DNA of 58,534 nt from Terriglobales bacterium (GTDB taxonomy: Bacteria > Acidobacteriota > Terriglobia > Terriglobales > Acidobacteriaceae): positions 1 to 58,534 of the forward strand of contig DATIBR010000089.1 of assembly GCA_035457425.1 (NCBI GenBank), given 5' to 3'. The notes below the pieces were generated by a model. That model was given only the letters and a program-made list of their open reading frames with translations. It was not told where the DNA came from and ran no database searches. Every line of letters starts with the position of its first letter. The stretch's first letter is position 1. This document shows positions 1 through 58,534 of the stretch, in pieces. The translations under genes were made by a program, and so were the position numbers.

Positions 1-120
1 GCCGAGCTTAGGAAGCGTGCCGGCAAACAAGGGAGCGATAACCAACCGCTCACCTAGGAACGAGTGCACTAGGGCAAGCGCAGCAGTCAGAATGGCGGCG
101 ATGAGTACAAACGGTTGCAT
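1..120 (-). CDS. Small membrane protein, N-terminal part only
   Basis: An ATG at 118-120 on the minus strand directly follows the TAG stop of the beta-oxidation gene (121-123), and the frame stays open to the window edge, giving 40 residues that begin MQPFVLIAAILTAALALVHS. The first 20 or so residues form one hydrophobic helix, followed by the short motif HSFLGER. Small membrane proteins starting with a hydrophobic helix and an HSxLGE motif occur widely in bacteria without known function. The zero-base spacing to the upstream gene suggests co-transcription with it. A thiolase (fadA), the usual partner of this enzyme, does not follow immediately. Confidence 0.55.
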   Translation of the reverse strand, partial: MQPFVLIAAILTAALALVHSFLGERLVIAPLFAGTLPKLG

Positions 121-2586
121 CTAGTTCCTCAGCGGCTTTCCCGTCTTCAGCGTGAACTGAATCCGCTCTTGCGTCTTCTTCTCCCCGCAGAGCGACTTGA
201 AGGCTTCGCGCTCGAGGTCGAGCAGGTACTGCTCGCTGACCGGCGTGCCGGGCGTGACGGCCCCGCCACACAGGACCTCCGCGACCTTGTTGCCGACCTT
301 CACGTCGTGGTCCGAGATGTACTCGCCCTGCCGCATCAGATGCACGCCGAGCTTGAGCGTGGCGAGGATGCTCTCGCCGGGCGCGGGAATGTCGGTGCGC
401 GGCACGGGCGGGCGGTAGCCGGCGCGCGCGAGTTCGACCGCGCAGTTCTTGGCGTCGACCAGCACGCGGTCGCGGTTCATGGTGGTCACGTCGATGTCCG
501 AGAGAAAGCCGAGACTGTGCGCCTCTTCGACAGAGGTTGAGACCTTGGCCATTGCGACCGTCTCGAAGGCCTTTTTCATGGCTTCCATGAGCTCGACCGA
601 CTCACCGCGTCCGCCGGGGCGCAGCGCGGCGGCCTGGTCGACGGCGCGCAGCGTCATCTCCTTGCAGCCGCCGCCGCCGGGCAGCAGACCCACGCCGACC
701 TCGACCAGCCCCATGTAAAGCTCGGCGTGCGGCTGGCGCACCGCGCCGTGGAGCGAGACCTCGCAGCCGCCGCCCAGCGCCATACCGAACGGCGCCACGA
801 CGACCGGCCTGGACGAGAACTTGATGGCCTGCGTCATGTTCTGGAACTGGCGGATCATCAGGTCGATCTCGGCCCACTCCTCCTCCTGCACCGCCATGAG
901 AAGCAGCATGATGTTCGCGCCCACGGAAAAATGCTGCGCGTCGTTGGTGATGACGAAGGCGTCGAAGTCCGCGCCGGCTTCAGAGCCGGGCTTGAGCGTT
1001 TGCAGGATGAGCTGGACGATGTCGCCGCCCAGCGAGTTCATCTTGGAATGGAACTCGATGCAGCCGACGCCGTCGCCCAGGTCCACGAGCGAGGCGCCCG
1101 CGTTCTTCTTCACGACCTTGGTTCCGCCGCGCTTCGCCACCGTCACCGACCACTGGCCCTCGGGCACGTCCACCGGCTTGTAGCCCTGCTTGCCGAGGTC
1201 GAAGTAGCTGCGCCCGCTCGGCAGATCCGGGTGCGCCTCGTACCAGGCCTTCGAGCCGCTCGCGAGCAGCTTCTCGGCGTTGGCCGCGACCGGCTTGCCT
1301 TCCTTCTTCATGCGCGCGACGGTCGGCTCGACGCCGACCGCGTCCCACAGCTCGAACGGGCCCATCTCCCAGTTGAAGCCCAGGCGCATCGCGCGGTCGA
1401 TCTCGACGACCGAGTCGGCGATCTCGGGAATACGATTCGCGGCGTAGGTCCACAGCTCCGACAGCGTGGTCCAGTAGAAGTTCGCGACCTTGTCTTTCGC
1501 CGGGTCGCCGGCGAGCAGCATCTTCAGGCGCTCGGGGATGGTCTCGACGTTCTTCGCCATCTCGAGTTGCGGGAATTTCGCCTTCTTGCGCGGGCCATAC
1601 TCGCCCGTCTTCCAGTCGATGGCGAGGCGGTCCTGGCCTTCGGGCGCGCCTTTCACCTTCTTGTAGAAGCCGCCGCCGGTCTTGTCGCCGAGCAGCTTGC
1701 GCTCCAGCATCTGCTGGTAGAAGGCGGGGACGGCGAGGTCGCTGCGTTCGTCGAGCATGCCGGCCTTGCCGCTCGGACCTTCTGCTGAAGCGCGCGCCGC
1801 GGTCATGTTCGCCACCACGTGGCCGAGGATATCGAGGCCGACCATGTCGATGGTGCGGAAGGTCGCCGACTTGGGCCAGCCGACGGCCGCGCCGGTGAGC
1901 GCGTCGACGTCTTCGATGCTGAGGTCGAGCTGCTGCATCACGCGCATCACGTTCAGGACGCTGAACGTCCCGATGCGGTTGGCGATGAAGTTCGGCGTGT
2001 CCTTCGCGCGTACGATGCCCTTGCCCAGGCGCAGGTCGCAGAAGCGCCCGACCGCCGCGACCGAATCCTTGTCCGAGTCGGGCGTGGTGATGATCTCCAG
2101 CAGCCGCATGTAGCGCGGCGGGTTGAAGAAGTGGGTGCCGAACCACGAGCGGCGGAAGTCCTCGGGGAAGCCCTCGGCGATCTTCGAGACCGGCAGGCCG
2201 CTGGTGTTGGTGGTGATGATGGTTCCCGGCTTGCGCACCGCATCCACTTTCTTCAGCAGCGCGCGCTTGATGTCGAGGTTCTCGGCGACCGCCTCGATGA
2301 TCCAGTCGGCCTGCGCGACCAGCCCGAGGTCGTCGTCGAAGTTGCCGATGGTGACCAGGCGCGCGACGTCGGCCGAGAAGAACGCCGCCGGCTTCGATCT
2401 GCGCGCGGCTTCCAGGCCCGCCGCCACGATCTTGTTGCGCTCGGCCTTGGGAGCGTCTGCCGCCACGCCGGGCGGCACGATATCCAGCAGGAAGCAGGGA
2501 ACACCGGCGTTGGCCAGGTGTGCCGCGATGCGCGCGCCCATCGTCCCGGCTCCCAAAACAGCGACCTTATCAATGCGTTTTTGCAT
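121..2586 (-). CDS. fadN: FadN-type 3-hydroxyacyl-CoA dehydrogenase / enoyl-CoA hydratase
   Basis: 821 residues with the dehydrogenase half first and the crotonase half last, the order of FadN rather than of proteobacterial FadB. The N-terminus has the Rossmann motif GAGTMG (about residues 12-17) for NAD binding. The catalytic-His motif THFFNPP (His152) is followed by RYMRLLEII. A C-terminal dehydrogenase domain and then a crotonase domain with ALGGGCEVSLHG and GVGLLPGGGG follow. The protein should catalyse hydration and NAD-dependent oxidation of acyl-CoA intermediates in cytosolic fatty-acid beta-oxidation. The leader is about 260 nt and its promoter carries a FadR-like palindrome (2852-2873). 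Family assignment is secure. The order of domains is what decides between FadN and FadB. Confidence 0.93.
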   Translation of the reverse strand: MQKRIDKVAVLGAGTMGARIAAHLANAGVPCFLLDIVPPGVAADAPKAERNKIVAAGLEAARRSKPAAFFSADVARLVTIGNFDDDLGLVAQADWIIEAVAENLDIKRALLKKVDAVRKPGTIITTNTSGLPVSKIAEGFPEDFRRSWFGTHFFNPPRYMRLLEIITTPDSDKDSVAAVGRFCDLRLGKGIVRAKDTPNFIANRIGTFSVLNVMRVMQQLDLSIEDVDALTGAAVGWPKSATFRTIDMVGLDILGHVVANMTAARASAEGPSGKAGMLDERSDLAVPAFYQQMLERKLLGDKTGGGFYKKVKGAPEGQDRLAIDWKTGEYGPRKKAKFPQLEMAKNVETIPERLKMLLAGDPAKDKVANFYWTTLSELWTYAANRIPEIADSVVEIDRAMRLGFNWEMGPFELWDAVGVEPTVARMKKEGKPVAANAEKLLASGSKAWYEAHPDLPSGRSYFDLGKQGYKPVDVPEGQWSVTVAKRGGTKVVKKNAGASLVDLGDGVGCIEFHSKMNSLGGDIVQLILQTLKPGSEAGADFDAFVITNDAQHFSVGANIMLLLMAVQEEEWAEIDLMIRQFQNMTQAIKFSSRPVVVAPFGMALGGGCEVSLHGAVRQPHAELYMGLVEVGVGLLPGGGGCKEMTLRAVDQAAALRPGGRGESVELMEAMKKAFETVAMAKVSTSVEEAHSLGFLSDIDVTTMNRDRVLVDAKNCAVELARAGYRPPVPRTDIPAPGESILATLKLGVHLMRQGEYISDHDVKVGNKVAEVLCGGAVTPGTPVSEQYLLDLEREAFKSLCGEKKTQERIQFTLKTGKPLRN

Positions 2587-2846
2587 GGGGATGAGCGCTC
2601 AGCCGCGGAAACGCGCGACGAGAAAACTGCGCCTTTCTGGAATGAAATGTGAGGGAGCCGACGAGCAGACTGCGGGGAATTGGATGAGAGGGAGCTCAGC
2701 CCCGTTGTGCATGCGCGAGTCGCGGCAAAGGTCCACGCTCAAAACTCCGTCAGACGAATCGGGCCGGCTGAGGAACAGGCACGCGCCGGAGTGAATGTGG
2801 GGGTGAGGATGGCACTGACGGCGCGTGCCCCTTATCAATTGTCCCG

Positions 2847-2876
2847 ATGCTACTGAATGAGCCTTCATTCAGTCAA
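2847..2876 (-). promoter_or_regulatory. Promoter with embedded FadR-like operator upstream of fadN
   Basis: On the minus strand a -35 TTGACT (2876-2871) and -10 TAGCAT (2852-2847) are separated by 18 nt. Across the -35 and spacer lies a perfect 9-bp inverted repeat, ACTGAATGA-gcct-TCATTCAGT (2852-2873). Its core TGAATGA-N4-TCATTCA has the sequence and 7-4-7 geometry of the operator bound by the Bacillus TetR-family repressor FadR, which releases on long-chain acyl-CoA. Repression of beta-oxidation until fatty acids appear is inferred. No TetR regulator gene is in the window. Confidence 0.65.
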
Positions 2877-2933
2877 CAACAAAGATGCTCGATCCCGCGC
2901 CGGGGAGGGCTGCTGCCGGATCCCGCGTGGTGC

Positions 2934-2990
2934 TTGACATAGGCGCGCACGGTCGTGTATTAAACCATCAGGTTAATTAACCAGAAGGTT
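2934..2990 (+). promoter_or_regulatory. Promoter and double ArsR-type operator
   Basis: TTGACA (2934-2939) and TATTAA (2958-2963) are spaced by 18 nt. Overlapping the -10 and the start region is AACC-N4-GGTT-AATT-AACC-N4-GGTT (2963-2990): two copies of an AACC-N4-GGTT inverted repeat 4 nt apart, with a perfect 12-bp palindrome GGTTAATTAACC at the centre (2971-2982). The position right in front of an ArsR-family gene and over its promoter indicates autorepression. The last repeat also contains the likely ribosome site AGAAGG. Confidence 0.7.
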
Positions 2991-2997
2991 GAACACG

Positions 2998-3357
2998 ATG
3001 ACCTCCGACCACCTCAGCGCCACCTTCGCCGCCCTCGCCGACCCCACGCGGCGCGCCATCCTGGCGCGGCTCGCGCGCGGCGAGGCTTCGGTCAAGCAGC
3101 TGGCCCAGCCCTTCGAGATGAGCCTGCCCGCCGTCTCCAAGCACCTGAAGGTGCTGGAGCGCGCCGGGCTCATCGCGCGCGGGCGCGAGGCGCAATGGCG
3201 CCCCGCGCGGCTCGAGGGCGACCGGCTGAAGGAGGTTGCCGACTGGGTGGAGCACTACCGGCGGTTCTGGACGGAGAGCCTCGACCGGCTGGAGCGGTAT
3301 CTGCAGGAACAGAAAAAAGAGAGGAAGCATGTCCGCGATCAAGGCAGGAAGCACTGA
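2998..3357 (+). CDS. ArsR-family winged-helix regulator
   Basis: 119 residues with a single winged-helix fold. It carries the family signature ALADPTRRAILARL near the N-terminus and a recognition helix around MSLPAVSKHLKVLERAGL. No ArsR metal-binding CxC motif is present, so it belongs to the non-metal group that is usually paired with SRPBCC proteins. ATG 2998 is preferred over TTG 2989 because AGAAGG (2983-2988) sits 9 nt upstream of it. The 3' end overlaps the next gene by 29 nt, implying translational coupling. It probably represses its own operon through the double operator just upstream. Confidence 0.88.
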   Translation: MTSDHLSATFAALADPTRRAILARLARGEASVKQLAQPFEMSLPAVSKHLKVLERAGLIARGREAQWRPARLEGDRLKEVADWVEHYRRFWTESLDRLERYLQEQKKERKHVRDQGRKH

Positions 3358-4231
3358 CACGCAGGCGCGCGAGCTGGTGATCTCGCGCCTGCTCGACGCG
3401 CCGCGCGAGATGGTATGGGCGGCATGGACCGACCCCCAGCAGGTCGTGCACTGGTGGGGGCCGAAGGGCTTCACCACCACCATCCACGAGATGAACGTGC
3501 AGCCGGGCGGCGTGTGGCGCCAGACGATGCACGGCCCCGGTGGCGCCGACTATCCCAACAAGAGCGTCTTCCGCGAAGTGGTTCCGCCGGAGCGCATCGT
3601 GTACTCGCACGGCGGCGGCAAGCAGGGCGGCAAGGGCCACAGCTTCGAGGCCACCTGGACGTTCGAGCAACAGGAAGGCAACAAGACGCTGCTCACCATC
3701 CGCATGGTCTTCCCGACGCAGGAGGATCGCGACCTGGTGATCGAGAAGTACGACGCGCGCGAGGGCGGCAAGCAGACCCTCGGCCGCCTCGCCGGCTACC
3801 TGGCCGATGTCGTCACGGTCGAGCGCACCTACGACGCGCCGGTCGAGCAAGTGTGGCGTGCGCTCACCGACCTGGAGCAGATGAAGCAGTGGTACTTCCA
3901 GGAGCTCACCGCCTTCCGGCCGGAGGTGGGGTTCGAGACGCGCGTGGACGTGGAGCACGAGGGCAAGGTGTACATCCACGACTGGAAGGTGACCGAGGTG
4001 GTCCCCAACAGGAAGCTTGCCTACCGCTGGCGTTATCCCGATGTGGCGGGCGATTCGGTCGTCAGCTTCGAACTCTTCCCCGAGGGAAAGAAGACCCGGC
4101 TGGTGCTCAGGCACACGGGGCTGGCATCGTTCGACGGCGAGAAGCACCCGGATTACGCGGTCAAGAACTTCCGGGGTGGCTGGACGCACTTCGCCCAGGC
4201 GCTGGGCGAGTTCGTGGCGAAGCGGAAGTAG
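3329..4231 (+). CDS. Tandem AHSA1/SRPBCC-domain protein
   Basis: 300 residues made of two consecutive AHSA1-like SRPBCC domains. The first begins RELVISRLLDAPREMVWAAW with the WWGPKGF motif. The second begins near residue 162 at VERTYDAPVEQVWRALTD and continues to the C-terminus. Family members have a deep hydrophobic ligand pocket, and their ligands are mostly unknown. Normally one domain is encoded after the ArsR gene, so this looks like a fusion of two paralogous genes. ATG 3329 is preceded by GAGGAAG and lies inside the ArsR gene, so the two are coupled. The domain call is secure and the ligand is unknown. Confidence 0.88.
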   Translation: MSAIKAGSTDTQARELVISRLLDAPREMVWAAWTDPQQVVHWWGPKGFTTTIHEMNVQPGGVWRQTMHGPGGADYPNKSVFREVVPPERIVYSHGGGKQGGKGHSFEATWTFEQQEGNKTLLTIRMVFPTQEDRDLVIEKYDAREGGKQTLGRLAGYLADVVTVERTYDAPVEQVWRALTDLEQMKQWYFQELTAFRPEVGFETRVDVEHEGKVYIHDWKVTEVVPNRKLAYRWRYPDVAGDSVVSFELFPEGKKTRLVLRHTGLASFDGEKHPDYAVKNFRGGWTHFAQALGEFVAKRK

Positions 4232-4273
4232 GAAAGCAACGCCGTTGCAGCCCGGCCGCCCTCGGCCGGGCTC

Positions 4274-6442
4274 TTATCTTGCGCGCGCGAGCACCAGCGT
4301 GATGTCGTCGGGCTGCTCGGCCGAGCCGATCCAGTCCTGCACCGCCTGGATGACCTCTTCCGAGATGCGCGCCAGCGGCTCGCGCTGGTGGGTCTTCACG
4401 AGTTCCAGCAGGCGTTCGGTGCCGAACTCGCCGAACTCGTTCTCCGGCTCGATCACTCCGTCGGAGAACGCGACGAACAGGTCGCCGGGCCGCAGCTCGA
4501 TGTGCGCGTCTTCCCACTTCGGGTGGTCGAACAGTCCGACCATCAGGCCCGACGCGCCGTCGAGTTTTCGCACCGTGCCGTCCGCGCCGACGACGTAAGG
4601 CGGCAGGTGCGCGGCGTTCGAATAGACCAGCTTGCGCTCCGCCTCCTCGTAGATGCCGAGGAACAGCGTGGCGTACTTCTCGAGCGGCGTCGTCTCGTAG
4701 AGGTGCTTGTTGAGCAGGCCGAGCGCCGAGGCCGGCGATTGCGTGGCGCGCGCCAGCAGCGCCGCGCTCTCGCCCGAGGGCACCGGCACGGTCGCGGCGA
4801 GGGTGAGCGACGGCAGCGCCGCCGAGCCCAGCTTCTCGTAGGCGCGGACGGCGGAGTGCACGGTCGCCATCATCAGCGCGGCCGAGATGCCCTTGCCGGA
4901 GATGTCGCCCACCGCGATGCCGAGCTTCCCGGCGCCGAACGGGATGAAGTCGTAGTAATCGCCGCTCACGGTGCGCGCCGGCTTGCACACGCCCTGCACC
5001 TCGAGCGTCGGCAGGCCCTTGGGGTCGTGCGGGAAGAGCTGGTCCTGCACCTCCTGCGCGATGGCCAGCTCGTTCTGCAGCCGCTCTTTTTCCTTCTGCT
5101 CGAGGATCAGCCGCTGGATGTCCTCGGTCATCGCGTTGAACGAGCCTTGCAGCTCGGCGAGCTGGTCGTTGCCGCGCACCTCGATGCGGTGCGCGAAATC
5201 CGCGCGCTTGATGTGCTGGGTCGCTTCGTAGAGGTTGGCGATGCTGCGCGTCATGGTGCGCGTGAGGCCGGCCCCGATGCCGAACGCGATCAGCTCGATG
5301 ATCCCGAAGGCGATGGCCGCGGCGCTCAGCGCGGTGAGCACGATGGTCGCCGAGGTGCTCATGTTGGCGAACAGCTGCGGGTAGAGCACGGAGTAGCGCG
5401 TGCGCCCGCCGAACAGTCCGTTCGAGCGCTTGCCGCTCTGCCACTCCACCATCTCGTACGGCGTGCCGTAGAGGATCTCGTTGTCGAGCGTGCGCGTCGC
5501 GGGCGGCAGCGTGCCGGCCGTGACCGTGGGGCCGCGCTGGTTTCCCTTGCGGTCGGTGATCTGCGCCTTCGGCCGGTTCGCGCTGAGCGAGAGCTTCGGC
5601 CCTTTGCTCTCCGCGCCGCTCTTCTTCTGGTCGACGTCCCAGTTCTGGTCGTCGGTGGTGAAGTCGGGCGTCCATGCGTTGAACGTCCCGAGGGACCTCG
5701 CGAGATGCGCGGCGGCTTCGTCCTTCAGGTCCTTGCGCGAGAGGATGGCAAGGCGGCCGGCGGGAGTGGCGCGCGTCGTGATCGCCAGGAGGAAGAGCTT
5801 GTCGCCTTCGGCCGCGATGGTCTTCTCGGGATCCTTCACCCAGGCGGGAAGCTGGGCGGGCGCCCCTGGTTGCGCGGCCAGCAGCTTGCCGTCGAGCCAC
5901 ACCGACATCGCGACGCCGGCGGCCTCGCCTTTGCCGACCAGGTCGCGCGCGCGCTTGTCGGGCGCGCCGGCCCCGGCGGCCATCTGCTCGCTCACGAGCT
6001 GGTTGGCGGCGGCCATGGTGTCGAGCTCCTTGCGGATCTCCGACACCGCCACGAAGGTGGCGAACTGCCCCGCGAACAGGTAGCCCACGATGAGCGCCAT
6101 CAGCAGCAGCAGCACGATGGGGATCACGCCGATGAAGAAGTAGGTGACGAACAGCCGCCGCCGCACGCTCCACATCAGCCGCAGGCGGATCCACCGGAGG
6201 AGCAGCCCGAGCAGCAGCACGATGGTCACGAACCGGGTCGCGTTGTACCACCACTCCGCGAACGCCTGCGGGCCGGCGCCGGCGCCGAACGCGCGGAAGG
6301 CGTAGTAGACGACCGCGAACGCCACGGTGAGAGCGGCGCTGAAGGCCGCCAGCAGCGCCAGGCGCGTCTGCGGGATGTAGCGCCGCGAGACGCCGCGCGC
6401 GCGCAGCGTGCGCTGCCAGGACCGGTTGGAGTGTGCTGCCAT
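4274..6442 (-). CDS. Membrane HAMP-PP2C (SpoIIE/RsbU-like) serine phosphatase
   Basis: 722 residues. Hydrophobic helices near residues 27-47, 68-80 and 99-125 are followed by a roughly 200-residue extracytoplasmic region. Next come another membrane helix near 355-380, a HAMP linker, a coiled-coil (LEQKEKERLQNELAIAQEVQ) and a C-terminal PP2C phosphatase. The phosphatase has GDYYDF and GDISGKG, the metal-binding aspartate motifs of SpoIIE/RsbU enzymes. Such proteins dephosphorylate anti-sigma-factor antagonists to switch on stress sigma factors. No partner kinase or antagonist is adjacent. It is divergent from the gas vesicle locus with only 101 bp between start codons. A TATAAT 11 nt before the ATG implies a very short leader. 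Confidence 0.88.
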   Translation of the reverse strand: MAAHSNRSWQRTLRARGVSRRYIPQTRLALLAAFSAALTVAFAVVYYAFRAFGAGAGPQAFAEWWYNATRFVTIVLLLGLLLRWIRLRLMWSVRRRLFVTYFFIGVIPIVLLLLMALIVGYLFAGQFATFVAVSEIRKELDTMAAANQLVSEQMAAGAGAPDKRARDLVGKGEAAGVAMSVWLDGKLLAAQPGAPAQLPAWVKDPEKTIAAEGDKLFLLAITTRATPAGRLAILSRKDLKDEAAAHLARSLGTFNAWTPDFTTDDQNWDVDQKKSGAESKGPKLSLSANRPKAQITDRKGNQRGPTVTAGTLPPATRTLDNEILYGTPYEMVEWQSGKRSNGLFGGRTRYSVLYPQLFANMSTSATIVLTALSAAAIAFGIIELIAFGIGAGLTRTMTRSIANLYEATQHIKRADFAHRIEVRGNDQLAELQGSFNAMTEDIQRLILEQKEKERLQNELAIAQEVQDQLFPHDPKGLPTLEVQGVCKPARTVSGDYYDFIPFGAGKLGIAVGDISGKGISAALMMATVHSAVRAYEKLGSAALPSLTLAATVPVPSGESAALLARATQSPASALGLLNKHLYETTPLEKYATLFLGIYEEAERKLVYSNAAHLPPYVVGADGTVRKLDGASGLMVGLFDHPKWEDAHIELRPGDLFVAFSDGVIEPENEFGEFGTERLLELVKTHQREPLARISEEVIQAVQDWIGSAEQPDDITLVLARAR

Positions 6443-6531
6443 CGCTGGCTTCGATTATAGGCGGAGCGTTCCCCCGAACCGTTCCCACCAGTGAATACGT
6501 GGCTCGGCGCCTCCTGGTTCACGGCGGCGGT

Positions 6532-6543
6532 TAGAATGCCGCC
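6532..6543 (+). promoter_or_regulatory. Leaderless-type -10 element before the gas vesicle locus
   Basis: TAGAAT (6532-6537) lies exactly 6 nt before the GTG start of the ATPase gene. This places the expected transcription start on or within a base of the start codon. No ribosome-binding site is present between them. The same TAGAAT-N6-start arrangement occurs at 9487, 15603, 15585 and 20403. Confidence 0.6.
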
Positions 6544-8472
6544 GTGGCCGCGCTCTCGTTCTTCGTCGGCAAGGGCGGCGTCGGCAAGACGACGCTCAGC
6601 GCCGCCTATGCCGCGCACGCCGCCGCGACGCGCCCCCGCGAGCGCGTGCTGCTGCTCTCCACCGACCCGGCGCACTCCGTGGCCGACGTCTTTCAGGTCC
6701 GGCTGGGCGATGCGCCGAAGCGCGTCCGGCTGGCGCGCGGCAACCTCTCGCTCTGGCAGGTCGACGCCGAGAAGCAGTTCCGCAAGTTCCTCGCCGTCAA
6801 TCGCGACGCCATCCTCACCCTGGTCGAGAACGGCACCATCTTCTCGCGCGAGGAGATCGAGCCGCTGCTCGACACCACGCTGCCCGGCATGGCCGAGATG
6901 GCCGCGCTGCTCGCCATCCACGACCTGCTCGCCTCGGGCGCGTACGACCGCATCGTCGTGGACACCGCGCCCATCGGCCACACGCTGCGCCTGTTCGAGA
7001 TGCCGGAGCACTTTGCCAGGTTCCTCGACTTCCTTGACGTGGCCGCCGGGCGCGACCAGGTGCTGGCGGCGCACTTCGGCGGGCGCGCGCGCCCGGTCTC
7101 GCAGCCCTTCATCGCGGAGTGGCGCCAGATGGTGAAGGACGTCCGCACGGCGCTGGCCGAGGACGGCACGGACGTCGTGCTGGTCACCACGCCGGAGACT
7201 TTTTCGCTCAACGAGTCGGTGCGGGTCGCGCGGCAGATGCGCGAGTCCGAAGCCGCGATCGCTCTGACGCGCGTCGTTCTGAACAAGGTCGTTGAGCGCT
7301 CCGCGAAGTGCGCGGAGTGCGGGCCGCGCGCGCAGTCGGCCAAACGCGCCCGCGTCTTCCTGCGGCGCAACTTCCGGCGCTTGCCGGTGCAGGCCGCTCC
7401 CGACCCGGGGCATCCCATCCTGGGCGCCGCGGCGCTCGCCGCCTTCGGCGCGCACGTGTTCGCGCGCAAGCCGCTGCGGCTTCGGCCGGCTTCGCCTGCC
7501 GCCTCGGCGAAGCTCAGTTTCCGCCCCGTCAAATGGCCGGAGCTGCGCGCGCCGCTCACGCTCACGCTCGGCAAGGGCGGCGTGGGCAAGACGACCATCT
7601 CCGCCGCGCTGGCCTTCCACGCGCGCGCCGCGCAGCCCAAGGTGGCATTGACCATCTGCTCCACCGATCCCGCGCCCTCGCTCGACGACGTCTTCCAGAA
7701 GCCGATCGACGACCGCGGCGCCTCCGTCCTGGGCGACGCCAGGTTCCGCGCGATGGAGTTCGCCTCGGTCGACGAGTTCCGCCGCTGGGCCGAGCGCATG
7801 AAGCGCCAGCTCGACCAGGCGCTCTCCACCAACGTCCAGGGCGTCCACGTGGACATGTCGCTCGACCGCGCCGTCTTTGCCGCGCTGCTCGACATCGTCC
7901 CGCCCGGCGTCGACGAGCTGTTCGCCACCTTTCGCATCCTCGACCTGCTCGACGCCAGGCGCGGCCGCGTGGTCATCGACATGGCGCCCACCGGGCACGC
8001 GCTCGACCTGCTGCGCATGCCCGACCGCATGCTGCTCTGGTCGCGCCTGCTGTTGAAAAGCCTCGCGCCGCACCGTACACTCCCACTCGCTCGCGAGATC
8101 GCGGTCGAGGTGGCGACCATCGCGCAGCGTGTGCGCGAGCTCGCGCAGATGTTGCGCGACGCGAAGCGCGCGGAGCTCTTTGTCGTCATGCTGGCCGAGC
8201 CCATGCCCGACCGCGAGACGCGACGCCTGCTGGCGTCGCTCGAGCATATGGGTATCCAGCCTGCGGCGCTCTTCGTGAACCGCGTCCTATTTCCCGAAGG
8301 CGCCGGCGGCTGCCGCCGCTGCCAGACGGCGCGCCGCTGGCAGCTCGCGACCCTGGCGCGGCTCCCCAGCCTCGACGCCGAGCTGCTGGTCGCGCGCGAC
8401 TTCGGCCACGAGATCGCCGGACGCAAGGCTCTCGAACGCTTCACCCGCGAACTATGGCGCATCGCTCGATGA
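6544..8472 (+). CDS. Tandem ArsA/Get3-like ATPase of the gas vesicle locus
   Basis: 642 residues in two homologous ATPase halves. Half 1 has the deviant P-loop GKGGVGKTT (residues 9-17), LLLSTDPAHSVADVF and VVDTAPIGHTLRLF. Half 2 has GKGGVGKTT at 343-351, STDPAPSLDDVF and IDMAPTGHALDLL. Each half also carries a CxxC pair (Cys256/259 and Cys590/593), reminiscent of the zinc site of Get3. Such ATPases either energise arsenite efflux or chaperone hydrophobic tail-anchored proteins. There are no ars genes here, and the stop codon overlaps the next gvp start (ATGA). A role in delivering or assembling the very hydrophobic GvpA subunits is therefore inferred. GTG is the start because TAGAAT lies 6 nt upstream. 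Confidence 0.85.
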   Translation: MAALSFFVGKGGVGKTTLSAAYAAHAAATRPRERVLLLSTDPAHSVADVFQVRLGDAPKRVRLARGNLSLWQVDAEKQFRKFLAVNRDAILTLVENGTIFSREEIEPLLDTTLPGMAEMAALLAIHDLLASGAYDRIVVDTAPIGHTLRLFEMPEHFARFLDFLDVAAGRDQVLAAHFGGRARPVSQPFIAEWRQMVKDVRTALAEDGTDVVLVTTPETFSLNESVRVARQMRESEAAIALTRVVLNKVVERSAKCAECGPRAQSAKRARVFLRRNFRRLPVQAAPDPGHPILGAAALAAFGAHVFARKPLRLRPASPAASAKLSFRPVKWPELRAPLTLTLGKGGVGKTTISAALAFHARAAQPKVALTICSTDPAPSLDDVFQKPIDDRGASVLGDARFRAMEFASVDEFRRWAERMKRQLDQALSTNVQGVHVDMSLDRAVFAALLDIVPPGVDELFATFRILDLLDARRGRVVIDMAPTGHALDLLRMPDRMLLWSRLLLKSLAPHRTLPLAREIAVEVATIAQRVRELAQMLRDAKRAELFVVMLAEPMPDRETRRLLASLEHMGIQPAALFVNRVLFPEGAGGCRRCQTARRWQLATLARLPSLDAELLVARDFGHEIAGRKALERFTRELWRIAR

Positions 8473-9263
8473 AGAAGAAGACCACAAAGCGGCCGGCGAA
8501 GAAGGCAGCGGCGAGCAGCAAGCGGACCTCGCCCGCGAACCAGGTCCTCTATCTTTACGGCGTCACGCGCGCCGCGGGCCCCGCGCCGCAAGCGGCCGGC
8601 GTCGATGGCAAGGCCGCGGTCGCATCCGTCCCGTGTTCCGGGCTTACCTGCTGGGTCAGCCGCGTCGACGCCAGGGAGTACGGCGCCGAACTCGAGCGCA
8701 ACATCGAGAACCTCGACTGGCTCGCCGAAGCCAGCGTGCGCCATCAGCGCGTCGTCGCCGAGCTTTCCCAGGACCGCACCGTGCTGCCCGCGCGCTTCGG
8801 CACCGTCTTCCTGAGCGAGAAGACGCTGGCCGCCGACGTGGCGAAGCGCAAGAAGGACATGGAGTCCGCGCTCCGCCGGCTGGCCGATGCCGACGAGTGG
8901 GGCGTGAAAGTGTTCCGCGTCGATCAGCCGGTGCACACCGCCATGGCGGCCGCGAGCGGCCGCGACTACCTGAGCCAGAAGGCCGCGATGCTCAAGCCCG
9001 CGGGCGCGCAACAGGTCGCGCCCGAGATCCGCGAGCTGGCCGACGCGCTCTCCAAGGTGGCCGCCGACGCGGTCCCGGCGGGCAAGGTCTCATCCGGACA
9101 GCGCGGCCTGGAGTGGCAGGCGTCGTTCCTCGTGCGCCGCGCCGACCGCAAGAAGTGGGACGAGGTGCTCGCCAGGTTTGCCCGCCGCTGGGGCTACGAG
9201 CGCCGCATCGAGACCAGCGGGCCCTGGCCGCCCTATTCTTTCGTGAGTCGCCATGCCCGCTGA
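8469..9263 (+). CDS. GvpF/L-family gas vesicle protein (copy 1)
   Basis: 264 residues. After a lysine-rich tail of about 25 residues (MKKKTTKRPAKKAAA) comes a typical GvpF/L body: the opening strand VLYLYGVTR, the central segment LPARFGTVF, and the C-terminal signature GPWPPYSF. GvpF/L proteins are accessory assembly factors that bind GvpA and are thought to prevent its premature aggregation. ATG 8469 overlaps the stop of the ATPase gene (ATGA), and its own stop overlaps the next start. The histone-like basic tail is not part of the usual family architecture. Its function is unknown. Confidence 0.88.
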   Translation: MKKKTTKRPAKKAAASSKRTSPANQVLYLYGVTRAAGPAPQAAGVDGKAAVASVPCSGLTCWVSRVDAREYGAELERNIENLDWLAEASVRHQRVVAELSQDRTVLPARFGTVFLSEKTLAADVAKRKKDMESALRRLADADEWGVKVFRVDQPVHTAMAAASGRDYLSQKAAMLKPAGAQQVAPEIRELADALSKVAADAVPAGKVSSGQRGLEWQASFLVRRADRKKWDEVLARFARRWGYERRIETSGPWPPYSFVSRHAR

Positions 9264-9489
9264 CCCCGAGCTGCTCATCTCCGCCAACGACCCCGCCGAC
9301 GAGCTCTCGCTGCTCGACCTGCTCGACCACGTCCTGAACTCCGGCGTCGTCATCCAGGGCAGCCTGGTCATCTCGCTCGCCGGCGTGGACCTGGTGTACG
9401 TCGGGCTGAACGTGGTGCTCACGTCGGTCGAGACCGCGATGCGGGTCGTCGAGCCGGGCGCCCGCCCGCTGCCCGACCGCAACCGCTAG
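9253..9489 (+). CDS. GvpA/J/M/S-family protein, GvpS/GvpM-like
   Basis: 78 residues with the small GvpA-like fold. The core reads LLDLLDHVLNSGVVIQGS followed by LVISLAGVDLVYVGLN. The segment ISLAGVDLVYVGL resembles GvpS and GvpM rather than structural GvpA, which has AWVRxSLVGIELL. These minor proteins are required in small amounts for vesicle nucleation or shape in other bacteria. The start overlaps the upstream gvpF/L-like gene by 11 nt. The exact subfamily letter is uncertain. Confidence 0.78.
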   Translation: MPADPELLISANDPADELSLLDLLDHVLNSGVVIQGSLVISLAGVDLVYVGLNVVLTSVETAMRVVEPGARPLPDRNR

Positions 9490-9498
9490 AATGACCTC
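9487..9498 (+). promoter_or_regulatory. Internal leaderless-type -10 element
   Basis: TAGAAT (9487-9492) overlaps the TAG stop of the GvpS/M-like gene and lies exactly 6 nt before the GTG start at 9499. This is the same geometry as in front of the locus. It suggests an additional internal promoter producing a leaderless transcript for the second GvpF/L and GvpK. Cotranscription from upstream is also possible. Confidence 0.45.
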
Positions 9499-10125
9499 GT
9501 GCTCCTGCTCTATGGCATGACGAAGTCGGGCACGCCCGCGCCGCCGTTCGAGGGCGTTGGCGGAGAACCGCTCCGTTCGCTGGACGAGCAAGGCATCACC
9601 GCGTGGCATTCCAATGCCGCGCCGACCCGCGGCGCCAAGGAAGACGTCCTGGCTTTCCATCGCGTCATCTCCGCGCTCTTCCAGGCAGCGACCGTGATCC
9701 CGTTCCGCATGCCGACCCTGCTGCCGGGCGAGCCGGAGCTGCGCGCCTGGCTCGCCGCGAATGCGGCGACCATCCTGCGCGAGCTCGAGCGGTTGCGCGG
9801 CGTCGTGCAGATGGAGTTGCACATTGCGGCGCCCGCGCCCGCCGCGGCCGGCTCGGGCCGCGCCTACCTGGAGTCGCGCCGCGACGCGCAACGCGCGCTC
9901 GCGGAGCGGGCGGCCGCGGCGCGCGAAGCGCTCGCCGATCTTGCCGCCGAGTGGCGGCAGCGCGAGACCCGCGACGGCATCCGCTGTTTCGCGCTCGTGC
10001 CCCGCGGGCGCGAGCGCGACTTCGTCTCGCACCTTGACGCTTCCGGCCGCCGCGACGATCTTCGCGTGACCGGCCCCTGGCCGCCGGCCGAGTTCCTCGA
10101 CCCCGCTCTCACCACTCCCGCATGA
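9499..10125 (+). CDS. GvpF/L-family gas vesicle protein (copy 2)
   Basis: 208 residues, shorter than copies 1 and 3 and without the basic N-terminal tail. The start LLLYGMT gives the opening strand, VIPFRMPTLL corresponds to the family's central segment, and the C-terminal signature GPWPPAEFL is present. The middle is a long alanine/arginine-rich helix (about residues 120-160). GTG 9499 is the only sensible start. The stop TGA overlaps the ATG of gvpK. It probably acts with the other two copies as a GvpA-binding assembly factor. Division of labour between the copies is unknown. Confidence 0.82.
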   Translation: MLLLYGMTKSGTPAPPFEGVGGEPLRSLDEQGITAWHSNAAPTRGAKEDVLAFHRVISALFQAATVIPFRMPTLLPGEPELRAWLAANAATILRELERLRGVVQMELHIAAPAPAAAGSGRAYLESRRDAQRALAERAAAAREALADLAAEWRQRETRDGIRCFALVPRGRERDFVSHLDASGRRDDLRVTGPWPPAEFLDPALTTPA

Positions 10126-10514
10126 GCCACCGCATCGACAAGCCGCGCCAGCTCTCACCCGACGAAGTCACCGCCGCCGTCCGCGACCTCAAGCGGCAGC
10201 TCGAGAACACCGTCCCCGGCACCGCCGAGCGCATCGAGTGCAACGCGGAGACGCTCGACCAGGGCCTCGCCAAGCTGGTCCTCGGACTCATCGAGCTCCT
10301 GCGCCGCGTGCTCGAGCGCCAGGCCATCCGCCGCATGGAAGGCGGCTCGCTTTCCGACCAGCAGGTCGAGGAGATGGGACAGGCCCTCATGAAGCTGGAG
10401 CAGAAGATCGGGGAGCTGTGCGACCAGTTCGGCATCCAGCCCGCCGACCTCAATCTGGGCATCGGCATCGGCAACCTGAACGAGCCGCCCGACCCATCGG
10501 CTCAAGATAAGTGA
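10122..10514 (+). CDS. gvpK: Gas vesicle protein GvpK
   Basis: 130 residues with the highly characteristic GvpK core: ETLDQGLAKLVLGLIELL, then RRVLERQAIRRMEGGSL and a helical segment LMKLEQKIGELCDQFGI. GvpK is a small accessory protein found in nearly all gas vesicle clusters and needed for vesicle formation. Its biochemical role is not settled. The start overlaps the upstream gene by 4 nt, and a 239-nt gap follows before gvpJ, so this is probably the last gene of the first transcription unit. Confidence 0.93.
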   Translation: MSHRIDKPRQLSPDEVTAAVRDLKRQLENTVPGTAERIECNAETLDQGLAKLVLGLIELLRRVLERQAIRRMEGGSLSDQQVEEMGQALMKLEQKIGELCDQFGIQPADLNLGIGIGNLNEPPDPSAQDK

Positions 10515-10753
10515 TAGAAAATACGAGAGTTGCTGCTGCTCCGAAGCGCGGGTCATTGTCCTTTCGGACGGCATGAAATTTTTTCTCAGGCGCTGCCAAC
10601 TTCCTGCATCCAAGAGAATTGGCGCTCGGTTTCGCAGTCGACCGGCGTCGGACTCCCCCAAAAGTTGAGTGCTGTTAGAATAGCGGACTCGTTGCGGCCT
10701 GAGAGACGTTCCAAAAGGGTCCAACAGCCGTTATTCCTCATCACGGAAGGCGC
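10515..10753 (+). promoter_or_regulatory. Intergenic gap with putative promoter for the gvpJ-gvpA unit
   Basis: The only substantial non-coding gap inside the gas vesicle locus. TAGAAT at 10676-10681 is a plausible -10, preceded by a weak -35 region. Unlike the leaderless cases it would give a leader of about 65 nt. GGAAGG (10745-10750) then provides a ribosome site for gvpJ. No coding potential or clear terminator hairpin was found. It likely separates an accessory-protein transcript from a gvpJ-gvpA-kinase transcript. Confidence 0.45.
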
Positions 10754-11065
10754 ATGGAGCAACGACTACCCACCGTTTCAGGCAACACGAATCTGGTCGA
10801 CATTCTGGATCGCGTCCTGGACAAGGGCTTGGTGGTCGCGGGCGACATTCGTGTGTCGCTGGCGAACGTCGAGCTGCTCACCATTCGCATCCGCTTGCTG
10901 GTCTGTTCGGTCGACAAGGCCGAGCAGATCGGCTTGAACTGGTGGAAGCACGATCCCAACCTTACGGTCGGAGCGCCGCGGCGGCGCCGGTTGCCCGCTC
11001 GCGGTCCGGCGGAAGGCGTTTTGGAACCCGCGCGCCGCAAGAAGGCGGCGAGGCCCGCAAGGTAA
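10754..11065 (+). CDS. gvpJ: Gas vesicle minor protein GvpJ
   Basis: 103 residues. The core [20 protein letters not shown], then VSLANVELLTIRIRLLVCSV and DKAEQIGLNWWK, matches GvpJ: the GD in place of GvpA's AW, and the terminal NWW, are typical. GvpJ is a GvpA paralogue used in trace amounts and needed for vesicle nucleation. After residue 70 the protein carries an unusual arginine/lysine-rich tail (RRRRLPARGP, then ARRKKAARPAR). SD GGAAGG is 3 nt before ATG. gvpA follows 24 nt later. Confidence 0.87.
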   Translation: MEQRLPTVSGNTNLVDILDRVLDKGLVVAGDIRVSLANVELLTIRIRLLVCSVDKAEQIGLNWWKHDPNLTVGAPRRRRLPARGPAEGVLEPARRKKAARPAR

Positions 11066-11089
11066 AAAGAGTTTCAGGAGGACCCTCCG

Positions 11090-11395
11090 ATGGCTGTTGA
11101 ACGCGTATCCGGCGGCTCAAGTCTGATCGACGTACTCGATCGGGTACTCGACAAAGGTATCGTGATCGATGCGTGGGTACGCATTTCGCTGGTCGGCATC
11201 GACCTGATCACGGTCGAAGCCCGCGTGGTGGTCGCTTCGATCGATACGTATCTCAAGTACGCCGATGCGGTCGGTCTCAGCGGTCTGGTCTCGCGTCCGC
11301 GCCTGGGCGAGGGCGAAGAAGTCGTCGAAGTGGTCGAGGAAGAGCCGGTGCGGCGTCCGCGACCTGCTCCCCGCCGGGCGGCTGCACGTCGCTAG
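11090..11395 (+). CDS. gvpA: Major gas vesicle structural protein GvpA
   Basis: 101 residues. The first 70 are canonical Gvp[38 protein letters not shown] and [15 protein letters not shown]. GvpA polymerises into the ribs of the gas-permeable vesicle wall. The best ribosome site in the cluster (AGGAGG, about 8 nt upstream) fits high expression. The SD sequence could pair with CCTCC just downstream, a possible translational control. GvpA is usually 70-75 residues. Here an extra 30-residue tail has an acidic block ([12 protein letters not shown]) and then a basic proline/arginine block ([14 protein letters not shown]). Confidence 0.95.
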
Positions 11396-11443
11396 CCCTG
11401 TACCGCAAGGAACGACGGCGATTGATGTGACTAGGGTGTCCGC

Positions 11444-13564
11444 ATGGCCACGCCTGAGATGCGTGTGAATACCGTTGCCCAACTTCCCGCGCAGCGCCGC
11501 ATGGCGGCGCTGCGCCGTCGCTCCGCGCTCCGCCTGCTCGACGTCGAGCGCTCCGAAGATATCTTCCCCGTCCTCCTGGAAGAGATCATGGCGCTCGGCT
11601 TCCGCCGCGCTGCCATCGCGACTGTCGATCCCGAGACCGGCGAGCTCGTTCCCGCCGAATCCGTCAACGCCGGCAAGCAGTTCCTCGCGCAGTTCCGCAC
11701 CTCCCTCTACGCCTCCGAGAACCCGCTCGTCGGCGTGCTGCAGGGCATGCAGCCTGCCGTGCTGCCCCAGCCCGGCAACAAGAACCACAATCTCTACTGC
11801 CACCCCTTCATCTATCGCAACCGCAACATGTGCTGGGAGGCGGAGCGCGAGCGCCGCGCCGACTGCCTGGCGCTCGTCAACTTCTCCAGCCCGCAGCCCC
11901 TGCAGCTCGACCGCCAGACCTGCGAGGTCTGTGACATGCGCTCCTACGCCGGCCTGGTCGCGGTGGAGCTCAACGGCGCCACCTCCGAGCGCGAGCTGAG
12001 CGAGCTGCGCGCCCTCATCGAGCTCGCCAACCGCTACCTCGCCCGCCTCTTCAAGGTCGAGCACTACTACAACCGCATGCGCGACATGGACACCACCATC
12101 GCGCAGATGCAGACCATGATGCAGAGCATGTCGGACCCCGTCATTCTGACCGACACGCATCATCGCGTCATCACCCAGAATCGCGCCGCCGAGCAGTTCT
12201 TCAAGCTGCCGGAAGAGACCACCGAAGGCCTGGTGCGCGCCGTCGAGCTCAACAACCTACTGTTCTCCGCCGCGCTCTCGTCGATGGCGATGGGCGGCGA
12301 AGACGCCTCCCGCGACCTCACCCTCGTCGATCCCATCGAGGGCGAGGAAGTGCTGTTCGAGGCCGTCACCGCGCCCACCTTCACGCGCGAGGGCATGCGC
12401 ACCGGCCTGGTCACCGTGATGCGCAACGTCACCGACCTCCGCCGCGCCGACGAAGAACTGCGCACCAACTTCGAGCGCCTGCTGGCGGCCGAAGAAGTCG
12501 TGCGCCAGGACCGCGACCGCCTCAACCTCATCATCGAGAACGTCGGCGACCCCATCATCGTCGCCGACTCCGCCGGCAAGGTCGTCTTGCTCGACCCGCT
12601 GGCGCAGGAGTTGTTCGCGCGCAGCAAGGAAGGCCGCGTCGATCCCCAGGTCGTCAAGAACCTCGCCAAGCTCGACGCCTACATCATGGGCTTCACCTTC
12701 TCGTTCTCCGACCGCGAAAACGCCCCGCTCAAGCTGTGGTCGCCGGGCGCGCGCGCCGAGCTCGAATACGACGCCCGCTCCGGCAAGATCTACGACGTCC
12801 GCGGCCAGGTGGCCTACACCGTCACCGTGCTGCGCGACCTCACGCCGCTGCGCAAGGTCGAGCAGCTCAAGGTCGAGCGCCGCATGCTGGAAGTGGAGAA
12901 GTTCGCCGCCACCGGCCGCCTCGCCGGCACCATCGCGCACGAAGTCAACAACCCGATGGAGGCCATCAAGAACGCCATCTACCTGCTCGCCGACGGCGTG
13001 AAGGAGGAGAAGAAGCCCGTCTACGACATCCTCAAGGGCGAGACCGAGCGCGTGGCCCGCATCGTCCGCCAGATGCTCGGGCTCTATCGCACCAGCGAGC
13101 AGGCCGGCTCCATCGACATCAACAGCGTCATCGAAGACACGCTGCTGCTGTTCACGCGCCAGCTCCAGCGCAACGGCATCGTCGCGCTTACCGACCTCGA
13201 CAAGCTGCCGCCCGCGGTCGGCTCCGCCGACCAGTTCCGCCAGGTGCTCTCCAACCTGGTCGTCAACGCCAAGGACAGCATGGCGGAAGGCGGCCGCCTC
13301 ATCATCCGCACCCGCCACGTGCCCGAGCCCGACGGCATCCACAGCTGGGTCCGCATCTCCATCGCCGACACCGGCGCCGGCATCGCGCACGACATCCTGC
13401 CCAACATCTTCGAGGCCTTCGTCAGCACCAAGGGCGAGAAGGGCACCGGCCTCGGCCTGTGGATCGTCAAAGGCATCATCGAGAACCACGGCGGCAAGAT
13501 CAAGGTCCGCAGCAAGGTCGGCAAGGGAACGCTCTTCCAGATCTCCCTGCCGGTGGTGCGCTAG
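11444..13564 (+). CDS. Soluble GAF-PAS-PAS sensor histidine kinase in the gas vesicle locus
   Basis: 706 residues, no membrane segment. Order: GAF-like domain (about 30-215), PAS (about 225-330), a second PAS (about 355-475), HisKA with phospho-acceptor His499 in IAHEVNNPMEA, and HATPase with N (VVNAKDS), G1 (ADTGAGI) and G2 (GTGLGLWI) boxes. All five cysteines of the protein (119, 130, 141, 160, 163) fall in the GAF domain, the last two as CEVC. This suggests a metal, Fe-S or redox site, so oxygen or redox may be sensed. It sits 48 nt after gvpA and 2 nt before its response regulator. Regulation of buoyancy by oxygen state is inferred. Confidence 0.9.
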   Translation: MATPEMRVNTVAQLPAQRRMAALRRRSALRLLDVERSEDIFPVLLEEIMALGFRRAAIATVDPETGELVPAESVNAGKQFLAQFRTSLYASENPLVGVLQGMQPAVLPQPGNKNHNLYCHPFIYRNRNMCWEAERERRADCLALVNFSSPQPLQLDRQTCEVCDMRSYAGLVAVELNGATSERELSELRALIELANRYLARLFKVEHYYNRMRDMDTTIAQMQTMMQSMSDPVILTDTHHRVITQNRAAEQFFKLPEETTEGLVRAVELNNLLFSAALSSMAMGGEDASRDLTLVDPIEGEEVLFEAVTAPTFTREGMRTGLVTVMRNVTDLRRADEELRTNFERLLAAEEVVRQDRDRLNLIIENVGDPIIVADSAGKVVLLDPLAQELFARSKEGRVDPQVVKNLAKLDAYIMGFTFSFSDRENAPLKLWSPGARAELEYDARSGKIYDVRGQVAYTVTVLRDLTPLRKVEQLKVERRMLEVEKFAATGRLAGTIAHEVNNPMEAIKNAIYLLADGVKEEKKPVYDILKGETERVARIVRQMLGLYRTSEQAGSIDINSVIEDTLLLFTRQLQRNGIVALTDLDKLPPAVGSADQFRQVLSNLVVNAKDSMAEGGRLIIRTRHVPEPDGIHSWVRISIADTGAGIAHDILPNIFEAFVSTKGEKGTGLGLWIVKGIIENHGGKIKVRSKVGKGTLFQISLPVVR

Positions 13565-13566
13565 CC

Positions 13567-13965
13567 ATGAACGCGCAGAACAGCCACGTGCTGGTGGTCG
13601 ACGACGAGCCCTCCGTCCTGCTCACCTACCGCATGATCCTCGAGCAGCAGGGATACAAGGTCACGGCTTCCATCTCGTGCAAAGACGCCATCGCCGCACT
13701 CGAACAGGATCCGATGGACCTGCTCATCTGCGACCTCTCGCTCGAGCAGAAGCACACCGGCTTCGAGGTCATCGAGCATGGCCGCAGCCGCGATGCCACC
13801 GTGCCCGCCATCCTGGTCACCGGTTATGCCAGCAAGGAAGTCATGGACAAGGCCGAGCAAGCCGGCGTCGCGGTGCTGTTCAAGCCCATCGACATCAATG
13901 AGTTTCTCTCTACCATCTCGCAGAAGGTGAGGTCGAGGAATGAGTCCCGCCACCAGAAAGCGTAG
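13567..13965 (+). CDS. Single-domain (CheY-like) response regulator
   Basis: 132 residues comprising only a receiver domain: acidic pair DD (12-13), phospho-acceptor Asp56 (ICDLSL), the conserved Thr in LVTGYA and the Lys in LFKPID. No DNA-binding or enzymatic output domain follows. It is probably phosphorylated by the kinase encoded 2 nt upstream and should act by protein contact. Its 3' end overlaps the next gvp gene by 26 nt, which ties its synthesis to that of a GvpF/L protein. Target unknown. Confidence 0.9.
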   Translation: MNAQNSHVLVVDDEPSVLLTYRMILEQQGYKVTASISCKDAIAALEQDPMDLLICDLSLEQKHTGFEVIEHGRSRDATVPAILVTGYASKEVMDKAEQAGVAVLFKPIDINEFLSTISQKVRSRNESRHQKA

Positions 13966-14887
13966 TCCCAACAAGAAAGCCGCGCCGGAACCGAAAGAGA
14001 AGCCGGCGGTAGCCGTGAAGGTCCGCAGGACGGTCGACGCCGAGCGCGAGGTCCACGCGCTCGAGCCCTCGCAGCTCACGCGCGCCGAGCGCCCGCAGCT
14101 CGTCCCCGTCGCCGCTCCCGAGGCCGGTGAGGGCCGCTACGTCTACGGCGTCATCCAGGCCAAGGACTCCATGAACTTCGGCAAGATCGGTATGGGCGGC
14201 ACCGGCGAGATGGTCTACACCGTCCACCACGGCGACATCGCCGCCATCGTCAGCAAGACGCCGGTCTTCATCTTCGACCCCACGCGCGAGAACGCGCTCG
14301 CCCACGAGCACGTCATCGAGACCGTCATGAAGGCCCAGACCATCATCCCGATGTCGTTCGGCACCGTCTTCCGCACCGACGACGACATCCGCGAGGTACT
14401 CAAGTCCATCTACGCTTCGCTCAAGGACGTCCTCAAGCAGATGGCCAACAAACTCGAGTTCGGCTTGAAGGTCACCTGGGACCGCGACCAGATCATCGAG
14501 GAGCTCAAGCGCGGCCACGAAGACATCCACCGCTTCCACCAGGAGATCACGCGCAAGCACCTGCAATCCACCTACTTCGCCCGCATGCAGCTGGGCCGCA
14601 TGATCGACAAGGCCCTGGTCGAGCGGGCCGCCGAGTACGTGCGCGAGATCTACGAGGCGCTGCGGCCGGTGTGCGTCGCTTCCCGCGACAACAAGCCCAT
14701 CGGCGACAAGATGATCATGAACGCCGCCTTCCTCATCCATCGCGACAAGGAATCCGATTTCGATGAGGCCGTCAACAAGATCGCGCAGCGCTTCGGCGAC
14801 CGCCTGAACTTCAAGTACACCGGCCCCTGGCCGCCCTACAACTTCGTCAACATCCGCCTGAAACTGGAGCGCGGCACCGCCACGTAA
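13940..14887 (+). CDS. GvpF/L-family gas vesicle protein (copy 3)
   Basis: 315 residues, the longest of the three copies. A basic, proline-rich extension of about 65 residues (TRKRSPNKKAAPEPKEKP) precedes the family body, which starts at RYVYGVIQA, has IIPMSFGTVF in the middle and ends with GPWPPYNFVNI. The ATG at 13940 follows a GAGG-type ribosome site inside the response regulator gene, so the two are translationally coupled. The family acts in vesicle assembly by binding GvpA. The basic extension recalls copy 1. Confidence 0.88.
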   Translation: MSPATRKRSPNKKAAPEPKEKPAVAVKVRRTVDAEREVHALEPSQLTRAERPQLVPVAAPEAGEGRYVYGVIQAKDSMNFGKIGMGGTGEMVYTVHHGDIAAIVSKTPVFIFDPTRENALAHEHVIETVMKAQTIIPMSFGTVFRTDDDIREVLKSIYASLKDVLKQMANKLEFGLKVTWDRDQIIEELKRGHEDIHRFHQEITRKHLQSTYFARMQLGRMIDKALVERAAEYVREIYEALRPVCVASRDNKPIGDKMIMNAAFLIHRDKESDFDEAVNKIAQRFGDRLNFKYTGPWPPYNFVNIRLKLERGTAT

Positions 14888-14893
14888 GAGAAG

Positions 14894-14953
14894 CGTTCCC
14901 GGTTTCCCGAGTGGCGACTGGCAACGCGGGAACGGGAAACGGGAAACGGGAAA
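14894..14953. repeat. Heptamer repeat array with inverted copy upstream of gvpG
   Basis: Three perfect copies of CGGGAAA (14933-14953), preceded by a partial copy, end 2 nt before the gvpG ATG. An inverted copy of the motif (GTTCCCGGTTTCCCG) lies about 30 nt upstream, so transcripts can form a hairpin. The GGGAAA units may double as the ribosome site of gvpG. It belongs to the degenerate 7-bp tandem repeats seen at many gene edges in this window. Confidence 0.6.
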
Positions 14954-14955
14954 CT

Positions 14956-15294
14956 ATGTTCCTGATCGACGACCTGCTGATGATGCCCATCGACGGCATC
15001 AAGTTCGTCTTCCGCACCATCCAGAAGACCGCGGAAGAGCAGTACCTCGACGACGCCCCGCTCAAGGAGGCGCTGCTCGAACTGCAGGTCGAGTTCGATA
15101 ACGGCGACATCACTGAAGAGGAATACAGCGAGCAGCAGGCCGAGATCCTGCGCGCCCTGCGTGAGGTCCAGAACCGCCGCATGGAGATGGCCGGCGCCCC
15201 GCCCGAAGGCGAGCGCGGCCCGCTCACCGGCAAGGTCGCCGAAGGCTCCGGTGTCGACGTCCACCTCGACTACGGCCCATCAGAAAAGAAGTAG
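14956..15294 (+). CDS. gvpG: Gas vesicle protein GvpG
   Basis: 112 residues. The opening MFLIDDLLMMPIDGIKFVF is the hallmark of GvpG and fixes the start at ATG 14956. An upstream in-frame start would only add repeat-encoded residues. An acidic helical region with ITEEEYSEQQAEILRAL follows, as in the family. GvpG is a small assembly protein that interacts with GvpF and GvpL elsewhere. It is the last gene of the locus. A hairpin and repeat region follow. Confidence 0.9.
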   Translation: MFLIDDLLMMPIDGIKFVFRTIQKTAEEQYLDDAPLKEALLELQVEFDNGDITEEEYSEQQAEILRALREVQNRRMEMAGAPPEGERGPLTGKVAEGSGVDVHLDYGPSEKK

Positions 15295-15375
15295 CCAGTA
15301 CCCAGTACCCAGTACCCAGGGGCCGCGCATCCCGCGGCCCATCGCCCTCTTCTGGCTACTGGGCGCCGAGTACCG
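15295..15375. repeat. CCCAGTA heptamer array and GC hairpin after gvpG
   Basis: Three to four tandem copies of CCCAGTA (15295-15320) begin at the gvpG stop. They are followed by the hairpin GGCCGCG-N4-CGCGGCC and an inverted partial copy (TACTGGG, about 15357). There is no T-run. It sits between convergent genes and probably acts as a transcript end. Confidence 0.55.
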
Positions 15376-15377
15376 CC

Positions 15378-15578
15378 TTACTCCGGATAGTGCAGCTCGA
15401 AGAACGCTTCCACGCTCATCTTGAGCTGCTTCACGATGTCGTCCTTGCCGCCCTCGAGCACGTGCATGGTGCAGCGCGCTTCCCGGCCGTTCTTCAACCG
15501 GATGGGCGCATCGCCCACCTGCTCTACTTCGTCCGCTGGCAGCAGCCGCATCCCGTAGACCAGCACCAGATTCGCCAT
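15378..15578 (-). CDS. Hypothetical small protein (66 aa)
   Basis: 66 residues, soluble, beginning MANLVLVYGMRLLPADEVEQ and ending in a helical segment KQLKMSVEAFFELHYPE. No family recognised. The gene is credible because a TAGAAT hexamer (minus strand, 15590-15585) lies exactly 6 nt before its ATG, the same layout as other likely leaderless genes here. It shares a divergent promoter region with the following secreted protein. Confidence 0.6.
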   Translation of the reverse strand: MANLVLVYGMRLLPADEVEQVGDAPIRLKNGREARCTMHVLEGGKDDIVKQLKMSVEAFFELHYPE

Positions 15579-15584
15579 GCCGCG

Positions 15585-15608
15585 ATTCTAGTCTGCCTAC
15601 GGTAGAAT
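15585..15608. promoter_or_regulatory. Divergent pair of leaderless-type -10 elements
   Basis: Two TAGAAT hexamers face away from each other. One is on the minus strand (15585-15590), 6 nt before the ATG of the 66-residue protein. One is on the plus strand (15603-15608), 6 nt before the GTG at 15615. Only 12 nt separate them, so the two promoters must overlap and may compete. Confidence 0.6.
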
Positions 15609-15614
15609 CGCCGC

Positions 15615-16337
15615 GTGCGCACCCTTCGCATAGCCGCTTTCGCGCTTTTCGCCTTCGCCGCCTTCTCCCAGGATCAGCCCGCGCAGCCGCCGGCAGCGTC
15701 CGGCCAGAAAGAACCGCAGATGCAGGTGACCTTCCTGAACGTCTGCACGCCCGACGAGGGCGAGACCAAGGAGCTGACCAGCGCCCTCGGCAGGATCCCG
15801 CTCGCGCCTCTTTTTTCCAGTGATTTCGAGGTCGCCCGCGGCCGCTCCAGCGCCACCGGCGGCGAGATCGCCGCCCGCCTCACCGGCGGCAACGTCCCGC
15901 CCGCCACCTGGGTCCGCTTGCGCCGCGAGTTCGCTTCCGGCTACTTCGCCAACGTGCAGTACACCATGACGCGCGACGAGAGCGGCCTGTTCGAGGTCCT
16001 GGTCTTCCGCGTCCGCGATCCCAAAGAGCTCATGCAGGTCACGCTCACCGACAGCGCCTCTGCCACCGATCCCGCCACCATGCTGGCCGCCGACACCCCG
16101 CCTTCGCGCCTGCGCCTCGAGCGCTACGCCAAGTCTTCGGTCGGGCTCTCGCGCTGCCCGGCCGTCGACCAGAAGCAGTACGAGCCGCTGTTCCGCAGCG
16201 CCGCCCGCGTGATGGCTGCCTATCGCGATTCGCTCGGCGCGCGCCGCACCGTCCCCGCCGAGTTCACCCGCATCGCGCCGGCGAAGGCGAAGTCCGCGGC
16301 CCCCAAGCCCGCCGCCGCCAAGTCACAGAAACCGTGA
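15615..16337 (+). CDS. Secreted hypothetical protein
   Basis: 240 residues with a signal peptide (MRTLRIAAFALFAFAAFSQ) and probable cleavage near residue 19-20. A proline-rich linker, a globular body with two cysteines (LNVCTPDEGE and LSRCPAVD), and an alanine/lysine/proline-rich C-terminal tail (AKAKSAAPKPAAAK) follow. No known domain recognised. GTG is the start, 6 nt after TAGAAT. The two well-separated cysteines could form a disulfide in the periplasm. Confidence 0.75.
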   Translation: MRTLRIAAFALFAFAAFSQDQPAQPPAASGQKEPQMQVTFLNVCTPDEGETKELTSALGRIPLAPLFSSDFEVARGRSSATGGEIAARLTGGNVPPATWVRLRREFASGYFANVQYTMTRDESGLFEVLVFRVRDPKELMQVTLTDSASATDPATMLAADTPPSRLRLERYAKSSVGLSRCPAVDQKQYEPLFRSAARVMAAYRDSLGARRTVPAEFTRIAPAKAKSAAPKPAAAKSQKP

Positions 16338-16446
16338 CGGCAGCCGCCTCTCCGTTTACACTGCATCGTTCCATCCGCGCTCGCATCCATTAAGGACGCG
16401 AACGCCTTAGCCCACAAACCCAAGGCCACTAGCAGACAGCGCCCTT

Positions 16447-17382
16447 ATGGAGAACTCCGTCCGCAATACCGTCATCCTCGGGTCGGGATGTTCCGGCCTG
16501 ACCGCCGCCATCTACGCCGCCCGCGCCAACCTGAAGCCCCTCGTCCTCGAAGGCCACGAGCCCGGCGGCCAGCTCTCGCTCACCACCCTGGTCGAGAACT
16601 TCCCGGGCTTCCCGGAAGGCATCCAGGGCCCGGAGCTGATCGAGAACATGCGCAAGCAGGCCAGGCGCTTCGGCGCCGAGGTCGAGACCGGTCACCTCGC
16701 CAAGGCTGACCTCAGCCAGCGGCCCTTCCTGCTCACCGTCGGGCAGAAGCAGATCCGGACGCATACGCTCATCATCTCCAGCGGCGCCTCGGCGCGCTGG
16801 CTCGGCCTGCCCAGCGAGCAGGCCCTCATCGGACACGGCGTCTCCTCCTGCGCCACCTGCGCCGGCTTCTTCTTCAGCGGCAAGGAGATCACCGTCATCG
16901 GCGGCGGCGACTCCGCCATGGAGGAAGCCCTCTTCCTCACCCGCTTTGCCACCAAGGTCACCCTCATCCACCGCCGCAGCGAGTTCCGCGCCTCCAAGAT
17001 CATGCTGGAGCGCGCCCGCGCCCACGAGAAGATCCAGTTCCTCACCGATACCGTCGTCGATGATGTCTACGACGTCAGCCAGAAGGAAGTCACGGGCCTC
17101 AAGCTCCGCAACGTCAAGACAGGGAAGGTCTGGGACTTTCCCACCAGCGCCATGTTCCTCGGCATCGGCCACATCCCCAACGCCAAGATGTTCGCCGGCC
17201 AGCTCGACATGGATCAGGATGGCTACCTCAAGACCACCGACTACGTCTTCACCAAGGTCCCCGGCGTCTTCGCCTCGGGCGACGTCATGGACCGCCGCTA
17301 CCGCCAGGCCATCACCGCCGCCGGAACCGGCTGCATGGCCGCCCTCGAAGTCGAGAAATTCCTCGAAGAGCACGGCAAGTAA
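16447..17382 (+). CDS. trxB: Thioredoxin reductase
   Basis: 311 residues, the usual length for bacterial TrxB. FAD-binding GSGCSGLTAAIYAA at the N-terminus, redox-active CATC in SSCATCAGFFF, NADPH-binding GGGDSAMEEAL and the C-terminal FAD motif GVFASGDVMD are in the expected order. It transfers electrons from NADPH to thioredoxin in the cytosol. The first FAD motif has CS where most enzymes have PA. A PadR regulator follows but has its own promoter. Confidence 0.92.
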   Translation: MENSVRNTVILGSGCSGLTAAIYAARANLKPLVLEGHEPGGQLSLTTLVENFPGFPEGIQGPELIENMRKQARRFGAEVETGHLAKADLSQRPFLLTVGQKQIRTHTLIISSGASARWLGLPSEQALIGHGVSSCATCAGFFFSGKEITVIGGGDSAMEEALFLTRFATKVTLIHRRSEFRASKIMLERARAHEKIQFLTDTVVDDVYDVSQKEVTGLKLRNVKTGKVWDFPTSAMFLGIGHIPNAKMFAGQLDMDQDGYLKTTDYVFTKVPGVFASGDVMDRRYRQAITAAGTGCMAALEVEKFLEEHGK

Positions 17383-17447
17383 GAGGCCAAGGCAAGAGGC
17401 GATAAGCTTCTCCGCACCAACGAGTTAACGCGAGATCCGATTTATAT

Positions 17448-17476
17448 TTGACAAATATCTAGCAGAGATATATCTA
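17448..17476 (+). promoter_or_regulatory. padR promoter with inverted repeat
   Basis: TTGACA (17448-17453) and TATCTA (17471-17476) are spaced by 17 nt in an unusually AT-rich stretch. The perfect inverted repeat ATATCT-N5-AGATAT (17455-17471) fills the spacer and is a likely autoregulatory PadR operator. The -10 ends 5 nt before GTG 17482 and 8 nt before ATG 17485, so the message is probably leaderless. Confidence 0.6.
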
Positions 17477-17484
17477 TTAGAGTG

Positions 17485-18057
17485 ATGGCGTATCGTCCCT
17501 CTAGTCATTACGCAGTCCTCGGCATGCTGACGCTGCGGCCGATGTCGGGCTACGACATCCGCGCCACCATCGCCGAGAGCATCGCGTACTTCTGGACCGA
17601 GAGCTACGGCCAGATCTATCCGACGCTGAAGCGGCTCGCGCGCGAGGGCCTGGTCACGAAGCGCGGCGAGCGCGGCCTGAGCCGCACGCGCCACGTGTAT
17701 TCCATCACCGAACAAGGTCGCGCGGTGCTGGCGGAGTGGTTGCGCCGGCCCGCGGAGCCGCGCGTGCCGCGTAACGAACTGCTGTTCAAGTTGTTCTTCG
17801 CGCGGCAGGTCTCGGCCGCCGAAGCCATCCGGCAGGTGGAGATGTTCCGCGACGCCGAGATGCAGGCGCGCGATCGCTTCGCCGCGCTTGACCGCGAGCT
17901 GATGGCGCAGTACGCGCAGGTCCCCGACTTGCCGTACTGGCTGATCACGCTGCGCTACGGCCAGCTCGAGGCCGAGGCGCACCTGCGCTGGGCCGGCGAA
18001 GCGCTCGAGATCCTCAACGAACTGCAAGCCGTCGCGCCGACCAAGACGGGCGACTGA
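17485..18057 (+). CDS. PadR-family transcriptional regulator
   Basis: 190 residues. The N-terminal winged helix has the PadR hallmarks: YAVLGMLTLRPMSGYDI, then IYPTLKRLAREGLV and RHVYSITEQGRAVL. A C-terminal alpha-helical dimerisation domain (PadR C type) follows. PadR proteins sense small phenolic or drug-like molecules and repress neighbouring genes. GTG 17482 is the alternative start. The inverted repeat in its promoter suggests autoregulation. The remains of a membrane gene lie 9 nt downstream, the expected regulated partner. Confidence 0.87.
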   Translation: MAYRPSSHYAVLGMLTLRPMSGYDIRATIAESIAYFWTESYGQIYPTLKRLAREGLVTKRGERGLSRTRHVYSITEQGRAVLAEWLRRPAEPRVPRNELLFKLFFARQVSAAEAIRQVEMFRDAEMQARDRFAALDRELMAQYAQVPDLPYWLITLRYGQLEAEAHLRWAGEALEILNELQAVAPTKTGD

Positions 18058-18066
18058 GGGAGAGTC

Positions 18067-18269
18067 ATGGAACAGGTGATCCGCGGAGCGCTCTGGAGCC
18101 ACATCGCGTGCGGCTTCACGCATGCTTCTGCGCTCCGGTCGCGCTCGCATCCGCCAAGGGCGGCGCGACGCATCGCCGCTTCGGCAAGTATTATTTCTGG
18201 CTGATGGCGGGGATGGCCGCCACCGGCAGCAAGCGGTTCAACCCGCGAAAGGACGCCGCGAGGGCCTGA
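18067..18269 (+). pseudogene. Frameshifted, truncated membrane protein gene
   Basis: An ATG at 18067 with a good ribosome site (GGGAGAG) opens MEQVIRGALWSHIACGF and then runs out of sensible sequence. From about 18120 another frame continues plausibly as CAPVALASAKGG, then ATHRRFGKYYFWLMAGM, and stops at TGA 18267. KGG..HRR.G..YFW resembles the second transmembrane region of a common small bacterial membrane protein family (DUF2306-like). One frameshift plus loss of the C-terminal half is the simplest explanation. A sequencing or assembly error could mimic the frameshift but not the truncation. Confidence 0.5.
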
Positions 18270-18270
18270 C

Positions 18271-19008
18271 ATGCTCTGGCTCATTTTCTTCACGTATGCG
18301 ATCGCGCTGACGCTGGCGCTGGCAGTCCGCGGCGCGCGCGTGGGCGCCTCGGCCGGAGCGGCAACGCCGGCGAGCGTGCGCCGCGTGCTCATTGTCGGCG
18401 CGACCGGCGGGACGGGACGCGAGCTGGTGGCGCAGGCGCTCGAGCGCGGCTACGAAGTCACCGCGCTGGCGCGGAATCCCGCGGCGCTCGCGGTCGAGCA
18501 TCCGCGGCTGACCGTTCTGCGCGGCGACGTGCTCGACCCGGCGTCGCTCGAGGCCGCGGTGCGCGGGCAGGACGCAGTGCTTTCCGCGCTCGGGCACAAG
18601 CAGTTCTGGCGGCCGACGCGCATCCAGTCGCTGGGCACCGCGAACCTGCTGGCCGCGATGGCGAAACACGGCGTGCAGCGCTTCCTCTGCGAGACCACGC
18701 TGGGCCTCGGCGACGCGGCCGGACGCGGCGGCCTGCAGTTCACTTTCTTCCTCGCGCCGGTCATCCTGCCGTTCTACCTCTGGGACAAGGCGCGGCAAGA
18801 GCGCATCGTCGCGGCGAGCACGGCCGACTGGACGCTCATTCGTCCGGGCATGCTGACGAACGGGAAGCGGCGCGGCCGCTACCGCCACGGAAGCGTCGGG
18901 AACTACGTCTGGGGCGGGTGGATCGCGCGCGCCGACGTCGCCGACTTCATGCTCCAGCAGCTCGAGAGCGGCGAGTACCTGCGGCGCGCGCCCGGGCTCT
19001 GCTACTGA
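18271..19008 (+). CDS. NAD(P)-binding atypical SDR with N-terminal membrane helix
   Basis: 245 residues. A hydrophobic helix (LWLIFFTYAIALTLALAV) precedes a Rossmann domain with GATGGTGRELVAQAL, typical of the NmrA/biliverdin-reductase-B-like atypical short-chain dehydrogenases. GDVLDPASLEAAV and IRPGMLTNG are also family features. Most relatives have no membrane anchor. The helix might be a remnant of the decayed gene just upstream joined to the dehydrogenase. Substrate unknown. The stop abuts the stop of the convergent gene, with no terminator between. Confidence 0.75.
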   Translation: MLWLIFFTYAIALTLALAVRGARVGASAGAATPASVRRVLIVGATGGTGRELVAQALERGYEVTALARNPAALAVEHPRLTVLRGDVLDPASLEAAVRGQDAVLSALGHKQFWRPTRIQSLGTANLLAAMAKHGVQRFLCETTLGLGDAAGRGGLQFTFFLAPVILPFYLWDKARQERIVAASTADWTLIRPGMLTNGKRRGRYRHGSVGNYVWGGWIARADVADFMLQQLESGEYLRRAPGLCY

Positions 19009-19785
19009 TCACTTGATGGAATCGCGCAGATCGTACATCGCCTTGTCCACGGGCTCGAGCACGTGGTGTCCGGAGCGCGGATACTCGAGCTCGAGCAGCG
19101 CGAAGATGGTCACCGCGACGACGACCGGATAGATGACGAGGTGCAGCCAGCTGCGGGTGCCGCGCTTGGCCATGGCGTAACCGGCGAGCAGCGCGCTGAG
19201 CAGCGCCACACTGATGAGCAGCGCGAAGACGAAGGGCGGGATGTGGGTGTGGAGGGCGAACTTGCGTTCGGTCGTCACGCTGTCCATGTCGGAGATGGCG
19301 GGCAGCAGCAGCAGTTCGGCCTCGCGGTCGGAGCTGGCGCGGGCGCCCGCGACCGCTTTCTCCCAGATCTGGTCCTCGATCTTTTCGGCCTGGTCCATGC
19401 CGGCCTCGGCGGCGCGGTCGTCGGGGAACTTCTGGTAGGCGGCGAGGCGCGCGTCGAGGTAGACGCGGAAGAGCGAGCGCATGGCGGGCTGGTCGGCCGG
19501 GGGCAGCAGGTCGATGCGCTGATAGGCCGTGCTGATCGAGTTGGCCTCGGTGACGATGAGCTGGCGGCGCTGGTCGAGGCGGGTCATGGCGTCGGAGAGC
19601 GAGAAGGCCAGCAGCAGGCCGAGGAGCGCGAAGACCGCGGCCTCGATGACGCCGACGCCTTCGTGGCTGGTCTCGGGATGCTGGCGGCGCTGGCGGTCGC
19701 CGACGCGGTATCCCAGGTCGAGCAGCAGCATCAGGCCTGCGAACAGGCCGATCGAAACCGCCAGGCTCAGGCTTTCGTCGCTCAA
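19009..19785 (-). CDS. DUF4239-like (bestrophin-like) membrane protein
   Basis: 258 residues with four hydrophobic helices: near 8-25, about 46-66, about 182-202 and about 212-232. Between the second and third is a long soluble region with RLDQRRQLIVTEANSISTAYQRI, the conserved core of DUF4239 proteins, which are distantly bestrophin-like. Function unproven, possibly an anion channel. The start is TTG at 19785, supported by GGAG 8 nt upstream. No ATG fits. It ends tail-to-tail against the dehydrogenase gene with no gap. Confidence 0.72.
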   Translation of the reverse strand: MSDESLSLAVSIGLFAGLMLLLDLGYRVGDRQRRQHPETSHEGVGVIEAAVFALLGLLLAFSLSDAMTRLDQRRQLIVTEANSISTAYQRIDLLPPADQPAMRSLFRVYLDARLAAYQKFPDDRAAEAGMDQAEKIEDQIWEKAVAGARASSDREAELLLLPAISDMDSVTTERKFALHTHIPPFVFALLISVALLSALLAGYAMAKRGTRSWLHLVIYPVVVAVTIFALLELEYPRSGHHVLEPVDKAMYDLRDSIK

Positions 19786-19838
19786 TCAAATCTCCAGGGA
19801 AGCGGGGTAGTGTATCGCGCCACGGTCGCGGAGCGAAG

Positions 19839-20396
19839 TCAGGATTCAGGCTCCGGTGCAGCTTCGGCCGTCTCGGACTCGAGCGTGCTGAGGAGTTCGT
19901 CGTCGACCTCCCAGTGGCGGAGGATGGTGACGGCGGTGCGGGTGGCGAAGCCGGCGCGAGCGAGCGCGCGGAAGATGCGCGCGGCCTGTTTCTGGTCGGC
20001 GGGCTTCTTGAGGCGCTTGCGGCGGAGGAAGTCGCGCGCCAGCTTCTCCTCGTTGGTGCCTTCGTAGGCGGCGGCGACGGATCTCTCGATGACGTCGCCG
20101 TGGACGCCCTTGGCCTTGAGCTCGGTGACGACGCGCCTGCGGCCGAACTTCTCGTTGTCCTTGCGGTAGCTGGAGTAGGCGGCGGCGTACTGCGAGTCGT
20201 TGAGGTACTTCTGGTCCTTGAGGCGCAGGACGACGCGCTCGATGAGGTCGTTGCCGTCCTCCTGCTTCGCGACGCGCTGGCGCATCAGGCGCTTGAGCTC
20301 GGCGACGGTGCGCATCTTCCGGCCGAGCGCGCCGATGGCGTACTCGTAGAGCGCGGGTTCGTCATAGGTCTTCGAAGAGCGGCGGCGGAAGGCCAT
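19839..20396 (-). CDS. recX: RecX regulatory protein
   Basis: 185 residues made of three-helix RecX repeats: ALYEYAIGALGRKMRTVAEL, LKDQKYLNDSQYAAAYSSYR and a third repeat with KKPADQKQAARIFRALARAGF. RecX binds RecA filaments and limits recombination and SOS activity. recA is not adjacent. The ATG is 6 nt after a minus-strand TAGAAT (20408-20403), so the mRNA is probably leaderless. Confidence 0.9.
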   Translation of the reverse strand: MAFRRRSSKTYDEPALYEYAIGALGRKMRTVAELKRLMRQRVAKQEDGNDLIERVVLRLKDQKYLNDSQYAAAYSSYRKDNEKFGRRRVVTELKAKGVHGDVIERSVAAAYEGTNEEKLARDFLRRKRLKKPADQKQAARIFRALARAGFATRTAVTILRHWEVDDELLSTLESETAEAAPEPES

Positions 20397-20402
20397 GGCG
20401 GC

Positions 20403-20408
20403 ATTCTA
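20403..20408 (-). promoter_or_regulatory. Leaderless-type -10 element of recX
   Basis: ATTCTA on the plus strand reads TAGAAT on the minus strand. It is separated from the recX ATG (20396) by exactly 6 nt (GCCGCC), identical in layout and spacer to the element before the gas vesicle ATPase gene. Confidence 0.55.
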
Positions 20409-20427
20409 CTGCCGCCGGAGAAGGTCA

Positions 20428-20655
20428 AATGAAAACAGGAGGACGCCGAGGACGCGGAGGAATTCTTTTTTGTCTTTATTCAGAGCAGGAGGCAGATCGA
20501 TGCCTCACGGAAGAGAGGATACCGAGAGGGCTGGGTGAACGAAAGAGGGATACCGAGAGGGAAGACTCGCAGGAGCCACGCCGGTGCCTGGGTGAAAGAG
20601 GAAGGGGACGCGAGGTCAAGAAAACCAAACCTCTGCGTCCCCTGCGTCCTCCTGT
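20428..20655. repeat. Inverted GGACGC/GAGG repeat region between recX and pilT
   Basis: The left edge (20428-20460) and right edge (20632-20655) are imperfect inverted repeats built from GGACGC and GAGG units. The left edge shares 20 identical bases (20428-20447) with another element at 43181-43200. Inside are two near-copies of a block containing ATACCGAGAGGG. No coding potential was found in the 250 nt. Confidence 0.6.
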
Positions 20656-20657
20656 GT

Positions 20658-21779
20658 CTATTTCCCGAAGCCGGCGGACTCCATCTGCTCGCGGGCGGAG
20701 TCGGCGGTGGAGCCGATGCCCTGGACGCGCAGCTTGAAGTCGTCGGGGTTCGAGGCGTTCTCGAGCGCGGTGTCGTAGTCGATGAGGTTCTGGGTGTAGA
20801 GGTCGTAGAGCGACTGGTCGAAGGTCTGCATGCCGTACTGCGAGACGCCGGCGGCGAGCGCTTCCTTGATGGAGCGCGTCTTCTCGGGCGTGATGATGCA
20901 CTCGCGGATGTAGGCGGTGGAGATGAGCACTTCGATGGCAGGCACGCGGCCCTGGCCGTCGGCACGCTTGACGAGGCGCTGCGAGATGACGGCGCGCAGC
21001 ACGGCGGCCATCTGCATGCGGACCTGCTTCTGCTCGGGCGGCGGGAAGACGGAGATGATGCGGTTGATGGTCTCGACCGCGTCGAGGGTGTGCAGGGTGG
21101 AAAAGACCAGGTGGCCGGTCTCGGCGGCGTGGAGCGCGGTCGAGATGGTCTCGAGGTCGCGCATTTCGCCGACCAGGATGATGTCGGGATCCTGGCGGAG
21201 CGAGGCGCGGAGCGCGGAGCCGAACGAGGGCGTGTCGACCTCGACCTCGCGCTGGTTGACGAAGCCTTTCTTGTCGCGGTGGAGGAACTCGATCGGGTCC
21301 TCGATGGTGATGATGTGCTCGGGCCGGCTCGAGTTGATGCGGTCGAGCATGGCGGCCAGCGTGGTGGATTTGCCGGAGCCGGTCACGCCGGTGACCAGCA
21401 CCATGCCGCGCGCTTCCTCGCAGATCTTCTCGATGATCTTCGGCATGTACAGCTCTTCGAGCGGCTTGATCTTGGTGGGGATGACGCGGAGGACGAGTCC
21501 GACGTTGCCGCGCTGCTGGAAGACGTTGACACGGAAGCGGCCCAGGCCGGCGACGCCGTAGGCCATGTCGAGCTCGGCGGTCTCCTTGAACTTCTGCTTC
21601 TGCCGGTTGCTCATCATGCTGAAGGCCATGTTGAGCATGTCTTCGGCGGAGATGCGGGGCTGGTCCGTGAGCGGGACGAGCTCGCCGTCCAGCCGGATGT
21701 GGGGGAAGTTGCCGACCTTGAGGTGCAAGTCGGAAGCCTTCCGCTCCATCGCGATCTTCAAAAGGTCATCAATGTGCAT
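20658..21779 (-). CDS. pilT: Type IV pilus retraction ATPase PilT
   Basis: 373 residues. The N-terminal PAS-like domain (MHIDDLLKIAMERKASDLHL) is followed by a RecA-like core with Walker A GVTGSGKSTT, the aspartate box ITIEDPIEF, Walker B ILVGEMRDLETI and the His box HLVFSTLHT. AIRNLIRE-type retraction motifs are replaced by ECIITPEKTRSIKEAL near the C-terminus. It hydrolyses ATP to depolymerise pili for twitching. No other pil gene is nearby. Confidence 0.92.
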   Translation of the reverse strand: MHIDDLLKIAMERKASDLHLKVGNFPHIRLDGELVPLTDQPRISAEDMLNMAFSMMSNRQKQKFKETAELDMAYGVAGLGRFRVNVFQQRGNVGLVLRVIPTKIKPLEELYMPKIIEKICEEARGMVLVTGVTGSGKSTTLAAMLDRINSSRPEHIITIEDPIEFLHRDKKGFVNQREVEVDTPSFGSALRASLRQDPDIILVGEMRDLETISTALHAAETGHLVFSTLHTLDAVETINRIISVFPPPEQKQVRMQMAAVLRAVISQRLVKRADGQGRVPAIEVLISTAYIRECIITPEKTRSIKEALAAGVSQYGMQTFDQSLYDLYTQNLIDYDTALENASNPDDFKLRVQGIGSTADSAREQMESAGFGK

Positions 21780-21972
21780 GGTCGAGTCCGTCGGGAAGCT
21801 GCTTCGAGTGCGGTGAAAGTATCACTTTACCGGGCAATACGCAATCAGAGAGGAACCTGAAAGGGCGCTTTTTCGGCGGCGGAACTCGCTCAGGGCAAAG
21901 GATTTTCCGGATGCCAACCCGAACTGCTGCTGGATGGTTCCAAGCTGTAGCGCGGGTCTTGCGGCGGCGACC

Positions 21973-21989
21973 GCCGGCGAGACGCCGGC
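21973..21989. repeat. GCCGGC-GAGAC-GCCGGC palindrome
   Basis: A 6-bp-armed hairpin that recurs base for base at 41113-41129, and in variant form at about 23150 and inside aspS at 57483-57541. It lies 33 nt before the TTG start of the zinc-ribbon protein, in a 243-nt gap with no other recognisable feature. Confidence 0.5.
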
Positions 21990-22022
21990 GCCACATCGGC
22001 GCCCTTCGATTGGAGGAATCCT

Positions 22023-23015
22023 TTGTATTGTCCTGAATGTGCACATCGAAATCCCGATGAGAACCGCTTCTGCGGGATGTGCGGCGAACGGCTGCCGGAA
22101 CGCGGCCGTCGCTCCGCCGCCCGGAGCGAGTTGAAGCGGGAAGAGTTCGGCCACGCCCCCGTCCAGGAAGGACCGGCGCGTCCGGAGGCGAACCTGGTGC
22201 CGCCGGTGCGGCGTCTGCCGGACGACGCGGCGCGCTACGAGGAGCGCAGCGAGCGGCGCGGGACCTATCACGCGAGCGAGCCGGCGCCGTCGTTCCTGGG
22301 GCTGGGGAGCGCGGAGTACGAAAAGCCGGAGCGCGAGATCAGCTGGCGCTTCTGGGCGCTGATGCTCCTGCTGCTGGGCGTGGTGGCGCTGTTCGGCATG
22401 CAATGGAGAGCCGGCAGGCTGCGCGCCAGCCAGCCGGAGCCGGCGAAGCCGGCGGCCACGCAGCCGGCCGAAGAGCCCGCGGTCCGCAACGAGCCCGCCG
22501 CGCCCGAGGAGACGCAGGCGCAGCCGGCGTCGGGCGCCGAGAGCGACAAGACGGCCAAGCCGGCGACCGAAGCGCCGAAATCGGAGGAAGTGAAGCCGAA
22601 AGGGAAGAGCGACGCGGCGGCGCAGCCGGAGGAACCGAGATCAGAGAGCGATTCGGCGGAGCCGGAGCAGCCGAAGTCAGAAGAGCAGAAGCCCGAGACT
22701 CGCGCGGCGGCGCGCGAGTTCTCGGACGCGGTGGTGAAGCAGGCCGACAGCTTCATCGCCGCGGGGCAGTGCAACGAGGCGCTGCGCGCCCTGCGCGGCG
22801 CGGGCGAGAATCCCAAGGCCATGACGAAGATGGGCGCGATGTACCTGACCGGCACGTGCGTCGAGCCGGACCGCGTGACCGCCTACGCCTGGTTCTCGCA
22901 GGCGTTCGCCGCCGACCCGCACAATCTCCGCCTGGAAAGCACGCGCCGCTCCGTCTGGTCGCAGATGAGCGACGAAGAGCGCGCGAAGGTCGAAGCGGGC
23001 GTCAAAGCCCGCTAG
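22023..23015 (+). CDS. Zinc-ribbon, membrane-anchored Sel1-like repeat protein
   Basis: 330 residues. The start is TTG, fixed by GGAGG 6 nt upstream and by the immediate zinc ribbon CPEC...CGMC (Cys3, 6, 17, 20). A disordered charged region, one membrane helix (FWALMLLLLGVVALFGM, about 110-126), a long Ala/Glu/Pro/Lys-rich linker and a C-terminal Sel1/TPR-like pair (GAMYLTGTCVEPDRVTAYAW) follow. The ribbon should be cytoplasmic and the Sel1 part periplasmic. Such proteins probably act as scaffolds. No specific role can be given. Confidence 0.78.
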   Translation: MYCPECAHRNPDENRFCGMCGERLPERGRRSAARSELKREEFGHAPVQEGPARPEANLVPPVRRLPDDAARYEERSERRGTYHASEPAPSFLGLGSAEYEKPEREISWRFWALMLLLLGVVALFGMQWRAGRLRASQPEPAKPAATQPAEEPAVRNEPAAPEETQAQPASGAESDKTAKPATEAPKSEEVKPKGKSDAAAQPEEPRSESDSAEPEQPKSEEQKPETRAAAREFSDAVVKQADSFIAAGQCNEALRALRGAGENPKAMTKMGAMYLTGTCVEPDRVTAYAWFSQAFAADPHNLRLESTRRSVWSQMSDEERAKVEAGVKAR

Positions 23016-23040
23016 CAAGCCAAGGTCAAAGAATCTGTGT

Positions 23041-23165
23041 CGTCGGCTGAAGCCGACTCGGCATCGGGGTGTGCGCGGGTATCCCAGCACTTACGTGCTG
23101 GGCTAAACGAATGGCGTCCCGCTGCGCGGGACTGGAGCGTTTCGCCGCGCCGGCGAGTCACCGGC
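23041..23165. repeat. Cluster of GC-rich palindromes
   Basis: Several consecutive hairpins lie here: CGGCTGAAGCCG, CCCAGCAC-TTAC-GTGCTGGG (23083-23102), GTCCCGCTGCGCGGGAC (about 23116) and GCCGGCGAGTCACCGGC (about 23150). The second closely resembles the pair at 50863-50938. It fills the space between convergent genes and may end transcription, though no T-run is present. Confidence 0.55.
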
Positions 23166-23183
23166 GCCTGCCCACGCGGTGGC

Positions 23184-24581
23184 CTAGCGCGTCCGGAAGC
23201 TCCTTAACATCTCCTGATATGCCGGGCTGAGCTGCTCCCAGTGCGCCTGGGGCGCGATGAACAGCATGAAGATGACGGTACCGTCGGAGCGCAGGCTGGT
23301 GACGAGCAGGTCGCGCTCAGGGGCGGCGGCGCCGCTCGAGTCGCGCAGGGGCGACGGGCCGACCATGGGCACGACCATCGCTTCCATGCCGTTGAGGCTG
23401 GTGCGCTGTACCTGGCCGGACTGCTGCAACTGCGGGTTCGACTGGCGCAGGAATTCGTAGATCTGCTGGGTGGACTGCTCGAGCGACTGCGCTTGCTGCG
23501 GCCGCATGCCGCTGATGACGACGCCGTAAGCGATGGCGTCCTGCGAGACGCCGGCGCGGGGCGCGATGGTGACCGCCGAGTTCTGGTCGCCGAACACCTG
23601 CCAGTTCGACGGGTACGCGAGCTGGAACTGCGAGTGGTTCAGGGTGCGGAAATCGCGGCTCGGCAGGATGTCGGCCGCCGAGGCCTGGGTGACCTGCGGC
23701 TGGCGCTGCTGCTGCTGTTGCGCGATCTGCTGCGCCGTCAGCGGCTTCATCCTGGCGGCTTCGGCCTTGGCGCGCGTGAAGTCGTTGCTGTTCTTGACGT
23801 AAGTCTTCGGCGGCAGCTGGCTGATGGCGTCATTCACCGCCTGCGCGCGATTGCCGGGGTCGGGGTGGTCGCTGAGGAACTGCGGGCCGCCGCTGCCGCC
23901 GCCCTCGGCTTTCAGGTTCTCGAAGAACGCGGCCATGGCGTGCGGGTCGTAGCCGGCTTCGTACATGATCTTGGCGCCGACGCGGTCGGCTTCGCTCTCG
24001 GCGTCGCGGCTGTACTTGAGGAAGATGGAGCCCACGCCGAAGCTCAGGCCGAGGCGGGCGAGCTGTCCGCCCATGCCCTTACCGAGCATGCCGCCGAGGA
24101 TCTGGAGCGGGATGGAGGCGGCCATCTGGCGCGAGGCGTTGTGGGTGGCGTGCCGCATGTAGACGTGCGCGATCTCGTGGGCGATGACGCCGGCGAGCTG
24201 CGCCTCGTTGTCGGCGGCCTGCACGGTGCCGACGTTCACATACACCGGCCCGCCCGGCAGCGCGAAGGCGTTGATCTCTTTCTGGTTCACGACCTTGAAG
24301 CTGTAGACGTAGCGCTTGTCCGGCAGCTGGGCGGCCAGCTTGTGGCCGAGCGTGCTGACGTAGTCGGAGAGCGGGTCGCGCGGCGCGACCATGGGGAGCT
24401 GGCGCTCGGCTTCGGCGGCCGCCTGCTTGCCGATCTCGACCTCCTGGTCGACGGAGAAGGCGTTGAAGCCGCCGGGCTGGGGGAAGGCGTCGGGGCCGGG
24501 CTGGAGCGGGCCAGTCTGGCGCGCTGCGCATCCGGTCAGGACGAGGGCGAGGAAAAGGGCGATGGTGCGACGGGCGTGCAT
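23184..24581 (-). CDS. M48-family metalloprotease lipoprotein
   Basis: 465 residues. The lipoprotein signal (ALFLALVLTGCAA) predicts Cys18 lipidation. The M48 peptidase domain has zinc-binding HEIAH and the downstream glutamate in RDAESEADRVG, preceded by NAFALPGGPVYVNVGT. The C-terminal third (about 300-465) is a separate domain, rich in glutamine at its start (QQIAQQQQQRQPQ). It resembles BepA-type envelope quality-control proteases. A paralogue follows on the same strand at 24711-26168, sharing the whole architecture. Confidence 0.88.
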   Translation of the reverse strand: MHARRTIALFLALVLTGCAARQTGPLQPGPDAFPQPGGFNAFSVDQEVEIGKQAAAEAERQLPMVAPRDPLSDYVSTLGHKLAAQLPDKRYVYSFKVVNQKEINAFALPGGPVYVNVGTVQAADNEAQLAGVIAHEIAHVYMRHATHNASRQMAASIPLQILGGMLGKGMGGQLARLGLSFGVGSIFLKYSRDAESEADRVGAKIMYEAGYDPHAMAAFFENLKAEGGGSGGPQFLSDHPDPGNRAQAVNDAISQLPPKTYVKNSNDFTRAKAEAARMKPLTAQQIAQQQQQRQPQVTQASAADILPSRDFRTLNHSQFQLAYPSNWQVFGDQNSAVTIAPRAGVSQDAIAYGVVISGMRPQQAQSLEQSTQQIYEFLRQSNPQLQQSGQVQRTSLNGMEAMVVPMVGPSPLRDSSGAAAPERDLLVTSLRSDGTVIFMLFIAPQAHWEQLSPAYQEMLRSFRTR

Positions 24582-24602
24582 GGAGAGATAGATGCGCGCG
24601 AG

Positions 24603-24715
24603 GAGCTAGTCGTTCGTTGTTCGTTGCAGGTTGTTAGTGGCCGCGAGCTGCCAGTCGCTAGTCGCCAGGGAGCCCCCGCGACTCGCAACTAGCAACTCGC
24701 AGCTAACAACTCATT
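24603..24715. repeat. Degenerate 7-bp repeats with inverted arrangement
   Basis: Left half rich in GTTCGTT, GTTGTTAG and AGTCGCTAGTCGC units. Right half reads ACTCGCAACTAGCAACTCGC then AGCTAACAAC, complementary to the left half (GTTGTTAG against CTAACAAC). It lies between the two M48 genes and can fold into a long imperfect hairpin. Confidence 0.5.
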
Positions 24716-26168
24716 GCGGCTGCTGGATGTGGAGCGAGCGCAGCATGGGCTCGAAGGCGCTGGTGCGGAGCGCGTCGAAGTCGGTCTCGGGCGCGATGAA
24801 CACGACGTACAGGATGCCCTGCTGGCCGTAGGGCAGCGTGACCAGCCAATCGCGCTCGCGCACGGTGCGGCCGCTCGAGTCCTTGATGGGCGAGGTGTTC
24901 AGCAGGTCGACCGACTTCGCCGAGACGCCGTTGACGCGGATGTCTTCGGGCGAGCCGGCGGTGCGCAGGTCGGGGTTCCCCTGCCTCCAATCCTGGATGA
25001 GCTGGGCGGTGGCGTCGTCGAGGGAGCGGGCGTTCCGCACCTGCTGTCCGCCGACCAGGACGCCGTAGGCGGTGCTGTTATCGGAGGCGCCGCCGCGCGG
25101 CGCGAAGGTGACCTCCTGCGAGCTGTTGTTGCCGGTGATCTGCCAGTTGTCCGGATACTTGATGGTGAAGGCGGAGTGCTGGAACTGCCGGAAGCTGCCG
25201 CTCGGCATGACGTCGCCACGGGCGAGCGGGCCCATGGTCGCGGGAGAAGTCCCGCCGGCGGTGGCGCCGCCGGAAGCGGCCTGGCCGTTGGAGAAGCCGC
25301 CTTTCTTCTGCTGCTCGGCGATCTGCTGCGCGGTCAGCGGCTTCAATCCCGCAGCCGCGCGCTTGGCATTGGTGAAGTCGGCGGAGTCCCGCTGGAAGCT
25401 CCTGGCGGGGAGCGTATTCACTTCGGCGCTGACGGCGGCGGCGCGGTTGCCGGGATTGGGGTGGTCGCTGAAGAACTCCGGCCCGCGCGAGCCGCCCTGC
25501 GCTTCCAGTTTCTGGAAGAAGACGGCCATCTGGTGCGGGTCGTAGCCGGTGTCGTACATGACGTCGGTGCCGACGAGGTCCGCCTCGCGCTCGGCGTCGC
25601 GGGTGTTCTTCATGAAGTAGGAGCCGACGCCGACCTGGAGCGCGATCTGCCCGAGCCCGCCGAGCGTGCCGCCCCGGGAACCGAGGATGGCGCCGGCGAT
25701 CTGCGCGAGCGCGGAGGGAACCTGCTGCTTGGTGTAGGCGCGGGTGGCGTGGCGCTGCACCACGTGCGCGAGCTCGTGCGCCATCACGCCGGCGAGCTGC
25801 GCTTCGTTGTCGGCCGCCTGGATGGTGCCGACGTTGATGAACATCGGGCCGCCCGGCAGGGCGAAGGCGTTGATCTCCTTCTGGTTCACGACGTGGAAGT
25901 TGTAGGGCCACTTGTAGCCGGGGGCGTTGGCGGCCAGGCGGTTGCCGAGCCTCTGCACGTAGCGGGTGAGCGGGTCGCTGTCGGGCAGCACGGGATACTT
26001 CTTGTAGACCTCGGCGGCGGCCTGCTTGCCGATCTCGATCTCCTGCTCTTCGGTGAAGGCGTTGCGGCCGGTCGTGGGCTGGTAGCGAGCGAGGGCGAGC
26101 TGCGGAGCGACCAGCGCCAGCGCCAGGGTGAGCGCGACCAGGCGCGCGGGCAGGGAGCGGAGTCTCAT
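24711..26168 (-). CDS. M48-family metalloprotease (paralogue)
   Basis: 485 residues, same layout as its neighbour. It has a cleavable signal peptide (VALTLALALVAPQLALA, no lipobox), NAFALPGGPMFINVGT, zinc motif HELAH, RDAEREADLVG, and a C-terminal domain after a glycine/serine linker. The start ATG follows AGGAGG. Loss of the lipid anchor relative to the first copy suggests a soluble periplasmic enzyme. The pair probably arose by tandem duplication. Substrates unknown, likely misfolded envelope proteins. Confidence 0.88.
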   Translation of the reverse strand: MRLRSLPARLVALTLALALVAPQLALARYQPTTGRNAFTEEQEIEIGKQAAAEVYKKYPVLPDSDPLTRYVQRLGNRLAANAPGYKWPYNFHVVNQKEINAFALPGGPMFINVGTIQAADNEAQLAGVMAHELAHVVQRHATRAYTKQQVPSALAQIAGAILGSRGGTLGGLGQIALQVGVGSYFMKNTRDAEREADLVGTDVMYDTGYDPHQMAVFFQKLEAQGGSRGPEFFSDHPNPGNRAAAVSAEVNTLPARSFQRDSADFTNAKRAAAGLKPLTAQQIAEQQKKGGFSNGQAASGGATAGGTSPATMGPLARGDVMPSGSFRQFQHSAFTIKYPDNWQITGNNSSQEVTFAPRGGASDNSTAYGVLVGGQQVRNARSLDDATAQLIQDWRQGNPDLRTAGSPEDIRVNGVSAKSVDLLNTSPIKDSSGRTVRERDWLVTLPYGQQGILYVVFIAPETDFDALRTSAFEPMLRSLHIQQPQ

Positions 26169-26270
26169 AGTGCCTCCTGAGGGGCAATCATCATAAATCC
26201 TGAGAGTCTGGATAGGTTAGATGCGGGGAAAGCGGCCCGTGTCTAGTGGCAGCGGCGAGGGTCGCGAAGC

Positions 26271-26297
26271 AAAAGCGCCGGCCGCGGCCGGCGCTTT
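26271..26297 (-). terminator. Rho-independent terminator after the AAA+ gene
   Basis: AAAGCGCCGGCC and GGCCGGCGCTTT form a 12-bp stem with a 2-nt tip, followed on the minus strand by a T-run (plus-strand AAAA at 26271). It lies 19 nt past the stop of the AAA+ gene. Confidence 0.75.
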
Positions 26298-26315
26298 GCG
26301 GGGGGAGGATCGAGG

Positions 26316-27470
26316 TCACTTGTCGAGCAGGGAGCCGGCGCCGCGCTCGCGCGTGGTGGTGCGGCCGCTCTTGGCCGCGGCGGTGGCGGAGGCGGCTTCC
26401 TGGCCGTACTTCTCGAGCAGCACCGGCACCAGCGCGCCCTCGGCTTCCTTCACGAAGCACAGTGTGTTGCTGGCGTCCATGTCGATGCGGACGAAGTCGC
26501 CCAGCTTGACCTGCCCGGTGGCGACCAGGTTGGCGAGCGGGAAGACGACGTTCTTCTCGATGGAGCGCTTCAAGTGGCGCGCGCCGTACTTCGGGTCGGT
26601 GCCTTCCTCGAGCAGGAAGCGCTTCACCTTGGGCGTGCAGGAGAAGACGAACTGGTTGTTGCCGGTGGCCTGCAGGATGCGCTGCTGCACCATGCCGAGC
26701 TCGATCTCGAGGATCTGCTCGAGGTGTTCGGGCTTGAGCATCTTGAAGACCACGACCTTGTCGATGCGGTTCATGAACTCGGGCGAGAACTTGCGCCGAG
26801 CGGCTTCGACGGCGGTGCGGTTGATCTTCTCGTCGATGCGATTGTCGAGGTGCGCTTGCGGCTGCGCAAAGCCCATCATGCCGTTGATGAGTTCGTTCAT
26901 CTCGCCGGCGCCGAGGTTGGAGGTCATGATGATGATGCACTGCGACAGGTCGACGCGGCGGTTGTCGCCGAGGGTGAGCGTGGCCTTGTCGAGGATGCCG
27001 AGCAGCAGCTGCCAGAGCGAGTCGGAGGCCTTCTCGATCTCGTCGAACAGCAGGAGCGAGAGCTTGAGCTTCTCGGTGTGCCACTGGTTGAGCGCTTCCT
27101 GCGTGAGCAGCGGGTGCGTCTCGCGGTGGCCGAGGTAACCCGGGGGCGAGCCGATGAGCTTGGCGATCTCGTGGGAGTGCTGGAACTCGGCGCAGTCGAT
27201 CTTGATGCAGGCGCGCGCGTCGCCGAACAGCGTCTCGGCCATGGCTTCGACCACGCGGGTCTTGCCCGAGCCGGTCGGTCCGAGGAAGAGCAGGTTGCCG
27301 ATGGGACGTCCCGGAGGATTCAGCCCCGCGAGGAACATCTGGTAGATCTCGGCGACCTTTTCGATCGCGGCGTCCTGCCCGACGATCTTGCGGCGGAGAG
27401 ATGTGTCGAAGTCCTGCGCGTCGCTGCTGCGCTTGGTGGGATCGAGTGCGGTATTAAGACCAGTCCTCAT
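26316..27470 (-). CDS. Stand-alone AAA+ ATPase resembling ClpB/ClpA second domain
   Basis: 384 residues with one AAA+ module: IVGQDAAIEKV, Walker A GPTGSGKT, the pore-loop region GSPPGYLGHRE, Walker B LLLFDEIEKA, sensor 1 IIMTSNLGAGEM, the arginine finger region FMNRIDKVVVF, and a small domain with YGARHLKRSIEKNV. This is the D2 module of Hsp100 unfoldases without the N-domain, D1 and middle coiled-coil. It is therefore a short Clp-like unfoldase of unknown substrate, not a full ClpB. Its start overlaps the stop of a 44-codon frame (ATGA). It should not be mistaken for GvpN. Confidence 0.82.
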   Translation of the reverse strand: MRTGLNTALDPTKRSSDAQDFDTSLRRKIVGQDAAIEKVAEIYQMFLAGLNPPGRPIGNLLFLGPTGSGKTRVVEAMAETLFGDARACIKIDCAEFQHSHEIAKLIGSPPGYLGHRETHPLLTQEALNQWHTEKLKLSLLLFDEIEKASDSLWQLLLGILDKATLTLGDNRRVDLSQCIIIMTSNLGAGEMNELINGMMGFAQPQAHLDNRIDEKINRTAVEAARRKFSPEFMNRIDKVVVFKMLKPEHLEQILEIELGMVQQRILQATGNNQFVFSCTPKVKRFLLEEGTDPKYGARHLKRSIEKNVVFPLANLVATGQVKLGDFVRIDMDASNTLCFVKEAEGALVPVLLEKYGQEAASATAAAKSGRTTTRERGAGSLLDK

Positions 27471-27601
27471 AGTTGGGCCTTTCCGGTACGCGGGCCCGCT
27501 CCGCGCGCCGGCGGAGGTATGACGTTGGTGAGATGGAGGAGAGACTCAGCGAGTTGCAAATCACGCGCCAGAGTTTCAGCTGTTGGCGAATCAGTAACCA
27601 T
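27467..27601 (-). CDS. Possible small leader protein coupled to the AAA+ gene
   Basis: A 44-codon frame beginning MVTDSPTAETLARDLQLAES, with a helical N-half and a proline/arginine end. Its TGA overlaps the ATG of the AAA+ gene by 4 nt, the classic arrangement for coupled translation, and GGTGGGG lies about 10 nt before its ATG. No family recognised. The overlap is the main support, and it could be chance. Nothing else was recognised in 27602-27797. Confidence 0.35.
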   Translation of the reverse strand: MVTDSPTAETLARDLQLAESLLHLTNVIPPPARGAGPRTGKAQL

Positions 27602-27797
27602 CGGGCCATCCCCACCTGGATGGGTTAGATGCTGAAAGTTGCACCACGGCAGGGGCGGCGGATTTCCACAGCGCCGGAAGGACGATGCGGCGCGCATCTT
27701 CCGTAATCGGCGGGGCGTCTAAGCAGTCAACCAGAGCAGCTGCCGAGGCGTGCTACTATCGCCGCGAGCTTCCCCCTGCTCTGGACGAAAGCGGACC

Positions 27798-29303
27798 ATG
27801 TCTCGACCCCGCGGGTTCCTTCCTGCCTTGCTCGTGCTCGTCTCGGCCGCCGTAGCGCTGCTGGTATTCTTCGCGCCCCGATCGAGCAACGGTCCGACCG
27901 CTGCGCACCCGGCGACGCGCGCGCGCGCGACGACCCGCATCGAGCCGGTGGCGTTCACGGTTGCCGGATCGCCGGCGCCGGCGCGCATCCCGCCCGCGAA
28001 GATCCAGCCTCCGGCGCCGACCGCCGAACCCGAGCCGCCGGCGAACGCGCGGGTCCACACCGCGAAGCCCGGGGAAGCGGTGGTGACGATCGCGCGCATG
28101 TACCTGCCCGAGACGCCGTACATGACCACGCGCGAACTGGAAGCGGCGATCCGCCGCGCCAACCCGCAACTGCGCGGCGACTTCCTGAAGGGCGGGACGC
28201 AGGTCGCGATCCCCGACATCGAGCCGCAACCGGTCGTCGAGAAGCCGGTGGCGCGCGCGAAGGACTTCGAGGTGCGCGCCATCTACCTGACAGGGACGAT
28301 GGCGGGCTCGGAGACGGGCATGCGGATCATCGAGCGCTGGCGCGACGTGGGCGGGAACGCCATCGTGTTCGACGTGAAGGATAGTGACGGCTCGGTCAAT
28401 ATCCCGTTCGCGCATCCACTGGCGGCGGGCGGGCGCAACCGGCCGATCCGCAACCTGCCGAAGTTCGTGCGCTGGGCGCACCGCCAGGGAATGCACGTGA
28501 TCGCGCGCATCGCCATCTTCCGCGACGAGCTGCTGGTGCGGCGGCATCCGGAGCTGGCGGTGCAGTCGCGGCGCGGCGGCGGCGCGTGGCGCGAGAACGG
28601 CAAGCTGGTGTGGACCGACCCCTCGCGCGACGAAGTGCAGGACTACAACATCGCGCTGGCGCAGACGGCCGCGGCCGGCGGCGTGGACGAGATCCAGTAC
28701 GACTACGTGCGGTTCCCGGCGGAAGGCGACCAGGCGGACGCGAAGTTCGCATACCAGGAAGCGGAGAAGCGGACGCGAGCCGACGTCATCACCGATTTCG
28801 TGGCACGCTCGCAGCGCGAGCTGCGCCCGCGGGGCGTGCTGTTCTCACTCGACGTCTTCGGGGTGGTGGCGTGGCAGCGGCCCATCGACCTGGCGCACGT
28901 CGGGCAGGACATCGCGCGACTGGCGGAGCATTGCGACGTGCTCTCGCCCATGATCTACCCGTCGCACTTCTTCGGGATGGACGGGTACGCGCTGCCGGGC
29001 GACGCGCCCGAGCACTTCATCGGGGAGTCGATGGCGCGCTTCCGCAAGGTCACCGCGGAGTCGGGCGTGGTGCTGCGGCCGTGGCTGCAGGCGTTCGGGT
29101 GGCGGACCAGGACGTATTCGCCGGCGTACATCGAGACGCAGGTGGCGACCGCGAAGAAGCAGGGCGGGATCGGCTTCCTGTTCTGGAATGCGCGCAATGA
29201 CTACTCCAAGCCGTTCACGGCGATGGGAACGATGCGGCAGGCGCCGGAGAAGTTCTTCCAGGGCGAGAAGCGCGCGGCGACGACCGCGGCCGGCCTGCAA
29301 TAG
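27798..29303 (+). CDS. DUF4015-type putative glycoside hydrolase, secreted
   Basis: 501 residues. The N-terminal hydrophobic helix (GFLPALLVLVSAAVALLVFF) anchors or exports it. A proline-rich linker and a LysM-like segment (about 90-150, VHTAKPGEAVVTIARMY) follow. Next is a TIM-barrel-like domain: VRAIYLTGTMAG, NAIVFDVKDSDG, DEIQYDYVRFP, FSLDVFGVVAW, VLSPMIYPSHF. These match the DUF4015 family, thought to be glycoside hydrolases of GH13-like fold. The aspartates in these motifs are candidate catalytic residues. ATG 27798 is chosen because it begins the signal helix. Confidence 0.8.
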   Translation: MSRPRGFLPALLVLVSAAVALLVFFAPRSSNGPTAAHPATRARATTRIEPVAFTVAGSPAPARIPPAKIQPPAPTAEPEPPANARVHTAKPGEAVVTIARMYLPETPYMTTRELEAAIRRANPQLRGDFLKGGTQVAIPDIEPQPVVEKPVARAKDFEVRAIYLTGTMAGSETGMRIIERWRDVGGNAIVFDVKDSDGSVNIPFAHPLAAGGRNRPIRNLPKFVRWAHRQGMHVIARIAIFRDELLVRRHPELAVQSRRGGGAWRENGKLVWTDPSRDEVQDYNIALAQTAAAGGVDEIQYDYVRFPAEGDQADAKFAYQEAEKRTRADVITDFVARSQRELRPRGVLFSLDVFGVVAWQRPIDLAHVGQDIARLAEHCDVLSPMIYPSHFFGMDGYALPGDAPEHFIGESMARFRKVTAESGVVLRPWLQAFGWRTRTYSPAYIETQVATAKKQGGIGFLFWNARNDYSKPFTAMGTMRQAPEKFFQGEKRAATTAAGLQ

Positions 29304-29342
29304 CGAGTCCTCGCCGGGCTGTCTTTCATCAAAAACTCTGGA

Positions 29343-29370
29343 TTGGGCTGCGAGAGCCTACGGTTATAAT
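29343..29370 (+). promoter_or_regulatory. ilvE promoter
   Basis: TTGGGC (29343-29348) and a consensus TATAAT (29365-29370) are 16 nt apart, about 60 nt before the ilvE ATG. An ordinary leadered promoter, in contrast to the leaderless ones elsewhere in the window. Confidence 0.6.
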
Positions 29371-29432
29371 GTCGGGTAGCGATCTTCCCAGCTTTCGCCA
29401 AAATACTGGAGTGCGCATCAAGGAGCGCCGGA

Positions 29433-30395
29433 ATGGCCATTAAGAAGACCGAGAAGATCTGGCACAACGGGAAGCTGATCAAGTGGGAAGAGGCGACCAT
29501 CCACGTGATGTCGCACGTAGTGAACTACGGCTCGAGCGTATTCGAGGGCGTGCGGTGCTACCAGCAGCCCAACGGTCCGGCGATCTTCCGGGCGCGCGAG
29601 CATGCGCGGCGCCTGGTGATGTCGGCGAAGATCTACCGCATCGACTGCCCGTTCACCGAGGACGAGCTGGTCGAGGGCATGGTCGAACTGGTGAAAGCCA
29701 ACAAGACCTGGCCGTGCTACATCCGGCCCATCATCCTGCGGGGCTACGGCGAAGTGGGCGTGAACCCGTTCAATTCGCCGACCGAGGTCTACATCGCGAA
29801 CTACGAGTGGGGCAAGTACCTGGCAGCAGCGGCCGGGCACGGCGGCGCCGAGGAAGGCGTGGACGTGTGCGTGTCGTCGTGGGCGCGGCTGGCGCCGAAC
29901 ACCATGCCGGCGATGTCGAAGTCGGGCGCGAACTACATGAACTCGCAGCTCATCAAGATGGAAGCCATCCTCAACGGATACGTGGAGGGCATCGCGCTCG
30001 ACGTGAACGGCTACGTGAGCGAAGGCTCGGGCGAGAACCTGTTCATCGTGCGGCACGGCAAGCTGGTGACGCCGCCGCTGGGGAACTCGGTGCTGCCGGG
30101 CATCACGCGTGACTCGGTGCTGCACCTGGCGGCGGAGATGAAGATCCCGATCGCCGAGCAGATGATCCCGCGCGAGATGCTGTACGTGGCCGACGAAGTG
30201 TTCTTCACCGGTACCGCGGCGGAGATCACGCCCATCCGGTCGGTCGACAAGATCACCGTCGCCGACGGCCGCCCCGGTCCGATCACCAAGGCGCTGCAGA
30301 AGGAGTTCTTCGGCATCGTGCACGGCAAGGTGGCGGACCGCCATCACTGGCTCACGCCCGTGCCGGTCGAGAACAAGCAGCCGGTCGGCGTCTAG
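29433..30395 (+). CDS. ilvE: Branched-chain amino acid aminotransferase
   Basis: 320 residues, fold-type IV PLP aminotransferase. It has HVVNYGSSVFEGVRCY near the N-terminus, the Schiff-base lysine region KSGANYMNSQLIKMEA, GYVSEGSGENLFIV, and FFTGTAAEITPI near the C-terminus. It catalyses the last step of leucine, isoleucine and valine synthesis and the first step of their breakdown. It is a single-gene unit with its own promoter and a strong terminator immediately after. Confidence 0.94.
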   Translation: MAIKKTEKIWHNGKLIKWEEATIHVMSHVVNYGSSVFEGVRCYQQPNGPAIFRAREHARRLVMSAKIYRIDCPFTEDELVEGMVELVKANKTWPCYIRPIILRGYGEVGVNPFNSPTEVYIANYEWGKYLAAAAGHGGAEEGVDVCVSSWARLAPNTMPAMSKSGANYMNSQLIKMEAILNGYVEGIALDVNGYVSEGSGENLFIVRHGKLVTPPLGNSVLPGITRDSVLHLAAEMKIPIAEQMIPREMLYVADEVFFTGTAAEITPIRSVDKITVADGRPGPITKALQKEFFGIVHGKVADRHHWLTPVPVENKQPVGV

Positions 30396-30413
30396 CGATC
30401 GCTGATTTGATGG

Positions 30414-30439
30414 AAAGGCTGCCGAAAGGCAGCCTTTTT
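30414..30439 (+). terminator. Rho-independent terminator of ilvE
   Basis: AAAGGCTGCC-GAAA-GGCAGCCTTTTT: a 10-bp stem with a GNRA tetraloop and a T-run, 19 nt after the ilvE stop. Confidence 0.92.
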
Positions 30440-30577
30440 CATTGCGGGCTTCTTCCGCGGATGACAAAGCGCTGCCAATCGCTGCAAAATGTTGCGTCGT
30501 TCCTTGAGCTACCGCATCTGAACCCCGACGCCGGGGTCGCCGGCGCCCACCACACTGGAATCATAAGGAGAGTTCCC

Positions 30578-31105
30578 ATGCCTACCACCGCACCAGCCGA
30601 AGCCAAAACCGAGTTTGCCGCGGGAGTGCGCGAATTCCTGCTGCAGGCCATCGAGTCCGAGATCCCGAAGACCGCCAACGTGATCCGCGCCGTGCCCGAC
30701 GAAAAAGCGGATTGGAAGCCGGACGCGAAATCGCGCTGCGCCGGCGACCTCGCCTGGCACATCGCCAGCGAGGACGTGATCTTCCTGGAGCAGATCGCGG
30801 AAGGGAAGTTCGCCTTCCCCGACCCGCGCTTCGAGAAGGAACGCCCCAAGACCACCGCCGAGATGGCGAAGTGGTACGAAGGCAAGATGAAGGCGGCGCT
30901 CACGAAAGTCCGCGCGCTCAGCCCGGAGAAGATCGCCGAGAGCCGCGAGTTCTTCGGCATGAACTTCCCGGCGTACGCCTACATCCTGTTCATGAACAAC
31001 CACAGCATCCATCACCGCGGGCAACTGGCGGCGTACCTGCGCCCTTGCGGCGGGAAGGTGCCGGACATCTACGGCGGCAGCGCCGACACCCCGATGGGGC
31101 AGTAA
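30578..31105 (+). CDS. DinB-family metal-dependent protein
   Basis: 175 residues forming the DinB/YfiT four-helix bundle. Metal-ligand histidines lie in LAWHIAS and in the C-terminal HHRGQLAAYLR, with FLLQAIESEI at the start. Family members are thiol-dependent transferases or unassigned stress proteins. ATG 30578 follows AAGGAG at the right distance. An inverted repeat region follows the stop. Confidence 0.85.
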   Translation: MPTTAPAEAKTEFAAGVREFLLQAIESEIPKTANVIRAVPDEKADWKPDAKSRCAGDLAWHIASEDVIFLEQIAEGKFAFPDPRFEKERPKTTAEMAKWYEGKMKAALTKVRALSPEKIAESREFFGMNFPAYAYILFMNNHSIHHRGQLAAYLRPCGGKVPDIYGGSADTPMGQ

Positions 31106-31112
31106 GAAGCCA

Positions 31113-31191
31113 ACACCACAGAGGACGCAAAAGGACGCAGAGGGAATGAAGCAAAAGACACCTCTGCGTCCTTCGTGTTCTCGGTGGTTTT
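31113..31191. repeat. CACAGAGG/GGACGC inverted repeat
   Basis: Left arm 31113-31143 and right arm 31161-31191 are imperfect inverted repeats. GGACGCAGAGG (31133-31143) pairs exactly with CCTCTGCGTCC (31161-31171). It lies between convergent dinB-like and mglA genes and could terminate both transcripts. Confidence 0.6.
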
Positions 31192-31201
31192 TGTCTGGTG
31201 G

Positions 31202-31786
31202 TTAGCCCTTCTTGAGCTCGACCAGGACCTGGCGGGCGACTTCCTTGAGCGTCTCGAAGACGCCGGTGCCCTGGTAGGCGACGGCCTCGAACACCGGCTC
31301 ACCCTTCTTCACCAGCTCCTGCTTGAGCTTCTCGACGGGCAGGACGTTGGGCAGGTCGCGCTTGTTGAGCTGGAGGACGTAGGGGATCTTGGCGAAGTCG
31401 TAGCCGTGTTCCTTCAGGTTCTCGTGCAGGTTCTCGAGCGCTTCGATGTTGGCGTCCATGCGCTCTTCCTGCGAGTCGGCGACGAAGACCACACCGTCGA
31501 CGCCGCGCAGGATGAGCTTGCGGCTGGCGTCGTAGAAGACCTGTCCGGGCACGGTGTAGAGGTGGAAGCGGGTCTTGAAGCCGCGGACCGTCCCCAGGTC
31601 GAGCGGCAGGAAGTCGAAGAAGAGGGTGCGGTCCGTCTCGGTGGCAAGCGAGATCATCTTGCCCTTCTGCTTGTCACCGGTCTTGTCGAAGACCACCTGC
31701 AGATTGGTCGTCTTGCCGCCGAGACCGGCGCCGTAATAGACGATCTTGCAGTTGATCTCGCGGGCCGCGAAATTGATGAAGCTCAA
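31202..31786 (-). CDS. mglA: MglA-type Ras-like GTPase
   Basis: 194 residues. P-loop [10 protein letters not shown], switch regions [15 protein letters not shown] and [15 protein letters not shown], and specificity motif LNKRDLP identify MglA. In Myxococcus MglA sets cell polarity and drives gliding and pilus pole switching. No mglB (its GTPase activator) lies next to it. pilT is 10 kb away in this window. The length equals that of the family. Confidence 0.92.
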
Positions 31787-31941
31787 GCCTTGCCTCTGTC
31801 ATCGCTCCGAGGGGCTCGGGGGTGGGCCGCGCGGGCGAAGGGGGATACAGTGCAGATCGACTACGTGAAATGCACGTTCGGTTATATCACACGGCCGAAA
31901 CGGGTTGCAGGTGACTTTGGTGCTGCCGGGAGCCCGGTTCG

Positions 31942-33195
31942 CTACTGGGCCTGGGGACGAGGGGGCGGCAGCGGATAGTAGCCGTCGCGGGCCGAGATGC
32001 GCAAGCCGCCGCGGTGGACGCGGACCTCGATGGAGCGGTAGTTGCCGGCCACGGCATTCTTGGTCTTGTAACCCAGGGTGTACTGGTTGCGGGCGACCTC
32101 GGTGACGCCGGAGTAGGCGTTCTCGATGGCTTCGCGGCCGAACTCCTGGTAGATCTGGCCGCCGGTATCGCGGACGTAGCGCGGCAGCAGGTTCTGGTAG
32201 CTGGAGTAAGGGATGTGGACGCGGCTGAGGGTGTCGTAGCCGGGCAGGGCGGAGTCGCCCACGTTGATGGCGTAGACGGTGACGTCGTTGGAGAGCAGCA
32301 CCTTGCGGACGTCGTCGTAGCGGGCGCGGCTGCCTTGCTCGCGGCCGTCGGAGATGACGAAGATGATCTTGCGGCGGTCGCGCGGGCGGCGCGAGAGGTC
32401 CTGGCCGGCCAGCAGGATGGCGTCGTTCAACACGCGCGACTCCATGCGCGGCGTGTTCATCACCGGCGTATTCGGGTCGATGGGATGGCCGTTGACGGAG
32501 GGCCCGGCGCTCATTGGGCCGCCGGCCATGGCGACGCCGCCGCCGGAACGCCCCGGCTTGCGCGCCCGCTTGATGCCCGCACTCAGCTTCTCGTTGACCG
32601 CAGAGAAGTCGATGACGCGCGAGACCGAGTTGCCGTAGGTGTACATCGACACTTCGTCGTACTGGCTGAACGCGCTCACGATGTTCGGCAGGGTCTCGTT
32701 GACTTTGCGCATCTCGACGTCGGGCATGCCGATGTCGACCAGCACCGCCACCGAAAGCGGGAAGGGGTCGCTGGTGAAGAAGTTGATGGGTTGGCGGATG
32801 CCGTCCTCATAGACGGAGAAGTCGCGGACGGTCAGGCCCTCGACGCGGCGGCCGTCGGAGTCGCGCACCGTCACCGGCACGAACACCTGGTTGGTCGTGA
32901 CGCTCAGGGTGTACATCTGCTCGCGGCCACCGACCTCGCCGGCGCCCGGGACGTCCTGGGTTGCGTCGGGCGCCGGCGTGTTCACCGGCGGCTCGTTGGG
33001 CTTGGTCGGGGTGGAGCGCGACTCGCGCGAGTTCGCGGGCGCCTTGGGCGCATCGGCGGGGAAGGGATTAGCCTGCGGCTTGGTGGCCGAGGGAGCGTCC
33101 GGGATGGTCTGCTGCGGGTCAGTCTGGGCGAAGGCCATCCAGGCCAGTGCCACGAGCAGCGCGACCACGGCGTACCCCTTCATCCAGCGTCTCAT
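31942..33195 (-). CDS. VWFA-domain secreted protein (1), degenerate metal site
   Basis: 417 residues: signal peptide (KGYAVVALLVALAWMAFAQ), a proline-rich linker to about residue 85, an Ig-like strand-rich segment (FVPVTVRDSDGRRVEGLTV), then a VWFA domain. The metal-ion site, normally DxSxS, reads VLVDIGMPD and so has lost both serines. DGREQG is retained. The C-terminus ends RISARDGYYP, matching the ARKGYY end of the two paralogues nearby. ATG 33195 follows AAGGA. An earlier start at 33246 is less likely. Confidence 0.8.
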   Translation of the reverse strand: MRRWMKGYAVVALLVALAWMAFAQTDPQQTIPDAPSATKPQANPFPADAPKAPANSRESRSTPTKPNEPPVNTPAPDATQDVPGAGEVGGREQMYTLSVTTNQVFVPVTVRDSDGRRVEGLTVRDFSVYEDGIRQPINFFTSDPFPLSVAVLVDIGMPDVEMRKVNETLPNIVSAFSQYDEVSMYTYGNSVSRVIDFSAVNEKLSAGIKRARKPGRSGGGVAMAGGPMSAGPSVNGHPIDPNTPVMNTPRMESRVLNDAILLAGQDLSRRPRDRRKIIFVISDGREQGSRARYDDVRKVLLSNDVTVYAINVGDSALPGYDTLSRVHIPYSSYQNLLPRYVRDTGGQIYQEFGREAIENAYSGVTEVARNQYTLGYKTKNAVAGNYRSIEVRVHRGGLRISARDGYYPLPPPRPQAQ

Positions 33196-33279
33196 GAGTC
33201 CTTTTTCCGCAGCTTTGGCTTGTGCCGTTCGGCTGAGTAGCTGCATCTAAAATACAATAAAGAACAGGCGATAACAAAA

Positions 33280-34329
33280 GTGCCAGCCCCAGCATTCCCG
33301 CGTCTCTTGATTCGATGCGCGAGCTTCGCGTTCGCGCTCCTTCTTTTCTGCGCGCCGGGGCTCGCCCAGGCTCCGGCGGTGACCAACACCGAGCCGGCGC
33401 CGCAGCAGGAGCCGCCGGACCGGCGCAACGACGACGACTTCAACTTCAAGGTGTCGGTGGACGTCGTCAACGTGTTCTTCAACGTGAAGGACAAGCGCGG
33501 CGGGCTGATCCCCGACCTCAAGCCCGGCGACTTCGAGCTCTACGAGGACGAGAAGAAGCAGACCATCAAGTACTTCTCCTCCGAGAGCAACCAGCCGCTG
33601 ACGCTGGGGCTGCTGATCGACTCCTCCGGCAGCATGCAGCGCGTGATCGAGATGGAGAAGGAGGTAGGGAGCCGTTTCCTCTCCGACGTGCTCGGTCCCA
33701 AGGACATGGCGTTCGTGATCAGCTTCGACGTGAACGTGGACCTGCTGCAGGATTTCACCAGCTCGCGGCGCGAGCTGCGCGATGGACTGTATCGGGCGCG
33801 CATCAACACGGGCGGCGGGATGTACGGCGCGCCACCGGGGCTGGGCGGCGGCCCGCTCCCGACCACGCGTCCGCCGCGCGGCACGCTGCTGTACGACGCC
33901 ATCTGGCTCGGCGCCGACGAGAAGCTGGGGCGCGAGGTCGGCCGCAAGGCGATGATCATCCTCACCGACGGCGTGGACCAGGGCAGCCAGACCACGCTCA
34001 AGCTCGCCGTCGAGTCCGCGCAGCGCGCCGATACCATCTGCTACGTCCTGCTTATCCAGGATCGCGAGTTCGCGCAGTTCGGCGACGGCGAAGGCGCCAT
34101 GAAGCAGCTCGCCGAGCAGACCGGCGGGCGCGTCATCCGCGTGGGCGACAAGTTCGAGAAGCTCAAAGCCGCCTTCGACCAGATCGCGCTCGAGCTGCGC
34201 AGCCAGTACTCCATCGGCTACACGCCGACCAACAACAAGCGCGACGGCACCTTCCGGCGCGTCGAGATCAAGAGCAAACAGGACTACAAGGTGCAGGCGC
34301 GCAAGGGGTACTACGCGAACGCGGAGTAG
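33280..34329 (+). CDS. VWFA-domain secreted protein (2), intact metal site
   Basis: 349 residues with a signal peptide (CASFAFALLLFCAPGLAQ), the strand-rich segment VNVFFNVKDKRGGLIPDLKP, and a VWFA domain with intact MIDAS motif LLIDSSGSM and LTDGVDQG. The C-terminal motif VQARKGYY is shared with its paralogues. Start GTG 33280. Acidobacteria typically carry many such proteins of unknown function. Extracellular adhesion or complex assembly is the usual guess. It is divergent from copy 1 with 84 nt between. Confidence 0.83.
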   Translation: MPAPAFPRLLIRCASFAFALLLFCAPGLAQAPAVTNTEPAPQQEPPDRRNDDDFNFKVSVDVVNVFFNVKDKRGGLIPDLKPGDFELYEDEKKQTIKYFSSESNQPLTLGLLIDSSGSMQRVIEMEKEVGSRFLSDVLGPKDMAFVISFDVNVDLLQDFTSSRRELRDGLYRARINTGGGMYGAPPGLGGGPLPTTRPPRGTLLYDAIWLGADEKLGREVGRKAMIILTDGVDQGSQTTLKLAVESAQRADTICYVLLIQDREFAQFGDGEGAMKQLAEQTGGRVIRVGDKFEKLKAAFDQIALELRSQYSIGYTPTNNKRDGTFRRVEIKSKQDYKVQARKGYYANAE

Positions 34330-34365
34330 CGTTAGCGATCAGCGATCAGTGAAACCACCTCACGC

Positions 34366-34393
34366 AAAAGAGCCCGCTCGCGCGGGCTCTTTT
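34366..34393. terminator. Bidirectional rho-independent terminator
   Basis: A perfect 12-bp stem AAAAGAGCCCGC-TCGC-GCGGGCTCTTTT flanked by A and T runs, between convergent VWFA genes 2 and 3. It is bordered by GCGATCA (34337-34350) and GCTAATC (about 34398-34412) heptamer pairs. Confidence 0.92.
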
Positions 34394-34415
34394 GATTGCT
34401 AATCGCTAATCGCTC

Positions 34416-35495
34416 TTACTGCTTCGGCGCGTAATAGCCCTTGCGGGCGCGCACCTTGAACTTCTTGTTGGAAGCCAGGATGTCGATGGAGCGGTAGCGG
34501 CCGTCGGCGACGAAGTCGGTGGGCTTGTAGGCCACGGCGTACTGGCTGCGCAGCTCTTCCTGGATCTTCACGAACTTCTCGGCGATGTCGTCGAGGTTCA
34601 TGGGATAGAAGACGCGGCCGCCGGTGGCCTCGGCGAGCTCTTCCAGGCGCTTGTCGCCGCGCGAGACCACGCCCGAGATGTTGGTGCTGATGGCGTAGAC
34701 GATGACCTCGGCGCGCTGCGCCATGTCCATCGCCTCCTGGAAGCTGACGCGGCTCTGGTTGTCGTCGCCGTCGGAGATGAGGACCATCACGCGGCGGACG
34801 GCGAAGGGCTCATCGAGCTTGCCGAGCTTGTCGCGGCTGATGCGGTAGACGATGTCCCAGACCGCGGTGCCGCCGCCCGGGCGCAGCCGGCGCAGGCCGC
34901 TGACCATCTGCTCGGTCGAGTCGGTGAAGTTCTCCACCACCGGGTCGGGAGTGGAGTCGAAACCGTAGACGATGGCCTTGTCCACCTTGGGGCGGATGGT
35001 CTGGCTCAGGAACTCGGCGGAAGCTTCGAGCTCGAAGTTGAAGCGGTCGCGGATGGAGTTGGAGGAGTCGATGAGCAGGGCGGCGCGGATGGGCAGGTTG
35101 GTCTCGCTGCGGAAGGCGACCAGGGACTGGGGCGGCTTCTTGTCGTCGAGCACGGTGAAGTCGGCCTGCTTCAGGCCCTTCACGAAGCGGCCGCCCTTGT
35201 CGGTGACGGTGAAGATGACGTTGACCTCATTGACGCGCTTGACGATGACCGTGCCGGGGTCGGCGATCTCTTCGTCGTTGGCGGGCGCAGTGGCAGCGGC
35301 CGCGGCAGGAGCCGGTTTGGGCGGCTCGGGCGCGGGGGCAGGCGCGGGCGTCGCGTCAGCCGGCGTCGTAGCAGCGGGCGCGGCGGGCTGCTGGGCGCCG
35401 CTCCTGGCAGCCGAGGGCGCTGCCGGCAACTCCTGGGCGCACGCCAGCCCGGCCAGAACGAGGACACACAGAAAGATACGCATCGGAAACTTCAT
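34416..35495 (-). CDS. VWFA-domain secreted protein (3)
   Basis: 359 residues: signal peptide (MRIFLCVLVLAGLACAQ), a long Ala/Pro linker, the strand-rich segment VIFTVTDKGGRFVKG, and a VWFA domain with MIDAS motif LLIDSSNSI and LISDGDDNQ. The C-terminus is VRARKGYYAPKQ. ATG 35495 and ATG 35483 are both possible. A minus-strand TATAAT at 35499-35494 overlaps the first, so transcripts from that promoter would use the second. Same family as the two preceding copies. Confidence 0.82.
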   Translation of the reverse strand: MKFPMRIFLCVLVLAGLACAQELPAAPSAARSGAQQPAAPAATTPADATPAPAPAPEPPKPAPAAAAATAPANDEEIADPGTVIVKRVNEVNVIFTVTDKGGRFVKGLKQADFTVLDDKKPPQSLVAFRSETNLPIRAALLIDSSNSIRDRFNFELEASAEFLSQTIRPKVDKAIVYGFDSTPDPVVENFTDSTEQMVSGLRRLRPGGGTAVWDIVYRISRDKLGKLDEPFAVRRVMVLISDGDDNQSRVSFQEAMDMAQRAEVIVYAISTNISGVVSRGDKRLEELAEATGGRVFYPMNLDDIAEKFVKIQEELRSQYAVAYKPTDFVADGRYRSIDILASNKKFKVRARKGYYAPKQ

Positions 35496-35517
35496 TATAG
35501 TCTGAGTGGCTAGCAGA

Positions 35518-36495
35518 TTAGATGCCATCCGGCAGCTCTGTTTCGCCGAGTTTGTTCATGAAATCACGCAGTGCCGGCGGAAGCGAGGCACGAAAGCGCA
35601 TGGTCTTGCCGGTGGTGGGGTGCGTAAATCCGAGTTCCGCGGCGTGTAAGAAGTTACGTCCGAGGACGAGCTTGCCCTTGCCGCTCTTGAGCTCGGCGGG
35701 CGCGCCGTAGAGCGTATCGCCGGCCACCGGATGCCCGAGCGCGGCCAGGTGCACGCGGATCTGGTGGGTGCGGCCGGTGGCGATGCGCACCTCGACCAGG
35801 GCGAACTTGCCGAACTTCGAGCTGACGCGCCGCAGCACGCGGTAGTGCGAGAGCGCCGCGCGCCCGCTCCGCGCCCTCGTGGTCATGCGCGTGCGGCGCT
35901 TGGGGTCGCGCGCGATGGGCAGGTCGATGGCGCCGGAGTCCTGCTTCGGCCAGCCGTGCACCAGCGCGACATATTTCTTGCTGACGTTGCGGCCGGCAAA
36001 CTGCTCCTGCAGCTTGCGGTGCGTGACGTCGTCCTTGGCGACCACCAGCAGCCCACTGGTCTCCTTGTCGAGGCGGTGGACGATGCCCGGGCGCAGCGCA
36101 TGGCCGCCGGAGGAGAGCTTCCCGAAGCGGTGGAGCAGCGCGTTGACCAGCGTGCCGCGGTTGCGGGGATCATCGGCTTTGGCGGCGCCCGCGTGCACCA
36201 TCATCCCCGCGGGCTTGTCGATGACGGCGAGCTGCTTGTCCTCGTGAACGACTTCGAGCGGGATGTCCTCGGCGACCGCCTTGATGGGCGGGCGCCCGGC
36301 GGCCGCGGCGACGTCGACCCTCTGGCCGCCACGCAGCTTCAGGCTAGGCTTCGCGGGCTTGCCGTCGACCGCGACCGCGCCCTGTGCGATCAGCTCCTGC
36401 ACGCGCGCGCGGCTCACGTCCGGCAGCTGCTCGACGAGGAAGCGGTCGAGGCGAAGACCGGCAACGGCAGGCGAGACGTGGAACGTCTGGCTCAC
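35518..36495 (-). CDS. RluD-like 23S rRNA pseudouridine synthase
   Basis: 325 residues: N-terminal S4 RNA-binding domain (LRLDRFLVEQLPDVSRARVQ) and catalytic domain with the invariant aspartate in HRLDKETSGLLV, then GRTHQIRVHLAALGHPVAGD. It should modify uridines of large-subunit rRNA. The GTG at 36495 is preferred because it begins the S4 domain. A minus-strand TATTCT ends 7 nt upstream, another near-leaderless layout. Confidence 0.88.
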   Translation of the reverse strand: MSQTFHVSPAVAGLRLDRFLVEQLPDVSRARVQELIAQGAVAVDGKPAKPSLKLRGGQRVDVAAAAGRPPIKAVAEDIPLEVVHEDKQLAVIDKPAGMMVHAGAAKADDPRNRGTLVNALLHRFGKLSSGGHALRPGIVHRLDKETSGLLVVAKDDVTHRKLQEQFAGRNVSKKYVALVHGWPKQDSGAIDLPIARDPKRRTRMTTRARSGRAALSHYRVLRRVSSKFGKFALVEVRIATGRTHQIRVHLAALGHPVAGDTLYGAPAELKSGKGKLVLGRNFLHAAELGFTHPTTGKTMRFRASLPPALRDFMNKLGETELPDGI

Positions 36496-36573
36496 GGTGC
36501 GCAGAATAGCAGCCGCGGGCAAAAAGCTTGAAACGCAGAGAACGCAGAGGCGGACCGAGTCCGCGAAGAAGTA

Positions 36574-37431
36574 CTAGGCGACGGCAGGAGCGCTGCGTGG
36601 CGCGGGCCGGCGCAGCCAGAGCGCGCCGCCGGCGGCGACCAGGCAGAGCGCGACCAACTGCGTCACCGTCATGGCGCCGCCGAAGACCAGGCCGCGCTCG
36701 GGGTCGTCGCGGAAGAATTCGAGGAAGTAGCGTGCCACGCCGTAGAGGAAGAAGTAGGCGCCCAGCACCTGGCCGTCGAACCGCTTGTGGCGGAAGAGCC
36801 AGAGCACCGCGAGGAAGATCACCGTGTTCGTGGCGGCCTCATAGAGCTGTGTCGGATGGAGCGGGATGCCGAGCGGCGTGCCCGAGTTCTGGTAGGCGAG
36901 CGGGTCGGTGAAGGTGACGCCCCAGGGCTTGTCGGTCGGGCGGCCGTAGCAGCATCCGGCGGCGAAGCATCCGATGCGCCCGAGGATGTGCCCGAAGGCG
37001 ATGCCGGGCGTGTAAGCGTCGAAGGTCTTGAGCGCGGGCATGTGGTGGCGCCGCATGTAGAGCCACGCGATGAGCGAGCCGAACAGCAGGCCGCCGTACC
37101 ACACGCCGCCTGCCTGGATGAGCACGAACAGCGCCGCCGCGTGCCGGTTCGCCAGGTCCCAGTGCAGGAGCGCGGGCAGCGTCTCGCGCGCGAACGCCAG
37201 CCGCACCAGCTCGGCGTGGGGTCCCCAATCGGTGACGAACAACATGAGCTTGGCGCCCACGATGGCGCTGATGATCGCCCAGATGCCGAGGTCCCAGGCG
37301 CGGTCGCCGTCGATGCCCGCGCGCTTGGCGAGGCGCACGCAGATCACCAGGCCGAGCAGCAGCCCGACGGCCGAGAGCACGCCGTAGGTGGGCAGCGAGA
37401 AGTCACCGAGATGGAAGAGGCGGGGAAACAA
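36574..37431 (-). CDS. lgt: Prolipoprotein diacylglyceryl transferase
   Basis: 285 residues from TTG 37431, a polytopic membrane protein. Lgt motifs are LPTYGVLSAVGLLLGL, WYGGLLFGSL, and the signature HILGRIGCFAAGCCYGRPT, where other phyla have GRIGNF. LHPTQLYEA is also present. It attaches diacylglycerol to lipobox cysteines, as needed for the M48 lipoprotein here. The start is uncertain: upstream codons come from a repeat array (37441-37470), and the chosen TTG gives a length close to the usual 290. Confidence 0.87.
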   Translation of the reverse strand: MFPRLFHLGDFSLPTYGVLSAVGLLLGLVICVRLAKRAGIDGDRAWDLGIWAIISAIVGAKLMLFVTDWGPHAELVRLAFARETLPALLHWDLANRHAAALFVLIQAGGVWYGGLLFGSLIAWLYMRRHHMPALKTFDAYTPGIAFGHILGRIGCFAAGCCYGRPTDKPWGVTFTDPLAYQNSGTPLGIPLHPTQLYEAATNTVIFLAVLWLFRHKRFDGQVLGAYFFLYGVARYFLEFFRDDPERGLVFGGAMTVTQLVALCLVAAGGALWLRRPAPRSAPAVA

Positions 37432-37440
37432 GGAGGATCT

Positions 37441-37530
37441 GTAATCGGTAATTTGTAATCGGTAATGGAGAGCCGCGGCCCGACGATCCTGACGCAATTA
37501 CCAGTTACAAATTACCAAATCACAAATGAA
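37441..37530. repeat. TGTAATC/GGTAATT heptamer arrays, inverted
   Basis: Left array (37441-37466) repeats TGTAATC, GGTAATT. Right array (37497-37530) is roughly its complement (ATTACCA, TTACAAA). The pair brackets 30 nt and can form a hairpin upstream of lgt, where it obscures the true start. Confidence 0.55.
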
Positions 37531-37845
37531 AGACCGACCCGCGGGGCCGTGAGGTGGCCGTTTTTTGAACCGTCGCAAGCGACGGTGGGAACCCTCCGCG
37601 GCCCTTTAGGCATCTCCGCATGGCGGAGCATCGCACACCGGACCGGCGAGCCGAGCTCCCTATTGTTTGAATGTTGGTTCAAAAAAGCGGTTACACCTGC
37701 ACAAACTTTGCAGGCCGGCTCTCATTCGCAGAGTAGAGAAAAGCGCGGTCGCTGACAAGGGAGCCGGGCCAAAAAGTTGGCATCGCAAGTGCTACGGCGC
37801 GCACGCGCTGATAAAATCTAGGCAGTCCCCTGGGAGAATCCTGTT
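37531..37845 (+). promoter_or_regulatory. Non-coding stretch with candidate promoters
   Basis: About 315 nt without a credible gene. It contains the hairpin CCGTCGCAAGCGACGG (about 37571). It also has a -24/-12-like element TTGGCA-N9-TGCT with the GG-N10-GC spacing of sigma-54 promoters (37777-37793) and a TAAAAT -10 (37812-37817) ahead of the small membrane protein gene. Both promoter calls are weak. No RNA family was recognised. Confidence 0.3.
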
Positions 37846-38055
37846 TTGCCGAGAAAGTCATACCTGGCGGCGATCGCAGCCGTGCTGCTTTTCGTGGTGG
37901 CGAGCGAGCGGCCGGCGCACGCCTACACCGACCCCGGGTCGGGCATGCTGATCTGGCAGGGCCTGGTGGCCGCCTTCCTGGGCGCGTCCTTCTACTTCCG
38001 CAAGTTCTTCTTCAAGCTGTTCGGAGCAAAATCCACCGACGACAAGCCGGAGTAG
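37846..38055 (+). CDS. Small exported membrane protein with YTDPGSG motif
   Basis: 69 residues from a TTG start with GGGAG 9 nt upstream. A signal-like helix (YLAAIAAVLLFVVASE) leads to AYTDPGSGMLIWQGLVAAFLG, a second hydrophobic segment and a basic end. The motif Y-x-DPGSG followed by a Q and a membrane helix recurs in small bacterial proteins beside methyltransferase and sulfatase-like genes. It is 10 nt ahead of such genes, so the three probably form one operon. Confidence 0.7.
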   Translation: MPRKSYLAAIAAVLLFVVASERPAHAYTDPGSGMLIWQGLVAAFLGASFYFRKFFFKLFGAKSTDDKPE

Positions 38056-38065
38056 TGCGCGCGCG

Positions 38066-39487
38066 ATGAGCGACCTGCGCGCCGCCGAAGCTGCCTCGTT
38101 CCGCGATCCCGCCGGCCGCGTGGTGTTGCTGGGCGACCGGGTGCTGCGCGGCGTGCGCGCAGAGGCGCTTGCCGACCTGGACGCGTTCCTCGCGTCGCCG
38201 CTCGCGCAGAAGCTGCTGAGCGATGGCCGGCTGGTGCGGACCACGACGGTGACCGACGCGCCCGCGGAGTTGCAGCCGCTGTTCGCCGGCGCGGCGCGCG
38301 TGGTGGAGCACGAGCGCATCGCGTTCCCGGCGTACGCTTACGAGTGGTCGCCGGCGATGTTGCACGCCGCCGGCGTGTTGACGCTGGAACTGGCTGCCGC
38401 GCTGCCCGGCGCCGGCCTGGGGCTGAAGGACGCCACGCCGTACAACGTGCTGTTCCGCGGCTCGCAGCCGGTCTTCGTCGACGTGCTCTCGGTGGAGCGC
38501 CGCGAGCCACGTGACGCCACCTGGCTGCCGTATGCGCAGTTCGTCCGCACCTTCCTGCTGCCGCTGCTGGCGTGGAAGAAGTTCAAGCTCCCGCTGCGCG
38601 ACGTCTTCCTCGCCCATCGCGACGGGCTGGAGCCCGAGGACCTGTACCGCATGACCGGGCCGGTCGAGCGCTGGCTGCCGCCGCTGCTCGGCCTCGTCAC
38701 CATGCCGACGCGCCTCGGCGCGAAGCACTCCGCCGATGACCAGACCATCTACCAGCCCAAGCTGCTGAACGATCCCGAGCAGGCGCGCTACGTCCTGGGC
38801 GCGCAGTTGCGCGGGCTGCGCGGCAAGCTCGACGCGCTCGCGCCCGCCGCCGACAAGTCCACCTGGTCCGACTACATGAAGACGCACAGCTACTCGGAGC
38901 AGCAGTTCGCCGGCAAGGAGCAGTTCGTGCGCGCGGCGCTGGCCGAGGTCGCCCCGAAGAGCGTGCTCGACGCCGGCTGTAACACCGGGTTCTTCAGTCT
39001 CCTGGCGGCGGAGCGCGCGGGCACGAGCGTGGTCGCGCTCGATTACGATCCCGAGGTCGTCGACCGCGTGTTCCGCGAGGCGCGATCGCGCCAGGCGGAT
39101 GTTCTGCCGCTGGTAGTGGACCTGACGCGGCCGTCGCCGGCGACCGGATGGCGCAACCGCGAGTGCCCGGCGTGGCTGGAGCGCGCGCGCGGCCGCTTCG
39201 ACCTGGTGCTGCTGCTCGCGCTCATCCACCACATGCTGGTGAGCGAGCGCATTCCGCTTGACGACGTGCTCGCGCTCGCCGCCGAGCTCACGCGCGACGC
39301 CGCCGTCGTCGAATACGTCGACCCCGCCGACGCGATGTTCAAGCGCCTGACGCGCGGACGCGACGCCCTGCACCGCGAGCTCACGCCCGCCGCGTTCGAA
39401 GCCGCCGCGCAGCGGAGATTCGCCATTGTCCGGAAGCTCGAGCAGGGCACGCGCACGCTCTATCTGCTGCGCAAGAAGGCCGCCTGA
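38066..39487 (+). CDS. SAM-dependent methyltransferase (NoeA-like)
   Basis: 473 residues. An N-terminal region of about 270 residues contains LKDATPYNVLFRG and VFVDVLSVERR, the pattern of NoeA-type nodulation-related methyltransferases. A class I methyltransferase domain with SAM motif SVLDAGCNTGFFSLLA and LLLALIHHMLVSERI follows. The substrate is likely a surface glycan but is not established. Its TGA overlaps the ATG of the next gene, showing coupling to the sulfatase-like protein. Confidence 0.75.
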   Translation: MSDLRAAEAASFRDPAGRVVLLGDRVLRGVRAEALADLDAFLASPLAQKLLSDGRLVRTTTVTDAPAELQPLFAGAARVVEHERIAFPAYAYEWSPAMLHAAGVLTLELAAALPGAGLGLKDATPYNVLFRGSQPVFVDVLSVERREPRDATWLPYAQFVRTFLLPLLAWKKFKLPLRDVFLAHRDGLEPEDLYRMTGPVERWLPPLLGLVTMPTRLGAKHSADDQTIYQPKLLNDPEQARYVLGAQLRGLRGKLDALAPAADKSTWSDYMKTHSYSEQQFAGKEQFVRAALAEVAPKSVLDAGCNTGFFSLLAAERAGTSVVALDYDPEVVDRVFREARSRQADVLPLVVDLTRPSPATGWRNRECPAWLERARGRFDLVLLLALIHHMLVSERIPLDDVLALAAELTRDAAVVEYVDPADAMFKRLTRGRDALHRELTPAAFEAAAQRRFAIVRKLEQGTRTLYLLRKKAA

Positions 39488-41085
39488 TGGGCGCGATGAC
39501 GGCAGGGAAGCGTTTCCTGGTCGCGCTCTCGCTCGCGAACGTCATGTTCCTTCGCCTGTGGAAGGAGCTGCTCAACGGCAAGCTGGCGTACTACTCGAAG
39601 CAGCCGCCGAACGGGCTGATGTTCGGCCTGATGCTCGACGTGGCGCTGCTCGCGTTCGTCTTCTGGACCGTGGTGGAACTGGCGGAGCGCAGCGGCAGCA
39701 GGTTGGCGCGCGCCGCGGTCCGCTGGGCGTTCTTCGTCATCTTTCTGCTCACCGCGCAGTGGAACAAGCAGGCGGTCTTCTATCACCAGAAGTTCGGCTT
39801 TGCGGCCGGCATCCTGCTGTTCGCGCTGGTGACGGCGATCGCGCTCGCTGTGTTCGCGCGCTGGCGCGACCGCATCGCGCACGCCGCGGCCGTGCTGCTG
39901 CTGATCGGGAGCCCCTTCGTGCTCGTCACCTTCGCGCAGGGCGCGTGGCTGCTCTACCAGGTCAACGCGAAGCTGAACTTTCGCGACCTGCCGCCGGCGG
40001 CGATGCGGCCCGGCTACGCGGGGCCGCGCGTGGTGTGGATCGTCTTCGACGAGCTCGACATGAAGCAGGCGTTCCTGGCGCGCGATCCCTCGGTGCAGAT
40101 GCCGGAGTTCGACCGGCTGCGCGCGGAATCGCTCTTCGCGACGAACGCCTACCCGCCGGCGCGCGCGACCGAGCTATCGCTCCCCGCGCTGTTCACCGGC
40201 AAGCTCGTGTCGAGAGCCACGCCGCTCGGCTCTGACGACCTGGTGCTCTACTTCGGCGAGGACCAGACGCCGCGGCGCTGGAGCCGCGAGCCCGGCATCT
40301 TCGCCGACGCGCACGGCCTCGGCATGAACGTGGCGCTGACCGCGTGGTGGCATCCGTACTGCCGCATCGCAGGCATCGCCGAAAAGCTCGCGCGCTGCGA
40401 CTGGGAGGACGGCGGGCTGCTGCTGGGCGAGGTGCGGCGCGATTCCGGCATCGCGGTCAGCATGCTCGACGAGCTGCTCGACATCCCGACCGTGACGTGG
40501 GAGCTGCGGCACATCCCGGGATTCGTGAGCGCGGGCGAGCGCGAGCGCGCGGAGGAGCTGCAGGATTACCGCGAGCTCGAGCCGCGCGCGGTCGCCCACG
40601 CCGCCGACCCGCAGATGGGTATGGTCATCCTGCATCTCGGCGTGCCGCATCCGCACGGCATCTACGACCGCCGGACCGGGCAGTTCTCGACCTCCGAAGA
40701 GCGCGGCTACCTCGACAACCTCGCGCTCACGGACCGCGCGCTGGGCGAGATACGCGCCGCGATGGAAAAAGCCGGCGTGTGGCAGAACAGCGTGGTCGTG
40801 GTCTCGGCGGACCACTGGTGGCGGTCCGACTTCTGGAGCACGCACTTCGGCTGGGCGGAAGACGACCGGCGCGCGCTCGGGCCCATCGACCACCGCGTGC
40901 CGTTCCTGGTGAAGCTGCCGGGCGGGGGCGCGCGGAGCTACGAGCCAGCGTTCAACACCGTGCTGACGCGCGAACTGGTGCTGGCCATCGTGCGCGGGGA
41001 AGTGAAGGACGCCGCCGGCGCCGCGGCGTGGCTCGACGCTCACCGGACCATCGGCGAGAGCCCGTACAGCGTCTACAGGAAATGA
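39487..41085 (+). CDS. Membrane-anchored sulfatase-superfamily protein
   Basis: 532 residues. Four hydrophobic helices occupy about the first 165 residues. The C-terminal alkaline-phosphatase/sulfatase fold begins VVWIVFDELDMKQAF. NAYPPARATELSLPALFTG carries a threonine/serine candidate nucleophile instead of the CxPSR of true sulfatases, so phosphoglycerol- or phosphoethanolamine-transferase chemistry is more likely. VVVSADHWWRSD provides late metal ligands. Together with the preceding methyltransferase it points to decoration of an envelope polysaccharide or lipid. Confidence 0.75.
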   Translation: MGAMTAGKRFLVALSLANVMFLRLWKELLNGKLAYYSKQPPNGLMFGLMLDVALLAFVFWTVVELAERSGSRLARAAVRWAFFVIFLLTAQWNKQAVFYHQKFGFAAGILLFALVTAIALAVFARWRDRIAHAAAVLLLIGSPFVLVTFAQGAWLLYQVNAKLNFRDLPPAAMRPGYAGPRVVWIVFDELDMKQAFLARDPSVQMPEFDRLRAESLFATNAYPPARATELSLPALFTGKLVSRATPLGSDDLVLYFGEDQTPRRWSREPGIFADAHGLGMNVALTAWWHPYCRIAGIAEKLARCDWEDGGLLLGEVRRDSGIAVSMLDELLDIPTVTWELRHIPGFVSAGERERAEELQDYRELEPRAVAHAADPQMGMVILHLGVPHPHGIYDRRTGQFSTSEERGYLDNLALTDRALGEIRAAMEKAGVWQNSVVVVSADHWWRSDFWSTHFGWAEDDRRALGPIDHRVPFLVKLPGGGARSYEPAFNTVLTRELVLAIVRGEVKDAAGAAAWLDAHRTIGESPYSVYRK

Positions 41086-41086
41086 C

Positions 41087-41129
41087 CGCGGCGGCGGGAC
41101 GCCGCCGCCCCTGCCGGCGAGACGCCGGC
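41087..41129. repeat. Paired GC-rich palindromes
   Basis: Two hairpins in a row: GGCGGC-GGGAC-GCCGCC (about 41091-41107) and GCCGGC-GAGAC-GCCGGC (41113-41129). The second is identical to 21973-21989. It lies between the convergent sulfatase-like and zapA genes. Confidence 0.6.
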
Positions 41130-41133
41130 GCTC

Positions 41134-41460
41134 CTAGCTCACGGCGCGCCGCGATTCCTCGAGCGCCTCGTTCAGCATGTCGTGCAGCTGGTGGGCGCGC
41201 GCGTTGTAATCCCCGGCGATGGCCTCGTACTTCTTCTTCAGGATCTGGTACTCGTCGGCGATGTTCAGCGCGGCGAGCACGGCCAGCCGCACCGAGTCGA
41301 TGGTCGAGGTCTGCTCGGCCACCGAACGCATCTTCATGTCGACGTACTCCGCCAGCTTGAAGATGTATTCCGGGTCGGTACCACGGAGGTTGTAGGCTTG
41401 ATCGAAGATCTCGACGCGGACGCTATTGCCGTTCCCGTTTCCGTTCGGCTTCGTCGTCAC
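41134..41460 (-). CDS. zapA: Cell division protein ZapA
   Basis: 108 residues. VRVEIFDQAYNLRGTDPEYI and LAEYVDMKMRSVAEQT are the ZapA globular domain. DSVRLAVLAALNIADEYQIL and a C-terminal coiled coil follow. ZapA crosslinks FtsZ filaments at the division ring. GTG 41460 is favoured because AGGAGAG lies 4 nt upstream. Longer versions from 41487 or 41544 lack a ribosome site. It is the last gene of the block running from mtaB. Confidence 0.85.
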   Translation of the reverse strand: MTTKPNGNGNGNSVRVEIFDQAYNLRGTDPEYIFKLAEYVDMKMRSVAEQTSTIDSVRLAVLAALNIADEYQILKKKYEAIAGDYNARAHQLHDMLNEALEESRRAVS

Positions 41461-41629
41461 CGCTCTCTCCTGGGTTGGAGTCGGCATCGTGTTGTTTGTA
41501 TGTGTCGCGGGTTCGCCTGAGCCGATTATGTACCGGAAGTGCAATTAAGCAAAGGAAAACTTGCGGGCGGGGTTCGGAGGTTAGCGGGCAAAAACCGGAA
41601 GAAACCCGAAGTTAGCCGGTAAAGGCTGT

Positions 41630-41914
41630 TTACTCGGCGGTGAGCTGGTCGATCTGCCGGAGGAGCTTCTCGACGCGGCCGCGGACTTCCTCGCGGTCCT
41701 TGCGCAGGGCGATGAGCTCGGCGCGCATGGACTCGAACTCGTCGTCGCGCTGGCCGAACTGCTCGCGCAGGCGGCGGGCGTCGCGCTCGGCGGCCTGCTG
41801 CGCGGCGCGCGCCGCCTTCAGCATCTCCACCGTCTGGAAGACTTTCTGCTCCAGTGCCTGGAAATCGTCGGCGGTGAATTCGGCGTCGAGCTCGCGCTGG
41901 GCCTTCACGGTCAT
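41630..41914 (-). CDS. Coiled-coil protein, possibly ZapB-like
   Basis: 94 residues, almost entirely helical: DDFQALEQKVFQTVEMLK, then RDARRLREQFGQRDDEFESM and LRKDREEVRGRVEKLLRQID, with heptad leucines toward the end. The ATG at 41914 has GAGGAG about 8 nt upstream. Position next to zapA and after pheT fits a ZapB-like or similar division coiled coil, but sequence alone does not prove it. Confidence 0.65.
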   Translation of the reverse strand: MTVKAQRELDAEFTADDFQALEQKVFQTVEMLKAARAAQQAAERDARRLREQFGQRDDEFESMRAELIALRKDREEVRGRVEKLLRQIDQLTAE

Positions 41915-41995
41915 GCGGTGCGTTCTCCTCTTTTTGCGGTGGCGCGAGCGCAGTATAACGCAGGCGGTCAAGAAACTTTTGCACAACGCCGCGCG

Positions 41996-43138
41996 CTACG
42001 TCTCGCGGATCTCGCCCAGGCAGTCCTTCAGCCCGTCCCACGTCATCCAGAACTGCGCCATCTCCTCCGGCGTGCCGAAGGAGATGCGGCACCACTTCAA
42101 CATCGGCGGGAACGGCCGCCCGATGCGGATGCCCTGCGCGTGCATCGAGGCGCGCACCTCGCGCGCCACGCTGCCGCAGTAGATCATCGCGAAGTTCGCG
42201 TAGGTGGGGATGGCCTGGATGCGGCGCCGCTGGCACTCCGCCAGGAACGCGGCGCGGTCGCGGGCGTTGCGCTCGACCGCCGCCTGCATCTCCGCAGTCG
42301 CGCCGAGCGCGAGCGTGCCGCAGCGCGCCGCCACGCAGTTCACGTTGTCGTACAGTTCTTCGGTGTTCAGGCGCTTGAGCGTCTCTTCGCCGCTGACGGC
42401 ATACCCCAGCCGCAGCCCCGCCATCCCATAGACCTTCGAGAACGTGCGCGCGACGATCACGCGGTCGTCCGCGACCCACGGGTCGAGGTACGACGTGTAT
42501 CCCGGTGCGCCCACCGCGAAGTGGTGATACGCCTCGTCCATCAGGACGTAGGTGTTCGGAGGGACGCGCTTCAGGAAGTCGTCGAGTTCGGCGCGCGCGG
42601 TGAGCGACGCGGTCGGATTGTTCGGGTTGCAGATGTAGAACAGGCCCGGGCCGGCGCCCATCGCCTTCAACATGCCCATCAAGTCGTGCGAGTGATCGGG
42701 GCGCAGCGGGACGCGCACGATGTTCGCCTTCTCCGCCTCGGCGTAGTGCACGATGGCCTCGAACGTCGGCTCGGCCACCACCAGGCGCGCGGGCGCGGCG
42801 GCGAACTCGTCGGCCGCCATCTTCAGGATCTCGGTCGAGCCGCAGCCCACGTGCACCTGCGCCGGCTTCACCTTGTGCAGTTTCGCGATCGCGCCGATCA
42901 GCTCTTCGTAACGGAAGTCGGGATAGCGATTCGCGGTCTCCAGCGTCCCTGCCATCACGGCCTTCACGCTGGGCAGCGGCCCGTAGGGGTTCTCGTTGCC
43001 GTTCAGGAGGATCGGGCCCCCGGGCCGCGGAGCGCGCGGCGGCTCGCCACACTTTTGTGCAAGGGCGGGAAGCGGAAGCGTGGCGGCGGCAAGTCCGATG
43101 CCGCCGGTGCGAAGGAAAGAGCGACGCGATACGGCCAT
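41996..43138 (-). CDS. Tat-exported class I/II aminotransferase (HisC-like)
   Basis: 380 residues. The N-terminus MAVSRRSFLRTGGIGLAAAT has a twin-arginine signal, followed by a hydrophobic stretch ending ALPALAQ. The rest is a fold-type I PLP aminotransferase like histidinol-phosphate aminotransferase: LLNGNENPYGP, GCGSTEILKMA, ICNPNNPTASL, MDEAYHHF, and the PLP-lysine motif RTFSKVYGMAGLRLGY. Folding with PLP before export would explain use of Tat. Since substrates of HisC are cytosolic, the real substrate is probably different. No other his gene is near. Confidence 0.85.
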   Translation of the reverse strand: MAVSRRSFLRTGGIGLAAATLPLPALAQKCGEPPRAPRPGGPILLNGNENPYGPLPSVKAVMAGTLETANRYPDFRYEELIGAIAKLHKVKPAQVHVGCGSTEILKMAADEFAAAPARLVVAEPTFEAIVHYAEAEKANIVRVPLRPDHSHDLMGMLKAMGAGPGLFYICNPNNPTASLTARAELDDFLKRVPPNTYVLMDEAYHHFAVGAPGYTSYLDPWVADDRVIVARTFSKVYGMAGLRLGYAVSGEETLKRLNTEELYDNVNCVAARCGTLALGATAEMQAAVERNARDRAAFLAECQRRRIQAIPTYANFAMIYCGSVAREVRASMHAQGIRIGRPFPPMLKWCRISFGTPEEMAQFWMTWDGLKDCLGEIRET

Positions 43139-43180
43139 GATGTCCTCGCGACTATCCGGCGGATTGTAGTCCCGAACACC

Positions 43181-43314
43181 AAATGAAAACAGGAGGACGC
43201 AGGGTACGCCGAGGTCTTTTCCTTGTTTCCTGAAGGACGAACTTCACTGACACCGGACAGCCCGCGTTGAAAGAAAGAAATATCTGTCCTCCCCGTCCTC
43301 TGCGTCCTCCTGTT
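43181..43314. repeat. Inverted GGAGGACGC repeat region
   Basis: AACAGGAGGACGCAG (43188-43202) and CTGCGTCCTCCTGTT (43300-43314) are perfect 15-bp inverted repeats enclosing about 100 nt. The left edge shares 20 bases with 20428-20447. It separates the aminotransferase gene from pheT. Confidence 0.65.
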
Positions 43315-43325
43315 GTTCTTGGGTC

Positions 43326-45350
43326 TTAGGAGCGGAGGGAAGCGCCGAGGGATTGGAGCGCGCGGACGAGCTGCTGCGACCAGCCGGCGACCTCGTCGTC
43401 GCGCAGCGTGCGGTCCGCGGCCTGGAAGGTTGCGCGCAGCAGCAGGGAGTAGCTGCCGGCGCCGACGTTGCCGCCGCGGAAGATCTCGGCCGGCGCGAAG
43501 CCGCGCAGCTCGGCGATGCCCAGCGCCTCGACCGCCTGCCGGATGCGGTCGAAGGTGACCTCGTCGGGCATGAGGAGCGAGAAGTCGCGCTCGACCGCCG
43601 GGAACTTCGAGAGCGGCTGGTAGCGCGGCTCGCGCAGCGCGCGCTTGTAGAGGCGATCGAGGAAGACCTCGGCGACGTAGACCTCCTGCTTCAGCTTGCG
43701 CCGGGCGGCGACCGCAGGCTCGAGCTGGCCGAAGCGCGCGACCGTCTCGCCGTCCATCACGGCGCGCGCGGCGCGGCCCGGATGGTAGTAGTCGGAGACC
43801 AGCGCGTCGAAGTAGAGCGTCTTGTGCTCGAAGCTTTCGAGCAGCGTCTCGAGGTCGCCCTTGAGGTCGAAGAACGTGTAGGGCCGCGGCGTGTCGTGCA
43901 CCGAGCCGGGAGCGGCGGTGCCGGTGGCGCCCAGCGCGAGGGCGGGGGACTCGTGCACGCCGGCGCCGGCCTGCTCGAAGATGTGGCCGGCCTCGAACAG
44001 GCGGACGTCTTTCACGTCGCGGTTCAGGTTGTGCGCGAGCATGTCGAGCATGCCGGGGACGAGCGAGGTCCGCATGACGGAGAGCTCTTCGTTCAGCGGG
44101 TTCGCCAGCTCGATAGCCTGCGCGCCGGAGAACGCCTTCGCGTCGGCGTGCGAGATGAACGAGTACGAGATGGCCTCGTGGTAGCCGAGCGCCAGCAGCG
44201 CGCGCCGCGTCTTCTCTTCTTTTTCCGCCGCCGGCAGCTCGACCACCGAGCCGGAGAAGCCGGGCAGCGTGTTGGGGAAATTGTTGTAGCCGTAAATGCG
44301 CGCGAGCTCTTCGATCAGGTCGATCTCGCGCTCGACGTCGAGCCGCCAGGTGGGGACCTGCACGCTCCAGGGACCTTTGCCGGTGACGCGGAAGCCGAGC
44401 CGCTTCAGGATGCCGGTGATGCGAGCGGGCGCGATCTCCTGCCCGAGGTGGCGCTTCACTTCCGCCGGACGCAGCTTCAGTGTGGGCCGCTTCACCTGCC
44501 GCCCGACCGCGTCGATCTCGCCGCCCTCGAGCGCGCCCCCCGAGCCTTCCATGATGAGTTGCGCGACGCGCGCGGCCGCCAAGGAAGTTGCGCCGAAGTC
44601 GGCGCCGCGCTCGAAGCGATGCGAGGCGTCGGTGTGCATGCCGTGGCGCTTCGCCATCGCGCGCACCGTCGCCGGGTCGAACCACGCGGCTTCGATGAGC
44701 ACGTTCTTCGTATTCTCGGTGATCATGGTGTCGAAGCCGCCCATCACGCCGGCCAGCGCGACTGCCTTCTTCGCGTCGGCGATGACCAGGTCTTCGGCCG
44801 AAAGCGTGCGCTCCACTCCGTCGAGCGTCTTGAGCTTCTCGCCCGCGCGCGCGCGCCGCACGATGATCTTCCCGCCCTCGAGCGTGTCGACGTCGAAGGC
44901 GTGCGTCGGGTGGCCCATCTCGATCAGGTTGTAGTTGGTGGCGTCGGCAGCGGAGTTGATGGGCCGCGCGTCGTTCAATTGCAGGCGCTCGGCGATGCGC
45001 TTCGGCGACGGCCCGATCTTCACGCCGCGGATGATGCGCGAGGTGTAGCGCGCGCAACCCTGCTTGTCGTGGATCTCGATCTTGAAATCGGCCTTGCCGG
45101 CGCCCTTCGGCAGCTTCGCGACAATCGGCTTGAGCGGCTTGTCGTAGATGGCGGCGGCCTCGCGCGCCACGCCGTAGTGGTTCATCGCGTCCGGGCGGTT
45201 GGTGGTGATCTCCATCGCGAACACGGTCTCGCCGCCGGACTTCTCGATGGCTTCGACCGAGATGCCGGCCATCGTGAGGTCGCGCGCGAGCGTCTCCGCG
45301 TCGGCCTTGAGGTCGACGTACTCGCGCAGCCATGTGGGGACGATCTTCAT
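43326..45350 (-). CDS. pheT: Phenylalanyl-tRNA synthetase beta subunit, short form
   Basis: 674 residues from the ATG at 45350 (MKIVPTWLREYVDL). It moves from the N-terminal strand region straight to the B3/B4-like region (MEITTNRPDAMNHYG) without the EMAP-II/OB tRNA-binding insertion (about 110 residues) that bacterial PheT usually has. This accounts for the shortfall from about 795. B5 (LKLRPAEVKRHLG), the catalytic-like core and the C-terminal ferredoxin-fold anticodon domain (PLSKFPAVERDFSLL) are present. It pairs with PheS to charge tRNA-Phe and edit Tyr. Confidence 0.92.
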   Translation of the reverse strand: MKIVPTWLREYVDLKADAETLARDLTMAGISVEAIEKSGGETVFAMEITTNRPDAMNHYGVAREAAAIYDKPLKPIVAKLPKGAGKADFKIEIHDKQGCARYTSRIIRGVKIGPSPKRIAERLQLNDARPINSAADATNYNLIEMGHPTHAFDVDTLEGGKIIVRRARAGEKLKTLDGVERTLSAEDLVIADAKKAVALAGVMGGFDTMITENTKNVLIEAAWFDPATVRAMAKRHGMHTDASHRFERGADFGATSLAAARVAQLIMEGSGGALEGGEIDAVGRQVKRPTLKLRPAEVKRHLGQEIAPARITGILKRLGFRVTGKGPWSVQVPTWRLDVEREIDLIEELARIYGYNNFPNTLPGFSGSVVELPAAEKEEKTRRALLALGYHEAISYSFISHADAKAFSGAQAIELANPLNEELSVMRTSLVPGMLDMLAHNLNRDVKDVRLFEAGHIFEQAGAGVHESPALALGATGTAAPGSVHDTPRPYTFFDLKGDLETLLESFEHKTLYFDALVSDYYHPGRAARAVMDGETVARFGQLEPAVAARRKLKQEVYVAEVFLDRLYKRALREPRYQPLSKFPAVERDFSLLMPDEVTFDRIRQAVEALGIAELRGFAPAEIFRGGNVGAGSYSLLLRATFQAADRTLRDDEVAGWSQQLVRALQSLGASLRS

Positions 45351-45443
45351 CTTCGCAAGTTCAAAATCCAACGCGGAGGCGCGGAGGCCGCCGAGTCGAA
45401 CATCAAAAAGACCTCGGCGCTCTCTGCGCCTCGGCGTTCGGTG

Positions 45444-46547
45444 TTACGCGAACTGCTCCAAAAACCTGACGTCGCCCGAATACAGCAACTGGATGTCGTC
45501 GATGCCGTACATCGCCATCGCGATCCGCTCCACGCCCATGCCGAAGGCGAAGCCCGACACCTTCGCCGGGTCGTAACCGTTCTGCTTCACGAACTGAAAG
45601 ACGTTGGGGTCGACCATGCCCGAGCCGAGCAGCTCGATCCAGCCGCTCATCTTGCACAGCCGGCAGCCCTTGCCGTGGCACTTGAAGCAGGTCACGGCGA
45701 CGTCGGCGCTCGGCTCGGTGAAGGGGAAGAACGACGGGAAGAAGCGCGTCTTCACATCCGACCCGAACAGCTCCTTCATGGCGTGGTCGAGCGTGCCCTT
45801 CAGGTCCGAGAACGTGATGTTGCGGTCGACCACCAGGCCTTCGACCTGGTGGAAGACGGGCGAGTGCGTCGCGTCGGGCGTGTCGTGCCGGTAGACCTTG
45901 CCGGGGATGACGATGCGCACCGGCGGCGGCTGCCGCTCCATGGTGTGGATCTGCACCGGCGAGGTGTGCGTGCGCAGCAGCAGGCGCTCGCGCTGCGGCT
46001 TGCGTTCCTGCCCGGCGACGAACAGCGTGTCCTGCGTGTCGCGCGCCGGATGGTTGGGCGGGAAGTTCAGCGCCTCGAAGTTGTAGTAGTCGGTCTCGAT
46101 CTCCGGGCCTTCGCCGACCGAGTAGCCCATGCGCTGGAAGACCGCGACGATGTGGTTCATCGTGCGGATGACGGGATGCTCGACCCCGAGCGGCCGCCGG
46201 ATGCCGGGGAGGGTGACGTCGAGCTTCTCGGCGGCGAGGCGCGCGGAGGAGGTGGCGCCGGAGGCGCGGTCCTTCGCGCCCTCGACCACCTCTTCTACCT
46301 TCTTGTTGAGTTCGTTGACGCGCTGTCCGACGTCGCGCTTCGACGGTCCGGGCGCGGCCTTCAACCACGCCTCATTGACCTGCGTGAGGATGCCGTTCTT
46401 GCGCGCCATCCAGCGGTCGCGGAATACGCGCCAGTCGTTCTCGCTCGCGATCGCGGCGGCTTCGGAGTCGAGCGCGGCCAACAGGTCGCGCACCGCGGCG
46501 TCGAGCGACGCCGGCGAATAGTCTCCGAGTTTGGGGACCTCGTACAT
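45444..46547 (-). CDS. pheS: Phenylalanyl-tRNA synthetase alpha subunit
   Basis: 367 residues. Helical N-terminal domain, then the class II core: HPVIRTMNHIVAVFQRMGY (motif 1 region), FRLRTHTSPVQ-type motif 2 (LLLRTHTSPVQIHTM), VFHQVEGLVVD, and motif 3 GFAFGMGVERIAMAMYGI. The C-terminus ends near LEQFA. ATG 46547 (MYEVPKLGDYS) is preferred. An ATG 21 nt upstream lies inside a dispersed palindromic element and would add only repeat-encoded residues. Confidence 0.93.
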   Translation of the reverse strand: MYEVPKLGDYSPASLDAAVRDLLAALDSEAAAIASENDWRVFRDRWMARKNGILTQVNEAWLKAAPGPSKRDVGQRVNELNKKVEEVVEGAKDRASGATSSARLAAEKLDVTLPGIRRPLGVEHPVIRTMNHIVAVFQRMGYSVGEGPEIETDYYNFEALNFPPNHPARDTQDTLFVAGQERKPQRERLLLRTHTSPVQIHTMERQPPPVRIVIPGKVYRHDTPDATHSPVFHQVEGLVVDRNITFSDLKGTLDHAMKELFGSDVKTRFFPSFFPFTEPSADVAVTCFKCHGKGCRLCKMSGWIELLGSGMVDPNVFQFVKQNGYDPAKVSGFAFGMGVERIAMAMYGIDDIQLLYSGDVRFLEQFA

Positions 46548-46561
46548 GAAAGGCTCTGGAA

Positions 46562-46638
46562 TTGTCATTCCGAGCGTAGCGAGGAATCCGCTTTTTCAAA
46601 AGCAGATTCCTCGGCCGCCTGAAGGCGGCCTCGGAATG
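46562..46638. repeat. CATTCCGAGC-type dispersed palindrome
   Basis: GTCATTCCGAGCGTAGCGAG opens the element, and its near-complement, ending CTCGGAATGAC, closes it about 70 nt later. The middle adds hairpins (GGCCGCC-TGAA-GGCGGCC, and TTTTTCAAAAG). Elements with this sequence are scattered through many environmental bacterial genomes. It lies between rplT and pheS. Confidence 0.65.
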
Positions 46639-46648
46639 ACAATCCTAA

Positions 46649-46681
46649 GACTGACGACTGAAGACCGAAGACTGACGGCTG
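46649..46681. repeat. GAC(T/C)GA(A/C) heptamer array after rplT
   Basis: Four degenerate heptamers in perfect register, GACTGAC, GACTGAA, GACCGAA, GACTGAC, followed by GGCTGG, end at the rplT stop. Same class as the arrays at 14933, 15295, 47138 and 54797. Confidence 0.6.
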
Positions 46682-46684
46682 GTG

Positions 46685-47053
46685 CTACGCCGACTTGCTG
46701 GCCAGCGCGGCCTTGGACTGCTCGGCCAGGCCGGCAAAACCGGTCGGGTCGTGGACCGCGATGTCGGCCAGGATCTTGCGATCGAGCTCGACGCCGGACT
46801 TCTTCAGCCCGCTGATGAACTGGCTGTAGTTCATGCCGTTCTGCTTGGCGGCGGCGCCGATGCGCACGATCCACAGCGAGCGGAACTGGCGCTTCTTCTG
46901 CCGGCGGCCGGCGTAGGCGAACTTCAGGCCGCGCTCCACCGACTCCTTTGCCGAGCGGTAGAGCTTGGATTTAGTGAGGAAATATCCGGAGGCGCGCTCC
47001 AGGATCTTCTTGCGCTTCTGGCGGCGCTTGGTACCACGTTTGACGCGAGGCAT
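46685..47053 (-). CDS. rplT: Ribosomal protein L20
   Basis: 122 residues: [19 protein letters not shown] start, [37 protein letters not shown] and the terminal DPTGFAGL region are standard L20. It is an early-binding large-subunit protein and, in many bacteria, the translational repressor of its own operon. It sits in the normal infC-rpmI-rplT order, with pheS next. Confidence 0.97.
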
Positions 47054-47137
47054 TGCTTTCTCCTTTTACGTTCGTTACGCGGCTGGAGGCAGGAGGTTCG
47101 CAGGGAACTTCGTGGCCTCTTCACTCGCTGAGCGATG

Positions 47138-47165
47138 AGCTAACAGCTAATCGCTGATTGCTGCC
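47138..47165. repeat. AGCTAA(C/T) heptamer array between rplT and rpmI
   Basis: AGCTAAC, AGCTAAT, CGCTGAT, TGCTGCC in register (47138-47165), ending at the rpmI stop codon, with a related GAGCGAT upstream. A further member of the degenerate 7-bp repeat class. Confidence 0.5.
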
Positions 47166-47166
47166 T

Positions 47167-47361
47167 TTAGTACGGGATCATGCGCTTGATCTTCGGCTGG
47201 TCGGCCTTGGAGACCATGGTCGGCATGTCGAGCTGGCGCTTCCGCTTGCGATTCTTGGAAGTCAGGATGTGACGGGTGAACGCACTGGCGCGCTTGACGC
47301 GTCCGGTCCCGGTCTTCTTGAAGCGCTTCTTGGCGCCGGAATGGGTCTTGAGTTTCGGCAT
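47167..47361 (-). CDS. rpmI: Ribosomal protein L35
   Basis: 64 residues: [20 protein letters not shown], then [20 protein letters not shown] and RMIPY, the standard L35 sequence and length. Encoded 17 nt after infC and presumably co-transcribed with it. Confidence 0.97.
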
Positions 47362-47378
47362 TGCAAAACCTTTCGTCT

Positions 47379-47894
47379 TTATTTTCTTGGCGGCGCGAGG
47401 ATGGCGTGCAGCGTGTTGCCTTCCATGCGGGGCATGAACTCCACGATGCCCTTGCCCTCGATCTCCTTCATCAGGCGGTCGAGGATCTTGCGGCCCAGTT
47501 CGCGGTGCGACATCTCGCGGCCGCGGTAGAAGATGGTGGCCTTCACCTTGTCTCCTTCGCCCAGGAAGCGCAGCACGGGGTTCTTCGTGGTCTGGTACTC
47601 GTGCTCGTCCACGTTGATGCGGAATTTCACTTCCTTGAGGGTGATGGTCTTCTGGTGCTTCTTGGCCGCCTTTTCCTTCTTGTCCATCTCGTAGAGGTAC
47701 TTGCCGAAGTCCATGATCTTGCAGACGGGCGGCTGCGCCGTCGGCGAGACTTCCACGAGGTCGAGGTTCTTTTCGCGAGCGATCTTCAGCGCTTCGAAGG
47801 GCTGCAGGATGCCCAACTGCTCGCCTTCCGGGCCGATCACGCGCAACTCGCGCGCGCGAATACGCTCATTCGTGCGGATAAACTTCTTATCGAT
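47379..47894 (-). CDS. infC: Translation initiation factor IF-3, ATC start codon
   Basis: 171 residues when read from ATC at 47894. The conserved N-terminus [20 protein letters not shown] lies upstream of every ATG, GTG or TTG. A strong GGAGG (47901-47905) sits 6 nt before ATC GAT AAG AAG, and an in-frame stop lies at 47915-47913. infC of many bacteria uses AUU, AUC or AUA so that IF-3 can reject its own start codon and hold its level constant. The rest, [19 protein letters not shown] and [11 protein letters not shown], is standard. A TTG start at 47846 would delete conserved residues. Confidence 0.93.
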
Positions 47895-47949
47895 GCGACG
47901 CCTCCAGCTTTCCTAAGCAGGGGATGGAACAGGGCGGAAAACCCAATGA

Positions 47950-49293
47950 TTATAGCATCCGGCCGCGCAGGCCGTCATCGCTCAGGCCTGCCACGCGGAC
48001 GCGCAGCCACTGGTTGGGCGCGTGCGCGCCGGCAAGCTCCAGCTTGAGGTAGTTGTCGGTCAGCGCCTCGGTCCAGCCGTCGCCGGCGCGCGAGAGCGTG
48101 ATGGCTTCCAGTTCGCGCCCGACGAACGCTTGGCGGAATCCGTGGTTCTTCTCCGCCGCCAGCTCGCGCAGCACGCGGTTGCGCTCGCGCCTGACGCGCT
48201 CCGGGACCTGGCCCGGCATATCCGCTGCCGGCGTTCCGGGGCGGGCGGAGTAGGTGAAGACGTGCAGGTAGGTGAAGGGAAGCGCGGCGAGGAAGGCGCG
48301 GTTCTCTTCGAACAGCTCGTCGGTCTCGCCCGGGAATCCGACCATGACGTCGGCGCCGATGGCGGCCTCGGGCATCGCGGCGCGCGCCTTCCCGATGCGC
48401 TCGGCGTAGTGCCACGGCCGATACTTGCGGTGCATCGCGCGCAGGATGCGGTCGGAGCCCGACTGCAGCGGCGCGTGCACGTGCTTGGCGATGCGCGGCG
48501 ACGAGGCGACGAGCGCGATCAGCTCGTCGGACCAGTCCATCGGCTCGATGGAGCTGAGCCGCAGCTTCTCCAGGGGCGTCTCGCCGAGGATGGCGCGGAC
48601 GAGGTCTTCGAAATCCTCGGTCCGCTCGAAGTCGTTGCCCCACCTGCCGAGGTTGATGCCGGAGAGCACGACCTCGCGGTAGCCCAGGGCGACCAGCGCG
48701 TTGACCTCGCGCAGCACGCGCGCGCGCGGGAGCGAGCGGCTCTGCCCGCGGACGAACGGGATCACGCAGAACGAGCAGCGGTTGTCGCAGCCATCCTGGA
48801 CCTTCAGGTTCGGGCGGGTACGCTCGGCGTGCGTCTCGGCCTCGAAGACCGGGGCGGCCAGCAGCTCGGTGTGGGCGAAGATGTCGGAGACGAAAATGTT
48901 CGGTAGCGACGGCCTTCCGGCCGTCTCCGCCAGCGACCGCAGCGGCACAAAGCCAGGGGGCGCCACGAGCTCGGCGAGCTGGTGCTTGTGCGAGTTCCCG
49001 ACCACCTGGGAGACGCCGGGCAGCGCGGCCAGCTCTTCCGGCGCGCGCTGGGCGTAGCAGCCGGTGACAACGATCTTCGCGCCCGGGTTCTCCCGGTGCA
49101 CCCGCCGGATGGCGGCCCGGGCATCCTTGTCGGCGGAATCGGTCACCGTGCAGGTGTTGAGCACCACCAGGTCGGCCTGGGCGGCGGTTTGGGCCGCTCG
49201 AAAGCCCTGCGACGCGAATTGGCGCTCCAATTCGGCGCCATCCGCCTGGGTGGCCCGGCATCCGAAGTTCTGCACGAAGTAGCGGCTCGCCAT
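47950..49293 (-). CDS. mtaB: tRNA t6A37 methylthiotransferase MtaB
   Basis: 447 residues. The N-terminal UPF0004 domain holds three Fe-S cysteines (NFGCRAT, LNTCTVT, VTGCYAQ). The radical SAM domain has GCDNRCSFCVIPFVRG, and a C-terminal TRAM domain follows. The QNFGCRATQADGAE start and the ELERQF segment fit MtaB rather than MiaB. It adds a methylthio group to t6A at tRNA position 37. Between the first two domains lies LAETAGRPSLP, encoded by a small palindrome. A TATAAT ends 9 nt before the ATG, giving a very short leader. Confidence 0.9.
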   Translation of the reverse strand: MASRYFVQNFGCRATQADGAELERQFASQGFRAAQTAAQADLVVLNTCTVTDSADKDARAAIRRVHRENPGAKIVVTGCYAQRAPEELAALPGVSQVVGNSHKHQLAELVAPPGFVPLRSLAETAGRPSLPNIFVSDIFAHTELLAAPVFEAETHAERTRPNLKVQDGCDNRCSFCVIPFVRGQSRSLPRARVLREVNALVALGYREVVLSGINLGRWGNDFERTEDFEDLVRAILGETPLEKLRLSSIEPMDWSDELIALVASSPRIAKHVHAPLQSGSDRILRAMHRKYRPWHYAERIGKARAAMPEAAIGADVMVGFPGETDELFEENRAFLAALPFTYLHVFTYSARPGTPAADMPGQVPERVRRERNRVLRELAAEKNHGFRQAFVGRELEAITLSRAGDGWTEALTDNYLKLELAGAHAPNQWLRVRVAGLSDDGLRGRML

Positions 49294-49404
49294 ATTCGGA
49301 GTATTATAGACAGCAATCGATTCGCTCTTTTCCCTGCAACCGGAGTAGCTGAAGGTTGCATCACAACCGTCTCGTAAGCCTTAACCCCTGGGAGCTTACC
49401 GCCT

Positions 49405-49866
49405 ATGAAGCGCCGTATCCTGCTGGTCGACGACGAACTGGCAATCCTGCTCACGTTGAAAGCGATCCTGGAGATCAACGGCTTCGAGGTCGAGACCGCC
49501 ACCTCCGCCAAGGAAGGCATCGGCAAGATCAAGGCGGCGACCTTCGACATGGTCATCACCGACATGAAGATGGAGAACGAGCGCTCCGGCTACGACGTGG
49601 TGCGCGCGGCCAAGAAGGCCGAGTACCGGCCGGCGACCGCCATTCTGACGGCCTATCCCACGCTGGGCCACGACTGGAAGCAGGAAGGCGCGCAGTCCAT
49701 GCTGGTGAAGCCGATGAACACCGAGGACCTGCTGCGGCAGATCGAGGTCATGCTCATCCAGCACGCCGACCACAAGGCCAAGGCCGCGAAGGCCTCGGCG
49801 AAGGCGGCGGCGCGCGTCGCGGAGAACGGCGCCAAGAACAAGGCCGAGATGAAGCGCGCGGTCTAG
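49405..49866 (+). CDS. CheY-like response regulator with Ala/Lys tail
   Basis: 153 residues: a receiver domain with DD (9-10), phospho-acceptor Asp53 (VITDMKM), AILTAYP and the lysine in MLVKPMN. A tail of about 35 residues rich in alanine and lysine (HKAKAAKASAKAAARVAE) follows. No output domain and no adjacent kinase. It is a single-gene unit followed by a strong terminator. Partner unknown. Confidence 0.88.
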   Translation: MKRRILLVDDELAILLTLKAILEINGFEVETATSAKEGIGKIKAATFDMVITDMKMENERSGYDVVRAAKKAEYRPATAILTAYPTLGHDWKQEGAQSMLVKPMNTEDLLRQIEVMLIQHADHKAKAAKASAKAAARVAENGAKNKAEMKRAV

Positions 49867-49882
49867 ACGGAAGATTCGCAGG

Positions 49883-49914
49883 CGTCCGCCGCGATGCGGC
49901 GGACGTTTTCTTTT
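49883..49914 (+). terminator. Rho-independent terminator of the response regulator
   Basis: CGTCCGCCGC-GAT-GCGGCGGACG followed by TTTTCTTTT, 17 nt after the stop. Confidence 0.92.
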
Positions 49915-49929
49915 GCGCCTGGAAACACG

Positions 49930-49956
49930 GAGAGCGCGTCCGCGGGACGCGCTCTC
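49930..49956. terminator. Perfect hairpin after the zinc-ribbon gene
   Basis: GAGAGCGCGTCC-GCG-GGACGCGCTCTC, a 12-bp perfect stem with a 3-nt loop but no T-run. It is 43 nt past the stop of the minus-strand zinc-ribbon gene. Confidence 0.45.
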
Positions 49957-49999
49957 ACACACTCCTACACGCGGGATGGAAAGCCTCGCCGCGCGGCGC

Positions 50000-50323
50000 T
50001 TACGACGCGGCGCCGGCCGCGCTCGCCGAGGTGCCGCGCTTTCCCTGGAAGCATTCGCGGCAGTACACCGGGCGCCCCTGCGTCGGCTTGAAGGGGACGG
50101 TGGTCTCCTTGCCGCAGTTCGAGCAGGTCGTGCGCGTCTCGACCTTCTGGTAGTTCGAGCCGGAGTTCAGACCGAGGGCCGACGCGCGCTTTCCCTTGCA
50201 GGCCTTGCAGCGCTTGGGCTCGTTCTTGAATTGCTTATCGTGGAAGAACAGCTGTTCGCCGGCCGTGAAAACAAAATCCGCACCGCAGTCCACGCACTTC
50301 AGAGTCTTGTCCTGGAATTCCAT
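50000..50323 (-). CDS. Double zinc-ribbon protein
   Basis: 107 residues with two zinc ribbons: CVDCGADFVFTAGEQLFF...CKAC (probable zinc-ribbon family, PF13451-like) and CSNCGKETTVPF...YCREC (a CxxC-CxxC ribbon also seen in small RNA-polymerase- or ribosome-associated proteins). Such proteins are common beside translation genes and are of unknown function. The Ser/Ala tail is likely disordered. It lies downstream of rpsU on the same strand. Confidence 0.82.
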   Translation of the reverse strand: MEFQDKTLKCVDCGADFVFTAGEQLFFHDKQFKNEPKRCKACKGKRASALGLNSGSNYQKVETRTTCSNCGKETTVPFKPTQGRPVYCRECFQGKRGTSASAAGAAS

Positions 50324-50461
50324 CGGGAACCCTACCTCCCCCTGATCCCTCCCTCCGGCGCTCTGCGGCGCCAGTGAGGGTCCACGCTCCCCTGGGTTCG
50401 GCCCTCGCGCTCTTTGGCGCGTTCACTGCTGACGGCTTACGACTGCGGTATGAAAAGCGAA

Positions 50462-50489
50462 CGGGCCGCCGCCCGAAAGCAGCGGCCCG
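50462..50489 (-). terminator. Terminator-like hairpin after rpsU
   Basis: CGGGCCGC and GCGGCCCG form an 8-bp stem around a 12-nt loop. On the minus strand it is followed by GTTCGCTTTTC, a weak T-run, directly after the rpsU stop. Confidence 0.55.
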
Positions 50490-50494
50490 CCGAG

Positions 50495-50692
50495 TTAGTC
50501 TTGCTCCTTGCGAGCTTTCTTACGATTGCGCTTGCGCGCCAGCGCTTCCTTCGTCCGGCGCTTCTCGCCCGGCTTCAGGTAGAAGCTGTGACGCTTCACT
50601 TCCTTGATGATGTCTTCCTGCTGCACCTTGCGCTTGAAACGGCGCAACGCGTTCTCAAGGGGCTCACCTTCTTGCACTCTGACTTCTGCCAA
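50495..50692 (-). CDS. rpsU: Ribosomal protein S21
   Basis: 65 residues: VQEGEPLENALRRFKRKVQQ, KEVKRHSFYLKPGEKRRTKE and a lysine/arginine-rich end are standard S21. Small-subunit protein involved in start-site recognition on mRNA. Confidence 0.95.
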   Translation of the reverse strand: MAEVRVQEGEPLENALRRFKRKVQQEDIIKEVKRHSFYLKPGEKRRTKEALARKRNRKKARKEQD

Positions 50693-50862
50693 CTAAAAAA
50701 CACCCCTCTTCCGGCCCTGATGGACTCGTAAGTTATTGCAACGTTTACTTCCTAAGTCAAGTTTAATATGGCTCGGTTCAGTCTGTCTGGTGGCCCAGGG
50801 AATGAGTGAGGACTTCGGCCGTGAGGCGAAGTGACCCGGGGGCTGGCTTGGCTGTGGTAACG

Positions 50863-50938
50863 AATCCAGCCCGGCACTGACGTGCCGGGCTGGATTCTCA
50901 AACCCTGAAACCCCTTTCCCCGGCACTGACGTGCCGGG
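50863..50938. repeat. Two GCCCGGCAC-TGAC-GTGCCGGGC palindromes
   Basis: Copy 1 (50863-50896) has perfect 15-bp arms around TGAC. Copy 2 (50919-50938) has 8-bp arms around the same loop and ends 9 nt before the TonB-receptor stop. Both are followed by GATTCTCAAA. A relative with loop TTAC is at 23083-23102. Apart from these and the rpsU leader, the 254-nt gap shows nothing. Confidence 0.7.
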
Positions 50939-50946
50939 CTCGATTC

Positions 50947-53900
50947 TCAAAACCTCACCTTCACCCCGAACTGCACCTGTCGGGGCGCGTACGCGTTGGT
51001 GGGCGAGAGGAAGTCCTGGCGTACCTCGTATTGCGCCGGGTAGGCCGTGCCGCCCTGCACGTTGCGGCCGAAGACGAAGCTCCCGGCCGAGTTCTGGAAG
51101 GCGTTATCGCTGATGACCATGCGGTCGTTGCGCCGGTTCATCACGTTGAACGACTCCGCCAGCACGTCCATGGTCAAGCGATCGCCCAGGTGGAGCCGCC
51201 GGGTGAGGCGCAGGTCCGTGGTCAGGTACTCGGGGCCATAGAAGGCGTTGCGGGACTGGCCGGGGAGGCGGTCGTTGGAGCTGTTGGTGTCGCGGTTGGG
51301 GTCGCTCAGGACGCGCGCGTTGAAGGGCCGTCCGGAGCCGTAGGTCACGGTGCCGGCGATCGTCCAGTCGTTGAACAACTTCTTCAGCAGGGGATTCTCG
51401 CGGTCAAACGGTTTCGGCTCCCACACCCAGGCGGCGACCGCGCGATGCCGCTGGTCGATCGAGCTGACGCTGCGTTCGGCGCGGGGAGCGGCGGCGTTCT
51501 GCACCGCGGGCGGCGCGGCGAAGGGCGCGTCCTGGCCGTCGTCGATGGCCTTGGCCCAGGTGTACGACAAGCGGAAGAAAAAGCCATTGCGCATCCGGCG
51601 TCGCGCCGAGACGGTGAGCCCGTGGTAGACGCTGGAGACCGCGCTCTCGAACTGGTCGATGGCGCCGAGCTGCGGGATCGGACGCGTGATGTCGTTGATG
51701 CAGGGCGGCGAGAAGTAGGGCGGATTGTATGGACAGCTGAGCGACGGCGTCGTCTGCCAGCTCGCGAACGACGCCACCGTAAAGTACTCGCCGGTGAAGT
51801 TGCCGGCCGAGTCGTACACCGGGTAGGTGAGGAAGTCCGGTGGGGGCAGGTTGACGTCGCGCGTGCGCATCAGGTGCGTGCCGTGGACGTAGAGGTACGA
51901 CGCACCCAGCGCGATCTCCTGCCAGGTCTCCTTCTCGGCCGTGAGCGACGCCTGCTGCACGTAGGGCGTCTGGAAATCGCCGGCGAAGGCCGAGATCTCG
52001 CTCTCCAGCCTGCCGGTGAATCCCGGCGGCGGCTCGCAGCGCGTCGCGGTCGGCGCGCAGGCGACCAGCGGGTCCGGATACGCCGGGAACAGCGCGTGGT
52101 CGAACGGGTCGGCGTTGTCGAGGAACAGGTGCGTCTGCTTCAGGCCGTTGTCGGTCTCGACCGCCGAGGTATAGATCTGCGGAATGCGCGTATAGAAGAT
52201 GCCGTAGCCGCCGCGCACGACCAGGGGGTCCTGTTCGCCCAGCGAGAACGCGAACGCCGCACGCGGCGCCACGTTGTTGGCGTCCACGGGGAGCTTTCCG
52301 GAGCCTGGCCACAGCGGGTTCGGCTCCAGCGCGCCGGTGTTGAACGTCTGCAGGTCCCAGCGCACGCCGAGCGTGAGCGCCAGATGCGAGTTCACGCGGA
52401 TGTTGTCCTGCGCGAACAGCGAGAACTCGCTGGTGTCGGGATGCGACTCGAGCGCGCCGAAGTTCTGCACGTAGAAGCGCGGCACGCCGTGGGCGTACGC
52501 GCGCAAGGGCGAGATGCGCATGCCGAAGGTCGCCGGCGCGAAGGTCCACGGGTTCACGCGGATGGTGTCGAAGATGTACTCGCCGCCCGAGAGCGAGGGG
52601 AAGAAGTTCTCGATGCGGGCGAAGATGACGTCGCCGCCGAACTTCCAGGTGTGGCGCGCGGTGTCGAGCGAGAGCGTCTCGGCGAGCTGGAACTTATGCT
52701 CGCGGGTGCGGCGTGGCAGGATGGTCGAGCGGCCGAAGCCCTCGGTCACCTCGTCGATGCGCGTGAGGATGTCGCTCGTGTTGGCCGCCGACTGCTGCAG
52801 GTCGCGCGCGAACTGCACGCGCAGCAGGCTCACCAGCCGGCCGGGCAGCGCGCTGTTGAGCGAGAGCGTGGCGCTCTCGGTCGAGACCTCTTCGGTCCCG
52901 TTGTTGGAGAGCCCGTGGTACGTGACCGGGCTGGCGGGGTCGAAGAACACGTTGTTGGCGCCGTAGTAGCGCGAGGTGTTGATGCGGCCGGCCAACGCGT
53001 GGCGCGGCGAGAGCGTGTAGTCGAACTTGGCGAAGGCGGTGTTGCCCAGCAGGTCGGAGCCGAAGTCGCCGGCGAGCTCGCTGGTGAGCTGGTCCGCGGT
53101 CGCGAACACCAGCGCCTGGTCGGTGCTCTCGTAATCCGCCGGCTTGGGGACGAGGACGCTCTGCGGCCCGGCGGGGTCGAGGAACCGGACGCTCACCGGC
53201 GTGCGGTAGTCGTGCAGGTCGGCGCCGAGCATGAAGTACGCGCGGTCGCGCAGGAGCTTGCCGCCGAGCGTAAACCCGAACTGGTGCTGGTGGTCGGGCG
53301 GCTTGTCCCCGACGAACGGGTTGCGCGCGCCGAAATCCGAGGAGCGCAGGTAGTAGAACGCGCTGCCGTGGAGCTGGTTGGTGCCCGACTTCGTCACCAG
53401 GTTCACGACCGCGCCCGACGAGCGGCCGTACTCCACGCCGTACGTGTTCGACGAGACACGGAACTCCTGCACGACCTCGCTCGAGAGCTGGTAGGGCGCT
53501 CGGTAGCGGCCGCGGGCCTGGCCGAAGAACGAGTTGTTGTTGTCGACGCCGTCGACGAGGAAGGTGGAGTGATAGCCACGCACGCCACCGAAGGCGAGGT
53601 CGCCGTTCCACGACGAGGTCAGCCCGCGCGGGTCCTGGGTGACGCCCGGGGTGGTGAGCGCGAGGTCCTGCCAGCGCCGGCCATTGAGCGGCAGTTGCTC
53701 GATCTCCTGCGTCCCGATGACGGTGGTCAGCCCGCTGGGCGCCTGCTCGACCGCGGTCGCCTCGGCGGAGACGTCCACCGTTTCGTTGGCGCCGCCGACG
53801 CGGAGCGCGAATTCCAGCTCCACGGTCGCGCCGACCTCGGCGTGCACGCCCTCGCGCGCTTCCGCCGCCATCCCGGGGGCCTCCGCGCGGACGATGTAGT

Positions 53901-54111
53901 CGCCCGGGGGCAGGAAGGCGAGCACGAATCGCCCGTCGGCGCCGGTCGAGGCCGCGCGCGCGTGCCCGGTGTCGGCGCGCCGTGCGGTGACGGTCGCGCC
54001 CGCGATGACGGCGCCAGTCGGGTCGCGCACGACGCCGCGCAAGCCTGCCGTAGCGGCGTCCTGGGCAAGCGCGGCCGTGCCGATGCAAAGGAACACGAGG
54101 GCCCAGCGCAT
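50947..54111 (-). CDS. TonB-dependent receptor (Oar-like) with N-terminal regulatory domain
   Basis: 1054 residues from the ATG at 54111. It has a signal peptide (MRWALVFLCIGTAALAQ), then a carboxypeptidase-regulatory-like beta-sandwich (LRGVVRDPTGAVIAGATVTA, about 25-105) and a plug domain (IGTQEIEQLPLNGRRWQDLA; YHSTFLVDGVDNNN). A 22-strand-type barrel ends in phenylalanine (QFGVKVRF). This architecture is abundant in Acidobacteria and resembles Oar-type receptors that import large substrates such as oligosaccharides or peptides. No adjacent SusD or transporter gene gives a clue to the ligand. Confidence 0.9.
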   Translation of the reverse strand: MRWALVFLCIGTAALAQDAATAGLRGVVRDPTGAVIAGATVTARRADTGHARAASTGADGRFVLAFLPPGDYIVRAEAPGMAAEAREGVHAEVGATVELEFALRVGGANETVDVSAEATAVEQAPSGLTTVIGTQEIEQLPLNGRRWQDLALTTPGVTQDPRGLTSSWNGDLAFGGVRGYHSTFLVDGVDNNNSFFGQARGRYRAPYQLSSEVVQEFRVSSNTYGVEYGRSSGAVVNLVTKSGTNQLHGSAFYYLRSSDFGARNPFVGDKPPDHQHQFGFTLGGKLLRDRAYFMLGADLHDYRTPVSVRFLDPAGPQSVLVPKPADYESTDQALVFATADQLTSELAGDFGSDLLGNTAFAKFDYTLSPRHALAGRINTSRYYGANNVFFDPASPVTYHGLSNNGTEEVSTESATLSLNSALPGRLVSLLRVQFARDLQQSAANTSDILTRIDEVTEGFGRSTILPRRTREHKFQLAETLSLDTARHTWKFGGDVIFARIENFFPSLSGGEYIFDTIRVNPWTFAPATFGMRISPLRAYAHGVPRFYVQNFGALESHPDTSEFSLFAQDNIRVNSHLALTLGVRWDLQTFNTGALEPNPLWPGSGKLPVDANNVAPRAAFAFSLGEQDPLVVRGGYGIFYTRIPQIYTSAVETDNGLKQTHLFLDNADPFDHALFPAYPDPLVACAPTATRCEPPPGFTGRLESEISAFAGDFQTPYVQQASLTAEKETWQEIALGASYLYVHGTHLMRTRDVNLPPPDFLTYPVYDSAGNFTGEYFTVASFASWQTTPSLSCPYNPPYFSPPCINDITRPIPQLGAIDQFESAVSSVYHGLTVSARRRMRNGFFFRLSYTWAKAIDDGQDAPFAAPPAVQNAAAPRAERSVSSIDQRHRAVAAWVWEPKPFDRENPLLKKLFNDWTIAGTVTYGSGRPFNARVLSDPNRDTNSSNDRLPGQSRNAFYGPEYLTTDLRLTRRLHLGDRLTMDVLAESFNVMNRRNDRMVISDNAFQNSAGSFVFGRNVQGGTAYPAQYEVRQDFLSPTNAYAPRQVQFGVKVRF

Positions 54112-54275
54112 GGGAGACACCCCTGCTGTGCGTACCAAAGGGCCGCTTGGCGGATGGCGTAGTATCCGGGCGGCGGGGTCGATCTCCTGTGGCGGTCGTC
54201 ACAACCGGTTGTGACGCCTGTCGGCCAAAGCCGGCCGTTCGCGCTGTGTTACCTTGCTTGGCTTAGGTTGGCATC

Positions 54276-54797
54276 ATGATCCGCAGCTACCAGGGCGTGA
54301 CCCCGAAGGTCCCGAAGTCGTGCTACGTCGACGAGTCGGCGCAGGTCATCGGCGACGTCGAACTCGGTGAGCACGCCTCCATCTGGATGAACGCGGTGGT
54401 GCGCGGCGACGTCTTCGCCATCCGCATCGGGGCGCACTCCAACGTGCAGGACTGCTCGGTGCTCCACGGCATGCGCCACAAGTACGGCGTCACGCTCGGC
54501 GAGTACGTCACCGTCGGGCACTCGGTCACGCTGCACGGCTGCACCATCGGAGACCGCTGCCTCATCGGCATGGGCTCGGTCATCCTGAACAACGCGCACA
54601 TCGGCGCAGGGTCGATCATCGCGGCCGGCACCGTGATCCCGGAGAACGCGGTGGTCGAGCCGAACTCGCTCTGGATGGGCGTCCCCGGCAAGTTCCGCAA
54701 GAAGATCGACGACGCCGCCACCCAGGAGACCATCCTGCGGTACGCGAACAATTACCTGGAGTACAAAGAGCAGTATCTTCGTGAGATAGGAAAGTAG
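54276..54797 (+). CDS. Gamma-carbonic-anhydrase family protein
   Basis: 173 residues of left-handed beta-helix hexapeptide repeats (VVRGDVFAIRIGAHSNVQDC; YVTVGHSVTLHGCTIGDRC). Metal-ligand histidines are in SVLHGM and VGHSVTLHG. The C-terminal helix LEYKEQYLREIGK caps it. Members (YrdA/CaiE/PaaY type) bind zinc or iron, and some have carbonic anhydrase activity. The ATG follows a weak ribosome site. The stop TAG touches the hisS ATG. Confidence 0.86.
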   Translation: MIRSYQGVTPKVPKSCYVDESAQVIGDVELGEHASIWMNAVVRGDVFAIRIGAHSNVQDCSVLHGMRHKYGVTLGEYVTVGHSVTLHGCTIGDRCLIGMGSVILNNAHIGAGSIIAAGTVIPENAVVEPNSLWMGVPGKFRKKIDDAATQETILRYANNYLEYKEQYLREIGK

Positions 54798-54868
54798 ATG
54801 GCCGACGACCGACGACCGAAGGCCGACGACTCCTCCGGCCAACGACCAAAGACCAAAGACCAACGGCC
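54797..54868. repeat. Ten-unit heptamer array inside the 5' end of hisS
   Basis: GATGGCC, GACGACC, GACGACC, GAAGGCC, GACGACT, then a 9-nt break, then AACGACC, AAAGACC, AAAGACC and AACGGCC, in register. Because 7 is not a multiple of 3, each unit is read in a new frame. It encodes roughly the first 23 codons of hisS, including its ATG. Confidence 0.75.
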
Positions 54869-56162
54869 GCAGCTAAGGGCGGTCCGCGGCACCCGCGACC
54901 TGCTGCCGCCGGAGACCGCGCTGTGGAACTTCGTCGAGGCGGCGGCGCGTGACGTCTTCCGCGCCTACAACTTCCACGAGATCCGCACGCCCATCCTCGA
55001 GGATCTCGGCCTCTTCCAGCGCTCGGTCGGCGAGGAGACCGACATCGTCGGCAAAGAGATGTTCGCGTGGGAAGACCGCGCGCGCGCCGAATCGGAAAAA
55101 GGCCAGATGCTCGCGCTGCGCCCCGAGAACACGGCCGGCGTGGTGCGCGCCTACATCGAGCACAAGCTGTGGGAGCGCCCTGGCCTGACCAAGCTCTTCT
55201 ATATGGGCCCGCAGTTCCGCCGCGAGCGCCCGCAGAAGGGCCGCTACCGCCAGTTCTACCAGATCGGCGCCGAGGTCATCGGCCCGAGCGCCAACGGCTC
55301 GGAGTCGCCCGCGGTCGACGCCGAGGTGCTCGAGTTGCTCGCCACGCTGCTCGACCGGCTCGGCATCTCCGGCTGGACGCTGGAGCTCAACTCCGTGGGC
55401 TGCGCCGCCGACCGCGCCAAGTTCAATGAGGCTTTGAAGAAGGCGCTGAGCGGGGTCGTAGAAAAGATGTGCGCCGACTGCCGGCGCCGCGCCGTCACCA
55501 ACCCGCTGCGCGTCTTCGACTGCAAGGTCGAGGCCGACCAGCCCGTCATCGCCAAGCTGCCGAAGATCTCCGAGTACCTCGACGAGCCCTGCCGCGCGCA
55601 CTTCGCCGAGGTGCGCGCCATCCTCGACGCGGCCGGCGTGCCCTACACGCTCAACGACCGCCTGGTCCGCGGCCTGGATTACTACACGCGCACGGCGTTC
55701 GAATTCACGCACGGGGCGCTGGGCGCGCAGAACGCCATCCTCGGCGGCGGGCGCTACGACGGCCTGAGCGAGATGCTCGGCGGACCCTCCGCGCCCGGCA
55801 TCGGCTTCGCCATCGGCGAGGACCGGCTGGTGATGTCGCTGGCGGAATCGGCCGACGCCAGCAGCATCGTGCGCAAGCCCGACGCCTACATCGCGCCGCT
55901 CGGCGCCGGCATGAACCGGGAAGCGGCGCGGCTGGCGCGCGAGCTGCGCCGCCACGACGCCGTCATCGAGATGGGCGACGAGGGCTTCAAGCTGAAGAAG
56001 TCCATCGAGACGGCGGTGAAGCTGGGCGCGCGCTACGTCGTCATCGTGGGCGAGAACGAGGTGAAGTCGGGCGAGTTCGCCGTCAAGCACCTGGAGAGCG
56101 GCCAGCAGCGCAACGTCCCGCGGGCGGAGCTCGCGGGGTTCGTCACGCACCCCGCGCCATGA
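54798..56162 (+). CDS. hisS: Histidyl-tRNA synthetase
   Basis: 454 residues. After a repeat-encoded hydrophilic extension of about 26 residues (MADDRRPKADDSSGQRPKTK), the enzyme begins at RAVRGTRDLLPPE. Class II motif 2 (YMGPQFRRERPQKGRYRQF), HisA motif LVRGLDYYTRTAFEF and GGGRYDGL are present, with a C-terminal anticodon-binding domain. No start codon exists after the extension, so translation must begin in the repeat. AGGA sits 7 nt before the ATG, which directly follows the stop of the carbonic-anhydrase-like gene. Confidence 0.93.
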   Translation: MADDRRPKADDSSGQRPKTKDQRPQLRAVRGTRDLLPPETALWNFVEAAARDVFRAYNFHEIRTPILEDLGLFQRSVGEETDIVGKEMFAWEDRARAESEKGQMLALRPENTAGVVRAYIEHKLWERPGLTKLFYMGPQFRRERPQKGRYRQFYQIGAEVIGPSANGSESPAVDAEVLELLATLLDRLGISGWTLELNSVGCAADRAKFNEALKKALSGVVEKMCADCRRRAVTNPLRVFDCKVEADQPVIAKLPKISEYLDEPCRAHFAEVRAILDAAGVPYTLNDRLVRGLDYYTRTAFEFTHGALGAQNAILGGGRYDGLSEMLGGPSAPGIGFAIGEDRLVMSLAESADASSIVRKPDAYIAPLGAGMNREAARLARELRRHDAVIEMGDEGFKLKKSIETAVKLGARYVVIVGENEVKSGEFAVKHLESGQQRNVPRAELAGFVTHPAP

Positions 56163-56180
56163 ACGCGCGCACGAAAACAT

Positions 56181-56262
56181 TTGAACCACGAAGGACACGA
56201 AGGTTCCCGAAGGCCTGGGTGACTTGATCCGTTCGTGTTCCTTTGTGGCCTTCGTGGTTCAA
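56181..56262. repeat. CCACGAAGG inverted repeat between hisS and aspS
   Basis: TTGAACCACGAAGG (56181-56194) and CCTTCGTGGTTCAA (56249-56262) are perfect 14-bp inverted repeats. Octamer-like ACGAAGG/ACACGAAGG units continue on both sides. It is followed by a TATAAT (56313-56318) that probably serves aspS. Confidence 0.65.
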
Positions 56263-56354
56263 GGTTTTCTCCGTGTCTGCGCGCCTCCGTGGTGAGATTC
56301 GGAGCCCATCCGTATAATCGGAGTTTCGACTCCACACGGCGAACCTCACAGAGA

Positions 56355-58214
56355 ATGCAGCTCGACTACCTCGGCGAACTTCGACGGACGCACACCTGCG
56401 GCGCGCTGCGCGGCTCCGACGCGGGCAAGACCGTCACGCTCATGGGATGGGTGAACCGCCGGCGCAATCTCGGCAACCTCATCTTCCTCGATTTGCGCGA
56501 CCGCACCGGCCTCACGCAGGTCGTCGTGCGCTCCGACCAGAAGGAGCTGTTCGAGAAGGCCGGCGAGCTCGGCAACGAGTACGTGGTCGCGGCGACCGGC
56601 GAGGTCCGCATCCGCGAGAGCGTGAACGACAAGATCCCGACCGGCCAGGTGGAGGTCATCGCGAGCGAGCTGCGGCTGCTCAACGTGGCGAAGACGCCGC
56701 CGTTCTCGCCCGCCGACGCCGTCCTGCCCAACGAGGACACGCGCCTCAAGTACCGCTATCTCGACCTGCGCCGCAACGAGATGCAGGCGAACCTCGAGCT
56801 GCGGCACAAGGTCGCGCTCGCCATCCGCAACCATCTTTCGCAGCAGGGCTTCTTCGAGATCGAGACGCCGTTCCTCACGCGCTCGACGCCCGAGGGCGCG
56901 CGCGACTTCCTGGTGCCCAGCCGCGTGCACCACGGCTCGTTCTACGCGCTGCCGCAGTCGCCGCAGCTCTTCAAGCAGATTCTTATGATCTCGGGCTGCG
57001 ACAAGTACTTCCAGATCGTGCGCTGCTTCCGCGACGAGGACCTGCGCGCCGACCGCCAGCTCGAGTTCACGCAGATCGACCTGGAGATGAGCTACCCGCA
57101 GCAGGAGCGCGTCTTCGAGGTGGTCGAGGGATTCGTGGCCGCGGCGTGGCAGGCCGCGGGCGTCACGCTGAAGACGCCGTTCCCGCGCATGACCTACGAC
57201 GAGGCCATGCGCCGCTACGGTTCCGACAAGCCCGACCTCCGCCTGCCCGCGCTCACCGACGTGAAGGACGCCTTCGCCGCCGCGGATCTGGAGAAGCTCG
57301 GCATCGCGCCCGAGTTGCCGGTCGTCGCCATCCGCATCCCGAAGGTGGGCGAACTCTCGCGCAAGGAGCGCGACGAGATCGAGCCGCTGTTCAAGCCGGG
57401 ACAGGCAAAGCTCTTCGACGACTGGAAGCGCCTGGAGAAGAATTTCCCCGAGGCGGCGACGAAGATTAAAGAGAAACTGCGCGCCGGCGGGTCGCCGGCG
57501 CCTACCCAGCATGGTGGGGTAGCGGCCGGCGACCCGCCGGCCAGTGCGGACGACCTCATCGTTCTCGTCGCGGGCGACGCCCAGGCCGCGGCGAAGGAAG
57601 GGAAGCAGGCCGACCACGCCGTCTACGGCGCGGCCGGGCTGTTGCGCGTCGCGCTCGGCCAGAAGTACGCCGCGAAACACGGCGCGTTCGCCGGCGGGCT
57701 GAAAGACCCGAACAGCTATCGCTGGACCTGGGTCACCGATTTCCCGATGTTCGAGTGGGACGAGGAAGAGAAGCGCTGGAACGCGGCGCACCACCCGTTC
57801 ACCTCGCCGCATGAGCGCGACATGGAGAAGGTGCTGGAGCAGAAGGATCTGGCCACGGTCCGCGCCAACGCCTACGACATCGTGCTCAACGGCATGGAGC
57901 TGGGCTCGGGCTCGATCCGCATCCACCGCCAGGACGTGCAGCGGCAGATCTTCCGCGCGCTCGGCATGTCGGAAGAGGAGGCGCGGCAGCGCTTCGGCTT
58001 CTTCCTCGAGGCGCTGGAGTACGGCACGCCGCCGCACGGCGGGATCGCGCTCGGCCTCGACCGCATCGTTATGCTGCTGGCCGGCGGCGAGAGCCTGCGC
58101 GAGGTCATCCCGTTCCCCAAGACCGCCAAGGCCGTGGACCTGATGGTCGACGCGCCGACACCGGTGAACGAGCAGCAGCTCAAAGAGCTCGGGATCTCGG
58201 TCAAGAAGTCGTAG
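56355..58214 (+). CDS. aspS: Aspartyl-tRNA synthetase with repeat-derived insert
   Basis: 619 residues, slightly longer than the usual 590. The OB anticodon domain (VTLMGWVNRRRNLGNLIFLD) leads into the class II core: motif 2 FRDEDLRADRQLEFTQIDLE, FPMFEWDEEEKRW, HHPFTSP and motif 3 GGIALGLDRIVMLLAG. In the GAD-like insertion region, residues 377-396 (GGSPAPTQHGGVAAGDPPAS) are encoded by a 59-nt palindrome and have no counterpart in typical enzymes. The frame is intact. The enzyme charges tRNA-Asp, and whether it also charges tRNA-Asn cannot be read here. Confidence 0.95.
   Translation: MQLDYLGELRRTHTCGALRGSDAGKTVTLMGWVNRRRNLGNLIFLDLRDRTGLTQVVVRSDQKELFEKAGELGNEYVVAATGEVRIRESVNDKIPTGQVEVIASELRLLNVAKTPPFSPADAVLPNEDTRLKYRYLDLRRNEMQANLELRHKVALAIRNHLSQQGFFEIETPFLTRSTPEGARDFLVPSRVHHGSFYALPQSPQLFKQILMISGCDKYFQIVRCFRDEDLRADRQLEFTQIDLEMSYPQQERVFEVVEGFVAAAWQAAGVTLKTPFPRMTYDEAMRRYGSDKPDLRLPALTDVKDAFAAADLEKLGIAPELPVVAIRIPKVGELSRKERDEIEPLFKPGQAKLFDDWKRLEKNFPEAATKIKEKLRAGGSPAPTQHGGVAAGDPPASADDLIVLVAGDAQAAAKEGKQADHAVYGAAGLLRVALGQKYAAKHGAFAGGLKDPNSYRWTWVTDFPMFEWDEEEKRWNAAHHPFTSPHERDMEKVLEQKDLATVRANAYDIVLNGMELGSGSIRIHRQDVQRQIFRALGMSEEEARQRFGFFLEALEYGTPPHGGIALGLDRIVMLLAGGESLREVIPFPKTAKAVDLMVDAPTPVNEQQLKELGISVKKS
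57483..57541. repeat. 17-bp-armed palindromic element within aspS
   Basis: GCCGGCGGGTCGCCGGC (57483-57499) is exactly complementary to 57525-57541. Inside, CTACCC (57502-57507) pairs with GGGTAG (57517-57522). The element is in frame and stop-free. It is related to the GCCGGC-GAGAC-GCCGGC hairpins between genes. Confidence 0.8.
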
Positions 58215-58220
58215 TTCTCA

Positions 58221-58284
58221 CCACGGAGGCACGGAGACACGGAGGTTTTCTTCCGTTTTTCTCCGTGCCTCAGTGTCTCCGTGG
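58221..58284. repeat. CACGGAG inverted repeat after aspS
   Basis: 24-nt arms at 58221-58244 and 58261-58284, each made of three CACGGAG-like units, pair with few mismatches around a TTTTC-rich loop. It lies between convergent aspS and VOC genes and probably ends both transcripts. Confidence 0.7.
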
Positions 58285-58291
58285 CGAATGA

Positions 58292-58534
58292 TTATCGTTT
58301 GCGCGGCTTCTTGGCCGGCTTCTTGGCGGCTCTTTTCTTGGCGGGCGCGGCGGCCTTTGCCGGCATGACGCCGAGGCCGATGGCGACGGGGTGCCGCGGC
58401 TCGTAGAGGCCCATCTCCAAACCGCCGGGGAGCTCGATGGCGGTGACGCGTCCCCAGCCGGCGGTGGTGATGCCGCGCGGGAACTTCGCGCCCTTCTTGG
58501 TCAGGTCGGCGACGGTCTTCTCGATGTTGTCGCA
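58292..58534 (-). CDS. VOC/glyoxalase-superfamily protein, C-terminal part
   Basis: 80 residues visible, and the N-terminus lies beyond the window. CDNIEKTVADLTKKGAKFP and TAIELPGGLEMGLYEPRHP are the C-terminal beta-alpha-beta-beta-beta module of the VOC fold, with a metal-ligand glutamate in LEMGLYEP. After it comes a lysine/alanine-rich tail (AKKRAAKKPAKKPRKR), which recalls the basic tails seen in the gas vesicle proteins and in histone H1-like proteins. Function not assignable. Confidence 0.75.
   Translation of the reverse strand, partial: CDNIEKTVADLTKKGAKFPRGITTAGWGRVTAIELPGGLEMGLYEPRHPVAIGLGVMPAKAAAPAKKRAAKKPAKKPRKR

Follow-up and report, generated by a model that had tools for sequence, protein, structure and literature searches.

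The window, the whole 58,534-nucleotide stretch analysed here (contig DATIBR010000089.1 of assembly GCA_035457425.1, Terriglobales bacterium), encodes a predicted gas vesicle locus of a class that lacks GvpN. Judged by gene content, the class is marked by the missing GvpN together with a histidine kinase gene after gvpA, and not by the ArsA/Get3-type ATPase. As the preliminary description held, the locus belongs to an acidobacterium and forms a row of eleven genes at 6544-15294. All lie on the + strand and have family matches by Pfam or NCBIfam. By sequence, the products are GvpA, GvpJ, GvpM, GvpK, GvpG, three GvpF/L proteins, one intact tandem ATPase of the ArsA/Get3 type, and a kinase with a receiver:

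6544..8472, + strand, tandem ArsA/Get3-type ATPase, 642 aa (PF02374, ArsA_ATPase, 292 bits, two stretches)
8469..9263, + strand, GvpF/L 1, FL1 (PF06386, GvpL_GvpF, 146 bits)
9253..9489, + strand, GvpJ-like GvpA-family protein, 78 aa (PF00741, Gas_vesicle, 56 bits)
9499..10125, + strand, GvpF/L 2, FL2 (PF06386, 101 bits)
10122..10514, + strand, GvpK (PF05121, 106 bits)
10515..10753, + strand, intergenic gap of 239 bases, putative promoter region for the second group of genes (sequence)
10754..11065, + strand, GvpM/S-like GvpA-family protein, 103 aa (PF00741, 62.5 bits)
11090..11395, + strand, GvpA, main shell protein, 101 aa (NCBIfam NF006874, 112.5 bits, cut-off 100)
11444..13564, + strand, histidine kinase with GAF-like domain, PAS, HisKA and HATPase_c (Pfam for PAS, HisKA and HATPase_c; GAF from predicted fold)
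13561..13965, + strand, receiver-only response regulator (PF00072, Response_reg, 70 bits)
13940..14887, + strand, GvpF/L 3, FL3, marker of the GvpN-free class (PF06386, 263 bits; 294 relatives)
14911..15294, + strand, GvpG (PF05120, 59 bits)

Ten of the eleven proteins pass the Pfam cut-off of their best family and the eleventh, GvpA, that of an NCBIfam profile, which bears out the earlier naming of GvpA, GvpJ and GvpK as gas vesicle proteins. The GvpJ, GvpM, GvpF/L (two of three scanned) and GvpG proteins do not reach NCBIfam cut-offs and the GvpK protein has no match among the NCBIfam profiles, so the names J, M, F/L, G and K rest on Pfam; the letter J reflects position and likeness with no cut-off behind it, and the letter M is a label. 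GvpA aligns with the solved shell proteins 8gbs (first 67 residues, 94 bits) and 7r1c (first 63). It is one of three GvpA-family genes at the locus, beside the J-like and M/S-like ones, and the assembly holds three PF00741 matches, all here. The 239-base gap splits the row into ArsA-FL1-J-FL2-K and M-A-HK-RR-FL3-G; an alignment of 17 regions upstream of gvpM shows no conserved block or motif. Clustering of 3,973 unassigned frames for extra conserved locus genes left the window absent from the 25 largest clusters listed. Neither GvpC (PF01304) nor GvpO gave a match in 7 genomes, in searches where no control matched either. Across the eleven genes pN/pS is 0.14-0.48 in the one pair compared, the window's locus and its same-genus relative L177; thus, in this pair, none of them looks decayed.

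GvpN is stated to be present in all gas vesicle clusters by a 2024 review (PMC10903477), and excerpts of a 2022 review (PMC9501494) count gvpN as one of the genes that are conserved across all clusters. How firm is its absence here? The best GvpN match in the window's own assembly (192 contigs, 96.46% complete) scores 28.5 bits where 266.8 is the cut-off, in agreement with the earlier remark that no gvpN is recognisable; the profile also gives matches below cut-off in 12 of 14 control genomes, and none above it. In the phylum sample 23 genomes bear gvpK; 14 of them, the one of the window included, lack GvpN over the cut-off, and in the same search it scores 329-351 bits where it is present. 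A further 46 genomes of the family have a GvpK match (in one, G558, GvpK is below its cut-off), and 41 of these also lack GvpN over the cut-off, among them a one-contig genome of 5,650,368 bases that carries the eleven genes in the window's order. The one-contig genomes G325 and G420 show no GvpN at E 1e-20. At the level of loci, a scan with FL3 yielded 294 relatives, and none of the best 80 has GvpN within the locus DNA present, many of these loci being cut by contig ends (best score 22 bits; true GvpN proteins reach 503-572 bits). The model in this search was made of ten frames from loci L054-L064, which means that the GvpN scores of L031, L032, L038, L043, L049 and L050 are not independent of it; L052 and L190-L193 have independent scores. 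Fifty of the 80 loci come from 49 whole genomes, and none of these 49 gave GvpN at E 1e-20, in a search in which no control matched; the other 30 loci lie outside it, eight of them in genomes of the family search. As a general point, an absent GvpN in incomplete assemblies can reflect gaps, and a very diverged AAA+ protein encoded elsewhere could do the work of GvpN.

The best 80 of the 294 relatives comprise loci from Acidobacteriota, Gemmatimonadota, Chloroflexota and Myxococcota. In a GvpF/L tree, one branch (SH-aLRT 90) parts 89 GvpN-free rows from 13 GvpN-bearing rows, among which there are long branches; the unity of the 80 loci in the tree is partly by construction because they were chosen by FL3 likeness, which is not so for the absence of GvpN. 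Thirteen of the 80 (L067, L070, L081, L083-L086, L093, L098, L106, L113, L128 and L136) sit on contigs that, judged by equal length, also occur in the phylum or family samples, and these repeats were left out of the tree and kept in the kinase, ArsA and receiver rows. The distinct lineage suggested earlier is thus recovered by the tree, but it is not acidobacterial only.

Gene order adds a second mark. Of the 80 loci, 58 have a strong GvpA, and in 51 of them the kinase comes next after gvpA, a count from a scan for three joins of a supposed gene ring only, in which contrary joins are uncountable (other orders come from reading the loci). No kinase lies within 3 kb in six of these 58. GvpN itself is the next gene after gvpA in six of nine GvpN-bearing loci with a strong GvpA. 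The receiver gene is missing for 13 of 42 kinase rows, or 9 of 34 distinct loci. ArsA follows GvpG in 37 of the 42 loci of the 80 where ArsA or FL1 follows, and in five of the 80 a GvpF/L gene comes directly after GvpG, leaving the ArsA slot empty; three (L104, L130 and L141) have a different gene order. Since each of them is missing from some loci, none of kinase, receiver and ArsA is indispensable for the class. The preliminary description had treated kinase and Get3-like ATPase alike as lineage marks; the kinase keeps this role along with the missing GvpN, and the ATPase loses it because ArsA also occurs in GvpN-bearing loci.

The ATPase has a deviant Walker A motif, GKGGVGKTT, in both halves, with P-loop residues conserved at 0.91-1.0 in 64 rows (all outside GvpN-bearing loci, duplicates retained), and a CxxC pair in each half with cysteines kept at 0.73-0.88 in the same rows. 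It scores 295.6 bits to NCBIfam TIGR00345, over the cut-off of 135, and 157 bits to TIGR04291, short of the cut-off of 650. The AlphaFold model (pLDDT 91.2) has the closed ArsA fold, with Z 32.9 to 9nbw, and each half compares with Get3 at Z of about 24-25. The arsenical pump ATPase ArsA has an arsenite-binding cysteine triad, and the CxxC pair of Get3 has a role in zinc binding. The locus ATPase has just five cysteines, four within the CxxC pairs and the fifth in 45% of rows, and therefore lacks the arsenite triad. ArsA stands next to GvpN in six family loci (L031, L032 and L190-L193), which argues that it is not a GvpN substitute. At E 1e-15 the ArsA family has no match in five of eleven genomes, a set of nine with no ArsA at the locus and two having it (L114, L117): G755, G773 and G784, from three of the five loci without ArsA after GvpG, and G777 and G783, the genomes of L124 and L130. 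The same holds for G293 and G317, the genomes of L042 and L044. ArsA as a plain replacement for GvpN was dropped as the main reading on account of these six loci, five genomes and G293 and G317.

In the window's branch the sensor part of the kinase is predicted to be a GAF domain, and four cysteines in it are nearly invariant. The kinase N-terminus has no sequence relatives in the PDB at E up to 1, and the GAF fold comes from an AlphaFold model with Foldseek and VIA-align. Within this branch, which counts 42 kinase rows from 34 distinct loci, the cysteines at 130, 141, 160 and 163 are 98-100% conserved; in 33 rows outside it the region is mostly gapped and the cysteines are mostly absent. The two-component residues are both present, with the phospho-His in all 75 kinase rows that score over 550 bits (the truncated kinase of L033/L128 left out) and the phospho-Asp in 42 of 44 receiver rows; the receiver Lys is found in all 43 rows that have a residue at its position.

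How might these parts work together? Our reading, to which we give an even chance, is a working GvpN-free gas vesicle locus with an ArsA clamp, a redox kinase and small vesicles. The GvpF/L proteins would keep GvpA, J and M soluble, a nucleus would be formed from J, M, K and G, and GvpA polymerisation would build the ribbed shell. Upstream of growth, the ArsA/Get3 ATPase could be an ATP-driven clamp that holds and passes on hydrophobic GvpA-type subunits, modelled on Get3 holding tail anchors, its client being a guess. The kinase would, again at a guess, use a metal or Fe-S site of the GAF domain to read a redox or oxygen-type signal, and would set the phosphorylation of the receiver. As the receiver lacks a DNA-binding domain, its targets are probably other proteins. 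With GvpN missing, the vesicles would most likely be small bicones or short spindles, not long cylinders. GvpN deletion in other systems leads to small bicones or tiny vesicles, according to excerpts of PMC4982088 and PMC9501494; hence GvpN does not define a vesicle. Gas-filled vesicles may arise from this predicted locus.

It is very improbable that GvpN was merely missed, hidden by a gap in the assembly or by divergence beyond the reach of the profile. The 192 contigs and incomplete state of the window's assembly leave some room for this, but GvpN reaches 329-351 bits where it exists and nothing appears at E 1e-20 in G325, G420 or any of the 49 further genomes, so that this reading is nearly refuted. 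Alternatively, the tandem ATPase, perhaps gated by the kinase-receiver pair, took over the cone-to-cylinder step of GvpN and full cylindrical vesicles are made. The kinase does occupy the slot that GvpN takes in most GvpN-bearing loci, ArsA mostly follows GvpG and both ATP sites are intact. However, within the same family ArsA also stands with GvpN, five GvpN-free loci have none after GvpG and seven genomes lack any ArsA-family match at E 1e-15. Histidine kinases, moreover, do not belong to the remodelling ATPases; we regard such a takeover as rather unlikely. Unlikely as well is a second independent way to power assembly, in which a redox-sensing kinase sits in the slot after gvpA and the Get3-like tandem ATPase energises shell growth, in a large branch of at least four phyla.

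It is also possible, if rather unlikely, that the genes make a gas vesicle-like shell or aggregate for another use, or are cryptic, with no flotation. Some of the record titles suggest soil or permafrost and not open water (palsa, Pasture, HoplandSoil), and the Streptomyces coelicolor cluster, likewise without gvpN, gives no known vesicles in excerpts of PMC4982088. Against this, the shell domain seen in solved gas vesicles is retained in GvpA, the eleven genes show selection in the pair compared, and nucleation and chaperone genes stay together in loci of four phyla.

With loci in four phyla and selection in the one pair compared, a natural GvpN-free class makes the place of GvpN in vesicle growth testable. 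Does the class build bicones only, or cylinders powered by another ATPase? The kinase offers a handle on the signal for gas vesicle building in these bacteria and, if vesicles are made, GvpN-free clusters might, speculatively, be usable as compact acoustic reporters.

An acidobacterial ArsA gene next to gvp genes has been known since 2010, in Candidatus Koribacter/Korobacter versatilis Ellin345 (Castillo & Saier 2010, PMC2963123). The excerpts give this ArsA as accompanied by two L/F genes and single J, K and M genes; they cover one acidobacterium and name neither kinase or receiver genes nor a GvpN-free class. The ArsA-gvp link is thus already in print, and the gas vesicle literature searched describes neither a GvpN-free class nor the kinase. 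In the Serratia ATCC 39006 cluster, three GvpA-type and three GvpF genes, G, K and regulators share one locus as they do here, but gvpN, gvpC and gvpV are present and the regulators are others; the S. coelicolor GvpA is said to differ significantly from others (excerpts of PMC4982088 for both). The closed ArsA of L. ferriphilum (9nbw) resembles the locus ATPase over the whole chain, and the latter is without the arsenite triad. A GAF kinase bearing a [3Fe-4S] cluster is known: in excerpts of PMC6949291, Chloroplast sensor kinase/Hik2 has a GAF domain with a cysteine ligand of a redox-responsive cluster. Its cysteine pattern differs, and a cluster in the locus kinase is hypothetical. A further comparison is the GvpN-bearing acidobacterial type of the same family (e.g., G073, G121, G502, G559 and G614), which likewise has the GvpA family, F/L, G, ArsA, J, K and M and shares the run FL3-G-ArsA-J-K-M with the window's locus. 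In this type GvpN follows gvpA and no kinase is found at that place, and the FL3 proteins of the GvpN-bearing loci L031 and L032 have about 30% identity to that of the window.

The preliminary description placed eleven genes of a gas vesicle locus in one row (6544-15294), and the reading of genes in the window bears this out in number and order, from a tandem ArsA/Get3-type ATPase to GvpG on the forward strand. The family assignments hold as well, with Pfam supporting all ten of the proteins scanned and NCBIfam supporting GvpA, while the NCBIfam models of GvpL, GvpF, GvpG, GvpJ and GvpM score under their cut-offs on the locus proteins and no NCBIfam model matched GvpK. Single letters denote Gvp proteins (J and M being labels), FL1 to FL3 the three GvpF/L proteins, HK the histidine kinase and RR the receiver:

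10515-10753, gap dividing the row into ArsA-FL1-J-FL2-K and M-A-HK-RR-FL3-G
11090-11395, forward strand, GvpA (NCBIfam 112.5 bits, curated cut-off 100)

GvpA aligns with the solved gas vesicle shell protein 8gbs over 67 residues (94 bits) and with 7r1c over 63 residues (81 bits), and the assembly contains three GvpA-family genes, all of them within this locus. Against L177, the locus of a same-genus relative, pN/pS ranges from 0.14 (GvpA) to 0.48 (GvpJ and FL2) over the eleven genes of this one pair; synonymous change thus exceeds other change in every gene, so that none looks decayed. The divergent neighbor of the ArsA gene, about 100 bases away, encodes a HAMP and SpoIIE-type phosphatase (4277-6442, reverse strand) that is 56% identical to its best L177 match, with a pN/pS of 0.57.

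The locus had also been described as having no recognizable gvpN, and this stands: the GvpN profile, with a cut-off of 266.8 bits, scores no higher than 28.5 bits in the assembly, and matches below the cut-off occur in 12 of 14 control genomes as well. Within a phylum sample of 396 genomes, 23 carry GvpK (the window's genome included); GvpN exceeds the cut-off in nine of these (329-351 bits) and in none of the other 14. A family sample of 398 genomes gave a GvpK match in 49, over the cut-off in 48, and among 46 further family genomes with such a match GvpN was found in five and not found in 41. One of the 41 (G420) is a single contig of 5,650,368 bases, and one genome of the GvpN-free set in the phylum sample (G325) is likewise a single contig; the lack of GvpN in these two is therefore not due to an assembly gap. 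As far as the sections of the papers covered here extend, gvpN is counted among the genes conserved in all clusters and Haloferax without it makes tiny vesicles (PMC9501494), Serratia gvpN mutants form bicones, and the S. coelicolor cluster without gvpN has no known vesicles (PMC4982088). Fifteen clusters from 11 species are reported as tested in the corresponding part of PMC10344784.

The window's FL3 shares 52-59% identity with FL3 of nine GvpN-free loci and at most 40% with that of GvpN-bearing loci. As a query against the genome collection, the FL3 alignment retrieved 294 relatives, the best 80 of which were kept as class loci; these 80 fall in Acidobacteriota, Gemmatimonadota, Chloroflexota and Myxococcota (names as given by the tree tool). 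GvpN was not found in any of the 80 locus stretches with purpose-built profiles, the strongest score being one weak match of 22 bits, compared with 503-572 bits for eleven true GvpN. Nor was it found at E 1e-20 in any of the 49 genomes behind 50 of these loci (L097-L146), a search with no positive control inside, although the same query detects GvpN in the phylum and family samples. In an FL3 tree of 102 rows, one branch (SH-aLRT 90) parts 89 GvpN-free from 13 GvpN-bearing rows, with several long branches on the GvpN-bearing side. The locus class is real, widespread and partly known.

Both types are present within the window's own family and even within one genus (g5), where G073 and G121 carry GvpN and G509 has the window's order without it. 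Coexistence at such close range suggests that entire loci have been exchanged, or else lost. Another genome of the family (G614) has two gvp loci on separate contigs (L190 and L191), each of the GvpN type with ArsA. In L189 (genome G669) part of an ArsA is accompanied by J, K and M scoring like the GvpN type; GvpA is absent from the stretch read and GvpN from the genome, and the locus is perhaps a decayed one. L048 (G170, a genome without GvpN), at a contig edge, combines ArsA with an unusual GvpF/L; its FL3 is 33% identical to the window's, and it matches neither type cleanly.

Gene order was scored in the 80 loci by three joins, G-ArsA (or G-FL1), K-M and HK/RR-FL3. The window's order, ArsA...K-M-A-HK-(RR)-FL3-G, with the last two joins, occurs in 20; FL3-G-(ArsA)...K-M-A, mostly followed by HK, with the first two, in 25; and M-A-HK-RR-FL3-G-ArsA...K, with the first and third, in four. 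These three orders are rotations of one gene ring. A single join is seen in 22 loci and none in nine, most of the nine being incomplete. Three Gemmatimonadota loci with no join (L104, L130, L141) have a different order, FL3-A-HK or FL1-FL3-HK, with FL3 shortly upstream of GvpA or the kinase. A kinase lies within 3 kb after GvpA (>100 bits) in 51 of 58 class loci; six have neither kinase nor GvpN there and one ends with its contig. GvpN-type loci of the window's family read FL1-FL2-A-N-FL3-G-ArsA-J-K-M, and among nine GvpN-bearing loci GvpN directly follows GvpA (>100 bits) in six (L031, L032, L038, L050, L192, L193) and lies further downstream in three (L043, L190, L191). The position of GvpN in one type is that of the kinase pair in the other. 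One branch, L098, L099, L106, L107, L113 and L132, lacks both GvpN and a kinase after GvpA and is the barest form of the class; its labels include gp7 and Thermoanaerobaculia.

What, then, does the ATPase contribute? Its P-loop is intact in both halves, each with one CxxC pair, and its predicted structure (pLDDT 91.2, pTM 0.92) aligns with closed ArsA along its entire length (Z 32.9, rmsd 3.2, 540 residues), and each half aligns with Get3 (Z 24-25). The arsenite site of ArsA is a cysteine triad. The window's protein has five cysteines, four of them tied up in the CxxC pairs, and so cannot hold such a triad. ArsA or FL1 follows GvpG in 42 of the 80 loci, ArsA being present in 37 and absent in five; no ArsA-family match was found in five of 11 genomes searched, nor in the genomes G293 and G317. 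ArsA is therefore common and not required by all. It also accompanies GvpN in GvpN-type loci, and a candidate role as a clamp holding subunits fits better than one as heir of GvpN. In the portion of Castillo and Saier (2010; PMC2963123) covered here, ArsA is reported in gvp clusters of four phyla, homologs outside their cluster 1 lack the cysteines of the arsenite triad, the acidobacterial cluster has two L/F genes and single copies of J, K and M, and ArsA is proposed to energize a biogenesis step alongside GvpN. That portion mentions no kinase and names no GvpN-free class; the literature covered was open-licence PMC, and a description elsewhere is possible.

The phospho-accepting histidine is kept in all 75 kinase rows above 550 bits, and the receiver aspartate in 42 of 44 rows. 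In the window's kinase branch (42 rows above 950 bits, from 34 distinct loci), the N-terminal domain has four cysteines that are 98-100% conserved, C130, C141, C160 and C163 in the window's protein (C-x10-C-x18-C-x2-C); in the 33 rows outside the branch the alignment here consists mainly of gaps, and most of the cysteines are missing. The domain is predicted to adopt a GAF-like fold (pLDDT 87.1), its top solved matches being GAF domains (3eea by Foldseek, E 1.6e-5; 3trc with Z 13.4 and rmsd 3.7 over 151 residues). A redox-active [3Fe-4S] cluster is known in a GAF-bearing kinase, according to the part of PMC6949291 covered; given this analogy, the conserved cysteines and the modeled fold, a fair guess is that the domain may sense redox state through a metal or Fe-S site. 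In 13 of the 42 rows (nine of the 34 loci: L082, L084-L086, L088, L089, L091, L093 and L103, plus family copies) FL3 follows the kinase with no receiver gene in between, and several of these loci have another receiver gene nearby on the opposite strand. A GvpA-adjacent kinase frame at L033:790-2085, on a contig shared with L128, is missing its middle part, phospho-His region included, by either internal deletion or assembly collapse.
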